From: Arctopsyche grandis | Taxonomy: Eukaryota; Arthropoda; Insecta; Trichoptera; Hydropsychidae | Direction of reading: 5' to 3' | DNA length: 64,000 bases | NCBI RefSeq assembly: GCF_051622035.1 | Contig: NC_135364.1 | Span: 1,755,001-1,819,000 of the forward strand | Notes under the pieces: model-generated | What the model was told of the DNA's origin: nothing | Databases searched by the model: none | What the model saw: the letters and a program-made list of their open reading frames with translations, nothing else | In this document: in pieces, positions 1 to 64,000 of the stretch | How positions within the stretch are numbered: position 1 is the first letter of the stretch | Layout: each line of letters opens with the position of its first letter | Position numbers and translations under genes: made by a program

Positions 1-136
1 AACCAAAATTGTAGGACACGTGTCTTCAACACTTCATTATATAAACTCATTTATGTTAGAATTTAAGTTAGTCATCACCATCGAGACACCGAGGGTAGCC
101 GTCAACACATCAGCAGCAGAACAAATTAACCCTTTG

Positions 137-556
137 ATACAAAAACAAAAAATAGTGTGACCAGAACACTATCCCAATAAACATGTTTCAATAGAAAATA
201 CTCAATATAAAATAGTGTTAACAGTGGGAAAAAATTATAAGTGAAAATACGTACTTTTGACTTTTGATTTGAACTGGACGACTATCTAGAGATATTTGAA
301 AGCTAAAAAGTACTACAAATGAAAGATAAAATACCCGACCATAGATTCCAATATTCATTTTGAACAGAAAATTGACAGATTTTGAGACATCGACCGAACA
401 ACACTAAGATATAGAAAAATCGCGCGATTTAAAAACACATATCTCCGAATCTCGAGCCAATCAACATTTTTTATTACCAGATTCGTATTTACTGGGCATA
501 GATCTATAAGAAAAGTCATATCTCGTCTCTGAACCATTTTTCGTGTCGAACAGTGT
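137..556 (-). repeat. Dispersed repeat family R1, copy A
   Basis: Reverse-orientation copy of a repeat found four times in the window (also near 9961, 19372 and 60335). All four copies begin with ACACTGTTCGAC or one mismatch to it, usually preceded by AAT(T)A. They then share several hundred bases containing GAGACGAGATATGAC and AAATGAATATTGGAATCTA. The short reading frames inside do not agree between copies, so it is probably non-coding. The family is not recognised; the constant terminus suggests a MITE or a LINE end. This copy diverges from the others below about 137. Confidence 0.7.
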
Positions 557-2509
557 AATTACATTCTACCAATAAGATAAATGTAACATTTTAATAATAA
601 TAAAAAAATCTTGGTTAGTTAACCAAGTAGTTTTAAAAAAGGAAATATTATTAAATCTTTCATTGGAACCTGACAGTGCCGATACATATGTATATTAAAA
701 CGAAATAAATTTAATAGTTTGAATTATCCGTACCACCTTTTCCACCATTAGCCCGGATAATCGAGAGTATACTTTACATAGTACTGAGGCAAATACCAAA
801 AAATATATATCGGAGGTTTTCGTTCGTTTAGTGTGAACTGTTCAAGGCGATGTATTGTCACAAGCCAAATTTAAGTCTGTACGTTCCTTCGCGTCGGGCT
901 CAAAAGGCTCAAAAAGGACCCCACCCTTATATTGGGCTTTATCAATGTTTATGGTAATTTTTTCTCCTCGGATAATCTTATCTACGCTAAACATCTGCTC
1001 GCATGTGCGTCTCCACTATAAATTTTGACAAAAACTGGTGTACGAAAAAAAATGAAAGAAGCAAAAGTAAGTAGGTCGTGCTGTGAGAAAAATCACATGA
1101 CAAATATAAAGGGTTAAAAAGGGTTTGGAAAATTAATATATCATATTCGTGTGAAAAGTGATGCATTGAATGAACACGTGTAGACATGTGTTTCAGACGG
1201 GTCTCGTTCCCTTAAATAAACACCATACGTTCAAAACGTTATTGGTACACTTTGAGAAGGGAAAGTTTAATCTGATCTCTTTTTGTTTTTTATATAATTT
1301 TTTAATTAAACTTTTAGATTGGAATCGGTTCAAAATCAGCTCACAATTTTTTGACGGGTTGGGAATTTCACTGAAACAATAGAGTGAAACTAATAAAAAA
1401 AAGTCATGAGCAGGAAGTCATCGACGCTTTTCAAAGTCCAGTGATGTTAAAGATTTTTTTACATTCTTGAGAGCTGTTTGTTTGTGCCTCAATTGAGAAG
1501 ATTTTGTATGAAAGTATCTGAACAAGTAAGTCAGATAAATTATTGAAAAAACAGTCAAGTAATTCAAAACATAGTTAATTATTAAGTTCGAGCATTACTC
1601 TTTGATGAATTTAAATGCAAATTTGACCAACTTCAATTTTAAAATTCAACAAATATGCACAGAGCGTTGGGTCGAGTTAAGCTCGCAATTAACGTTGCAG
1701 CACGAGAATCCTCTACACCGAACCTGCACTGTTGAGATGCATTAGCGCAACAGTGCGCCGTTCCGCTTCCCGGAGACTATGCAATACACCCAAGAGAAGT
1801 GCAGTGCCCTGCATTTCGAAGGCAAATTGAAACGTGCAATACACGGTATCGATCAACGACAAAGCATACCATCCATTACTACCCAAGAGAAAAAGAGGAG
1901 GTACCCCTACCAAGTCCCAGATGTCTAGTTGAATCTTGCCTTATTGCTGCTATCGCCTCCTCGGTGTTTACAAGTACTTTGTCCCTTGTCTAAAGGCAAA
2001 GTTTTGATTAAGTAGGGTGGGGGTGTATCTGGTGATGCTATCGCCTTGTTTCAAAACTAGCTGGCGTCGATACGAATCCACTCTTGCGAGATGACTTTGA
2101 GAGGTCTCGTTGTCGAATTGATCCCCTGATCGACTGTCAAAAATTTTAGTTCATCATCATATTAAATTAATCTTTAATAGCACATTTCGTAGTTCTATGT
2201 AAATGGAAAACTGTAGATTAGTAGAGAAAAATCGAAAATTCATATCATACATGCATATAATATCGCTATTCTGTGTGTCTGTCTGTGTATCTGAGATAAC
2301 GCTCGCCGTACTATAATAATCGTTTCGATTCGACATACATATTATTTTATTTATTTTATTGTCACAAATCAATAAACACTCGCCATTACAGATTTGCTCC
2401 AATGCGACGGGTGTACGTTAATGAAATACATAAACAATCAGAAATCAGAAATACAGTAATACATACATATACAATCAGAATATATAGAATATAACAATTA
2501 ATCAGAAAT
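557..2509. other. Intergenic DNA, no gene recognised
   Basis: AT-rich sequence with only short open frames (under about 80 codons) and no recognisable domain. A somewhat more GC-rich stretch at about 1690-2130 looks like single-copy DNA but shows no coding signature. No RNA gene seen. Confidence 0.5.
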
Positions 2510-2782
2510 AATAATCACAGTGACATCTATGGATTTCAGATTACTGTGTATAATTAATACAAATTATACACAGGCAGATTTTTGTGACAACAGGATTAGA
2601 TTTTTAATACCAATTTTCAGGAACCGTTTCAGCAATGATCAGATAAAATTGGCAAACTCTGATAGAGAAACGATCGATTTGGAGTCACAAAACCCCCAAA
2701 TCTAACCAGCAGTGGCGAGGACACGAACCTATGACCTCAGTGATGCTAAATATATACGCTATCACTAAGCCAAACTGCTGGC
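2510..2782 (-). repeat. tRNA-derived SINE, copy 1
   Basis: Reverse-oriented member of a SINE family with about seven copies here. Read on the minus strand it starts GCCAGCAGTTTGGCTTAGTG (box A-like), has a degenerate box B (GGTTCGTGTCC), then CTGCTGGTTAGATTTGG and a conserved body including TTTGCCAATTTTATCTGAT and GAAACGGTTCC. The body ends near CCATAGATGTC. This is the layout of a tRNA head joined to an unrelated body. Confidence 0.7.
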
Positions 2783-3778
2783 TACATATGTATGTACATC
2801 ACAGCTAAAACAATGCCAACAAACCGTACGAATATAATTACTTATATACTGTTTGCTACCAATGTTTCGCTAAGTCTCTGAGCATTTACCGCCATCTGTT
2901 TAAAAATTATTTAATTAATTAATATTTATATTTGTGTTTTATATTGTTTATATGTAAGTAGGTAGGTTGTTTTTACCGTTGTTTTTTTTTTTCATATTAA
3001 AAATTTACATATAAATATTAAATTAAATTTATTTAAAAGGTATTTGAAAAAAATTCGACCACGTGCGGATCGAACACAATACCAACACATTTCTTTTGAT
3101 TTTTTATTTATTTCCCATGCGATGATATTTAATCGGGTATATGTATGTTTGTAAAAACGGACGCGATATATGTATGCTTGTGGGTATGTATGTATGTAGC
3201 GGAAGCGTGTACAAGTATGGAGATTTCAAAAAAAACAAATTTTAGAATATTAGGAGTATACGTTATGCATAGGGATTTGGCGTGATGACCGATCGTGTCG
3301 AGGAGACGTGGTGAAGTGGGGGGGGGGGTGAATATTGAGCGAGTTGGAACGGGTCACGTCAGCTTCAAATGCTCTGCGCTGGAGTGTACACACATACACG
3401 CATCCACGAAGACACACACAAAAACACACACACATTCATTCATCATTTCGACGCGGGCAAACGACGCATTGTGTAATACGCGCGCGTGCCTATAAATTAC
3501 CTTATACTATATTTATATATAACATACAACTTTATTTTAATTCATGTATCAGCTTCTTTCTGAAGCTACCCGTTGAAATCAACGGGCACAACACTAATTT
3601 ATATAATAGAAAGTCTAAATGAGTGAGAGTCACGTTTTTCCAATCATAATAATGAATGCAAGTTACCATATTTCATTTTTATTTTCTTTTAATTTAAACC
3701 AGGAAGTTCTAACAGGTAGCCCCAATGTGCTTTCCTAACCAGAAATAATATACATTGATGATCAAAGAGACATGTATT
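2783..3778. other. Intergenic DNA with simple repeats
   Basis: AT-rich, no gene recognised. It holds TATG/TACA-type microsatellites (about 3140-3200), a run of ten or more G near 3320-3328 and CA-rich tracts at about 3390-3435. The short frames across 3250-3620 are translations of these simple repeats. Confidence 0.5.
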
Positions 3779-4003
3779 GTCAAATTTGTAAATTTTCAGT
3801 ATTTTATACAATTTAGCGAAATTCGAGGTTGCCAATTTATTGGAACCGCTTCAATGAAAATCAGATAAATTGACAAACTCTGATAGGAAACGATCGACGT
3901 AGAGTCATAAATCCAAGGTCTGGCCAGCAGAAACCAGTAGTATTTGAACCCGTGACCACTTTGTTCAAAGCATTAAATGCTAACCACTAGTCTATTCTGC
4001 TGG
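3779..4003 (-). repeat. tRNA-derived SINE, copy 2
   Basis: Minus-strand SINE copy. The plus strand shows GGAACCGCTTCAATGAAAATC, AAACTCTGATAGGAAACGATC and the complement of box B (TTTGAACCCGTGACC), ending at CTGCTGGTT. A second partial body copy lies at about 4131-4282, suggesting local duplication of the SINE and its flank. Confidence 0.65.
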
Positions 4004-4130
4004 TTATTATATTAATAGAACAATACAATGTCGATCATATAGGTTTAACATATATTTTAAACGATGTCTTACAATAGTGCGGGATGCTGAAAAATTAATC
4101 TTCGTGTTTGGATAAAAACTTTTATGGTCA

Positions 4131-4282
4131 AATTTGTAAAATTGCAGCATTTTATTCAATTCAGCGAAATTCAAGATTGCTGAAAACTCGAGATTTGTGA
4201 GAAAATGGGCAAGGCTACCAATTTGTTGCAACCACTTCAATGAAAATGAGATAAATTTGCAAACTCTGATAGGAAAACATCC
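4131..4282 (-). repeat. tRNA-derived SINE, partial copy
   Basis: Body-only SINE fragment: CAACCACTTCAATGAAAATG and AAACTCTGATAGGAAAAC match copy 2, but the tRNA head is missing. Confidence 0.5.
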
Positions 4283-4524
4283 AACGAGAAACTTATGGAA
4301 GCTTTTTGAATAATTTTTTTGATGCTGAACAATAATATATTTAATATATCAGTTTGAAAAGTGCAAATTAATTCAAAACCTTTTCCTTAAATTAATCAGT
4401 CAAGAATGTGGTTTTCAAAATCACCTACTTAATATTAAATATATAAAACGATCCCAAAACTTTCTGCTGGTTATTATATAAATAGAACAATACAATGTCG
4501 AGTTAATTCTGCTGGTTATTATTA

Positions 4525-4653
4525 GAGCCCGGATAACCAAGGTGCCGTTCATTGTTCAAATGTTGTAAATACATTGTTAAAGGTTTGCTGAACCTTTTTT
4601 ACAAATAATTTACAACAATTGAACAATGAGCGGCACCTTGGCTATCCGTACTC
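4525..4653. mobile_element. 129-bp hairpin MITE with TA target duplication
   Basis: Terminal inverted repeats of roughly 50 bases make up most of the element: left GAGCCCGGATAACCAAGGTG, right CACCTTGGCTATCCGTACTC. A short central loop contains GGTTTGCTGAACC. TA dinucleotides flank it at 4523-4524 and 4654-4655. TA duplication suggests mobilisation by a Tc1/mariner-type transposase, but no source element is visible. Confidence 0.75.
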
Positions 4654-4669
4654 TAGTTATTATATATAC

Positions 4670-5080
4670 TGTTGCGTAGGGGTGGGTAGAGGATCCAAGT
4701 AAAAGGCCAACAGTCGTTTCACAGCATTTATTGATGATTAAGGAGATACACGCACTGGCAGTGCTCAGTCCAGAATGACCTGATATCGCCTACGTCTAAT
4801 CTGTTTACCTGTTGTATAGTCACGTATTCGGATATGTATTTCCACGACATTGGGTCTCCCCGTACCGATTCTGAGAAAGGACTAATAACGGTCATTATTT
4901 AGCCTAAATGCACTTAGAGTCCAGATATAATCTTGGAAGTAAGGCCAAGCACTTAGTTAATCCGATAACAGATATCCGTTGGTCTAAGTGCAAGCACTTA
5001 GTTAATCCGTTAACAGATAACCCTTGAACGGTCACATGGTCTCTGGGATTCTATTCGCTTAATCCGCGGCGTACGTAACA
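4670..5080 (+). mobile_element. Solo LTR, 411 bp, with 4-bp duplication ATAC
   Basis: Begins TGTTGCGTAGGGG and ends CGTACGTAACA, so TG...CA termini with an imperfect inverted tip. It is flanked by ATAC at 4666-4669 and again at 5081-5084. No internal region is present, so this is the product of LTR-LTR recombination. Related LTRs lie at 16700 (plus) and 20203 (minus). A 4-bp duplication is usual for Ty3/gypsy-type elements; with no pol in the window the superfamily is inferred. Confidence 0.8.
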
Positions 5081-5200
5081 ATACAAATAGAACAATACAA
5101 TGTCGGTCATGTAAGTTGAACATATCTTTTGGACGATGTCTTACAATAGTGCGGGATGCTGAAAAATTAATCTTCGTGTGTGGATAAAGTCTACGAGCAA

Positions 5201-5834
5201 CAAATCGTCTCGATAAGTTGGAAGACTGATTGCATAGCCTGAGAGCGCAATTAGAAACACTAAAAGTTACGAGTGTTCTCCGGATCAATTAGGAAGCGGT
5301 GCTTCTGATTCTGAAGATGATAAAAAATCTCGTTTCCGGGTTTAGAGCTAATCCCGAGTGTTCTCGATGGGTTCCATAACCGTTCTGAGAGACGGTTCCA
5401 AGCAGTTCTCCCAACGGTTATCGATTCTTCGTCAAACAATGGCCATCTGCATTATTACATCGATGGCAACATCGGGTGGAAACATCCCACCCACTCGTGT
5501 ACACACACACACGAGGAAAAACACAATTGTCCGTTTTAAAAATCGCTCAAACCAAAAATTTTACACAATGGCGTTCGCTTTTGATCGAAGCCCATATTGA
5601 AATTCTATTTTGAGATATTCATTTTGACGCATTCTCGTGTATATGCCCTGTCGAACGATTTTAGGCAAAAAATGAAAGCTACCCGTTTTTAACGTCAGCA
5701 AATTGTAAAAAAAATTGGACAGATTTGTATTTAGTTTTCAATATCAATCGAAAGATTTTCCATTTAAAAATAAACAATAAAAAGTGGGTGCTAGTTTAGT
5801 ATGCGGTCTACCTGCACATATCTATAATAATACT
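5201..5834. other. Intergenic DNA, no gene recognised
   Basis: Mixed-composition DNA with one 80-codon open frame (5358-5600) lacking recognisable domains. Nothing else supported. Confidence 0.4.
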
Positions 5835-5835
5835 A

Positions 5836-6009
5836 TCTTTTAACAATCTTTCTGCCAGGCGACGACATACTGCTGCTATATTCTTCTTTAAGCTCCTAAA
5901 TGGTTTCCTTGATTGTTCTGATTTACTGAATAAGGTTAATTTCAGAATCCCAGTTCGGTACTCTAGACACGTTGCACTCTTTTCACTTGATCCTTTCTAT
6001 ACTAATTCC
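5836..6009 (+). pseudogene. Fragment of Jockey-like LINE J1 (RT C-terminus)
   Basis: On the plus strand this encodes the stretch around RRHTAAIFFFKLLNGFLDCS and the NKVNFRIPVRYSR motif seen in the longer J1 copies at 11.7, 32.7 and 51.9 kb. Only about 170 bp remain and both ends are truncated. It is in the opposite orientation to those copies. Confidence 0.75.
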
Positions 6010-6942
6010 GCGGTAAGCAGTCCGCCAAATCCTCAAGTCTACATCGAATGACAGTACAAGGATCGCAATCCAATTTACACAGAAAGTCTCGTGTGGGTCA
6101 CACTTGACAAATTCAACGATAAAGGAGCGCGGAAGCTCAGAGAAGAGCTCGGCATTTCGTTTAGCAGCGATTTCCTTTGGAGATTGAACCGCGACGCGGA
6201 GATAAAGACGTTGCATATTTAAAAGTTTAAAAGACGAGGAAGCTTTCGAAGCTTTGTGAACTCCAGCAAAAGCTCTCTCGGCTTCATCGAGAACACTTTG
6301 ATACAAAGTATTCCTATCCCGAATCGAATTCAAGCATATTTCGCATATACGTATGCACATACATATGTATGAACGTGGGCAAATATCGTGTTTCGGCAAT
6401 ATTTGTGTGTTGACCATCCGTTCGAGCGGTACTGTCTCTCTCTCGTTTGCTAGATTAATTAACGGACGACAACGACGTTGTTCGTACCAATTTCTGGCTA
6501 GAGTCACTACTTGCTAATATTCCAAAGCGAGGTGGGCAAGCTTGCACACCCATATTGCACAGCGTTGGCAAAATTGCTAATGAGTTTTCGAGTGGAGCTT
6601 AAATAATTATAACTAAAAAAAAACACAACATTAATATAAAGGTTAAAACAAATCTTTGAAGTTTGGTTAAAGTTTAGAAAAGTTAAACAATACTAGGAAT
6701 GACCACAACATTTTCTAGGTTAGACTTCTGTTAGATATTTCAGTTTCACTCTGAAGAAACTATACGAAACTATACACACCGGTTAGATAATATGTATCTG
6801 AAATAGTTTTAGTACCATTTATCGATCGGTACAAACCACACAGTAGTTATTTACAACTTGAAACTCACCCCCATTCGAAGAGACGTCAACCGCCAAATGT
6901 CAAATCTGACACAATTGGCCATAAGAAAAAAAATATATATAT
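6010..6942. other. Intergenic DNA with an unrecognised 174-codon minus-strand frame
   Basis: A minus-strand frame at 5983-6507 (174 codons) is among the longest non-transposon frames in the left half. Its 3' end runs into the J1 fragment, it has no domain I recognise, and CATATACGTATG-type simple sequence lies inside it. It is probably not a gene, though an exon cannot be excluded. The rest is AT-rich, ending in a short (TA)n tract at about 6932-6944. Confidence 0.3.
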
Positions 6943-6943
6943 A

Positions 6944-8479
6944 TACATTTTCCTAATTTCGTTCACCCATCTTCCTTGCGGTCTTCCTTTTACCCTTTTG
7001 CATTCTCTCGGGTACCATTCAAGCAATTATTTTGTCCACCTTTCGTCCATCCTCCTAGCTACGTGACCCGCCCATTGCCATTTCAATCTCTTCACTCTAT
7101 CCACTATGTCCACTACTCTTGTCATACTTCTCACCCACGTGTTCCGCTTTCTGTCTTTTCTCGTTATGCCAAGCATACAGCGCTCCATACTTCTTTGAGT
7201 GCATTGGATTTTATGTAGCATCTTGGTGTTCAGTGTCCAAGTTTCACATCCATACGTCATCACTGGCAAAACGCATTGATCAAAGATTTTTTTCTTCAGG
7301 CAGAGTGGCATTTTTGATTTAAAAACAGCATTCATCCGTCCAAATGCACTCCATCCTAATTTCATACGTCTCTTTATCTCTTCATCTTTATTACCAGACA
7401 TGTCAATTATTTGACCTAAATATAAATAATTATTTACTACTTCTACTGGTTTATCATCTAATGGGATGCTATCAGGCATGCAATACCTATTGAACATTAG
7501 TTTGGTCTTATCTACGTTAATTTTCAATCCTACTTTTCTACTTTCCCTGTCCAGCTGTGTTAGTCTGTTAAGTAGGTCAGCTGAATCACGAGCTATTAAA
7601 ACTATATCGTCTGCGAACCGAAGGTGACTCAAGAAGCGACCGTTGATGCTTACTCCGGCTTTGTCCCATTCCAAGTTCCTGAAAACTCCCTCAAGCACCG
7701 CATTGAATAACTTGGGCGAGATTGTATCTCCTTGTCTTACTCCTTTTCTTATGCTAAATCTATCTGTACCTGAAAAAATTTTAACCGAAGCTGTGGCATT
7801 CTTATATATTGCAGCTAACAGCCCCACATAGGGTTCCGGTACTCCCTGTGTTTGTAGAGCGTTAAGTACTGCATTGTGGCTCACTGTATCGAAGGCTTTC
7901 TCATAATCGACGAAACCTAGGCACAATGGCCGTTGATATTCGTTGGCGCGTTCGATTAGTTCGCCAACTACTTGGAGGTGGTCCATTGTACTGAAATTTG
8001 CCCTAAATCCTGCCTGTTCTATAGGTTGGTTCTCGTCGAGGATATTCTTCAGCCTTTCTGTAATAACCTTCGTGAAGAGCTTGTAGACCGCTGAAAGTAA
8101 ACTAATGGGTCGGTAGTTCTTGATATCGCTTTTATCACCTTTTTTGTGTATTAAGATGATAGTTACGTTATTCCATCCTTCTGGTATAGCTTGGTTCTGG
8201 ATGCATTTGCTGAAAAGCCTAGCTAAGATATTATTTAGGGGGGAGCCGCCACATTTTAGTAAGTCAATGGGAATATTATCTTCCCCTGGGGTTTTACCGT
8301 TCTTTGCAGTTTTTAGCGCGGCCTCTACTTCGCTAGGCAATACTGCAGGAACCCTTTGGCCGTGTGTCGGTTCCAGAGCGGGGAATTGGCCGTTGTCGTT
8401 CTCGTATAGTTTTGCATAGAACGTGTAAACTCTGTCTATGATTTCTTCTCTATTCCTAATTATTACTCCGCTCTCTGAT
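6944..8479 (-). pseudogene. Truncated RTE-like LINE copy (reverse transcriptase)
   Basis: Minus-strand relative of the intact LINE at 45255-48203. The open part (7027-8340, 437 codons) keeps RT motifs in order: NYRPISLLS, GFVDYEKAFD, the SPKLFNAVLEG block, FADDIVLIA and GLKINVDKTKLM. The endonuclease region is absent (5' truncated near 8479). A stop after DERWTK cuts off the C-terminus, with recognisable sequence continuing to about 6944. Both ends abut (TA)n tracts. The copy differs from the intact one by scattered substitutions, for example AFDTVSH against AFDRVSH. Confidence 0.9.
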
Positions 8480-8481
8480 TA

Positions 8482-8510
8482 TTTATTATATATATATATA
8501 TATATACATA
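8482..8510. repeat. Short (TA)n microsatellite
   Basis: A TA dinucleotide run directly beside the truncated 5' end of the RTE-like copy; another lies just beyond its 3' end. Confidence 0.8.
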
Positions 8511-8562
8511 TTTATTCAAAGTCTCTTTCGAATTTTTATATTAGATTTACTAATTTTAGTCA

Positions 8563-8640
8563 GTTTTTATTTATTTATTTATTTACAAATTTGCCATAGT
8601 GACTTTACAGATAAGCTCCAAGTCGTCACTATGGCTACAT
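8563..8640 (-). repeat. LINE 3' terminus: stem-loop plus TAAA tail
   Basis: Read on the minus strand, an 11-base stem (GCCATAGTGAC / GTCACTATGGC) closes a loop of about 20 bases, followed by a short spacer and a (TAAA)n tail. A stem-loop before a short-repeat tail is known at the 3' ends of several LINE groups, where the reverse transcriptase recognises it. Coding sequence of the parent element is not recognised. The same architecture recurs at 31681-31792. Confidence 0.5.
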
Positions 8641-9960
8641 AAAAAGAAAATTATACAATAAAATGCAATTATATTAATTAAAAACAAATATGGATAAAAC
8701 TAATATAAAATATAAAATTATAATGAAACGTAAAGGAGGTATGTAAAAATATGAAATGTAGAAATAGAAAAAAAAAATGAAATATAAAAATATAACATGT
8801 TATAAGGTGCTACGATCTCAAACTAAACAATACCTCAACCAGATCAGTATAATTTAGAATAAACAAATCCAATCTAATAGAAATCCGGTTGAGGAGCTTG
8901 CTGCCCCTGGCGACAGGGGACGAAATAAAATATATATATGTATAATATATACTTTTTATATATATTTTTTATACATTGTCTTATTATCATTTTTCTACTG
9001 CCAAAGTTTACGCGTGTCAATAAAGGTGGTGAACCGCTGTTCTACCCTCAAATTTCTCAACTATATGTACATATAAACATCTCACAGAGACGTCTCCATA
9101 CAACGTATCACCTGCAGATTCGAGTAGATAACGATGACATAGGCCAGTTGCAGTTTACTCTATGCACCGGTGCAGTTGGTCCGATGAACACACACACACA
9201 CACTTGCACAGTACAAATACCAACGAATCGAAAGGTGGGTCGACATGGATATCGCTATGGGGGTTCCTATTGAGAGGTATCAGGCGTCACGTACGCCACT
9301 GTGTTTGTCCGGACTGTTTATATCGACTATAAATCGCGTTATCTCAAGTCCGGTCGAGGCTCTTTGTGCTCCCCGCAATATTCCCATGGCGTCCTTGTTG
9401 CACCCTGGATAACCACCCCCTGTGGCTGCATCCTCCCCAACCCGAACAAGTTTCCCGTCAAAAGCTCTCGAATGTAATTCTGCTCCTGTATGGGGAAAGG
9501 GATTAATCATCCGCCGAGTGCAGTTGTTTGCACAAGAGACCCGGGGCACGTCGAAAAGTCCAAACTGGAGGATTCGCGTTCGGTCTGATTGCGTAAAAAC
9601 CTCGATTCGATTCTCAACTTTCTAGATTTAAGTTCGCTCTAAACTACATAGATACCCTCCCCGTATTTCATCGAAAGTTCAATTTCGATCAAATGATATA
9701 TACGTCGTATATTCATACATCTACTGCATAAAGATGAATGTTTATTGTTACGCTATACATATCTACAATTTTAAATTTAAAACTACCAAATTTAGTGTTT
9801 GCTCAATCTCGAGGTCCTCTAGATTAGACAGAAAGTATAGTTAAATAAACTCCTACTGATAAACAACATAAAACAAATATAAATCCTAAATAAATAAAAA
9901 ATATTTCCTATTAAATAAGGAAAAACCAATCAAAGGAATAAGGAAATAAATAAACTAATA
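8641..9960. other. Intergenic DNA, no gene recognised
   Basis: The first 300 bases are AT-rich and may be 3' UTR of the LINE ending at 8563 (CCCTGGCGACAGGGG hairpin near 8906). About 9000-9610 is noticeably more GC-balanced and looks single-copy. It has open frames of 67-111 codons on both strands but no recognisable domain or clear splice structure. Confidence 0.4.
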
Positions 9961-10590
9961 ACACTGTTCGACAAATGACGACTTTTTTTTGGTTCAGAAA
10001 CGAGATATGACTTTTCTTATAGATCTATGCCCAGTAAACACGAATCTGGTAATAAAAAATGTTGATTGTCTAGAGATTCGGAGATATATGTGTTTTTAAA
10101 ATCGCGCGATTTTTCTATATATTGGTATTGTTCGGTCGATGTCTCAAAATCTATCAATTTCCTGTTCAAAATGAATATTGGAATCTATAGTCGGTTATTT
10201 TATCGTTAATTTGTAGTACTTTTCAGCTTTCAAATCTCTCTAAGTAGTCGTCCAGTTCAAATCAAAAGTCAAAAGTACGTATTTTCACTTGAGATTTTTT
10301 CCCACTGTTAATAATATTTTATTTTATTAGTATTTCTATTGAAACATGTTTATTAAGATAGTATTCTGGCCACACTATTTTTTGTTTTCGTTTAAAACGG
10401 TTAGTTGGAAGTGTGCTGAATTTTAAATCGGAAAAATTTCGAGCTAAAATCTCGTACTATTATTTACTCGTATTTACACGAATCTGAATTGAATTAATAG
10501 GGATAATATATTTAATTGTCTTTATATGAGAATTAAATAAAATTCCACTAAGAAAAATCATATTTCAAGTTAAATGAGATAAACCTGTAG
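9961..10590 (+). repeat. Dispersed repeat family R1, copy B
   Basis: Starts ACACTGTTCGAC and follows copy C and copy D for about 600 bases, through TTCCCACTGTTAATA and GGGATAATATATTTAATTGTC, to AAGAAAAATCATATTTC. It lacks the terminal palindrome of copy D. Confidence 0.7.
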
Positions 10591-11239
10591 GAAAATCACA
10601 CGAAAGAAGCAACGCATTTGGTTACACCATTTCTGTATCCATTATTGGACGACTCGTCCCCAAATAAGTTTACACTTGAAAATATCAGAGATGTGATGCC
10701 TCTCACGATAGATGCGTGATTATGCGTATTGCACCTTTTTTACAAACCTCTTTTTAGTTTTTCCACCTCAAAGATACATTTTAAACCAAATTTAACCAGA
10801 AATTTTTAAGCGTAAAGCTACACAGAATAACGATTCAGTTATCATGAATAGTTTTCACAAAACACTACCATATATAATAAATCGTATTGTTCTCTGGGGA
10901 CGTTCGTGCTCATCTCCGCGGGCCTTGGTTAATGCCTCCGGGCACAATAACGCACAATTCTTCATCTCTTCGCGAACATAAATCATTCCGGAAAGTGGTC
11001 TCCGGAAATAAACAAAAACGATCGCGAACCACTGATTGAAGCTCCGGTCTGAAGCATATACACCAGGAGTTCTCAACTAGTGGTCCACGAAAGACGTTCC
11101 ATGATCAAATCCCAATATTAGAGGAAGTGCATTGCCACAATGGAATATAAATACAAAATATATAATATGTAGAAAACCCACAGCGTAGCTCACAAGTTGA
11201 GCAAATTTTTAAATTATTATTTTTTACAAGATCATAGGC
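10591..11239. other. Intergenic DNA, no gene recognised
   Basis: Unique-looking sequence. A 73-codon minus-strand frame (10855-11076) has no recognisable features. Confidence 0.4.
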
Positions 11240-11620
11240 TCAAATTGTACGGCCTCATACTGTATATTGCGCTACAGTCCTCAATCTATATGTATTTAGT
11301 GGATTTTGTATTGATAAACTGCAGTAAGTGCAGAATAAAGCAATGCGTGCAATTTTGAATGTGAGGAAACGTAAGAATGTTAGAAGTATGTTAGATGAAT
11401 TGAATTGGTTGGATATTAGAAATAGTCTTAAATTAAGCACTTTATAATTTGTATATAAGCTAGATAAGAATCTATTACCCAAATATTTTAATAATCATAT
11501 ACTTAGGAATAGAGATATATGTATAGGTACATAATTATAAAACTAGAAATAGGAATAAATTAATTATAGGTAGAGTTAAGAAAGCAAAAACTGCAGGAGG
11601 TGCAAGCTCTATTAGACTCG
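11240..11620 (+). pseudogene. RT C-terminal fragment of a CR1/L2-like LINE
   Basis: The plus strand translates, with stops, to the LINE C-terminal pattern QNKAMRAILNVRKR ... RSMLDELNWLDIRNS ... YKLDKNLLPKYF, which in related elements follows the RT domain. Several in-frame stops show it is dead. It is distinct from families J1 and RTE in this window; the clade is a judgement by pattern. Confidence 0.6.
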
Positions 11621-11656
11621 AATGTCGAACTCAGCTCGACACGAACTTCGAGCCAA

Positions 11657-12650
11657 TCTTTTTATTTTATTTTTATTTTTATTTTATTAATTGAAAAATC
11701 AACAGACAGGATGTACATAGATATGTATAAAAAAAAACAAAAAGTAAATAAATAATATATGTAACATCCGAGTCCAATAATAGATTTTTACAAAAATGAA
11801 AAAGATAAATATAAGGACAACAAATTAAAAAGTAAAGAATAAAGGCATGACAAAATATGTAGAACATTGCATAATTAAACTATAGTATTAAAATATTTGG
11901 AAAAGTTTATAAAATATAATATAAGAAGAAATTGAAATTTACAAATATAAAACAAATGAAAAAGGTAAATACAAAATAAACAAATGAAAAGGAAAAGAAT
12001 GAAAGCTATAATATGATTAAATAGCACATTACATAACTAAACTAAAGTATAAAAATATTGGAAATATTGGAAAAATAGAATAGGAGAAAAAATGAATCAA
12101 TCGGTCAAGATTCTCTTGATGTTAGACCTGAATTGATGTAGGGAAATACCAAACAGATCAACCTCATTCAGCTCTCCGTTAAACATACGATAAACGCGCT
12201 GCAGATAAGAATATTTTTGGGAATTAGTAGTGAAAAGAGTGCAACGCGTCTAGAGTACCGAACTGGGATTCTGAAATTAACCTTATTCAGTAAATCAGAA
12301 CAATCAAGGAAACCATTTATGAGCTTAAAGAAGAATATAGCATCAGTATGTCGTCGCCTGACAGAAAGATTGTTAAAAGAAAGGATTTTTAAAATGTCGG
12401 AAACAGTAGAATGGGTATAGGTAGGAAAAAGGTAGCGTAAGGATTTAATAAATTTAAGTTGAACTTTCTCAATACAATTAATATGGGATAAATAAAAAGG
12501 TGACCAGATAATTGAGGCAAATTCAAGGTGAGACCTTACAAAGGAAAAATAAAGTAATTTTAGTACATAAGGATCATTAAAGGGTTTTGTTGAGCGGAGT
12601 AGGAATCCAAGAGATTTAAATGCTTTGTTGTTAATAAAAGAAATATGTTC
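11657..12650 (-). pseudogene. Jockey-like LINE J1, copy 1 (3' part)
   Basis: Minus-strand copy holding only the last third of the RT ORF and the 3' UTR, ending in a T/A-rich tail with TAAAA repeats. Compared with copy 3 (51874-54407) it has lost about 13 bp near 12232, which shifts the frame near the C-terminus. It is 5' truncated at about 12650. It also provides an uninterrupted version of the site where the Helitron inserted in copy 2: ATTTACAAATATAAAAC at about 11937. Confidence 0.9.
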
Positions 12651-12847
12651 TATATATAGAAATATATTATCTTTAAGATAAATCATGAATGAAAACTATA
12701 TTTACTTTATTTTGTGTCTCAAAGCAACTAGTAAATTCTTGAGAACAGTTTTTACTGTGTTTTAGAATTTTTCAAGATCCAGTTTTTTTCACACTTACAT
12801 TTCAAACATACAGCGATCTTTTTGTTTTCAACATTTTTATAAAGCAA
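12651..12847. other. Intergenic DNA, no gene recognised
   Basis: Short AT-rich stretch between the J1 copy and the next repeat. Confidence 0.4.
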
Positions 12848-14165
12848 ATTTTTACTTTATCTATGTATGTATGTAGTAACAATAGATGAAGTTTTGTGAG
12901 CATGCGAAAATTCGAACTCGAGATTTTGACTGATTCGAACTCGATTACTGATCACGTTTTCATGATCTAGGAAAAATGTGTGTGTGTGTGTATTTTGGGG
13001 ATTTTTTGAACATCGTTAGTCCTATCGAACTGAAACTTAGTATCGGTTACTGAAGTTTTTATCGACATGACGTAAATTTTTTTCAAATTTTTAAGTTGAC
13101 TGGAAATGGTACCTCCCCTTATAGGTGTCCTCTTTTTTTTAAGTTTTTGAATTCAATTATCTCCCAAACTAGTAACTGAATCGGACTGATTTTTTTTACA
13201 TGTACTAGAAAAATAATTTTTATAATTTTATATTTTTTAAATATTTTTATCTGAACCGGAAGTAGTACTTTTACTCTAGAGAATCGAGGTTTTTTATGTT
13301 TTTCTCAAAAACCTTTTGATTTATCGAACTGAAATTTCATATCAATCAGTTTAAGCTCAATACCAAGTTATTTATAAAATTTGGTAAGTATCCGTCAACC
13401 GAAAGTGGCGGTTTACTCTTGTTCGATTTTTCTTCCACTATTTTTTTCGACCCCTTAAACACGTGTGCTCGTCACAAAAAAAATCAAGTTTAATTCTTGT
13501 ACCAATTTGATGAAAATAAAAAAAAATTATTAAATTTCATAAACCGGAAGTGGGATATTTTCCTCATAGAAAGGTTAAAAATGTTGTGCCCACTACTCTG
13601 TCCACACTCCTGAAATTATTAAGCTGAAAATTTATATTTGTATTCTTTATATACTAACTTAGAGCTGCTAATATTTTGGTCAGAATTCGTAAGCTGGAAG
13701 TAGTATTTTTTTTTAAAACAATATTTCATTATTTTATTTTTACCTTTTGAACTATTTTAATCTTCTTGATATTTATTATGTATATTAAAAATAGTAATTT
13801 TAAGTAAAAATAAAAAAAAAATCACTAAATTTAATGAACCGGAAGTGGGATTCTTTCCTCTTAGAATTGTCAAAAATGTTGTCGCCTGGATTCTGTCCAC
13901 ACCCCTGAACGTATTGAGCTGAAATTTATATTTGTTTTCTTTATGTACTAACTTAGAGCTGATAACGTTTTGGTCAGAATTCATAAACCGGAAGTAGTAT
14001 CTTTTTTTAAAACAATATTTCATTATTTTATTTTGACCTTTTAAATTATTTTTATTTTCTTGAAATTTAATGTGTATAATACTGATAGTGATTCTAAAAA
14101 AATTTGAACAAAATCCGACAACCGGAAGTAGAACTTTTGTCTTGTGCAAGTTTCCATACATTAGT
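12848..14165. repeat. Dispersed repeat with internal tandem duplication
   Basis: The first part (about 12848-13310) is the reverse complement of about 50790-51245 and 61140-61640 beside the kelch genes, sharing for example AGTCCTATCGAACTGAAACT and CTATAGGAG/CTTATAGG blocks. The second part contains two direct units of about 290 bp (near 13543-13830 and 13833-14120). Each unit carries CCGGAAGTGGGA, a CTGTCCACAC block, TACTAACTTAGAGCTG and CGGAAGTAGTAT. ACCGGAAGT recurs about every 130-150 bases. No coding potential; probably a transposon-derived satellite-like repeat. Confidence 0.6.
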
Positions 14166-14325
14166 ACTTCATAATCTGTCTGTACGGTTCAATATCGAAT
14201 TTTGTTTTGTAACCTTCTTATATTCCTCAAATACATAGATAAAGTCATGGGTTGGTCTCACCCGAATTTTTTCTATTTATATTTATAATTGTAATAATCG
14301 ACAATAGTCGTTCACACGCTGTTGA

Positions 14326-14990
14326 TGTCGGCTTTATTCTGAATTTGGAATAATTCCTGTATTTAGGTAAATTAGAATTGTTATTACCGTCTTTCATTCA
14401 TTCTGTTTCCTAAAATTAGTAAAAACTTTTTGGTTGTTCGAGACCTTATTTCTTCTAACTTCTTAATTACAAATTTATAAACTCCTTCTGCTGTTATTAA
14501 AGATGCACTATTTTTGCTTAATTCTTTGATTGCGGTTTCAACGCCAGTAAGAACATTAATAAAAAAATTTCAAAATATCTATTTCATTCTTAGAAATAGT
14601 ATTGAAATTATATTCCTTTAGTACTATGTTTACACTTTCGTAAACTTGAATATATCGTCTTATCATAGTTTCCATTGAATTCCATCTCTTTTATACATCC
14701 AATAATAAATTTTATACATCATTTTCAATATGATTTCTTCTAAAATTGCATATTTCGCCGGTGACTTCTTAAATATTCGTATTATTTTTCTGATGTTTTC
14801 CAAAATTTCGTAGAGATTATTATCGATCGAATAGTGATTTTCTTCAAACATTTCTGTATTTAATGAATAAAAATCCGTTTCCTCACATGTAGACATTTCA
14901 TTTTCATCACAATTATCCCCATTACATATTTAATTTTCTTCATAATCGTCGGCTTCTTCATCGTCACTCTTTTCATACTGATTTTGTGTA
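14326..14990 (-). pseudogene. Degraded hAT-type transposase
   Basis: The minus-strand translation, with frame breaks, reads like an internal segment of an hAT transposase of the BED-finger/zinc-finger type. In order: ENIRKIIRIFKKSPAKYAIL, then RYIQVYESVNIVLKEYNF, then a stretch resembling LTGVETAIKELSKNSASL, AEGVYKFVIKKLEEIRS and a GNRMNERR-like motif. The longest unbroken piece is 77 codons (14663-14896). Catalytic residues cannot be assigned and no ends are identified. Assignment rests on pattern memory of the family. Confidence 0.6.
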
Positions 14991-16699
14991 TTTATTTTAT
15001 AAAAAAATATTCGAATAACGAATGGCTCGAATTCGAATACTCGCATATTCGAATATTCGATTGGTATCCTTAGTCCTTTGACCCATGAAGAAATCGTCTC
15101 AGCCAGGTGTGCTAACTTTTACTGGAGAATACAAATCCTCAAATATATATTGTACGATTTATACCACTGAAATTAAACGTAATGATCCAAAATTATGATA
15201 AATTTAGGAGGAAAAGAGAATTAAGTGTCTAATATTTGATACATTACAGAATTCTTTAAAAAGTTATTTCTACCTTATTAGCACTAACGCTGAACCATGG
15301 ATCTACTTCTGTATCACTTGTCTACATATACATTGACTGGCTTCTTTTGTAATTTTATTTTATGCTTTTAAAAAGTTGACTGTGAGGGGTCTGGTAGGAA
15401 TATATGTAGGACTAAAAAGAGTTAGAACCCCTGACATGAGTACACGATATGATGCAAATGCATTACCATAACGACCGATCCGTCTTCATTCTCGCCGGAT
15501 CGAATCGGTTCCGCCTGATCCGGAACTTCGCAGCATATCTTCCGATTGCTAGGGATATTTAGGCCAAGGGGAAATCCCGGTATTGACCTTTGGCAGATGG
15601 TGCCGATTCGCCAATAATGACAAGGTAACTGTGAATAAGTACCTGACTAGAGTGGAGATAACCCTGCTAACGATTTGGACCAAATCGGAACGGTAACGCA
15701 GTGAATAAATTTTCGGACTGATTACCGAATTTCGAATCTTATTTCAGGAATGTGTTTTTCACAAAATACAAAAAACAATTCATATACGAAAATTATTATT
15801 TTGAATAAAAATACCAATAATTTTATTTTACTACCGCCATCTATGTTTAAAACTAAAAACTGGATAAAAGTCAGGCACTTTTCAGAAATTCAAATTTCAA
15901 ACGCGTCTAAAACGATATTTTTTCTCCATCGTAATGGCGGAGGATACGTTTACTTATATTGATGACCAAAATGAGCAATATGGCAAAGTATAAAAACGAT
16001 CGGATAAGAAGCAATTTTTTTCCTGAGTTGTAATCGTAAGTGAAGCTGAAAGGAGGTACGTAATTATTGTAAAAAACTAAATTTATGTAAACTTATTGTA
16101 AATCATATTAACAATTAGATACAACATAACTTCTTATTGAATACTTATCTCGCAGATAAAACTCCGTGAAGAGATATACTTTTAGCCGTGAAATGTCAAA
16201 TCTGACATATTTGGCCAAAAATCAATATATATCGTGTATTACCCTACAAGAAGCTACACGCCAAATTTGAAATTTATATATACATATGAGAGTTAAAACT
16301 ATAAATATTTATATATTAGAGATAACGAGAACCTATAGAGAAAATTTCATAAAATATAGAGTGAATTATAGGCGTTTAAACAATTAAAATCTGATATCGC
16401 ATATCAAGGCGAAAAGGTTGAAGATAGATTATGTCACCGTATCCGAGATTCTGGATATTTGATACGCATTGTATACGATATTTTATCTCCAACGTAATGG
16501 CAGACGATACATTAACGTATATTGATGACCAAAATGAGCAATATGGCAAAGTATGAAAACGATCGGATAAGAGATAAAAATGACCACTAACACGAAAGCC
16601 ATGTGAAACGTAAAGGAGGTATATAAAAATAGATTTTAATGCGTTTGAATGCATCAGTAGAAGCCAAAATTAAATTCTAATATTTTTTTATAAACATAT
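14991..16699. other. Intergenic DNA with a 90-bp direct duplication
   Basis: No gene recognised. 15009-15062 is a cluster of alternating TTCGAATA motifs. A block of about 90 bases at 15924-16013 recurs at 16490-16578, sharing GATGACCAAAATGAGCAATA and GTAT(A/G)AAAACGATCGGATAAG. Short pieces with AAAGGAGGTA(T/C)GTA and with AAATGTCAAATCTGACA recur near 6895, 8733, 16052 and 16612. Confidence 0.45.
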
Positions 16700-17099
16700 T
16701 GTTGCGTAGGGGTGGGTGGAGGATCCAAGTAAAAGGCCAAAGTCACTTCACAGCATTTATTAGTGATTAAGGAGATAGATACACGCACAGCCAGCGCTCC
16801 GTCCAGATTGCCTTAATATCGCATAAGTATCCGTTTATAAAGGACAGGTCGCTCCCTGCATATTCGACGTCCGGTTACTTCACCTATTGTTATAGTCAAG
16901 TACCACGATATGCATTCTCACGTTTCAAGACACTCAGTCTCACGCTACGCGCTGTCAGTTCTGAGAAGGGACCGGGTGCCGGTACTAAGCCAATTCGGTG
17001 GTCTCCTTCGTTTAGCCTACTTGCACTTAGCCTGGAGATAATCCTCAAAACCAATTATAACGGTAAATAGCGATGCTACTCGCGGCGGCGTACGTTACA
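16700..17099 (+). mobile_element. LTR, related to the 4670 solo LTR
   Basis: Begins TGTTGCGTAGGGG and ends CGTACGTTACA, as in the 4670 copy, with a divergent middle (a subfamily that keeps the TTTATAAAGGACAG region). No internal region or second LTR is adjacent, so this is a solo LTR. The flanks (ATAT before, ACAT after) do not give a clean 4-bp duplication. Confidence 0.7.
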
Positions 17100-17301
17100 A
17101 CATTTAAAACTAATCAAGTTTTGAATTACATATTCTAAAATAACATGCTGCGCATTTCAAAATCTTCCAATTTCATAAATTATTCCCTATTTTCTTTTTT
17201 ATTTAAAAAATGTTCCCGACCAATATAGAAAACGCATAAAAATATAAATTATATCTCAAGCAGTGGCGCCTCGTGAAAAATGTTTGCGAGTACTTCAAGT
17301 T

Positions 17302-17600
17302 TGCCAGCAGCATAGCTCGGTCGTCAAGCCTCTGCTTAACACCGAGAGCCACCGAGTTCGATCCCATGAGCTGACCTCGATTGAAAAGATTTTTTCTGAG
17401 TACATCTTAGTGCTGCTGGTCAGACTTGGATATTTGTGACTCCAAGTCGTTCGTTTCCTATCAGAGTTTGCCAATTTTATCTGATTTCGTTGTTGAAACG
17501 GTTCCCGTTTAAAAATTAGCTAAAAATCATCCCTACCTACTATGTCACTACTATTTGAGTATGATTAATGTTCAATAAAATTTATGTACAATTCATAGAT
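17302..17600 (+). repeat. tRNA-derived SINE, copy 3
   Basis: Starts GCCAGCAGCATAGCTCGGTC, has box B-like GAGTTCGATCC near 17354-17364, then CTGCTGGTCAGACTTGG and the family body (TTTGCCAATTTTATCTGAT, GAAACGGTTCC), ending near TTCATAGATG. Confidence 0.75.
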
Positions 17601-17635
17601 GTTTTTCAGTGTCTCGTAATTCAACGACCCGTAAT

Positions 17636-17745
17636 AAAAATGCTGCATTGTAATTGTAATTGTAATTTGTAATTGGCCTGGAAGGCGCATTGGGGTTTAC
17701 CTGTAAGGCCTTCCTGGTATATAGTGTAAAAAATATATAAATAAA
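17636..17745 (-). repeat. LINE-like 3' end: hairpin plus AATTAC tail
   Basis: On the minus strand a stem formed by CCAGGAAGGC and GCCTTCCAGG encloses about 20 bases, followed by a tail of four to five AATTAC units. This is a third variant of the stem-loop plus short-repeat terminus seen at 8563 and 31681. No attached coding region. Confidence 0.45.
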
Positions 17746-17868
17746 GTGCACGTCTACAGTTTCTTCAAACAAAAAATGGTTTGGTTGACGTACTGCAGTA
17801 CCTGAATACGAGCAACGCCTAAATTCAACTATTTTATTATTTATTTTCTTCAAAATATACATATACAA

Positions 17869-17970
17869 ACCAGCAGCATAGATAAATGGTTAGCATATCA
17901 TGCTTTCAAATGTGTGGTCACGGGTTCTATCCCGTATGCCGCTGGCCAGACAATATTAAAACCACTTTAT
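17869..17970 (+). repeat. tRNA-derived SINE, head only
   Basis: Contains the tRNA-like head: CCAGCAGCATAGATAAATGG, then GTCACGGGTTCTATCCCGTA (box B-like) and GCCGCTGGCCAGA. The body is missing after about 17970. Confidence 0.6.
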
Positions 17971-19075
17971 TGTATAGAAATCATATTGCCTACACTCTCA
18001 GAGATTATTTTACAGGAAAAATACTGAATAAATTACATTTTAAGAATAATATCGAAAATACGAGGCATCAAATATTTATTTATAATAAAATTTCACGATC
18101 AGAGCGAAATTCATAATAAAAAAATACACCCTTAAAATTGTTTTTTTTTTTTTGTTAACAATATAAACCGTGCATATTTTTCATTGTATAACTTAATTTA
18201 ACAGTGACGTCACACTGTTTCGTACGTCAGAACAACGTCAAAGTCAATTAACTTCAAGATTAGGGGTCGATTATGCGGTCTTACCAAACAACCCCTCTCT
18301 CCTCTTAAGTCACAATAAAGTCAAATGGGTCTTGAGAATTTGTTCGGAAGCTCCCTGTCAAATCATTGCATCGTCAACCCTAAAATACATTTGGGATAGA
18401 ACAAAAAATGACGGATTAGCGTGGCAGTCGGCTCACCGGTGCGGTTTTCCACGCTTTCCCGAATTTTCCGCCTCTCTACCACCAAATAAGACATCTCTCC
18501 TGAGGTATTGTTCGCCGAGAGAGATTCGCCATTATTTTCCCCGAGCGTAGTAATACCACTTTTCATTTTTTTGTGTCTCCGCCCCAGCAGTTCGCCCACC
18601 CGTATTGTTTCATCAAAAAATAATAACAATAAGGGTGAAACGCAAAAAAAAAAAAGAGCGAAACTATTTCGTTTTTTAAACGACCGGCAGACGCTATTTG
18701 CAAATGAAAACCTATTTTGTAAAATGGACAGGGAAAAGTATGAAACGCTCCTGCTTTTAATCCCGGGCTTAAGAAAGTAAACACTGATCAACCCCTTTGT
18801 TATTTTATTCAACGCGTTCAATATGCTTTTCAATCTTTTTAATGTGAATTTGTGGTTCTAATTGGTTTTTTTTTTTTTTGCTCAGTGGAAATTACAAAAT
18901 ACATTTTCAATAAACCCACCGTATATACACTACAGATATAAAACGTCTATGCAATTTCTACATAAATACTTCCTAGACTAATTTCTACCCTTTTTAATAT
19001 TTATCAAAATGCGACCCTTTTTAATATTTATAATATCATAATAAATACACATATTAAAGGATGAAAAAAAGCTGT
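17971..19075. other. Intergenic DNA, no gene recognised
   Basis: Includes a GC-balanced, single-copy-looking stretch (about 18230-18780) with overlapping frames of up to 156 codons on the minus strand and 90 on the plus. None has a recognisable domain, and both run through poly-A/poly-T. Confidence 0.35.
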
Positions 19076-19215
19076 GAACATGTGTGGATGAAATTATAAA
19101 AGTGTGTGGGGTGAGATGGATGAGAGTAACGCAAAACAGAGATGAATGAAATCGTGTTCGTGGAGAAGCCTTCATCCAGTAGTGGATGATGAATGATTGT
19201 AAATGATTTTGAAAC
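19076..19215 (+). pseudogene. 3' end fragment of the RTE-like LINE
   Basis: About 140 bp matching the last codons of the intact LINE ORF (48080-48203): GTGAGATGGATGAGAGTAAC, GCAAAACAGAGATGA and GCCTTCATCCAGTAGTGGATG. In place of the (TGA)n tail it ends TGTAAATGATTTTG. Severely 5' truncated. Confidence 0.75.
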
Positions 19216-19371
19216 ATACATACATATATAATATAAATTACATTTCATCATGTTTTAATGAAGGATATAAATAGGATGCACGCATTTAGATTAGTTGAGA
19301 ATTGGCAGTCTATTCTTGAATGATAAATTACTTTGAATGAAATATAATAATTTCGATTTACAATTACAATT

Positions 19372-20130
19372 ACACAGTTCGACAAAAAAAATGGTTCAGA
19401 GACGAGATATGACTTTTCTTATAGATATATGTCCAGTAAATACGAATCTGGTAATATAAAATGTTGATTAGCTCGAGATTTGGAAATATATATGTTTTTT
19501 AAATCGCCCGATTTTTCTATATATTCGTGTTATTCGGTTGACGTCTCAAAATCTGTCAATTTTATGTTCAAAATGAATATTGGAATCTATAGTCGGGTAT
19601 TTTATCTTTCATTTGTAGTAATTTTCAGCTTTGAAATCTCTCTAAGTAGTCGTCCAGTTTAAATCAAAAGTCAAAAGGACGTATTTTCACTTGGGATTTT
19701 TTCCCACTGTTAATACTATTTTATATTGAGTATTTTCTATTAAAAGATATTTATTGGGATAGTTTTCTGGTCACACTATTTTTTGTTTTTGTTTAAACGG
19801 GTTAATTGGAAGTGTACCGAATTTTAAATCGGTAAAATTTCGAGCTAAAAGCTCGTACTAATATTTACTCGTATTTACATGAATTTTAATTGAATTAATA
19901 GGGATAATATATTAAATTGTCTTTATATGAGAATTAAATAAAATTCCACTAAGAAAAATCATATTTCGATTATTTGAACTTTTAGTGAAAAGTTAAATGA
20001 GATAAACCTGGAGGAAAATCACACGAAAATTCGATTAATAACAAAAATTCGTTTATTTTATCGAGGTAAGCCAGTTATCAATAGAATTTTTGTTATTAAT
20101 CCACAAGAATAGTCGAAATATGATTTTTCT
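19372..20130 (+). repeat. Dispersed repeat family R1, copy C
   Basis: Begins ACACAGTTCGAC, follows copies B and D, then carries an inverted-repeat segment: GATTAATAACAAAAATTC at 20034-20051 and its complement GAATTTTTGTTATTAATCC near 20082-20100, around a loop with TTATCGAGGTAAGCCAG. Compared with copy D it has about 70 extra bases between the arms and the LINE-like body, so the long hairpin of D is incomplete here. Confidence 0.7.
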
Positions 20131-20202
20131 AAATCTTAAAATGTGCTATTATTTTCATAATAGTAATTCTTTTTACATATGTGTAAAATATAATATTACT
20201 AT

Positions 20203-20969
20203 TGTTACGTACGCCACTGATTAAGCGAATAGAATCCCAGAGACTATGTGACCGTTCAAGGGTTATCTGTTAACGGATTAACTGTGCTTGCACTTAGGAC
20301 CAACAGATATCTGTTAACGGATTAACTAAGTGCTTGCACTTACTTCCAGGATTATATCTGGACTCTAAGTGCATTTAGGCTAAACAGTGACCGTTATTAG
20401 TCCTTTCTCAGAATCGGTACGGGGAGACCTAATGTCGTGGGAATATATATCCAAATACGTGACTATACAATAGGTAAACAGATTAGACGTCCTGAGAGAT
20501 CTACCCTTTATAAGACGGTACGTAGGTGATATCAGGTCATTCTGGACTGAGCACTGCCAGTGCGTGTATCTCCTTAATCATCAATAAATGCTGTGAAACG
20601 ACTAAGGCTTTTTACTTGGATTCTCCACCCACCTCTACGCAACAATATTATATATCACCAAATCAAATATATATTTATTTATTTAAAAAAAAAAACAGAA
20701 ACAAACAGCATTACAATGTATATGTACATTACATTGACACCAAAAAAAGTCTATATAGAGAAGCATTGAATATTATCATATATAAATATGTACTATTGTA
20801 AATACTAAAATACGTCCTGGGAGATCTACCCTTTATAAGGCGGTACGTAGGCGATATCAGGTCATTCTGGACTGAGCACTGCCAGTGCGTGTATCTCCTT
20901 AATCATCAATAAATGCTGTGAAACGACTAAGGCCTTTTACTTGGATCCTCCACCCACCCCTACGCAACA
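20203..20969 (-). mobile_element. Internally deleted LTR element with two LTRs and CTAT duplication
   Basis: The plus strand shows a full minus-oriented LTR (20203-20644, TGTTACG...CGCAACA) and, after 167 bases, the end of a second LTR in the same orientation (20812-20969), beginning inside the LTR at ACGTCCTGGGAG. CTAT flanks the whole unit at 20199-20202 and 20970-20973. So this is one integration whose internal region and part of one LTR were deleted. No gag or pol remains. The complete LTR carries the TTTATAAG segment that the 4670 copy has lost. Confidence 0.75.
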
Positions 20970-20973
20970 CTAT

Positions 20974-21867
20974 ATTTAATTTTTATCGTGCTTCATTTTC
21001 TTCTTTTAAAGAAATGTACTTTCCCTTGCACTTAACCTTTTTGGTTTAATTTCATTTGCACATAATCTTTTTGGAAAATTTCTAGTTATTTCGTTTTTTT
21101 AATTTTATACAATTTAGAAAAAATCAGCCGGGAACAACACTAGTAATCTGTAATAATGGGCTTTAGATATATTGCGAACACAATGTATGAAAAGCTCTTT
21201 AAAATCAAATCAAAATAAACACGGTCTCAATTAAACAGGTCTACGGGTACATTTAGAAGGCTCGAACAAACCAACGGGGGGATTCTTTAAGCTTTCATAT
21301 TACACAAGAGAGCAAGCAAAAAACAAACGATAAACAATCAAACCTATTTTTATCCAACGTCTTTTCGCTACATTTCGCTACAGACATTTTTTGCGAGACA
21401 TCTCACGCCCACCCCAAATCCGCCCACACCAACGCTGAAACCGTTTCGAGCCACAATCATAAATTTTCTTCACAAAAAATATAAAATACGGTATATATAA
21501 ATTTTTTGTCAATTGTATATAGTCGACCGATTTCATAACCGATCTGTGTCCATCCGTCTGCACAATGGCACGCGGCACGCGAACTCGCGACAATAACCTC
21601 GACAACAATGCGACTCGCCATCTCGACAACAATAACATCGACGATAATGTATCGCTTCAGCCGGATCAGATATGAAGAATTACCGTAACGGACCAGAACC
21701 CTTTCACGCGAATAAGCCCTTTTCCGCTGAAAAAAACGTGCTTTTTCCGAAAAGCCCTCCAGCTCCGCCCCCCGCATGAAGAGGAAAATTCACCGAAATT
21801 TCCCATGGAAGTAAATTCACGAACGGACATGTGCTTTTTTTTGTGCAAGCAGTATATCTTCTTATAT
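20974..21867. other. Intergenic DNA, no gene recognised
   Basis: About 21380-21780 is GC-balanced with overlapping minus-strand frames (60-106 codons) containing CGACAACAAT tandem motifs. No domain recognised. Confidence 0.35.
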
Positions 21868-22268
21868 ATAATATGTATATAAAATTGAATGTCTGTGTGT
21901 GTGTCTCGAATAGACTCCTAAACCACTGAACCGATTACGATGGAATTTTCAGGATTTGTTGTATGCATGTCCGGGAAGATTACTGTGAAAAAACCTCTTA
22001 ATAATATTATTCGTAATTGCCATTTTACTTACGCGAAAGTAAAGCTATCCTCCCGCCTTCAACGCATCACGCGAGTGTGACGATAATCGCGCCACGCCTA
22101 CCTCGCACTCGAATGTACTGACCATTCAGGGCTGTACCACAAACACACAGCGGATGGCCCACGTCAACAAATATATCTATACCTATATATAAAATTGAAT
22201 GTCTGTGGAACGGGAACGGAAATTGCACGCGTTATTGTGGCATCGCAAAGCATGCCGGGTACAGATAG
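21868..22268 (+). mobile_element. Helitron-derived fragments
   Basis: ATAAAATTGAATGTCTGTG followed by ACTCCTAAACCACTGAACCG is the sequence style commonly seen just inside insect Helitron 5' ends. It occurs at 21877 and, in shorter form, at 22176 (TCTATACCTATATATAAAAT). The second piece ends 22251-22268 in CATGCCGGGTACAGATAG, resembling a Helitron 3' end with a mutated CTAG. Likely an old deleted copy plus a 93-bp near-terminal remnant. Confidence 0.5.
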
Positions 22269-22470
22269 TGTATAATATAAAATCCACCTTATCATGTCTA
22301 TGTCGACAATTTTATTTAAATTAAATCGAAAGAGTACAAAGGAGAATTCCACAGATACCTTCTGAGCTTAAATCACTTAATAAACGAAAGGTTGAAAATA
22401 ATTAATCTCACTACACTAGAGACGAGACGAATGAAAGGCGACTTAATCGAAGTCTTTAAAATGATAATTA
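22269..22470. other. Short unassigned stretch
   Basis: AT-rich DNA, nothing recognised. Confidence 0.4.
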
Positions 22471-22962
22471 GCCAGCAGTATGGCTCAATGGTAGCGCATT
22501 TTGGTTAGTCAGATTTTAAGGTGTGCTATGAATCAATGGTGTTTCTTATTAAATTAGGTGTGCCACAAATCAATGGTGCTACTTATTAAATTAGGTGTGC
22601 CACAGATCAATGGTGTGTCTTATCCCTACTGGTTAGTCGACTACATTGATAAGCGAGGTACATAACAGTATTGTAGCATATTTAGGAGATACATGTGTAT
22701 ATAGAGTACCTACAGTGATCAGTGGGTTCGATCCGATCCGCTATACTGCTGGTTAGATTTGGGGGTAATTGTGACTCCAAATCGATCGTTTCTTATCAGT
22801 GTTTGCCAATCGTATGTGATCATTGTTGAAACGGTTCCTCATAATTGGCAAAAAATCATCTTTCCTGTTGTCACGAATCTTCTGTATTTATTGTATGTAG
22901 AATTGTAAAAATTATGTACAAATCTAAAATCCATAGACGTCTAAATGGATTAATTCTGTAAT
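22471..22962 (+). repeat. tRNA-derived SINE with tandem insertion between box A and box B
   Basis: Head GCCAGCAGTATGGCTCAATG with box A-like TGGCTCAATGGTAGCGC (22481-22497). Box B GGTTCGATCC is at 22725-22734, about 230 bases on rather than the usual few dozen. In between are three tandem units of about 38 bases containing GGTGTGCCACARATCAATGG and CTTATTAAATTA. The body (CTGCTGGTTAGATTTGG ... GAAACGGTTCC ... CCATAGACGTC) is intact. This is the best-preserved Pol III promoter pair of the family here, but it is split. Confidence 0.7.
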
Positions 22963-23037
22963 TAATTAATTAATTAATTTTTATTTCGTGTTCTCGAAAT
23001 AACAATTAATTAATTAACAACGTTGAAAATGAGTAAA

Positions 23038-23213
23038 GTTGCCAATTTTTTGGAACCGTTTCAATAAAAATCAGATAAATTGGCAAAATCTCATAGGAAA
23101 CAATGGACCTGGAGTCACACATCCAATGTCTGACCAGCAGAAACCAGTGGGATTTGAACCCGTAACCACTTTGATCAAAGCATTATATGCTTACCACAAG
23201 TCTATTCTGCCGG
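23038..23213 (-). repeat. tRNA-derived SINE, copy on minus strand
   Basis: GGAACCGTTTCAATAAAAATC, CTGACCAGCAG and the box B complement TTTGAACCCGTAACC identify a reverse SINE whose head ends near CTATTCTGCCGG. It resembles the 3779-4003 copy most. Confidence 0.65.
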
Positions 23214-23299
23214 ATTTAGAGTAGTTTTTTTCATATAATTTCAATAGTGTTTAAATGTAATTCATTTAAAAAAAAAACTAATTTCTAACAAATATTATA

Positions 23300-23370
<71 letters not shown>
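23300..23370. repeat. (TA)n microsatellite
   Basis: About 70 bases of TA repeat followed by TATG/TACA variants. Confidence 0.95.
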
Positions 23371-23384
<14 letters not shown>

Positions 23385-23463
23385 CATATTAAGTAAAATG
23401 GCTGAAATTTGACGATTCCAGATAAATTACTAGAAATACAATTTGTGCAAATAAATAAATAAT

Positions 23464-23818
23464 GAGCTATTTAATCATATTATAGCTTTCATTCTTTTCC
23501 TTTTCATTTGTTTATTTTGTATTTACCTTTTTCATTTGTTTTATATTTGTAAATTTCAATTTCTTCTTATATTCTATTTTATAACCTTTTCCCAATATTT
23601 TAATACTATAGTTTAATTATGCAATGTTCTACATATTTTGTCATGCCTTTATTCTTTACTTTTTAATTTGTTTTCCTTATATTTATCTTTTTCATTTTTG
23701 TAAAAATCTGTTATTGGACTCGGATGTTACATATATTATTTATTTACTATTTGTTTTTTTATACATATCTATGTACATCCTGTCTGTTAATTTTTCAATT
23801 AATAAAATAAAATAAAAA
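23464..23818 (+). repeat. 3' UTR fragment of LINE J1
   Basis: Matches the 3' UTR of J1 in the opposite orientation to the three long copies: AGCTATTTAATCATATTATA, then TGGACTCGGATGTTAC and CATCCTGTCTGTTAATTTTTC, ending in an AATAAAATAAAAT tail at the high-coordinate end, as expected for a plus-strand insertion. No coding part remains. Confidence 0.8.
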
Positions 23819-24275
23819 ATCAAATAGACTATTTATATACTGTAAACATATTTTTTTATGAATCGTGTTATATAAAGAAATATTTAGACGAGCCATGAAA
23901 AAGTGCGCAAACTAAAGATAAAGGCAAAATATCAACCTATACCTACATATATGTATTATAATATATATAAAATTATAAAATTGATAAATGTATTATATAT
24001 TATTGATATATGTATGTATGTACTACATATATGTATTATAATACATATAAAATTGAATGCCTTTCATTCTGTATGTTTCTTAATAACTCTAAACCACTTG
24101 ATCGAATTTGGTCCGAATTTTTCATACATACATAGTTATATATTATGATCGAGAAAAAACAGACAACAGTTCAAATAATATGAGAACAGTAATATAGGGG
24201 AAGAAAAAATGAAAATGTTATAAAGTACAAGATTTTTTTTTATAAAGTACATAAACTTATTTGAAAGCAATATAT
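23819..24275. other. Intergenic DNA with a possible Helitron-like motif
   Basis: CATATAAAATTGAATGCC followed by ACTCTAAACCACTTGATCG (about 24046-24105) resembles the subterminal motif at 21877. Otherwise AT-rich with TATG repeats. Confidence 0.35.
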
Positions 24276-24794
24276 GAGTGGTGCCAAACAATAGCGTTGA
24301 AAGTGCCACATGGGCTCAAATGCGTTTTATACGTAATTTGTGGTGTATGTGCATCTTAAAACAATTTTGTTAATTCTTAGGGGTGGAAAATTTAGGTCAT
24401 AACGTATAAAAAATTGATGATATCATCGGCCAAGATGATTAGGGTTACATTTGAGAGTTGAAAAAAACGACACTATAGAAGTTATCCATTTATTATTATG
24501 AAGGTGGTACATACAACGTTATTATATCACTTACTGGTGACACAAATGATGGCACTTAAAACGTATTGTTTTAAGTGCCATCATTTGGCACTTAAAACAA
24601 TACGCTTTTTATCTTATATCTAAAATATATTGTTTGTCTTTGAATGATTATAATACCTCGCAGAACAATTACAGTTTATATTGATAAATATTGCAGGAAT
24701 GAATTTATGCATTATTTATATAATTAAATAGTTTTAAATCTCTCTTGAATAATTAATTTTCTGGCACTTGAAACGTTATGGTTTGGTACCACTC
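24276..24794. mobile_element. 519-bp TIR element with ATAT duplication and central palindrome
   Basis: The left end GAGTGGTGCCAAACAATAGC and the right end, read inwards on the other strand, GAGTGGTACCAAACCATAAC pair over about 33 bases with a few mismatches. ATAT flanks at 24272-24275 and 24795-24798. A near-perfect palindrome around 24545-24590 is built from copies of the inner TIR motif GGCACTTRAAACRWTA. No transposase frame. The family is not recognised. Confidence 0.65.
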
Positions 24795-24798
24795 ATAT

Positions 24799-26116
24799 TT
24801 AATAAAAATCATTTTAATATGTCGTAAAAATTATTAAGTCAAGTTTATCATATAAAATTACAGTAAAAATATTGTCACCAATGCGAGTTCTAAATTAAAT
24901 GTTGATGATATATTGTTTGGATTACGTAAATTGCCAATTTTCCGGAATTATTTCGGGGAAAGTATTAATTTATTAAGTCAAAGGATGACTGCGAAAGAAA
25001 AATCTCTAGGAAGATAAATATTACGTATTATTATTATTTTCATTAGAAACATCGTAATAATAATAACATATTAACGTCATATATCGTGTCGCGATTAATC
25101 AAAAGACTAATGAAGCGTTTACGTTATTACATTATTAATCCAATAACATAAGCGAGTTTGATCATTTATATAATAACAGTAATAACAATCGAGAAAATGA
25201 TATAATAAAAATATATACGTACATAATACGCGTATATCTATATATACACATTTGATATTTTAATTCGAACCAAATAAAAATGAAAGGCTTCAAAAAAAAA
25301 AAAAAACGAATTTCAATAAAGAATGTTCAAATGGCAGAAGTTGAACTGATAAAATCTCTCGTACAAAACGGTTTCGAGAGAGCGAGAAAAGCCATTCTTT
25401 TTAAAAGGAAAATACCCTTCGCATGAATGCCATTTTATTTTTCGAATAGGTTAAAACACATAAAATAAAATAAAGAGGAATGCTAAAATGTTACACAAAC
25501 TCTATACGAAACGTCTAAGTAAAATGTGGTAGTACTACATATTCGTATATTGGATCTGATAAATCTCAAATGTATTATAATAAAACAACAGTAAATTAAG
25601 CACACTTTAATCATATCCGAATAATTTATTTCAGCGAGCTTTAAAGCACGAGTCTAATCTCTATGACGTTTATTAAATCCGATATCGCACGATCTCGCGT
25701 ATTTCAGCGACTTTTTCAGATGAAGAAAATTCTTCGCTAAGCCTCGCCGCTTCCAAATAACATCCGGGTTCGAAAATCCGGAATTATGCCACGGGCCGGA
25801 ATTTAATTTTCATAAATTGTCAACAATGGAATTGCTGTACGGTGCTTTTACCGTAGTGATACTCGACTAAGCCCGTATTTTTATTATTATATACACACTC
25901 GAGAGTGTGTTGAAATTTACAATGAACCAAAAGCCTTATCCATATTGGATCAAGGTAATAACAAAACCTCACTTTGCATCTCATGCCGAATTTCATCGAC
26001 TTAAAACATATATGTATATGTACATACATAAGTCTATTGAGATGATTACATGCTTATTTTCATCGTATTATACCATACACAATATTGTATAGGTATATGT
26101 ATGTATATAATATTTA
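24799..26116. other. Intergenic DNA, no gene recognised
   Basis: AT-rich, with a GC-balanced patch at about 25640-25830. Frames up to 69 codons, none recognisable. Confidence 0.4.
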
Positions 26117-26124
26117 TAAGATAC

Positions 26125-27205
26125 TAGGGGTTCCAAAAAACGGCGAAAGAAAAATCTGGTTTTCTTTTTTTTACAAATAAAAATCCGGTTGGTCGGCTTT
26201 CACCGGTTTCAGAAATTTTTTTTAAGTTTAAAATTTTTATATCGAAAAAAAATGTAAATATATATTTTATTATGCAAAAAAATAGTTTTTTATAAATTAA
26301 ATTGAGTTATATACATTATGAACTTTCATAAGATCATTATTATATATTATTATTACAAATATTACAAATAATACAATTTGTATTGCATATAAATCACAGA
26401 CGTAAAATGGCAGATCCTAAATACGCACAAATAATTAAATGATTTAAATAAGCAACTATCAAGAATATATTATACAAAAAATAGTGTGTTACCTCGCGGA
26501 AAAACTATAATTGTGGAATTGTGAATAAGATATTAAGAACACTGCTGAGATTCGCTCTGAGTTGAAATATTTCCATCTTTCAAAGTTATTTTTACGCATC
26601 TGTTTTACTTTAAAATTCCAAAAGCTTGTCAAACCGTTGCAAATTTCGGAAACAAACTTATTAGAAACGGTATATCACAAAAATTTTAAAACTATAATAA
26701 AATGTAGGTATGTGGCCTTAAAATTTGAAAGGCTTCCAATTCCTTCGAAGAAAAATCAATTATATTCCGGAAATTCCCATGCATCTAAAGCATTCGAGTT
26801 CACGACTACTTTTCTTATTGTCAAGTACAAGATTTTTCGATAATAATGTTTCTTATACTTTTATACCTGAACTTGTGTAGGTCATTGAAACTACTTTCAA
26901 TCATATTTTATTGGTTTATGACCTGTTCTTCGTCCATTACTAAATCTCAAAGAAACCGCTAAGTGTTGTACCTTTTTTGTTGTTCAAATGAATAAAAGCA
27001 TATTCCCTAAGAGAGTTTAGATATACACATTTATTTTTATTTTTCATAGAAATTTGAAATTCATAATTGTTAATTTTAATGAAAAAAACATTAATTAAAG
27101 AAAATCTTAAAAAGCCGGTTGATCGAGCCAAAAAATCCGGTTTTCGGTTTTTTGAAAAATGGTCAAAAAGCCGGGTGTCGATTTAAACCGACTTGGAAGC
27201 CCCAA
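26125..27205. mobile_element. Non-autonomous hAT-like element with perfect 8-bp duplication
   Basis: TAAGATAC occurs at 26117-26124 and again at 27206-27213. The element tips are TAGGGGTTCC on the left and, on the complementary strand, TTGGGGCTTCC on the right, resembling the YAGGGG hAT terminus. Subterminal CCGGTT/CGGTTTTC motifs recur near both ends (26160-26205 and 27115-27185). The longest frame is 93 codons (26562-26843) with no transposase similarity I can see, so the 1.08-kb element is probably mobilised in trans. Confidence 0.75.
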
Positions 27206-27239
27206 TAAGATACACATCCTTTGAACTAACAAATTAAAA

Positions 27240-27920
27240 CTTCGATTTAATTTTGGCATTTCAACTTACGCAACCAAATCGGTTGATATCAGAAATCAAG
27301 TTGATGTAGTATATACTGATTTCATGAAGACCTTTGATCTGGTTGACTATAGTACTTAATTTGTAAAATTAAGACATTTTGGCTAATCAAATGGTCTAAT
27401 GCGAATTCTTGAAGATTACTTTGAGAATTGGAGGCAATTTGTCTATTATTACCCCAATTCTTCAGGGGAATTTATTTCACATTCTGAGGTGCCTCAGGGG
27501 TCCAATCTGGGGACATTGTTGTTTTTAATTTATATTAACGACATTTCAGAAGTAATAAAATATTCGGACTATCTATATTTAATTCTCTGATAACCTAAAA
27601 CTATTACTGTATAACAGTTAAGTCAATGTCAATGTCAAGTTATAGTTATGTCACTATAAGACAGATATGTCCCTTCTCCAGTTAGACTTTAAATGCGTTG
27701 TTAAATTGGTCTGTCGAAAATAACTTAACTTTAAGCATTCAAAAATGCTGTGTTCTCAATGCGACAAGATCTTCAGATCGTTTGATTTATCCCTACCACA
27801 TATGTACATGGTACAATTTTTGTTTTAAACAACACATATGTATATAATATTTGTTTACGGGCCAATAAAAGGCTGGGATTCTTAATACAAGTTAGTAAAC
27901 CTTTCCAGAGTTTTTTTATA
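27240..27920 (+). pseudogene. Degraded Jockey-like reverse transcriptase
   Basis: Plus-strand translation with stops gives, in order, DVVYTDFMKTFDLVDYS, LEDYFENWRQFVYY, VPQGSNLGTLLFLIYINDIS and, after the missing YADD box, NLTLSIQKCCVLN and KRLGFLIQVSKPF. Motif A has mutated from AFD to TFD and the catalytic YADD region is destroyed. It is a relative of J1 by motif style but clearly diverged. Confidence 0.75.
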
Positions 27921-28882
27921 TATTTTTTTTATTTATTGAACGGTAAATTCTGTTATTGTACCATATTAAATTTTGCATACAAGACAAAATCGTGAATTCA
28001 TTCATCATACTAGCATTGAAAAGTAGTTATAAGATATTAAATACAAAAAAATAAATAAAACAAAGCTATGATAATACGATTGTACTTAAGTACTGGCTTA
28101 GTCCCTCATGCGAAATATACAGATATTGTAAAATTTAGAGCGAATCAAACGTAGAAGTCCGTTTCAGCGGAAAACCTTAGGATTTCGACCAGGGCACGTA
28201 TCGCACACAATCGCTCTCGTATCGGACCGCATTTCCGGATTACGGAGACTCCCGTTTTCCCGGCCGACTGCTCGCTCTGTCCAACGGATTTGATGACGGA
28301 ATAGTTTTCCTACAACGATCGGATTAAATCCGGAAGAGCAATTGAAAGCTCGAGACGTTTTCCGCTTACCTGGGACACACATTTTCCGCATTGTGTTCCG
28401 GATGGACGGACACTTCCATTTATCCGGGAATTTGTCGGGATTTTCGCAAATTTGCGTGAGCGATTTTCGTGTTTGCCCAACGGAACAAAAGAGACTTCAA
28501 CGAGCTACTTCAGTTCTATCAATTGAAACCTAAAACGTTTCCATCAACAGACTCGATTATTGCAAAAGTAACCAAAACTTTTAAATTACGCATAATATAT
28601 AATTTTTATTTATTCTGTTTCCGATCGCCAATACACGGGGGATTAGAAGACCGTGGGCCACACAATTTTAATATCATCACATTTTAAGGGCGCGAGAATT
28701 CGTAGGGGAGTTGAGTGAGGATAATTTTATCAAATTTAATTTTGAGAAACATTCAATTATTGCTCGTTTAATACTATAGAACAGTCATTTTCAATCAATG
28801 ATGCGGGAAAAAATTAATAAATACGAAAATGAATTAAGGCACTTACCTTGAAAATTATAAAAAAATTAAAATGTTGTGAAAA
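27921..28882. other. Intergenic DNA, no gene recognised
   Basis: About 28140-28680 is GC-balanced and single-copy in appearance, with frames of 60-75 codons on both strands. It might be a conserved non-coding element or an exon of a gene beyond recognition; nothing in the translation is familiar. Confidence 0.35.
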
Positions 28883-30216
28883 CGGATGACGGACCATTGG
28901 CCAAATGGACATTTGGCCGACGCACACTAAGCCGACGGATGTTTGGCCGAGCGGACGGTTGGCGGAATGGACGGTTGGCCAAACGGACGTTTTGGCCGAA
29001 CAAACGTTTAGCCGAACGGAAGTTTGGCCGAACGGACACTTGGCCGACGGACGTTTGGCCGAATGAAAATTTTAATTGTTTATTAGAAAAATATTTTTTT
29101 ATGATACTATGAAGTGATTTCTGATTAATATATGTGTTTTTAATGAGCTTTGAATAATTTCAGTATACAATTATTAATTTTTAACGTTTAATATTAAAAA
29201 CGTATAGGAGGTTTGTAACAATGTGATTTTTTACAAAATCGATCAAAATACAATTTATTTGAAAATACTAATAGTAAATAGCAGATGTGTTTAAGGCACT
29301 TAATGGGCTTAAGAGGGCTGGACAGCAGCGCCTTGTCCATACAAACGTACTATACTTCTCCCTTCCTCAATTATGGCACTAGAGAAATTATTTTTTAATA
29401 TCCTATGGATATCCACCATTGGGGTGCATCTATCGTTTTATTTTTTTGATTAATTATTTTTTATAGGAGCAAGGAGCCGCCAAACATCTATAAAATCGCC
29501 TCTTTTTTACACCCACGAAACGAGTCCAGCGTGCTTGTTTAACGGTCGATTTAAAAAAAAATACGCCGATAGATGCACAGAAAGTATCTTTCTCATACCG
29601 ATGATGAGATTTTTTTAAAAATTGGTCCAGTTTTGGAGAAGTAAATAGGAGAATACGAAACCTTGATTTTGTCAATTAAAAATACGTTTTATCTGGTCGA
29701 AGCGCAACTGTCGCATTCACTCAATATATATATATTGATATATATTGTCGCATTCACTCAATATATACATACACTCAATATATATATCGAAGAAAGGAAC
29801 GGTAACAAAATTAAGGTTTTGGGTGTACAGCCCTCTTAATGGCACCTTAAAATTTTTTTTTGCGTCATTATTGAATTATGTTTAATTTTTATTTTCATAC
29901 TATATATTTTTACAAAAAAATTACAGTACAAATAAAATAATAATCTGCAGTGATATTACATTTTTTATTTAATTTATCCATTTTTTACCATCATCATGGT
30001 CATTCAAATCCATTCGCCATTTAACGCTGATTATAAATAAATTAAAGTAATTAAAATTTTTAATCAAAAGTCCTTTCGATCACACATCCGTTCAGCCAAA
30101 CGTCCATTCATCCAAACGTCCGAGCAACCAAAAGTCCTTCGACCTAATGTCCCTTCAGCCACGAGTCCTTCGGCATAACGTATGTCGGCCAAGTATCCAT
30201 TCGGCCAAAAGTCATG
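28883..30216. repeat. Foldback-like unit: inverted minisatellite arms
   Basis: The left arm (28883-29065) is a degenerate tandem array of a roughly 15-17-base unit, GGACGTTTGGCCGAAC. The right arm (30066-30216) carries the complementary unit, so the arms are inverted. Inner edges also match (GAAAATTTTAATT / AATTAAAATTTTTAATC), as do outer edges (ATGAC...TTGGCC). Inverted arms built of short tandem repeats resemble Drosophila FB elements in architecture. The spacer of about 1 kb has no coding potential and contains the TTAA MITE at 29313. Confidence 0.6.
29313..29835. mobile_element. TTAA-target MITE, copy 1 (523 bp)
   Basis: Tips GAGGGCTGGACA and, inverted, GAGGGCTGTACA, flanked by TTAA at 29309-29312 and 29836-29839. 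Very similar to the copy at 39539-40096, which differs mainly by one extra 35-base unit of the internal TCGCATTCACTCAATATATA tandem. TTAA duplication is the hallmark of piggyBac-type integration. No transposase is present, so it is non-autonomous. Confidence 0.85.
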
Positions 30217-31265
30217 TTATCTTATCATTCAAAAAAACATGTTATCTTATCATTGTTTATTTACAGTTGTCATTTTTTATTATAAAAAAACAATATGAGG
30301 GCATAATCTAAATAAATAATATGACATAAAAAGCAACTAGACATATTAATTAATAGAATTCAACAATCTTAGGAAATGTCAACAAATATCTACTTACATA
30401 TACTACTTGTTGAAAGAATTAAGTATGACGTTTGACACGAAAACAAGCACTCTACATTTCGACATCCCCGGAATAATAGCGAGCGGAAGGTTTCGAGACC
30501 CGGAAAAATCGTATTATTCAATAGACAAAGGGAAAGCTTAGCCCTTCGCGGATGTTAGGGGGTGGAAGAGGAGGAGGGAGGAATCGAAAGCAGAGTGGTG
30601 GATGGGAAATCGCCAATATCTGAACCGGAATGTATTCAATATAAAAATATGCCGTAAAATTGCGATTCGGAAAAGGTACGACGTGACGTGGGACTCCAGG
30701 TCAGAGGTCGGGGTCTCGCGCCGTATATTTAGTATCGGGATGCTTATTGAATATTAAAAAAAAAAAACACGAAAAGAGTAGGGGATTGCTTTTATTGCAT
30801 GGACGGCCTTTGTTATTATTGCGAGATACCCCACTAACAGAACCGGAAATGGGTAATCTTGTTTTTATATTTCCGTTCGTATTCCATTTTCACTTTCTAT
30901 CGGTGTATTCGAAGTAAAATATGATTCAGAATGTTTTTGAATGCGAATCGACGGATTTTCTTTCTATTTTCAATTCAATGCTTTGTAAAACCGTATAAAA
31001 ACTGTTTCTACGTGAATTGCTCGAAATCAAGTGCGGGTTCATTCAAATGTCACATTGCTCGAAATACGGATTATTCAAATGTCAACTGGACGAAATACAA
31101 AGAAAGCTATTTGATAATATATATTTTTAATTAATGTATATATATGTACTTACGTACGGACATATCTATGTATAATATCAGTGGGATCTCCCTATTTTAA
31201 TCGCACAGCCTTACATACTTACGGTGACCGGAAAAATGCACTCGAGATAGTTGCACTCTCTAGAC
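30217..31265. other. Intergenic DNA, no gene recognised
   Basis: Contains the direct repeat CATGTTATCTTATCATT at 30214 and 30237. A GC-balanced patch at about 30440-30750 includes the purine-rich GGGGGTGGAAGAGGAGGAGG. Frames are under 70 codons. Confidence 0.4.
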
Positions 31266-31414
31266 ATCCAAACTTTCAAAGATCCTCAAAGAGAACTAAC
31301 GCAATATAATTCCACAAAAAGTGTCAAGGGGTATTTGTATGTTATCCGAGGGTGCTAACCTTTTTTTGTGGAATTCTATTGAGTAAGTTCTCTTTGAGCG
31401 TCTTTGAAAATAAT
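31266..31414. mobile_element. Hairpin MITE, about 145 bp
   Basis: The left arm (TTTCAAAGATCCTCAAAGAG ... ATAATTCCACAAAAA) pairs with the right arm (TTTTTGTGGAATTCTAT ... CTCTTTGAGCGTCTTTGAAA) over about 50 bases around a loop of roughly 40 bases. Target duplication not clear. Confidence 0.6.
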
Positions 31415-31680
31415 GACTTCTCGAAACTGCGCTACTATTCAGTGCAATTTAGAACCCACACTTACGTATGCAAGGAGACTAGCTGACGTCATATCGAGTC
31501 TACTTATATCCTGCTCGTAACCGCACGCGTAAGTAAAGCTGTGCGGTAACAACAGAGAGATTTTCACGGCACACCACTGGTATGTATATGTATAGATAAA
31601 CATACAAATACCGAGGCAAATTACCATACTCGGTAATGCGTATACATATGTATATTGGATGTATTTATGTTTATGTTTAA

Positions 31681-31792
31681 TTGTTATTTTGTTTTTTTTC
31701 TTTTTTGTGTTATATTTTTTGACCATTGTGGCGCTTTAGGAATTCCTGTTATGCCACAATGGTCTGTTTAAAATAAATAAATAAATAAATAT
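31681..31792 (+). repeat. LINE 3' terminus: stem-loop plus AAAT tail
   Basis: GACCATTGTGGC and GCCACAATGGTC (31721-31764) form a perfect 12-base stem, followed by GTTTAA and an (AAAT)n tail. Same design as 8563-8640 in the opposite orientation, but with different stem bases, so compensatory change or a related family. Confidence 0.5.
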
Positions 31793-32677
31793 GTAGTACA
31801 TAGTTTCATTGTAAAGCACGAATAATAATAAATTTAAAAAATACTGTCCAATAAATATATAGCCAATTTCATAGCATTTTTTAATTGTCTTTCGATCAAT
31901 CGACAATCCAAGATATCGTATTTCGAGCAATATGACATTCGAACAATTAAATTCAAGCAATTTACCGAATACCACAAAAATTCATTCAAAAAGATCTTCA
32001 TAAAAAAAATCTTTTATGACATGACGCACACAAAATAAAAATTATTGATATAAAATTTCAATTTAATTACGGTTTCAAAGACGAACATTAAAATTTTTTA
32101 AGCGCAAGTGTTCAAGTACTACTTCGAGTTAAGAAAAACATCTAAAATATATATGTATATGTTTATTACATATATAGGAGAATACCTACATATATATGTA
32201 TATATATAATATCAGACAATATACTTATTATAGAACTAATTGATCCTGAACGATAGACGACTACCAGTAGTCAATCATTTAGAGAATCTTTGGTATATCG
32301 CTCTGTAATAAATGGACATCGGATAGGTCATTAATTCTTAAATTTAAAAAAAAACTGAAGACAAGGAGTAAACAAAAAATAATAACAACGAATTTTAACG
32401 TAAGAAATGACACACATGTGTAAAATTTGTACTATAAAAAAATAATTTTGACCATAATTTCAATCGATAAATGATGAAAATCTGTAGTTTGCCAATTTTT
32501 CAATGTTAGTCATACGATCAGAATTCGACTCAACTGCTATCAAAACGTGTACTTTACAATCTCATTTATACAATACATACATATATACATATATGATAAG
32601 ATTATATCATTTCATTATTCCACATATCGAATCATATGACAAATATTCATAAAGCGTTTGTTGAAAAACAGTTCACA

Positions 32678-32682
<5 letters not shown>
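31793..32682. other. 5' flank of the first kelch duplication unit
   Basis: From about 32200 the sequence matches 50285-51590 and in part 61640-61960 upstream of K2 and K3, for example TTGATCCTGAACGA, TTTGCCAATTTTTCAATG and TTAGTCATACGATCAGAA. So the duplicated block extends at least 5 kb upstream of the K1 start. No gene seen. Confidence 0.6.
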
Positions 32683-32709
<27 letters not shown>

Positions 32710-33009
32710 ATTTTATTAATTGAAAAATCAACAGACAGGATGTACAGAGATAGGTATAAAAAAAACAAAAAGTAAATAAATAATATATGTAACATCCGAG
32801 TCCAATAATAGATTTTTACAAAAATGAAAAAGATAAATATAAGGAAAACAAATTAAAAAGTAAAGAATAAAGGCATGACAAAATATGTAGTACATTGCAT
32901 AATTAAACTATAGTAATATAAGAAGAAATTGAAATTTACAAATCTAATCTATAATTTGGAAAGAGACTTTGTATGTAAGTATCCTTGGTGTATCCTTTGT
33001 ATGTAAGTA

Positions 33010-34872
33010 TCCCCATGGGGCCCCGAAGGGGGCGCAGGGGGGCGCAGCCTCATGGGGCGAAGCCCCATGGGGCGCAGCCTTATGAGGCGAAGCCCTAAAA
33101 GGCAACTGATCATGGGGGCGAAGCCTTAGACGGCATTTAATCATGGGGGCGCGGAGGGGCGAAGCCCTAAAAGGCATTAGCTAAGGGGGGCGAAGCCCTA
33201 AGCGGCATTTAATAATGGGGGCGCGGAGGGGCGAAGCCCTAAAAGGCAACTGATCATGGGGGCGAAGCCTTAGACGGCATTTAATCATGGGGGCGCGGAG
33301 GGGCGAAGCCCTAAAAGGCATAAACTAAGGGGGGCGAAGCCCTAAACGGCAATTAATCTTGTGGGCGCGGGGGGGCGAAGCCCTAAAAGGCATTAACTAA
33401 GGGGAGCGAAGCCCTAAACGGCATTTAATAATGGGGGCGCAGAGGGGCGAAGCCCCAAAAGGCATTAGCTAAGGGGGGCGAAGCCCTAAACGGCAATTAA
33501 TCTTGGGGGCGCGGGGGGGCGAAGCCCTAAAAGGCATTAACTAAGGGGGGCGAAGCCCTAAACGGCATTTAATAATGGGGGCGCGGAGGGGCGAAGCCCT
33601 AAAAGGCAACTGATCATGGGGGCGAAGCCCTAGACGGCATTTAATCATGGGGGTGCGGAGGGGCGAAGCCCCAAAAGGCATAAGCTAAGGGGAGCGAAGC
33701 CCTAAACGGCATTTAATAATGGGGGCGCGGAGGGGCGAAGCCCTAAAAGGCAACTGATAATGGGGGCGAAGCCCTAGACGGCAATTAACCATGGGGACGT
33801 GGAGGGGCGAAGCCCTAAAAGGCATTAACTAAGGGGGGCGAAGCCCTAGACGGCATTTAATCATGGGGGCGCGGAGGGGCGAAGCCCTAAAAAGCAACTG
33901 ATCATGGGGGCGAAGCCCTAAACGGTAATTGCTCATGGGGGCGTGGAGGGGCGAAGCTCTAGAAGGCAAAGGCTCAGGGGGGCGCCGAGGGCGGAGCCCT
34001 AGAAGGCAAAAAAAATTTTTTGGCGAAGCCCTAAAAGGCATTAACTAAGGGGGGCGAAGCCCTAAACGGCAATTAATAATTGGGGCGCAGAGGGGCGAAG
34101 CCCCAAAAGGCAACTGATAATGGGGGCGAAGCCCTAGACGTCAATTAACCATGGGGACGTGGAGGGGCGAAGCCCTTATCGGCACCTGATCATGGGGGCG
34201 AAGCCCTAGATGGCATTTAATCATGGGGGCGCGGAGGGGCGAAGCCCTAATAGGCATTTACTAAGGGGGGCGAAGCCCTAGATGGCAATTAACCATGGGG
34301 ACGTGGAGGGGCGAAGCCCTAAAAGGCATTAACTAAGGGGGGCGAAGCCCTAGACGGCATTTAATCATGGGGGCGCGGAGGGGCGAAGCCCTAAAAGGCA
34401 ACTGATCATGGGGGCGAAGCCCTAAACGGCAATTAAACTTGGGGGCGCGGGGGGCGAAGCCCTAAAAGGCATTAACTAAGGGGGGCGAAGCCCTAGACGG
34501 CATTTAATCATGGGGGTGCGGAGGGGCGAAGCCCTAAAAGGCAACTGATCATGGGGGCGAAGCCTTAGACGGCATTTAATCATGGGGGCGCGGAGGGGCG
34601 AAGCCCTAAAAGGCATTAACTAAGGGGGGCGAAGCCCTAAACGGCAATTAATCTTGGGGGCGCGGGGGGCGAAGCCCTAAAAGGCATTAACTAAGGGGGG
34701 CGAAGCCCTAGACGGCATTTAATCATGGGGGCGCGGAGGGGCGAAGCCCTAAAAGGCAACCGATCATGGGGGCGAAGCCCTAAACGGCAATTGCTCATGG
34801 GGGCGTGGAGGGGCGAAGCCCTAGAAGGCAAAGGCTCAGGGGGGCGCTGAGGGCGGAGCCCTAGAAGGCAAA
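33010..34872 (+). repeat. GC-rich GCGAAGC hairpin array inside the Helitron
   Basis: About 1.86 kb of alternating units of roughly 30-38 bases: a GGGGGCGAAGCCCTARACGGC type and a GGCGCGGAGGGGCGAAGCCC type, separated by AT-rich links such as ATTTAATCATG and ATTAACTAAG. By eye the heptamer GCGAAGC occurs about 49 times, all on the plus strand. Each sits in GGGCGAAGCCC, which can fold as a short stem with a GAA loop. Two blocks end in the same module (AAAGGCTCAGGGGGGCGC) at about 33967 and 34820, indicating a higher-order duplication of about 855 bp. Apparent reading frames here (for example 32944-33177) are repeat translations. Confidence 0.95.
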
Positions 34873-34980
34873 TTTTTTTTTTTTATTTTTTAAAAAAAAT
34901 TTTTTGATTTTATTTTTATATATATATATTATATATTTTTTTTTTTTTTTTTTTTTTAATGTTTACTATTAGCTTAGTCA
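34873..34980. repeat. Poly-T / AT-rich tract between array and Helitron 3' end
   Basis: Long T runs and a short TA run close the array before the terminal 50 bases of the Helitron. Confidence 0.8.
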
Positions 34981-36404
34981 TGTTAAAGCGGTTTATATTA
35001 TAAACACTGAGCGAAGCCGGGTAATACAGCTAGTATAAAATAAATGAAAAAGGTAAATACAAAATAAACAAATGAAAAGGAAAAGAATGAAAGCTATAAT
35101 ATGATTAAATAGCACATTACATAACTAAACTAAAGTATAAAAATATTGGAAATATTCTATTAAAAGATTCTCTTGATGTTAGACCTGAATTGATGTAGGG
35201 AAATACCACACAGATCAACCTCATTCAGCTCTCCGTTAAACATACGATAAACGCGCTGCAGATAAAAATATTTTTGGGAATTAATATTGAAAGGATCAAG
35301 TGAAAAGAGTGCAACGCGTCTAGAGTATCGAACTGGGATTCTGAAATTAACCTTATTCAGTAAATCAGAACAATCAAGGAAACCATTTATGAGCTTAAAG
35401 AAGAATATAGCATCAGTATGTCGTCGCCTGACAGAAAGATTGTTAAAAGAAAGGATTTTTAAAATGTCGGAAACAGTAGAATGGGTATAGGTAGGAAAAA
35501 GGTAGCGTAAGGATTTAATAAATTTAAGTTGAACTTTCTCAATACAATTAATATGGGATAAATAAAAAGGTGACCAGATAATTCAGGCAAATTCAAGGTG
35601 AGACCTTACAAAGGAAAAATAAAGTAATTTTAGTACATAAGGATCATTAAAGGGTTTTGTTGAGCGGAGTAGGAATCCAAGAGATTTAAATGCTTTGTTG
35701 GTAATAAAAGAAATATGTTCAGAGAAATCTAGTTTATTATTGAGTATTACACCAAGATCTTTAATAGAAGATGACGTGTTAAGGATTGAATGATTTAATT
35801 GATATTGATTAGTAATAATTGACTTATTTCTAGTGAAATTTAAAATAGAGCATTTTTCTAGATTAATAAAAAGATCATTATTTAAACAATATATAGAGAA
35901 TCTATCTAGATCTTCTTGTATCTTATGACAATCGTCTATGGTGTATATATGTAGGTTTGTAAATTTTTAAATCATCAGCGTAAAGAAGTATAAAGGAATG
36001 TTTGAAGATGTATGAGATATCATTAATATAGAGTAAAAAGAATAAGGGACCTAAATGCGACCCTTGTGGGACACCGGAAGGAATATGTCTAAGTGATGAT
36101 CTAAAACCATTGAGAATTATGATTTGGTGACGATTTAGTATATACGAAGAGATTCAACGAAATAAATTTCCTCGGATTTCGAGGGACCAAAGTTTATTGA
36201 GTAATAGGTTGTGATTGATTTTATCAAAAGCTTTAGAGAAATCCGTATAAACGACGTCTATTTGGATTCGTTTGTCCATATAAGATGTGAGAGTACTAGT
36301 GAAATTAAGCAGGTTAGTCTCTACCGATCTCCCCTTAAAAAAACCATGTTGTTCAGGTATAATGTAGTTTTTGAAATTGGAGAAAAGGAAATTATAGATA
36401 ATTT

Positions 36405-37612
36405 AATCATCGATAATATCGAATATAAGGTAAAATTTATAATTTTCCCTCAATTAACCAATAATTTGTCAAGAAATTATAATTTTTTTGAGAATGTACA
36501 TTTCATGTGTACAAAGCAAATATAAACAAGATGAAAAAATAAGTATGTAAAAAATAAACAAATAAATTAACTACAAATTTTCCAAAAACATATTCTCGGT
36601 TTCTTAAAAATTACAAAATTTATGTGCAAATGAAAATTTTAAATCTCTTTAATTTCTTCTTTTGTTAAGTAATATTATTTTTACTAGAACGTACGTTTAT
36701 TTAACAGAAATTAAATGAAACACGATAAAAATTTTAATTTATTTAAAAATAATAGCAGAAAACGACTTTTCGGAAACATTTATGTACAATGATTCATCAA
36801 ACAGAATATTTGAATGTTACTTAAAAATGAATATATTTTATGTATCAATAATGAGCCGTTATATTTGAAAGTCCAATTTTCAATTACAAAAATAATATTA
36901 ACTATTTCTGTTTGACTTAATTCACAAAATTTTGTCACTTCTTTTGATTCGATACGTTCAATTTTACTCTTTTTAATACGATAATCTCGAAAAATCAGAA
37001 TAAACGTATCACAGGCCACCGGTATTTTTTAAATATTGTTAAACGCAAAACATTATATTTAATGTTTCGTGAGATATTTCTCGAAATTAAGAAAAGTGGA
37101 CTAATGCCACATAAAATATATACATATAACGGCTAATATAATAATATTTGTTTTTGGGAAATACATTGATTTGGAAAAATATAGTTATAAAATCAATGTC
37201 CAAAATTAGAAATATTAATCTTTATTAACTCTTGTAAATAAATAAAAAGGTATGTCAAGAATATATTCCTGAAGAAGTGGTTTTCGAAACAAAATTTGGT
37301 CTAATTAACAACATATCACAGATTAATTATCATTCAATATCAAGGCTTTGTCTCCAAATTTATCAAAAAACCCCTCATTGCTTGAACTTTATATTCTAGA
37401 TATATAGAACAGTATGACATATCGTTATGTTTATAGATCGATTTCTCAGTAAAAGTTGGCAATCAATGTTGATTGGAGCAGTGCAATGCGATAAGAAATT
37501 GTTACAACTTCAATTGGCATCCAGATCTTGACTTGGTGACACGTTTTTGTGATAGTTCATTATCATCGGTCGTTCTGCAATTAAAATTTATTATACAAAA
37601 TTCTACACGAAA
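36405..37612 (+). promoter_or_regulatory. Upstream flank and leader of K1
   Basis: Aligns with 51595-51840 plus 54416-55476 (K2) and with 61950-62800 plus 63768-63992 (K3), apart from the LINE insertions in those two. A TCAGT initiator-like motif lies at 37446-37450, about 165 bases before the ATG, and is conserved in K2 (55310-55314) but altered in K3 (TCATT). Whether it marks a transcription start is inference; no TATA box at a fitting distance is obvious. Confidence 0.35.
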
Positions 37613-39538
37613 ATGTCCGAATTCAATGGAGAGGTTAACGATCGACATGCAAAAACAATTTTAAAGCGAATGTTTGGCATTTACGAAGAAAGTTTGTTGT
37701 GTGATATCGATTTGGTAGTCGGCAATAACAGGTTGGTACATTTCATGCACATTTATATACATATGTAAAATAGCACTTAATTCGATAAAACGACAATTAT
37801 AGATTCCCAGTGCACAAGTTGATCCTTGTTACCAATAGCGATTTCTTCAAAAGTAGAATAAATGATACAACAAGTGAAATAATTTTGGAAGACAGTGACG
37901 AGATACTCGCGAAGTCTGTCAAGAAGGCGATTAAGTTCTTTTACCTCGGTAAAATAGGTAAGAACACAGGTGAATAGAAACCGCGTGTTTTTAAAACATT
38001 TATAAACATATCCATGGCCAAATTTTCATTTCAGACTTGCAGCTCCATCAAGCTGTTAACATTATCAAATTCTCCAAAATAATTCAGATGCGTGAACTCG
38101 AAGAATACTGTTTGGCGTACCTCGAAAAAATAAGAGACAACAAAAATTATATTTTCATTGAAAATTTTGCCAAACAACATGGATATTTGCGATTACTCCA
38201 GAAAACAAAAGCTTATATTGCGAAGAATTATTTGGAGGTATTTCTTATGAACGCCTTTATGTTTTTATATTTCTATGAAATACGATTTAGCATTTTGTAT
38301 TTTGTATCATGGATTTTAGGACAAACACAAAAGCTTTTTCGACTATAATAAGGCGATTGGGTCAGTTAAAATTTCCCCTATTTTCTAATTTTAATGCATC
38401 TATTAATGTACATATCGCAACTGCTCATTACTCCCTCAATTTACACAAAATATATGTACATATATTCCCTCAATTTATATTCCCTCAATATATGTACATA
38501 TATTCCCTCAATTTAGCTCGACAAAAAAAAACTGAAATTTGAAATGAAATTTGAAAATTGTCGAGAAAGTACTTTTTATCAAAAAAAACTTACATACGTC
38601 ACATATAACGATGATTACTTAAAATACATATCGTGCAAACGGGAACATAAATTTGTCATAATATTATCTAAAAATATTGCAGATAATCCAAGAAGATGAA
38701 TTCCTCAATATGAGTGGTGAACGACTGGGTGAACTTTTACAGTCGGACGATTTAAATGTAGCAAGAGAAGAACAAGCATTTCAAGGATTGAAGATTTGGG
38801 TGCAAAAGAACTACGAGTTTCGGAAAAAGCATTTAGATACCCTGTTGAAATATATCAGATTGCCTTTGTTATCTATCCAGGTATTGCTACGTGACCAACA
38901 ATTTCATAGATAATTAAAATTCGTCTATATTTATTTATAATTTTCCAATGTGAATTTCTAAATTTTCAGTTTTTATTAAATGAAGTGAAACCACTCTGTT
39001 ACGATTCATTAAGTTGCTGTCAAATTCTGTTGGATACATTTGAATACCGTTATAATCCCGATAAAAAAACCTCTATTTCCGTCGCTAAATTCAAAACCTC
39101 GAAAGTGCTGCCAACAAACGATATTAATTGTCGGAGGAGAAAATGATAGAGTACTTATCATATGTATTTTCATTTCTTGAAATAGCAAGTTAAAGTTTCA
39201 TCAATAACGTCCATTATGAATTTAAGACTTCAGGTGAAATTGAAATATACGATGCTGACGATGCTAAATGGTCTACATATCACAATTTGAACAATAAAAC
39301 TGCTGATTTTATGGCTGTCGTGTTGGATAACAAACTGATTACTATGGGTGGTACTATTGACGGTAAAATCACGAACAAGGTACCATTACATTACATTTCA
39401 TTAATATGTACCTTCATTTTAAAATCTAAATCATATGTACGTATACAATGTGATCTATCACGCAAATTCCACACATGGTCGTTGGCACAAAAATCAAGTA
39501 AATAGATATTTGTCTATTTTGATTAATGTGTGTGTTAA

Positions 39539-40096
39539 GAGGGCTGGACAGCAGCGCCTTGTCCATACAAACGTACTATACTTCTTCCTTCCTCAATGAT
39601 GGCACTAGAGATTATTTTTTAATATACTATGGATATCCACCATTGGGGTGCATCTATTGTTTTATTTTTTTGATTAATTATTTTTTATATGAGCTAGGAG
39701 CCGCCAAACATCTATAAAATCGCCTCTTTTTTACACCCACGAAACGAGTCCAGCGTGCTTATTTAACGGTCGATTTAAAAAAAAATACGCCGATAGATGC
39801 ACTGAAAGTATCTTTCTCATACCGATGATGAAATTTTTTTAAAAATTGGTCCAGTTCTGGAGGAGAAAATAGGAGAGTATGAAACCTCGATTTTGTCAAT
39901 TTAAAATACGTTTTATCTCGTCGAAGCGCAACTGTCGCATTCACTCAATATATATATATTGATATATATTGTCGCATTCACTCAATATATATATATTGAT
40001 ATATATTGTCGCATTCACTCAATATATACATTCACTCAATATATATATCGAAGAAAGGAACGGTAACAAAATTAAGGTTTCGGTTGTACAGCCCTC
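39539..40096. mobile_element. TTAA-target MITE, copy 2 (558 bp), in K1 intron 6
   Basis: Same element as 29313-29835 with one extra 35-base internal unit. TTAA flanks at 39535-39538 and 40097-40100. K2 intron 6 has the empty site: GTGTGTGTTAAGGTTTAAGG at about 57154, so the insertion followed the K1/K2 duplication. Confidence 0.9.
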
Positions 40097-40218
40097 TTAA
40101 TGTTAAGGGTTAAGTCTTGGTAATGTATACATTGATTCGTTATTGTATACACTTACTTCAAGTTTTCGTTAAAGTATACATCGTTTTGTGCGATATATAC
40201 TTTGACAGTAAATTTCAG

Positions 40219-40437
40219 GGTCATGCGTGCTCGACAACTACTCTTCTCATGAGAAAGTTTGACAGTTACCTTCCAAACATAAATTTTAATCTCGATTCAA
40301 ATTCAACTAATCAATTTAAGTACATGCAAGCCTTTTTACACTACGATGAAGAACCTCTTTTCACGCTATTTTTAATGTTTCACAACAATTACACGAGTAG
40401 ATATTTGTGCGCATATAGAATCACAATCCATATTTAG
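40219..40437 (+). other. Candidate alternative last exon in K1 intron 6
   Basis: A good acceptor (AATTTCAG) precedes a frame that joins exon 6 in phase 0 and runs 72 codons to TAG at 40435. An AATAAA signal follows at 40502-40507. The paralogous block in K2 (57278-57559) is open for 93 codons. Here a 2-base difference near 40415 shifts the frame and gives an earlier stop. The peptide includes MRKFDSYLPNIN and PLFTLFLMFHNNYTSRY and resembles no domain I know. Confidence 0.3.
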
Positions 40438-41697
40438 CCATATTTACAATCAATATTTATATAATTGGCCAAAATGGTAAAATATTGTGTCTTTCTGAAT
40501 GAAATAAAATATTCGAAAAATGATTCGAAAGTATAATAACGAGAAGTGCGTTCCAGCATCTTCTTTTTTCAAAAAATAGCCCTGACTGTATTTATCTAAA
40601 TTTATGTAAATCCATAAGTGTAAAAACATTAGAAAATACAAGAGTGTGAGTAAAAATAGAACGTCAGCAACTATGTAGATGTCCCATTCTTATTTTGTCC
40701 ATTGCTGCGCGGAATAATACTCGGGTGCTGAGGCCGTACCACTGCCGAAGCCCCGACTGCGTTGGCCTACGATTTTCCCCTGGATTATTAGGCGCAGGAG
40801 ATCGTATTTTTCGTTCCGCATCACATGTCCGAAGTACTCCAATTTACGCCTTTTCACACTTTTGAGCACTTCGACATGTTTTCCCATCAGGGCAAGCACC
40901 TCGGCATTGGTACGACGCGCCATCCATGAGATTCTCAGCATCCTTCTGTATGTCCACATCTCTAATGCCTCTAGTTTCTTGCATGTGGCATCCGTCAGGG
41001 TCCATGCTTCTGTTCCATACAGATGGATGCTGAAAACGTAGCATCGTAGAAGTCTTAGTCGGAGTGCTATACTGAGATCACGTGTGGTTAGGACTTTTTT
41101 CAATTTCAAGAATGTAGCTCTTACTTGCTCCACTCTAACGCGAATTTCCTTTCCACTTTCACACGTTTCACCCAGATAGCACCCAAGATATCTAAAACCA
41201 TCCACTCTCTCCACCACGGTGTTATTTATCTGTAAATGAGAGCTGACCGTATTGTGTGCCGACTTGCTGAATATCATCCATTTGGTCTGTATTCAGCTTC
41301 AACCCCGCCCTAGAGCTATGCACAACAACTGCCTGTAAGTCGTTGAAGTTCGTGGTCAGTAGTACTGTATCATCCGCGTACCGAATGTTATTAATTACTG
41401 GGCCATTTATTGTAATTCCGGAATCTATCTCTTCCAAGGCTTCAGCAATAATATTTTCTGAATATAAATTAAATAGTAGTGGTAATAGCACACATCCTTG
41501 CCGAACTCCCTTCATTATTCTTACGCTCTCTGTTGTATCACGTTCGACGCGTACTACGGCTGTCTGATTCCAGTAGAGATTACCAATTAGCCGAATATCT
41601 CTTTTGTCTAACCCTATCTGCGATAGTATTTCAATTAGTTTATTATGTCGCACATTATCAAATGCCTTTTCGTAGTCTATGAAACAGGCATATAACA

Positions 41698-42974
41698 GTT
41701 GGACTGAAAAGTTCGTAGGCTAGCATAGAAAAAATCTTTTTTTTGTTAGAATTTGATTTTATTATTCAATATAGTTGCCTTCGAGGGCGATACAACGATT
41801 ATAGCGGTCATACAATTTTTCTATACCATTTTTATAATACGATTTGTCTTTAGCCTCAAAATAGGCTTCAGTTTCGGCGATTACCTCTTCATCGGCGCAA
41901 AATTTCTGTCCAGCGAGCATCCTCTTGAGGTCTGAGAACAGGAAAAAGTCGCTGGGGGCCAGATCTGGAGAATACGGTGGATGCAGAAGCAATTCGAAGC
42001 CCAATTCATGCAATTTTGCCATCGTTTTCATTGATTTGTGACACGGTGCATTGTCTTGATGAAACAGCACTTTCTTCTTCTTCAAATGGGGCCGTTTTTC
42101 CGCTATTTCGTCCTTCAAACGCTCCAATAACGCTACGTAATAGTCGCTGTTTATGGTTTTTCCCTTTTTAAGATAGTCGATGAATATTATACCATGCGCA
42201 TCCCAAAATACTGATGCCATAACCTTGCCAGCCGACTTTTGCGTCTTTCCACGCTTTGGAGTCACTTCATCACGTGCAGTCCACTCGGCTGACTGTCGAT
42301 TGGACTCCGGTGTGAAATTATGGAGCCATGTTTCATCCATTGTCACATATCGACGCAAAAATTCGGGTTTATTACAATTGAACAGCTCCAAACACTGCTC
42401 AGAATCATCAATTCGTTGTTGTTTTTGGTCGATTGTGAGCTCGCGCGGCACCCACTTTGAACAGAGCTTTCGCATACCCAAATATTCATTCACGATATGT
42501 CCAACACGTTCCTTTGATATCTTTAGGGTCTCAGCTATCTCATTCAATTTCATTTTACGGTTATCCAAAATTATTTTGTGGACTTTTTTATGGTAATAGC
42601 CTCTTTGGGGCGTCCACTGCGTGCATCGTCCTCGGTTCTCATTTCGCCTCGTTTAAACTTAGCAAACCACTTCTCAACGGTTGATTTTCCTGATACAAGG
42701 TCCGAATAATGTTTATCAAGCCAAACCTTGGCTTCAATAGTATTTTTTTTCGCCGAAAAACAATGCTTTATTAACACACGAAATTCCTTTTTATCCATTT
42801 TTTTCAAACTAATAAAAGTTGCTTCACTCAAAATGCTATAACTCACAAACTAATAGTACGACAGCTGTCAAATTTATACACGTGTCTTTTTAAGGTTAGG
42901 GCTAACTAAAAATCATATGGATTTAATACTAGTAGCGCTATCTATGTGTCAGCCTATGAACTTTTCAGCCCACC
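41698..42974 (-). mobile_element. Mariner element, irritans type, 1277 bp
   Basis: Inverted tips GTTGGACTGAAAAGTTCGTA (left) and, on the other strand, GGTGGGCTGAAAAGTTCATA (right) continue pairing to about 30 bases. TA follows the right end (42975-42976); the left equivalent is CA (41696-41697), presumably a mutated TA. Length is normal for mariner. It sits inside motif A of the LINE above, so it inserted after that LINE. Confidence 0.92.
41762..42846 (-). pseudogene. Mariner transposase with one frame break
   Basis: DD34D transposase split into two frames. The N-terminal helix-turn-helix part (42571-42846, 91 codons) ends at a stop after IKKSTK. The catalytic part (41762-42568) contains TMDETW, HQDNAPCH and YSPDLAPSDFFLF, the three Asp motifs of irritans-type mariners, plus the WVPREL linker. 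Comparing the frames at about 42580, loss of one base in an A run explains the break; a few codons before it may also be missing. Otherwise the protein looks little decayed, so the insertion is fairly young. SETMAR-like names in databases refer to this same family. Confidence 0.88.
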
Positions 42975-44195
42975 TAATATGTACAACGACGTTCATATCC
43001 AGACATCGCTGCGTTAGCACCTGTATACTAAATAATGCTTCTCTTGTACCGAAACCGTTTTTAAAACCAAATTGAGATTTACCCATTCTTACCTCGCATT
43101 TAGTGTAGATCCTTGCATGTATAATTTTCTGAAATATCTTGAGAACATGGCTCATCAAACTGATTATTCTGTGATCACCGAATGCCTTAGCCTTTGGTTT
43201 TTTCGGTATCGTCACGAAAACAGATTTTAACCAGTCTGATGGTATGATACCTGTTCTATAGATAGCATTGTTTTAATTGAAGCAATTCATTATGCTAGAC
43301 CAAAATGATTTTCCGACCAAACTAGAAGGCCGATGATTGCAAATGATCTGAACATTCATGATATCCGAATAGGGTTTCATACAACTGAGGAATTTTAATT
43401 GCCCAGATCCAAATGTTGATTGCCCAGATCCAAATAAAAAACTTTTTTTTTTCTAATTTCGCAGGTGTCTTGCTTTAATCTCGTCACAAAGAAAACAACA
43501 GAATTGCAAGCGATGCAGCAAGAAAGGCGGTTTTTTGCAGCCACCGTCATTGATGACCGAGTTTTCATCTTTGGAGGATGGAATAATGAAAATGAAATCA
43601 TAAATTCCGTGGAAAGGTTATTTACTTGAGAATTTTTTTTTCCTTCGGTATTTAACGTGAATCATTATTTGTTTTATTTTTTAACGTGTCGATTTTCTAA
43701 CGGAAAATTAATATTAAGAATTATTTAAAAACTAAGTTACTAATCTGATTTTTCGGGAACTCATCTTATCTTACAACCCATTTCGATATCTTGCATTACT
43801 GCTAGCACCCTCCCAAGTGAGATTTAATTAAGATTTAGCTTAAGACCGTCTATTTATTTTAAGACAAATGAGAAAACCACGTGGAAATTCTAATTTGATC
43901 ACTAACTAATAATATTACATTTACAACAAACATAAATGTTTCGAAAACAATTCCACTATTACGTGAAAAAAACGCGCTTTTTCGTTAATCACTTTGATTT
44001 CGATAACATTTGCACTCAGGATTCCAAATGATCTACGATTCATTGGTTGCCAATCACTAAACTCAGTGTGCAAATATTAATAAGAAAAATATTTATTTCA
44101 TAATTTAATAAGGGTAGTGCAATCCCTATCGTTCTTATAAATATGCTATGCATGAATATGAATTAAAATTAAGTATTCATTTTAATTTTATTACA

Positions 44196-44443
<248 letters not shown>

Positions 44444-44540
44444 CACAGAATAGTTTAACTATTAGTTTTAATAATATTAACTATTTCTGTTCATATTTTA
44501 ACAGAAATTATAACTTTTTCTGTTAATATTATTAACTTAA

Positions 44541-48397
<3,857 letters not shown>

Positions 48398-48469
48398 CGT
48401 ATATTATATGTATGTAATAAAATTAAAATAAATACTTAATTTGAATTCATATAAAATGCAAATAATGAA

Positions 48470-48511
48470 TTCTTTTCCTACTACTGCTCAATAGCAGTAG
48501 TAGGAAAAGAA
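48470..48511. other. Perfect 19-base palindrome at a K1 exon 8 breakpoint
   Basis: Left arm TTCTTTTCCTACTACTGCT (48470-48488), loop CAAT, right arm AGCAGTAGTAGGAAAAGAA (48493-48511). The right arm is genuine exon 8 sequence (K2 has AGCAGTCGTAGGCAAAGAA). The left arm replaces about 100 bases present in K2 at 59456-59558, including the splice acceptor. Confidence 0.9.
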
Positions 48512-49164
48512 ATTTATGCCATTGGAGGTTTAGACGTAAGTGGTTACAGATTAAACACAATGGAAATCTATGATACACAGCAAGACAAATGGGCAGCAGC
48601 CCCACCAATGAAAGAAAACAGAACTAGTTTTGCAGTAAGAATTCATTGTTATATTCACGAATCCTATGTACAACAGATCGATTTGTATCAATCAGCTTTA
48701 AAGACAAACACATCATAATAAAGTCATCTTCGCTGAATACCATTTGTTTCAACTTACAGGCTGTCGCAATGGGAGACCACATTTACGCTATTGGAGGTTT
48801 TGATGGATTATCGGTTCATAAATCGGTGGAGCGATTTGACATCAAGTCTCAAGCCTGGATATCGGTGACGAGTCATCCTGAACCAAAGCGTAGACACAAA
48901 GCGATTGCTTTCGACGAGAAAATCATCTGCGCCGGTGAGTTTCTCAGTCATTTAAATACAGTACAATTTTATAAACACGAATCGTTTTCTTCTTTGATGT
49001 AAATATTAATGTGTATTATAATTCTTTTAGGAGGTTGTAATTCAAAATCAGTAATGGAGTACGATCCGGGTACAGACAAATGGACAAATCATGAATCAAT
49101 TTCAGAACCGCGTTCCCATTTTAATATATTACTTGCACCTATGCACATAATGAAAAATGAATAA

Positions 49165-49309
49165 ATTGTGAAATGAATATTCGAAAAATACGTATTTTAT
49201 TTCAATTCAACACAATTACAGACAACTACATATATGAGCTAGCGACAATATATATATTTAAGTCGTTATTATTCTCATCGATGGATGTAGTGAAAGTTTT
49301 TCACTATAT

Positions 49310-49403
<94 letters not shown>

Positions 49404-49482
49404 GGATTTGATGTGTGAATGTAATGAGTGTAATGTTGAGGGGTGGTATACAGGCAGTGGTACACATGTGTGTTTACTGTTA
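49165..49482. other. K1 3' flank with (TA)n at 49319-49400
   Basis: Just after the K1 stop the sequence follows K2 (ATTCGAAAAATACGTAT) for about 70 bases, then diverges. An 80-base TA array follows, then unassigned DNA. Confidence 0.6.
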
Positions 49483-49815
49483 GGGCGCGATCACACAGCA
49501 AGGGATGCGGTATGCTGTACGTGGGATATATTTTTTAGATAGTTTTAAACATACAAAAAAATATATTTTGTATACGCGGTATCGTGCGGTATATACATGG
49601 GATTTTCTATTCATTGGAGCGGTCTCGTTGAAATTCTATAGAATTGTTTATACTAACTTGACCGTGATATATACCAATTCGACCCTTCGGACGGAGCTTG
49701 ACAGTGATACCGCACGATACCGCACATACGAAATATTTTTTTTGTATGTTTAAAACTATCTAAAAAAAATATCCCACGTACAGCATACCGCATCCCTCGC
49801 TGTGTGATCGCGCCC
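49483..49815. mobile_element. Harbinger-like MITE, 333 bp, TTA duplication
   Basis: Inverted repeats of about 85 bases: GGGCGCGATCACACAGCAAG at the left and its complement CTTGCTGTGTGATCGCGCCC, with one difference, at the right. TTA occurs at 49480-49482 and 49816-49818. A TWA duplication and a GGGC start fit PIF/Harbinger. Inside, ATACCGCACGATACCGCAC gives a further internal repeat. No transposase. Confidence 0.8.
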
Positions 49816-49829
49816 TTAGGAGTTGGTAC

Positions 49830-50285
49830 CCCACACACCGATTGACGGTTGAGTAGAGTGGAGCGGCAGCTATGCCGCGGTTGTCATCTGCAAAAGTAGC
49901 TGTCAGTACATCTTTCGATACAAGGAGATCTACCGTATATAATGTATATCGTACTGGTCCCAATACAGCTTTGATTTTGTGAAAGTACTCCTCATGGTGT
50001 TTTACTCGGAAAATTATTTTTTCCAAGTACAAATTGATGATAGCATAAAACGTGTGCGGAAGGTTTTTCTTGAACTTATATTTCAATCCTTCATGCCAAA
50101 CCTTGTCGAAGCTCTGTTAGATGTCTTAAAAGACTGCAGAGCAGTATTCTTTGTTTTCTAGAGATTGTCTAATTTTGTGAGCCATTCTGTGAATTTTTTC
50201 CAAGGTCGAGTGATTTTTTTCCATGGTCAAGTGTACGGAATCCGAACTGATGGCCAGGGAGTAAATTATTTTCCTCCAGTACTGG
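49830..50285 (-). pseudogene. Degraded Jockey-like reverse transcriptase (third family)
   Basis: Minus-strand translation shows PGHQFGFR, then with breaks a KNFPHTFYAIINLYLE stretch, FRVKHHEEY, LGPVRYTLYTVDLLVSKDV and TATFADD, the palm region of a Jockey-type RT. The part between the QFGFR region and KNFPH holds stops. The Harbinger-like MITE abuts its 3' side. Confidence 0.7.
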
Positions 50286-51865
50286 TGTGAGACAATATAT
50301 TATAGAAATAATTGATCCTGAACGAAAGACGACTATCCATACCTAATCATTACTTAAAATCATTATAATTATCGGTGACATTTAGTAGAAATATTTTTAC
50401 AATCATAAAAGTAGAAATATTTTTTATATAATTAATAAATATCATCTTAATTAATCATAGTCGACGTCAATATGTGCAATCGATGAACGAAAATCCGGCA
50501 TATAGAATTTGCATGGTAAGGAATTTGAAGTCAGGGTAAACACAATGAATCTGTTTTACTAAGAAATTTTGTGGGAAAAAAGAAATTTATCTAGACTCTG
50601 GAGCAGGGGTTGGCAAACCACGGCTAATCGAACTAGATTAAACTGCCACATCTGGTTGACAAATGCTTACCAAATTTTATACATAACTTGTTATTGAGCT
50701 TAAACTCCTTGACATGATTCTCCAGCGTAAAAGAGCTTAAACTCTTAGATATGACATTTCAGTTTAATAAACTAAAAGGTTTCTGATTAAAATATTTAAA
50801 AACCTCAATTCTCTAGCGTAAAAGTACTATTTCCGATTCAGGTAAAAATATTCAAAAAATACTAGGCTATAAAATTTATAATTTCTATTAGAAGTAAAAC
50901 AATTTTAGTCGGATTTGTGGTTTGTTAAATAATTGGATTCAAAAACATAAAAAAAGAGGACACCTATAAGAAGAGGCACCATTTTAGGTCGACTTAAAAA
51001 TTTGTAAAATATTTACATCAAATCGATAAGAATTTCAGTGACCGATACTAAGTTTCAGTTTGATAGGACTAACGGTTTTCAACAAATCCCGAAAATACAC
51101 AACAACACACACATTTTTTCTAGATCATGAAATCGTGATCAGTGATCGATTCTGAGTTCAAATAAGTCAATATGTCGAGTTCAAATTTTCTCATGATCAC
51201 AAAACGTCATCTATTGTTACTACGTACATAAAGTAAAAAGTCAAAACGTGAAGTAAACAAAAAATTGTCATTGAATGAATTTTAACGTAAAAATTGACAC
51301 AAATATGTATATTTGTATTATAAAATAAACAATTTTGACCATAATTACAATCGAATAATTGATGAAAATATGTGGTTTGCCAATTTTTCAATGTTAGTCA
51401 TACGATCAGAATTCCACTCAACTCCTATCACAACGCGTACTTAAAAATAACATACATACATGTGAACATGTACATATGTATATACATATATGGTAAGATT
51501 ATTACATTTCAGTATCCCACATATCGCATTATATAACGAATATTCATACAGCGTTTGTTGAAAAGCAGTACATATTTATTCAATTGAATCATCGATAACA
51601 TCGAGTATAAGGTAGACTATATTTACCAGTCGCACTTCCAAAAAATTTATAATGTTTTCCTCAATTAACCAATAATATTGTCAAGTAATTATTTTTTTTT
51701 TTCAGAATATACAATTCTTGTGTACAAAGCAAATAGAAATAAGATGAAAAAAAATAGTATAACATTCGATGTTAATGCGCCGCAAGTTGGTTTTTTTTTG
51801 ATATGTGTAAAATAAACAAATAAATTAAGTAGAAATTTTCAAAATATAAATGTATGCTTGGTTTC
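50286..51865. repeat. Duplicated 5' flank of K2 with a dispersed repeat
   Basis: Matches the K1 flank from about 32200 and the K3 flank. 50590-51245 is additionally shared with 61017-61640 and, inverted, with 12848-13310 (TTGGCAAACCACGGCTAATCG; CAGTTTGATAGGACTAACGG). No gene. Confidence 0.65.
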
Positions 51866-51873
51866 TTTTAATT

Positions 51874-54407
51874 TTATTTTATTTTATTTTATTTTATTAA
51901 TTGAAAAATCAACAGACAGGATGAACAGAGATAGGTATAAAAAAAACAAAAAGTAAATAAATAATATATGTAACATCCGAGTCCAATAATAGATTTTTAC
52001 AAAAATGAAAAAGATAAATATAAGGAAAACAAATTAAAAAGTAAAGAATAAAGGCATGACAAAATATGTAGTACATTGCATAATTAAACTATAGTATTAA
52101 AATATTTGGAAAAGGTTATAAGATAGAATATAAGAAGAAATTGAAATTTACAAACATAAAACATATGAAAAAGGTAAATACAAAATAAAAAAATAAAAAA
52201 GGAAAGGAATGAAAGCTATAATATGATTAAATAGCACATTACATAACTAAACTAAAGTATAAAAATAATGGAAATATTGGAAAAATAGAATAGGAGAAAA
52301 AATGAATCAATCGGTCAAGATTCTCTTGATGTTAGACCTGAATTGATGTAGGGAAATACCAAACCGATCAACCTCATTCAGCTCTCCGTTAAACATACGA
52401 TAAACGCGCTCCAGATAAAAATATTTTTGGGAATTAGTATTGAAAGGATCAAGTGAAAAGAGTGCAACGCGTCTAGAGTATCGAACTGGGATTCTGAAAT
52501 TAACCTTATTCAGTAAATCAGAACAATCAAGGAAACCATTTATGAGCTTAAAGAAGAATATAGCATCAGTATGTCGTCGCCTGACAGAAAGATTGTTAAA
52601 AGAAAGGATTTTTAAAATGTCGGAAACAGTAGAATGGGTATAGGTAGGAAAAAGGTAGCGTAAGGATTTAATAAATTTAAGTTGAACTTTCTCAATACAA
52701 TTAATATGGGATAAATAAAAAGGTGACCAGATAATTGAGGCAAATTCAAGGTGAGACCTTACAAAGGAAAAATAAAGTAATTTTAGTACATAAGGATCAT
52801 TAAAGGGTTTTGTTGAGCGGAGTAGGAATCCAAGAGATTTAAATGCTTTGTTGGTAATAAAAGAAATATGTTCAGAGAAATCTAGTTTATTATTGAGTAT
52901 TACACCAAGATCTTTAATAGAAGATGACGTGTTAAGGATTGAATGATTTAATTGATATTGATTAGTTATAATTGACTTATTTCTAGTGAAATTTAAAATA
53001 GAGCATTTTTCTAGATTAATAAAAAGATCATTATTTAAACAATATATAGAGAATCTATCTAGATCTTCTTGTATCTTATGACAATCGTCTATGGTGTATA
53101 TAGGTTTGTAAATTTTTAAATCATCAGCGTAAAGAAGTATAAAGGAATATTTAAAGATGTATGAGATATCATTAATATAGAGTAAAAAGAATAAGAGACC
53201 TAAATGCGACCCTTGTGGGACACCGGAAGGAATATGTCTAAGTGATGATCTAAAACCATTGAGAATTATGATTTGGTGACGATTTAGTATATACGAAGAG
53301 ATCCAACGAAATAAATTTCCTCGGATTCCGAGGGACCAAAGTTTATTGAGTAATAGGTTGTGATTGATTTTATCAAAAGCTTTAGAGAAATCCGTATAAA
53401 CGACGTCTATTTGGATTCGTTTGTCCATATAAGATGTGAGAGTACTAGTGAAATTAAGCAGGTTAGTCTCTACCGATCTCCCCTTAAAAAAACCATGCTG
53501 TTCAGGTATAATGTAGTTTTTAAAATTGGAGAAAAGGAAATTATAGATAATTTTTTCAAAGATTTTACTAATGACAGATAGTTTAGATATAGGACGGTAA
53601 TTCTCAATAAGATTCTTATCACCTTTTTTAAAAATAGGGGCGATGTAAGATAATTTCCAATAGTCAGGAAATTTACCGTTAGACATAGAAAGATTGAAAA
53701 GGATTGTTATGGGAAGAGATAATGGGACAGCACATTTAACAAGGAAAAAAGAAGGCAAACCATCACAGCCCGCACCAAGATTAACATTGAGAGAGTTGAT
53801 GTGACTGAGTACAGTAGATAAGTCAAAATCAAAAGTAGATAAGTTACAAGAAGAAGTATCTGTATTAGAGATAGAAAGGTTAATGGTAGAATCACTATTG
53901 AAAGTGGAGTCAAAATAGTCAGCAAAAATGGTACAGATTTCAGAACCATGTGAAGCCGACTTATTTCCATAATACATTACGGAAGGATATGAAGAGGAGG
54001 TATTTTTTTTTGAATTTATATAGGACCAAAATGATTTGGGATTAGTTTTAATATTATTTTGAATAAGAGAAATATAATTTCTAAAGCAGATTAAAGAATA
54101 TTTTTTAATTCGAGCTCTTAATAGTGAAAAACTTTGATAATCTAAGGGATTTGAATAAATTTTAAATTTTTATGGAATTTGTTTTTTTCTTTTATTATTT
54201 TAATAAGAGACGATGTAAACCAAGGGGGATATTTGGTACGTTTAGATTTAAGAGTAAAAGGGACGTGGCATTCAATAATATTTTGTAAGGTATCGTAAAA
54301 TTTTTTACAAGCTAAATCAATATTTAAATTGGACAAAAGTGAATTCCAATTGATATCGCTTAAAATTGGAATAATTGTAGCATAGTCAGCTTTTCTAAAG
54401 AGGAAAG
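51874..54407 (-). mobile_element. Jockey-like LINE J1, copy 3, with TTTTAATT duplication
   Basis: Minus-strand insertion in K2's upstream flank. TTTTAATT flanks it at 51866-51873 and 54408-54415. K3's flank has the unfilled site TTTTAATTACAATAATTATG near 62106. The element is 5' truncated within the linker before RT and ends 3' in repeated TAAAAT units. It is the longest J1 copy in the window. Confidence 0.85.
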
Positions 54408-54413
54408 TTTTAA
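52307..54413 (-). pseudogene. Reverse transcriptase ORF of LINE J1 (copy 3)
   Basis: The open part 52307-53977 (556 codons) carries RT motifs NYRPISKLSVISKIFEKII, EQHGFFKGRSVETNLL, VVYTDFSKAFDKINHNLL, SGVPQGSHLGLLFFLLYIND and LLYADDLKIYK, then the C-terminal YFSFVRSHLEFASIIWS pattern. Upstream, in another frame, 54142-54336 encodes the preceding linker (KYPPWFTSSLIKIIKEKNKF). A frameshift near 54150 and the missing endonuclease make this copy dead, though catalytic YADD is intact. The clade is Jockey or a close relative by motif style. Confidence 0.88.
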
Positions 54414-54415
54414 TT

Positions 54416-55476
54416 TAATTAATTATATGCAACTGAAATTAAATTAATTTTAATAATTTAATGCAACTGAAAACTTTAAAGTTCTTTGATTTCTTATTTT
54501 GTTAAGTAATATAATTTTTACCAGAGCATACATTTCTTTAAAAGAAGAAAATGAAACGGGATAAAAAATTAAACTTATTTAAAAAAAACTATGATGAAAA
54601 TAATAGCAGAAAGCGATTTTCAGAAACATGTACAATGATTCATCTAATAATATATTTGAATGTTACTTTAAAATGAATATATTATATATAAATGTAAAAT
54701 AAATGAGCCGTTATATTTAAAGTGGCCGAGGTCCAGTTTTCAGTTCCTAAAGTACAATTTCCGTTTCACTTAATTCACAAATTGTGATTATTTCTTTTGA
54801 ATCGATACGTCCAGAATCTCGGAAAAACATGATAAACGTATTACAAGTCATCGGTATTTTAAAATATTGTTAAACGCAAAACATTATGTATGTATATTTA
54901 ACGTTTTGCGAGATATTTCTCGAAATGAAGAAAAGTGCCATCAATTATAACGGCTCAAATAATAATATTTGTTTTTGGGAAGTAAATTAGTTTAGAAAAA
55001 TATAGTAATAAAATCGATGTCGAAAATTAGAAATATTTATCTTTATTTATTTTTCTTAAAATAATTCTCTGGTAAATAAATGAAGAGGTCAATTATATTT
55101 AACTATTAATATTATTAGTATGTCAAGATTATTTCCCTGAAGAAGTAGATTTTCGAAACAAAACTTGATCTTTTTAACATCATGTCAAAGAATAATTATC
55201 ATTAAATATCAAGGCTTTGTCTCCAATTTTATCAAAATAGCCCTCATTGCTTAAACACTATATTATAATATATATAACGGTATGGACATATCGTTTATAG
55301 ATTGATTTCTCAGTAAAAGTTGGGGATCAATGTTGATTGAATCAGTGCAGTGCGATAACAATTTGTTACAACTTCAATTGGCATCTAGATCTTGACTTGG
55401 TGACACGTTTTTGCGATAGTTCATTATCATCGGTCGTTCTGCAATTAAAATTTACTATACAAAATTCTACACGAAA
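54416..55476 (+). promoter_or_regulatory. Upstream flank and leader of K2
   Basis: Conserved with the K1 flank, including blocks ATTTCTCGAAAT(T/G)AAGAAAAGTG and the 170-base leader before ATG. Initiator-like TCAGT at 55310-55314 is shared with K1. No other defined site can be supported. Confidence 0.35.
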
Positions 55477-58400
55477 ATGTCCGAATTCAATGGAGAGGCT
55501 TACGATCGACATGCAAAAACTATTTTAAAGCGAATGTTTGGCATTTACGAAGAAAGTTTGTTGTGTAATATCGATTTGGTAGTCGGCAATAACAGGTTGG
55601 TACATTTATGTGTGGTCTATAAAATATAATTGCCAATAAAATAGCACTTAATACGATAAAACGAATTTTCCAGTTTCTCAGTGCACAGGTTGATCCTTGT
55701 TACGAATAGCGATTTCTTCAAAAGTAAAATAAATGATACAACCAGCGAAATCATTTTGGAAGACAGTGATGAGATACTCGCGGAGTCTGTCAAGAAGACT
55801 ATTAAGTTATTTTACCTCGGTGAAATAGGTAAGAAGACAGTTGAAGAGAAACCGTGTGTTTTTTAAAACTTTTATAAACTTATCTATGGCCAAATTTTCA
55901 TTTTAGACTTGCAGCTACATCAAGTTGTGAACATTATCAAATTCTCCAAAATAATTCAGATGCGTGAACTCGAAGAATACTGTTTGGCGTACCTCAAAAA
56001 AATATTAGACAGCAAAAATTTCATTTTCATTGAAGATTTTGCCACACAACATGGATATTTGCGATTACTAAAGCAAACAAAAGCTTATATTGCGAAGAAT
56101 TATTTGGAGGTATGTCTTATTTACGCCTTTATGTTATTGAATTCTATGACATATGATTGTTTTCTTTTATTTGTAAAAAACACAATTTATTTAGCTCGAC
56201 AAAAAAACTGAAACTTTACGAAAAATTACTTACGTCACATATAATGATGATTACTTAAAATAATATCATAACTTTGTCATAATATTATCCAAAAATATTA
56301 CAGATTATCCAAGAAGATGAATTCCTCAATATGAGTTGTGAACGACTGGGTGAACTTTTACAGTTGGATGATTTAAATGTAACAAGAGAAGAGCAAGTTT
56401 TTCAAGGCTTGAAGATTTGGCTGCAACAGAACTACGAGTCTCGGAAAAAACATTTAGATACCCTGTTGAAATATATCAGATTACCTTTGTTATCCGTCCA
56501 GGTATTTCCTACTTCGTGACAAATTTCATAGATAGTTAAAATTCGTATATACTTATTTATAATTTTCCAATGTGAATTTCTAATTTTTCAGTTTATATTA
56601 AATGAAGTGAAACCACTCTGTTACGATTCATTGAATTGCTGTCAAATGCTGTTGGATACATTTGAATACCGTCATAATCTTGAAAAAAGACTTGGATTTC
56701 CTTCGTTAAATTCAAAACCTCGAAAGTTCTTCCAACAAACTGTATTAATTGTAGGAGGAGAAGATAAAAGTGTATTTATCATATTTATTTTCATTTCTTA
56801 AAATTACAAGTTAAAGTTTCATTAATAAAGTTCATTTTCAATTTAAGACTTCAGGTGAAATTGAAATATGCGATGCTAACACTGACAAATGGTCTACATA
56901 TCATGATTTGAACAATAAAACTACTAATTTTGGGGCTGTCGTGTTAAATAACAAACTAATTACTATGGATGGTGAATTTGGCGGCAAAACCACGAACAAG
57001 GTACCATTACATAGTTCGATTTATATGTAGCTTTGTGCTTTATTTTAAAATCTAAATCATATGTACGTATACAACGTGATCTATCACGCAGATTCCACAC
57101 ATGTTCGTTGGCACAAAAATCAAGTAAATAGATATTTGTCTATTTTGATTAATGTGTGTGTTAAGGTTTAAGGGTTAAATCTTGGTAAGGTATACATTGA
57201 TTCGTTATTGTATACACTAACTTTTCGTCAAAGTATAAATGGTTTTCTGCGAGATATAATTTGACAATAAATTTCAGGGACAGGCGTGTTTGACAACTAC
57301 TCTTGTCATGAGAAAGTTTGACAGTTACCTTCCAAACATAAATTATAAGCTCGATTCAAATTCAACTAATCAATTAAAGTACATGCAGGCCTTTTTACCT
57401 TCCGATGAGGAACCTCTTTTCACGCTTTTTTTAATGTTTCACAACAATTACACGAGTAGATATTCGTGCGCATATAATCACAATCCATATTTAGCCATAT
57501 TTACAATCTATATTTATATATTTGGCCAAAATGGGAAAATATTGTGTCCATCTGAATGAAATAAAATATTCGAAAAAGGATTAGAAAGTATAATAACGAG
57601 AAGTGCGTTCCAGCATTTTCTTTTTTCAAAAATAGCCCTGACTGTATTTATCTAAATTACGTAGATCTATAAGTGTAAAAAAATTAGAAAATACAAGAGT
57701 GTGAGTAATAATCAATATAACCATAATCATAAAGAGAATACTAGTTATAATTGAAGCAACTTATTATGCTAGACCAAAATAAGTTTCCGACCAAACTAGA
57801 GGGCCGATGATTACAAAATGATCTCGAAATTCGTAATATCCGAATAGGGTTTCATACAATTGAGGATTTTAAACGTTGATTGCCCAGATCTAAATGAAAC
57901 ATTGTTTTAATATTTTGCCAATTTAAAGGTGTCTTGCTTTGATCTCGTCACAAAGGAAACAACAGAATTTCCGGCGATGCAACAAGAAAGGCGGTTATTT
58001 GCAGCCACCGTCAATGATGACCAAGTTTTCGTCATCGGAGGAAGTAATAATAAACAAATTTCGATGAATTCTGTGGAAAGGTTATTCTCTTGAGTCCAAA
58101 ATCAATTTTTCTTTTCTTCTGTGTTTAACGACATAATCTACTTTTTGTTTCATTTTTTTTATCGGGTTGATTTTCTAACGGAAAATTAATATTTAATAAT
58201 TCAAAAAAAATACATTTTATTAGTTTAACTAATTTACTAACGTGATTTTCGTGACCTCATCTCATCTTTCAACCAGTGGCGAATCAAGTAAATGGGGGGC
58301 CCCAGGCGCATTTGAAAATTGAGGCCCCCCACTTCAGTAAAAATCGGAGTTTTCGTCATCGGAGGACAGAATAATGAAAAAGAATCGATAAATTCCGTGG

Positions 58401-60328
58401 AAAGGTTATTTTTTTCAGTCAAAAATTAATTTTTCGTTCCTTTGGTATTTGACGGGATAATCTATTATTTGTTTAATTTTTTATTGGGTTGATTTTAAAA
58501 CGGAAAATTAATATAAACACTTGCTTGCGGGCCAAATCGTAAATGCCCCATGAATGAAATGAAAACATGAATGTGGAAAGGTTATTTACTTGATACCAAT
58601 TTTTTTCCTTCAGTATTTAACGTGATAATCTATTGTTTGTTTCATTTTTTCATCGTGTCAATTTTCTAACGGAAAATTAATATTAATAATCTAAAAAGAA
58701 TAATTTAAAAATCAGAGGACGGAATAATAAAAATTAAACGATAAATTTCGTGGAAATGTTATTTTCTTAAGTCAAAATTTAATTTTTCTTTCCGTCGGTA
58801 TTTAACGAGATAATCTATGTATTATTTGTTTCAATTTTTAACCTGGTTGATTTTCTAACGGAAAATTAGTATTAATAGTTAAAAAAAATAATTATAAATA
58901 AATTTAACTAATTTACTAACGGGATTTTCGTGATCTGATTTTTCTTGACCTCGTCTTATCTTACAACCCGTTTCGATATCCTGCATTACTGCTAGCACCC
59001 TCCCAAGAGAGGTTTAATTAAGATTTAGTTTAAGACCGTCAATTTATTTAAAATTCAATACTTCATCTTCAAAAACATCTAAAAGACAATTGAGACAACC
59101 ACGTGGAAATTCTAATTTATCACTATATAAATGTTAATATTATATTCACAACAATAAAAGTTTCGAAAACAATTACACTATTACGTGAAATAACGAGCTT
59201 TTTCGTTAATCATTTTGATTTCGATAGAATTTTGCACTCAGGATTCAGAATTATCTACGGTCCATTGTTTGCCAATCACTAAACTCAGTGTACAAATATT
59301 AATAAGAAAAATATTTATTTCAAAATCTAATAAGGGTAGTGCAATCCCTATCGTTCACATAAATATACTATACATTTGCACAAATATTAAGAATATAAAT
59401 AAATAATAAATTTGAACGAATACTCAATATTAATTTACATAAAATGCAAATAATGATGAAGTCGCAATGAAATTTTCCGGTTTTCATTTCAGGTATGATT
59501 TAGTTACGAATACGTGGACTAATGTGGCTCATATGTTGACGCCACGTTGTCATCCTGCAATAGCAGTCGTAGGCAAAGAAATGTATGCCATCGGAGGTTT
59601 AGACGTTAGTGGTAATACATTAAACACAATGGAAATCTATGATACACAACAAGACAAATGGGCAGCAGCCCCACCAATGAAAGAAAAAAGAAGTAGTTGT
59701 GCAGTAAGAATTCATTGTTATATTTACGTATCCTATGTACAACAGATCGATTTGTATCAATCAGCTTTAAAGACAAACACATCATAATAAAGTCATCTTC
59801 GCTGAATACCATTTGTTTCAACTTACAGGCTGTCGCAATGGGAGACCACATTTACGCTATTGGAGGTTGTAACAATACATCATCAGTTCTTAAATCAGTG
59901 GAGCGATTTGACATCAAGTCTAAAACCTGGACATCGGTGGCCAGTCTTCCTGAACCGAAGTATGGGCACAAAGCGATTGCTATCGACGAGAAAATCATTT
60001 GCGTCGGTGAGTTTCTCATTCATTTAAATACAGTACAAATTTATTTCATTACGTGTGATCGCTCTGAAAATTGTATCGTTTTATAAATAAGAATTGTTTC
60101 TTAATTTAATGTCAATATTAATCAATGTGTCTTTCAGGAGGTCGAAATTCAAAATCAGTGCTGAAATACGATCCAGGCACAGACAAATGGACAGAACATG
60201 GATCAATTTCAGAACCGCGTTTCCGTTTTAATTTATTACTTACACATGTGCAGATAATGAAGAATGAAAAAATTATGAAATGGATATTCGAAAAATACGT
60301 ATCTTATTTCAATTTTACACAATTATAA
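55477..60328 (+). CDS. K2: kelch-like BTB-BACK-kelch protein, 579 aa, ten exons
   Basis: Exons 55477-55595, 55674-55828, 55907-56109, 56304-56501, 56592-56771, 56848-57000, 57929-58080, 59493-59703, 59829-60006 and 60138-60328 have GT-AG borders and join in frame (1740 bases). BTB is about residues 28-118 (LLCNIDLVVG, FSVHRLILVTNSDFFKS), with a shorter loop than usual after FFKS. BACK is about 125-232 (FATQHGYLRLL, EEQVFQGLKIWLQQNY). Six kelch blades run from about 268 to the end (VLIVGGED, FVIGGSN, MYAIGGLDV, IYAIGGCN, ICVGGRN; blade 2 has MDGEFGG instead of GG). BTB-BACK-kelch proteins of this size are typically Cul3 ubiquitin-ligase adaptors or actin-associated proteins; which applies here is unknown. 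The start ATG is conserved in K1 and K3. Relative to K1 the original stop is lost and 21 codons are added. Confidence 0.88.
57278..57559 (+). other. Candidate alternative last exon in K2 intron 6
   Basis: Preceded by ATAAATTTCAG and in phase 0 with exon 6. Open for 93 codons to TGA at 57557, directly followed by AATAAA (57560-57565). Splicing exon 6 to it would make a 429-residue BTB-BACK protein with one to two kelch blades and a new tail ending KILCPSE. The paralogous K1 block is also open for 72 codons. Counting differences by eye over the shared 68 codons gives about five silent and ten replacement changes, which is no proof of selection. Confidence 0.35.
58021..58870 (+). repeat. Tandem partial duplications of K2 exon 7 and its donor
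   Basis: The 3' end of exon 7 (VFVIGG...NSVER, then donor GTTATT) recurs downstream. A good copy at about 58350-58404 (VFVIGGQNNEKESINSVER) keeps its donor, a remnant is at 58560-58582, and a decayed one at about 58700-58757. Each is followed by the same intron sequence (TTTTCTAACGGAAAATTAAT). K1 has only one unit. The duplicates lack acceptors, so they are not complete exons. A GGGGGGCCCC / GGCCCCCC hairpin at about 58296-58330 lies before the second unit. Confidence 0.75.
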
Positions 60329-60334
60329 ATAATT

Positions 60335-61016
60335 ACACTGTTCGACACGAAAAATGGTTCAGAGACGAGATATGACTTTTTTATAGATCTATGCCCAATT
60401 AACACGAATCTGGTAATAAAAAATGTTGATTGGCTCGAGATTCGGAGATATATGTCAATTTCTCGTTTAAAATGAATATTGGAATCTATAGTCGGGTATT
60501 TTATCTTTCATTTGTAGTACTTTTGAGTTTTCAAATCCCTCTACGTAGACGTCCAGTTCAAATCAAAAGTCAAAGGTACGTATTTTCACTTAGGATTTTT
60601 TCCCACTGTTAATACTATTTTATATTGAGTATTTTTTAATAAAACATGTTTATTGGGATAGTGTTCTGGCAACACTATTTTTTGTTTTCGTTTAAAAGGA
60701 TTAATTGAAAGTGTGCTGAATTTTAAATCGGTAAAATTGCGAGCTAAAAGCTCGTACTAGTATTAACTCGTATTTACACGAATCTGAATCTAATTAATAG
60801 GGATAATATATTAAATTGTCTTTATATGAGAATTAAATAAAATTCCAAATCATATTACGACTATTCATGTGGATTAATAACAAAAATTCGTTTATTTTAT
60901 CGAGGTAAGCCAGTTATCAATAGAATTTTTGTTATTAATCCACGAGAATAGTCGAAATAATATTTTTCTAAGTATAATTTTATTTAATTCTCATATAAAG
61001 ACAATTTAATATATTA
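60335..61016 (+). repeat. Dispersed repeat family R1, copy D, ending in a long hairpin
   Basis: Begins ACACTGTTCGAC seven bases after the K2 stop, so it probably supplies the K2 3' UTR. Its end (60804-61016) is a nearly perfect inverted repeat of about 95-base arms: TAATATATTAAATTGTC at 60804 pairs with GACAATTTAATATATTA at 61000-61016. The loop contains TTTATCGAGGTAAGCCAG. Confidence 0.75.
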
Positions 61017-62809
61017 CGGGTTGGCAACCCGCGGCTAATCGAACAAGAGTAAACTGCCACTTCTGGTTGACAAATGAATACCAAATTTTATACATAACTT
61101 TTTATTGAGCTTAAACTCTTAGATATGACATTTCAGTTTAATAAACTAAAAGGTTTCTGATTAAAATATTTAAAAACGTCAATTCTCTAGCGTAAAAGTA
61201 CTATTTCCGATTCAGGTAAAAATATTCGAAAAATATTAGGCTATAAAATTTATACTTTCTATTAGAAATAAAACAATTTTAGTCGAATTTGCGGTTTGGA
61301 AGATAATTATTGAATTCAAAAACTTAAAAAAAGAGCACTCCTATAAGGAGAGGTACCATTTTCGGTCCACTTAAAAATTTGGAAAAAATTTACATAATAT
61401 CGATAAGAATTTCAGTGACCGATACTAAGTTTCAGTTTGATAGGACTAACGGTTTTCAAAAAATCCCCAAAATACACAGACACATAATTTTTCTAGATCA
61501 TGAAATCGTGATCATTGATCGATTCTGAGTTCAAATCAGTCAATATCTCGTGTTCAAATTTTCGCATGATCACAAAACTTCATCTATTGTTACTACGTAC
61601 ATAGATAAAGTAAATAGTGAAGACGTGAAGTGAACAAAAATTTGTCATTGAATGAATTTTAACGTAAGAAATAACACAAATGTGTACATTTGTTTTATAA
61701 AATAAACTATTTTGACCATAATTACAGTCGCATAAATAATGAAAATATGTGGTTTGCCAATTTTTCAAAGTTAGTCATACGATCAGAACTCGACTCCATC
61801 ACAACGTGTACTTTTACAATTAAATACATGTACATATGTATGTAAATATACATGATAACATTATCATATTTTATTATCCCACATATCGCAACATATACGA
61901 ATATTCATACAGCGGTTGTTGAAAAACAGTACATATTTATTCAATTGAATCACCGATAACATCGAATATAAGGTATACTATACATATTTACCAGTAGCAC
62001 GTCCAAAAAATTTATTATGTTTCCCTCAATTAACCAATAATATTGTCAAGGAATTATTATATTTGTATTATATTGTCAAGGAATTATATTTATGCTCGGT
62101 TTCTTTTAATTACAATAATTATGTGCAACTGAAAATTTTAAAGTTCTTTCATTTCTTCTTTTGTTAAGTAATATCAATTTTACCAGAGCGTACATTTCTT
62201 TAAAAGAAGAAAATGAAACAGGATAAAATTAAAATTTAATTTTAAAAAATAACTATGATAAAAATAATAGCGCAAAGCGATATATTTTCAAAAACATGTA
62301 AAAAGATTAATATTTGTTACATATTTGAATTTCACATTAAAATGAATATATTGTGTGTAAATGTATAATATATGAGCCGCTATATTATAAAGTGGCGGAA
62401 GTCCAATTTTCAATTACAAAAATACTATTTCTGTTTGACTTGACTTCTATTGAGTTGATACGTCCAGAATCTTGGAAAAGCAGAATAAATGTATTGCAGG
62501 CCACCAGTATTTTTAAATATTGTTAAACGTAAATCAATATATGTATTTAATGTTTTGCGAGATATATCTCGCAATGAATAAAAGTGAAGTAATGCCATTT
62601 TCAATTATAACGGCTCATATAATAATATTTGTTTTTGGGAAACAAATTGTAATTGCAGACGACTTGATTTGAAAACAAATTAAAAATGTCGAAAATTAGG
62701 AATATTAATCTTTATTAGCTTAAAATAATTCTTTGGTAATGAAATAAAGAGTATATTTAAATATTAATATCATTACTATGTTAAGAACACTTCTTCAGCG
62801 TATATAGTA
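61017..62809. other. 5' flank of K3
   Basis: Paralogous to the K1 and K2 flanks (TTGGCAACCCGCGGCTAATCG, TTAGTCATACGATCAGAA, CCTCAATTAACCAATAATA). It contains the uninterrupted J1 target site near 62106 and a local direct repeat TATTGTCAAGGAATTAT at about 62041 and 62070. No gene before K3. Confidence 0.6.
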
Positions 62810-63705
62810 TATATGGGTGTATTATAAATTATTTTTAGGGATTTATTTTGTATTACTTGGAGCTTGGAAAGGTTAGTATTCGAGGCGTTATTCCATACAG
62901 GTGAAGCATAGGTTAATAATGGTTATATGAGCGCGCGATATAATTTTATTTTATTTAGCGTTGATAAAGAACTATGGCGATTAAATATTGGATATATTGA
63001 GGATATACCCCGCATCGCCTTGCATTTCGCTGCCTCAATGTGAGGTGCCCATCTCATTCTTTTATCAAACGTTACTCCTAAATATTTTATTACTGACTGC
63101 CATTTCAGACTTTCTCCAGAGGGGATTTTCAGATCTGAACTTGGCTTATGCTTTCTAACACTAAAGAATATGGCGTCTGTTTTGGTTTGATTAATTTGAA
63201 TTTTCCACTTAGTGAAGTGTTCAGTCATTGTTTTAATTGCAAATTCAAGATTTTTAAGAATAGTGTCTGGTTTTTTGCTACTTGTGAAGCAAGCTGTATC
63301 ATCTGCATATAGGGCTATGTGACAGTTTTTTGGAATAGGTATGTCATTTATAGATATGGAGAACAAGAGTGGGCCAAGCAAGCTCCCCTGCGGAACGCCA
63401 GCTGCGATTATTTTTGGAGACGATAATTCATTATTTACGCTAACCACTAGCTTTCTACGAGTTAAGTACGATTTGATGATGAGAATTAGGTAGTTTGGTA
63501 TTTTTTTGTCGAGACATACCATTCCGGTACTTCTCTTCATATTAAAGTTCTTCGTCACGTGTTCAGTTAGTCTTGTTAGTTGTTGGGTCGTGGAATGTCC
63601 AGTGCGAAATCCAAATTGTTCATTTATTAATTTCTTATTTACGACTTTAAGTAAACGAGTGTAGATTATTTTTTCCAGAATTTTTGAAAGCGTGCAAAAC
63701 AATTG
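62810..63705 (-). pseudogene. Jockey-like LINE in the K3 flank (fourth family)
   Basis: A 269-codon minus-strand frame (62923-63732) with TLSKILEKIIYTRLLKV, EQFGFRTGHSTTQQL, AAGVPQGSLLGPLLFSISIND, IALYADDTACF and the downstream VIKYLGVTFDKRMRW. About 20 residues spanning motif A are deleted (GMVCLD runs straight into KKIPNYL), so the KAFD catalytic box is gone. A nonsense codon after YRALI separates the conserved PLLTYASPVWNN tail, which continues to about 62810. It is 5' truncated near 63705 and dead. Confidence 0.88.
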
Positions 63706-63767
63706 TAATAATTTATCATATATATTCATCACATCAAAAACAGGATCATAAGACTTTCGGTGCAGGT

Positions 63768-64000
63768 ATGAAGAATCGTTATGTTTATAGATCGATTTCT
63801 CATTAATGGTTTGTTATCAATGTTGTTTGAAGCAGTGTGGTTCGATAGCAATTTCTTACAACTTCAATTGGCGGCTAGTTCTTGACTCGGTGACACGTTT
63901 TTGTGATAATTTATTATCATCGACAATTTCTTTTCTATTCCTATATCGTTTTAGTACCGCATTAAATTTATTATACAAAATTCTACACAAAAATGTCCGA
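63768..64000 (+). CDS. K3: start of a third kelch paralogue (partial)
   Basis: The leader from about 63768 follows the K1 and K2 leaders (CGTTATGTTTATAGATCGATT, CTTGACTCGGTGACACGTTTT). ATG at 63993-63995 is followed by TCCGA, as in both paralogues. Only two full codons plus two bases of the coding sequence are inside the window, so integrity is unknown. There is a small insertion in the leader near 63925-63957 relative to K1. Confidence 0.75.

Follow-up and report, generated by a model that had tools for sequence, protein, structure and literature searches.

In canonical Helitrons, a 16-20-nt palindrome lies about 11 nt before the 3' end (available text of PMC4067079). In Helraiser, the 3' hairpin acts as the terminator, and changing its loop together with the closing pair was as costly as deleting it, while changes to the stem had a minor effect (available text of PMC4778049). 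DINE-1, HINE and Helentron elements (HINE-Cq, DINE-TR1 and Cg170-carrying elements), likewise non-autonomous and rolling-circle, contain a central tandem array, along with subterminal inverted repeats and a TT target; in the accessible parts of the two sources, these arrays are not described as same-strand hairpins (PMC4067079; PMC12628747). GNA mini-hairpins such as d(GCGAAGC), studied by Hirao, Yoshizawa and colleagues, appear in the literature considered here in chemistry, aptamer and biosensor papers; the melting temperature of GCGAAGC reaches up to 78 C, and GNA loops are members of its class (accessible part of PMC4686876). Short palindromes in many copies also occur as bacterial REP/BIME sequences, which reportedly have associated tyrosine transposases (PMC2817692).

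Here, we analyzed a 64,000-nt stretch of the Arctopsyche grandis genome (the window), which holds a Helitron that differs from Helibat and Helraiser in that its body is made of hairpin arrays and the hairpin nearest its end is a GNA-capped, 14-nt mini-hairpin with a bulged A. Its array units are identical in core and loop class to d(GCGAAGC) and the GNA mini-hairpins, which are seen here in nature, in extended arrays inside a transposon. Whereas REP/BIME sequences are prokaryotic and alternate in orientation, this family is eukaryotic and tandem, with a single orientation. Among the matches listed in the open-licence literature, none showed the same Helitron hairpin-array design.

The Helitron copy and its insertion site

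The element runs on the plus strand from TC at 32943 to CTAG at 35033 (2091 bp), and its ends, the lack of a target-site duplication and three empty sites confirm the Helitron that an earlier note on this DNA had placed there. It lies between A and T, and three paralogues of its target are uninterrupted in the window, reading A|T in two cases and A|C in one, again with no duplication: TTTACAAA|TATAAAA at 11946 (paralogue at 11660..12200, plus strand) and, on the other strand, at 23545 (23300..23830, minus strand), and TTTACAAA|CATAAAA at 52156 (51870..52420, plus strand). The repeated target, whose left and right parts flank the element at 32700..32942 and 35034..35300, is probably part of a non-LTR retrotransposon; an ORF with an RT domain (52307-54169) lies near one of the paralogues. 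The 5' terminal region (32943..33012, plus strand), which begins with TCTAATCTATAATTTGGAAAGAGACTTTG, served as a BLAST query. No ORF of at least 150 aa is present between 33 and 35 kb of the window; a coding array was therefore rejected, and this non-autonomous copy has no coding capacity.

The window contains 50 GCGAAGC motifs, always on the plus strand (expected 2.17, sd 1.58; maximum of 8 in 100 shuffles), with 49 occurrences at 33057-34819 and one at 35011-35017, matching the earlier count of about 49 plus one at the 3' end. The accompanying statement that each lies inside GGGCGAAGCCC was true for only 41 of the 49. As tandem-repeat copies necessarily share a strand, the 49 motifs do not represent 49 independent strand choices. 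The GAA-loop hairpins form an array (33086..34872, plus strand) in which units of 31 and 40/41 bp alternate, yielding a 72-bp dimer. Upstream, a mixture of GNA hairpins occupies 33018..33085 on the plus strand (CCCC-GAA-GGGG, GCGCAGC at 33042 and 33072, and ATGGGGC-GAA-GCCCCAT), which we read, from the presence of two arrays in relatives, as what is left of the GCA-loop array that other copies have on the 5' side. Within the array, 33950..34021 (plus strand) contains a second copy of the array-end units together with an A/T run, resembling 34812-34880 at a shift of 862, and is read as the trace of an internal duplication or of the fusion of two arrays. A T-rich stretch (34873..34959, plus strand) separates the array from the 3' terminus.

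The predicted GCGAAGC hairpin at the 3' end was found as a GNA-capped structure at 35007..35020 on the plus strand, with the hand-drawn pairing CTG(a)GC-GAA-GCCGG; it stands 9 nt ahead of CTAG and ends 13 nt from the element end. Its stem reads CTG or CCG in 57 of 60 sampled ends and CCA in the other three. An AT-rich hairpin, GTTTAT-ATT-ATAAAC (34991..35005, plus strand; 15 nt, from sequence and fold), located 24 nt ahead of CTAG and 28 nt from the element end, is a second candidate for the terminal hairpin. The final 74 nt of the element are not predicted to fold more strongly than shuffles (z 0.40). CTAG itself (35030..35033, plus strand) is followed by T in 59/60 sampled copies. None of 912 array GCGAAGC motifs examined has CTAG at the 12-nt offset of the true end, indicating that hairpins within the arrays do not serve as additional terminators; CTAG is found at offset 1 in 255 of them, at offset 15 in 16, and nowhere within 20 nt in 641.

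A high-copy family with an array-bearing subfamily

The host assembly (475.7 Mb) contains 1594 exact matches to the 23-nt 3' end, and 956 of these ends are of the window's array-type variant, revealing a high-copy Helitron family with an array-bearing subfamily. An array is present behind 34 of 35 sampled CACTG-type ends; array-less copies, which make up 23 of 60 sampled copies, have multiplied too. The 3' 42-mers are identical in 34 of the 60 sampled ends, those of array copies being far more uniform than the rest. A match to the 5' region was detected at most 6 kb upstream of 42 of the 60 sampled 3' ends; 40 of these matches begin with TCT and 37 are distinct. The base preceding the distinct 5' ends is A in 27 cases, G in seven and T in only three, so the TT target of Helentron and HINE elements does not apply. 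TC and CTAG ends recur in the genome copies, in line with the TC and CTRR ends of canonical Helitrons, as is A/T insertion without target-site duplication.

Six of the seven G-preceded 5' ends directly follow the CTAG of a neighboring copy, head to tail. An origin of such tandem copies as rolling-circle concatemers was rejected: of five adjacent complete pairs, one shows no difference in the first 350 bp and the remaining four differ as much as random pairs, so that insertion into the A|TC site of the resident copy is the better explanation. The genome has 16 Helitron_like_N matches on five contigs; three of these places, read in part, lacked this 3' end, and no RepHel partner carrying the family's ends came to light. 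A phage, plasmid or viral origin was likewise rejected, the element being unmatched in phages and plasmids and its 3' end and array unit having no match as exact patterns in IMG/VR; viral contigs contained 13 stretches with two GGGCGAAGCCC, compared to eight and eight for two control loops, which is no clear excess.

Two arrays in fixed order are present in each of the 26 sampled array copies for which a 5' end was detected, the first of GCA-capped hairpins (6-26 GCGCAGC per sampled copy), the second of GAA-capped ones (13-55 GCGAAGC); the comparison of unit numbers suggested in the earlier note thus revealed wide variation between copies. A body of same-strand GCGAAGC hairpins, as that note described it, is accurate for the window, but the typical member adds a GCA array, and the window copy is an atypical member that keeps only a remnant of it. 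The array hairpins lie nearly all on the TC-to-CTAG strand, as had been claimed, and GCTTCGC is missing in 57 of 60 sampled copies.

Conservation and folding of the array units

Across 36 complete or incomplete array copies, GNA caps 1301 of 1572 GC-rich triloop stems and TNC caps none (271 other), with 11 distinct GNA stem-and-loop types, no TNC type and 16 other types. The GGGC stem carries all four GNA loops, and the GNA-capped stems include GGGC, CCCC, GCCC, GGCC, TGCC and CGCC, none of which occurs with TNC; triloop stems in the rest of the window comprise two GNA, one TNC and nine other. In the sequence scan, the array hairpins are C-GNA-G triloops closed on a GC stem, as expected of GNA DNA mini-hairpins. 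A non-GNA variant, GGGGCCCAGCC, was amplified as well (160 in 27 copies). In arrays picked and bounded by GGCGAAGCC, a choice that favors core conservation, variants at a frequency of at least 2% affect 0 of 14 columns of the GCGAAGC core versus 31 of 58 others. For rare variants, the core shows no significant deficit (0.0046 per base versus 0.0073 elsewhere, p 0.14), and when the comparison is confined to G/C columns, p is only 0.04.

These numbers bear on the reading that the arrays are passive minisatellites, that is, ordinary tandem repeats expanded within the Helitron by slippage or recombination and carried along, with GNA loops and strand uniformity reflecting founder units and duplication. 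We grant this reading the same chance as the explanation favored below, short of calling it probable. It agrees with the rare-variant rates, the wide range of GAA unit numbers, the internal duplication in the window array, the abundance of array-less copies and the tandem arrays known within Helitrons and Helentrons (accessible parts of PMC12628747 and PMC4067079), and a 15-base GGC period could be the relic of a 15-bp founder, for example GGGGCGCAGCCTTAT in L076. It accounts less well for the lack of common variants in the core, for several different stems carrying GNA caps but never TNC, and for the far more uniform ends of array copies.

The invariant extends beyond the hairpin. GGC-GNA-GCC-N6-GGC accounts for 1233 of 1270 GNA hairpins in the 36 copies, N6-GGC following 860/866 GAA and 359/390 GCA hairpins although the two arrays otherwise differ; it also follows 47 of the 50 GGCGNAGCC within the window element and 13 of 22 GNA hairpins in 11 short copies, and the GGC columns are invariant next to variable spacers. 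Folding may thus not be the whole story, and the earlier hairpin-only idea, while capturing the hairpin, leaves the equally invariant GGC six bases on unexplained. What is conserved could instead be the whole module, as a protein-binding site or as a two-state hairpin in which GCC pairs either way. We consider this quite unlikely: 499 of 1732 GCC-N6-GGC in array copies lack a preceding GNA hairpin, showing that the module's halves are separable; the motif has no known protein here; and at the 3' end the hairpin is present but no GGC follows at N6 spacing.

The earlier note had further expected strong folding of one strand only. Under the standard DNA model, folding of the GAA array is slightly weaker than that of shuffles, and its two strands differ by as much as those of shuffles do, so standard folding failed to support a one-stranded structure. 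A strand difference appears only once a GNA bonus, lacking in the standard parameters, is put into the model (loop energies of 1.4 and -0.6 kcal/mol, both assumed values); predicted one-strand folding of the GAA array, the part of the expectation that survives, therefore depends on the additional stability that has been measured for GNA hairpins. The GCA array of relative L058 folds far more strongly than shuffles with no bonus (-116.7 versus -87.4, sd 4.8; three segments), but does so on the other strand as well (-99.2 versus -78.8, sd 4.5) and is hence not one-stranded. The GGC six bases on could also pair with the same GCC, competing with the mini-hairpin.

Origin and possible role of the arrays

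A derivation of the array from the 3' hairpin, as the earlier note envisaged, is suggested by sequence comparison, not proven. Between the present-day 72-mer and the 3' end, GCGAAGCC is all that is shared (p 0.14-0.20). A better fit to the short-type end is seen for modules taken from three short relatives that lack arrays (p 0.0005-0.024), but not for the window's own array-end unit (p 0.09-0.74; ten comparisons in all, p uncorrected). Helitrons can transduce flanking DNA (accessible part of PMC4778049), and a pre-existing satellite might have been captured in this way. We regard such a capture as highly improbable: 45 of 47 tested array ends (C1:0-19.47 Mb) run into the Helitron 3' end, with 38 array-end markers exact on the same strand, seven with 1-2 changes and none on the wrong strand, and short relatives hold single modules. 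The finding that would have spoken against the earlier idea, arrays lacking Helitron ends, thus did not arise among those tested, nearly all of which have such ends.

In the rolling-circle model proposed for Helraiser, the transposon strand is said to be peeled off as single-stranded DNA. On this basis we tentatively favor an explanation that may well be right, though we stop short of rating it probable: a GNA-hairpin module, with a possible relationship to the 3' hairpin found in older short copies, would have been amplified via slippage or template switching during the element's single-stranded stage. The emerging transposon strand would then fold into a row of mini-hairpins, most likely compacting and shielding the strand and slowing the helicase, and the module would be maintained because units losing it are not propagated. 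In a further reading, which we consider unlikely, the arrays would be a selected single-strand device, consisting of loop-recognized GNA hairpins multiplied on the transferred strand and folding instantly, so that the displaced DNA would be shielded, compact and paced by the helicase, and from which the terminator is distinguished only by CTAG at 9-12 nt. As GCC can also pair with the GGC six bases on, this device would perhaps have a built-in GCC/GGC switch; if the reading were true, the success of the array subfamily would follow from it.

Within one genome, natural copies with nearly identical ends range from none to 55 in their number of GAA hairpins, so that hairpin number can be compared with transposition, termination and head-to-tail insertion. 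The family bears on whether Helitron DNA is single-stranded in the cell, on how the 3' hairpin is read and on why Helitrons often carry tandem arrays. Here, a genome uses, or at least tolerates, the GNA motif in bulk, offering a natural case for asking if single-strand folding matters in Helitron transposition.

Insertion of the hairpin-bearing Helitron

GCGAAGC occurs 50 times in the window, against an expectation of about 2, and always on the plus strand. Forty-nine occurrences form an array of alternating 31- and 40/41-bp units (33057-34819) and the fiftieth (35011-35017) lies in the 3' end of a plus-strand, 2,091-bp Helitron running from TC at 32943 to CTAG at 35033, in agreement with the earlier note; the note's fixed longer sequence around each motif, GGGCGAAGCCC, surrounds 41 of the 49 and not the rest. 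The target is a repeated sequence, uninterrupted at three further window sites (11946, 52156 and, on the other strand, 23545), two of which carry TTTACAAA/TATAAAA and one TTTACAAA/CATAAAA. At the filled site, A precedes TC, T follows CTAG and nothing is duplicated. These empty sites directly demonstrate the proposed Helitron insertion with TC...CTAG ends.

A reverse-transcriptase ORF (52307-54169) lies near one paralogue, which suggests a non-LTR retrotransposon as the target. For another retroelement ORF in the window, the named relatives listed are insect proteins about 43-46% identical, better matches being unnamed, which points to a probable insect host. A further, solitary sequence resembling the family's 5' end (TCTAATATAAAAATTCGAAAGAGACTTTG) lies on the minus strand at 8524-8545. 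It precedes an AT repeat and a retroelement ORF, and pattern scanning returned no 3' end belonging to it.

An array-bearing family in the host genome

The window is C10:1755001-1819000 of the 475.7-Mb assembly G000. Exact matches to the 23-nt 3' end number 842 + 752 = 1,594 in this assembly, and a control pattern has none. Our sample comprised 48 loci, covering the first 60 of 100 3'-end matches listed, all on contig C1 and consecutive rather than random. A 5'-end match lay at most 6 kb away for 42 of the 60; 40 of these start with TCT, and the 37 distinct ends are preceded by A (27), G (7) or T (3), six of the seven G bases being the CTAG of a neighbouring copy. T directly follows the 3' end in 59 of 60 copies. 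GCTTCGC, the motif of the other strand, is absent from 57; the exceptions (two copies in locus L085, one in L094) lie where copies or arrays are inverted. In both loci, inverted family copies or arrays abut one another.

Counting copies with 8 or more GCGAAGC as array-bearing, 37 of 60 qualified, and every one has a 3' end of the ACTGAGCG type; among the 23 array-less copies, 20 have other types. Genome-wide, the array-type end (ATAAACACTGAGCG...CTAG) has 956 occurrences, and 34 of 35 CACTG-type ends in the sample accompany an array. The array-bearing subfamily looks young, since 34 of the 60 3' 42-mers sampled are the same; sampled array-less copies are diverse. Precise head-to-tail junctions (CTAG/TCTAATCTATAA) were found at 165 places in the assembly G000 (for example, C1:10461063-10468587; L079, L080; L083, L091). 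Since only one of five adjacent complete pairs is identical over the first 350 bp, most look like a second copy inserted at the resident's own A/TC site. The upstream copies in L087, L090 and L078 lack the final G, so that their terminal GCTA runs straight into TC.

A common sequence of the array end has 610 matches in the genome. Of the 47 matches listed, all on C1 up to 19.47 Mb, 38 are followed 112-286 bp downstream by an exact 3' end in the same orientation, and none has an exact 3' end on the opposite strand. In seven others the 3' end carries one or two changes (L078, L087, L090, L128, L131 and two in L130), and the last two lie in L129, whose array is cut short, and among the inverted arrays of L094. 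The counter-evidence named in the earlier note, arrays lacking Helitron ends, was thus not borne out in this sample.

A 5' end was detected for 26 array copies. These measure 1,216-3,039 bp (median 1,872) and all combine both hairpin kinds, with 13-55 GCGAAGC (median 23) and 6-26 GCGCAGC per copy. Their parts always follow one order: the 5' end, a GCA-loop array with a period of about 90 bp, the GAA-loop array (31 + 40/41 bp), a T-rich stretch, the 3' hairpin and finally CTAG. An element built almost entirely of GCGAAGC hairpins thus describes the window copy (49 GAA units, two GCGCAGC) but not the typical member. The window copy is unusual but not alone, because some array copies without a detected 5' end show GAA only in the stretch read: four of 11 (L051, L076, one in L079, L084), six having both kinds there and the remaining one being the inverted L094.

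Central tandem arrays are already known in non-autonomous Helitrons and Helentrons, according to parts of two reports (PMC4067079, PMC12628747). No description of same-strand GNA-hairpin arrays (loops GAA, GCA, GGA or GTA) in a Helitron came up among the open-licence papers searched. Tandem GNA mini-hairpin arrays (GGCGAAGCCCTAAT...) also occur in three of five bacterial contigs matched by pattern scan (Robiginitomaculum, Bacteroidales MAGs), at positions intergenic by eye (L046 5216-5294; L047 3224-3358; L049 3496-3648), and are possibly the same kind of repeat of independent origin. Elsewhere in the host, G000:C3:20710636-20738225 holds degraded Rep domains at an exact 9,032-bp spacing, with other transposons' fragments by eye in the stretch read. 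L098 (G000:C13:5357000-5362400) carries a RepHel-like gene in pieces, Helentron-like by eye, with C48-type peptidase- and endonuclease-like stretches also noted by eye; the 3' end of the present family is absent from this stretch.

Hairpin units: shared module, origin and folding

Scanning 36 array copies (L094 left out) for perfect GC-rich stems of at least 4 bp with 3-nt loops yielded 1,572 triloop stems (1,301 GNA, 0 of the complementary TNC, 271 other) in 11, 0 and 16 distinct stem-and-loop types, respectively; unit counts are not event counts, because many units descend from one another. The longest stem has 13 bp (AGCCTCATGGGGC-GCA-GCCCCATGAGGCT), and a non-GNA variant, CCA, was also amplified (160 in 27 copies). 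The identical scan of the window outside the element gave 2 GNA, 1 TNC and 9 other stems.

In these 36 copies, GGC lies exactly 6 nt past GGCGNAGCC in 1,233 of 1,270 cases (GAA 860/866, GCA 359/390, GGA 5/5, GTA 9/9), and in 13 of 22 in 11 short copies. As this spacing recurs in both GAA and GCA types, the module common to both arrays is GGC-GNA-GCC-N6-GGC. Its central GCC has two possible partners: pairing with one GGC forms the GNA mini-hairpin, and pairing with the other forms a 6-nt-loop hairpin. The module may also be a protein site, or its spacing may descend from a 15-bp founder repeat, of which the GGGGCGCAGCCTTAT run in L076 would be an example. There, a 545-bp copy, a possible simple ancestor of the units, has an array of about ten such 15-bp units and lies directly before a GAA array without its own 5' end. 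When GAA arrays (32.3 kb, 37 elements) were aligned to a cyclic 72-mer, 0 of 14 core columns versus 31 of 58 others were polymorphic at 2% or more (Fisher 0.00015; G/C columns only 0.037), p-values that are too good because neither columns nor units are independent and GGCGAAGCC served both to choose the arrays and to set their bounds. Rare variants per base were lower in the core (0.0046 versus 0.0073), a non-significant difference (p 0.14).

Amplification of the array from the 3' hairpin, as first proposed, is plausible from sequence likeness, though short of shown. In ten comparisons (2,000 single-letter shuffles, raw p), short-copy modules from L065 and L070 had ACCGA-(TG or GG)-GCGAAGCC in common with the short-type end (0.0005-0.008), and the L052 module CCGA-GG-GCGAAGCC (0.002-0.024); against the window-type end, the three gave 0.0025-0.11. 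In contrast, the present 72-mer has only GCGAAGCC in common with 3' ends (0.14-0.20), and the window's own array-end unit gave 0.09-0.74. Copies such as L130 contain roughly six units, each close to 40 bp, that include CCGAGGGCGAAGCCCTAG; in our reading, this could correspond to the 3' end CCGAGCGAAGCC...CTAG with the spacer removed.

Under standard DNA parameters, which hold no GNA bonus, GGGCGAAGCCC and its complement are equal in energy (-2.4), and the predicted fold of the GAA array is slightly weaker than that of dinucleotide shuffles (-40.8 versus -45.0), with the same strand difference as these. Excerpts of published work report that GCGAAGC melts at up to 78 C, naming GNA loops as the class (PMC4686876), and tabulate 76.5 C for a two-base-pair extraordinarily stable hairpin (PMC10527192). 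With an assumed GNA bonus, the plus strand of the GAA array moved beyond shuffles (loop energy 1.4: -51.1 versus -45.0, sd 4.5; loop energy -0.6: -69.5 versus -45.8, sd 4.7) and the minus strand did not. Both strands of the GCA array of L058 (three segments) folded far beyond shuffles with no bonus (-116.7 versus -87.4, sd 4.8; other strand -99.2 versus -78.8, sd 4.5). Strong folding in one strand only, as the earlier note expected, is thus confined to the GAA array under the assumed bonus.

Terminator and possible role of the array

In Helraiser, a reconstructed bat Helitron, the 3' hairpin is the terminator; according to the portions available of that report, a loop change (with the closing pair) acts about like deletion, a stem change keeps about 90% of activity, and terminator bypass leads to flank capture (PMC4778049). 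In the present family, CTAG follows GCGAAGC at an offset of 12 at the true end; for the other 912 GCGAAGC in 60 bodies, the offset is 1 in 255 and 15 in 16, with no CTAG within 20 nt in 641. The last GNA hairpin alone, then, has the terminal distance to CTAG in this family. An AT-rich hairpin of the window copy (34991-35005), with the loop ATT that is also named for Helraiser, is a second candidate for the real terminator and advises caution in giving GCGAAGC that name.

Because only the last GNA hairpin lies at the end's distance from CTAG, the array would fold as the terminator does, without being cut as the terminator is. Its hairpins might shield or pace the displaced strand, or the arrays might be pure passengers, and we hold these two readings to be evenly balanced.
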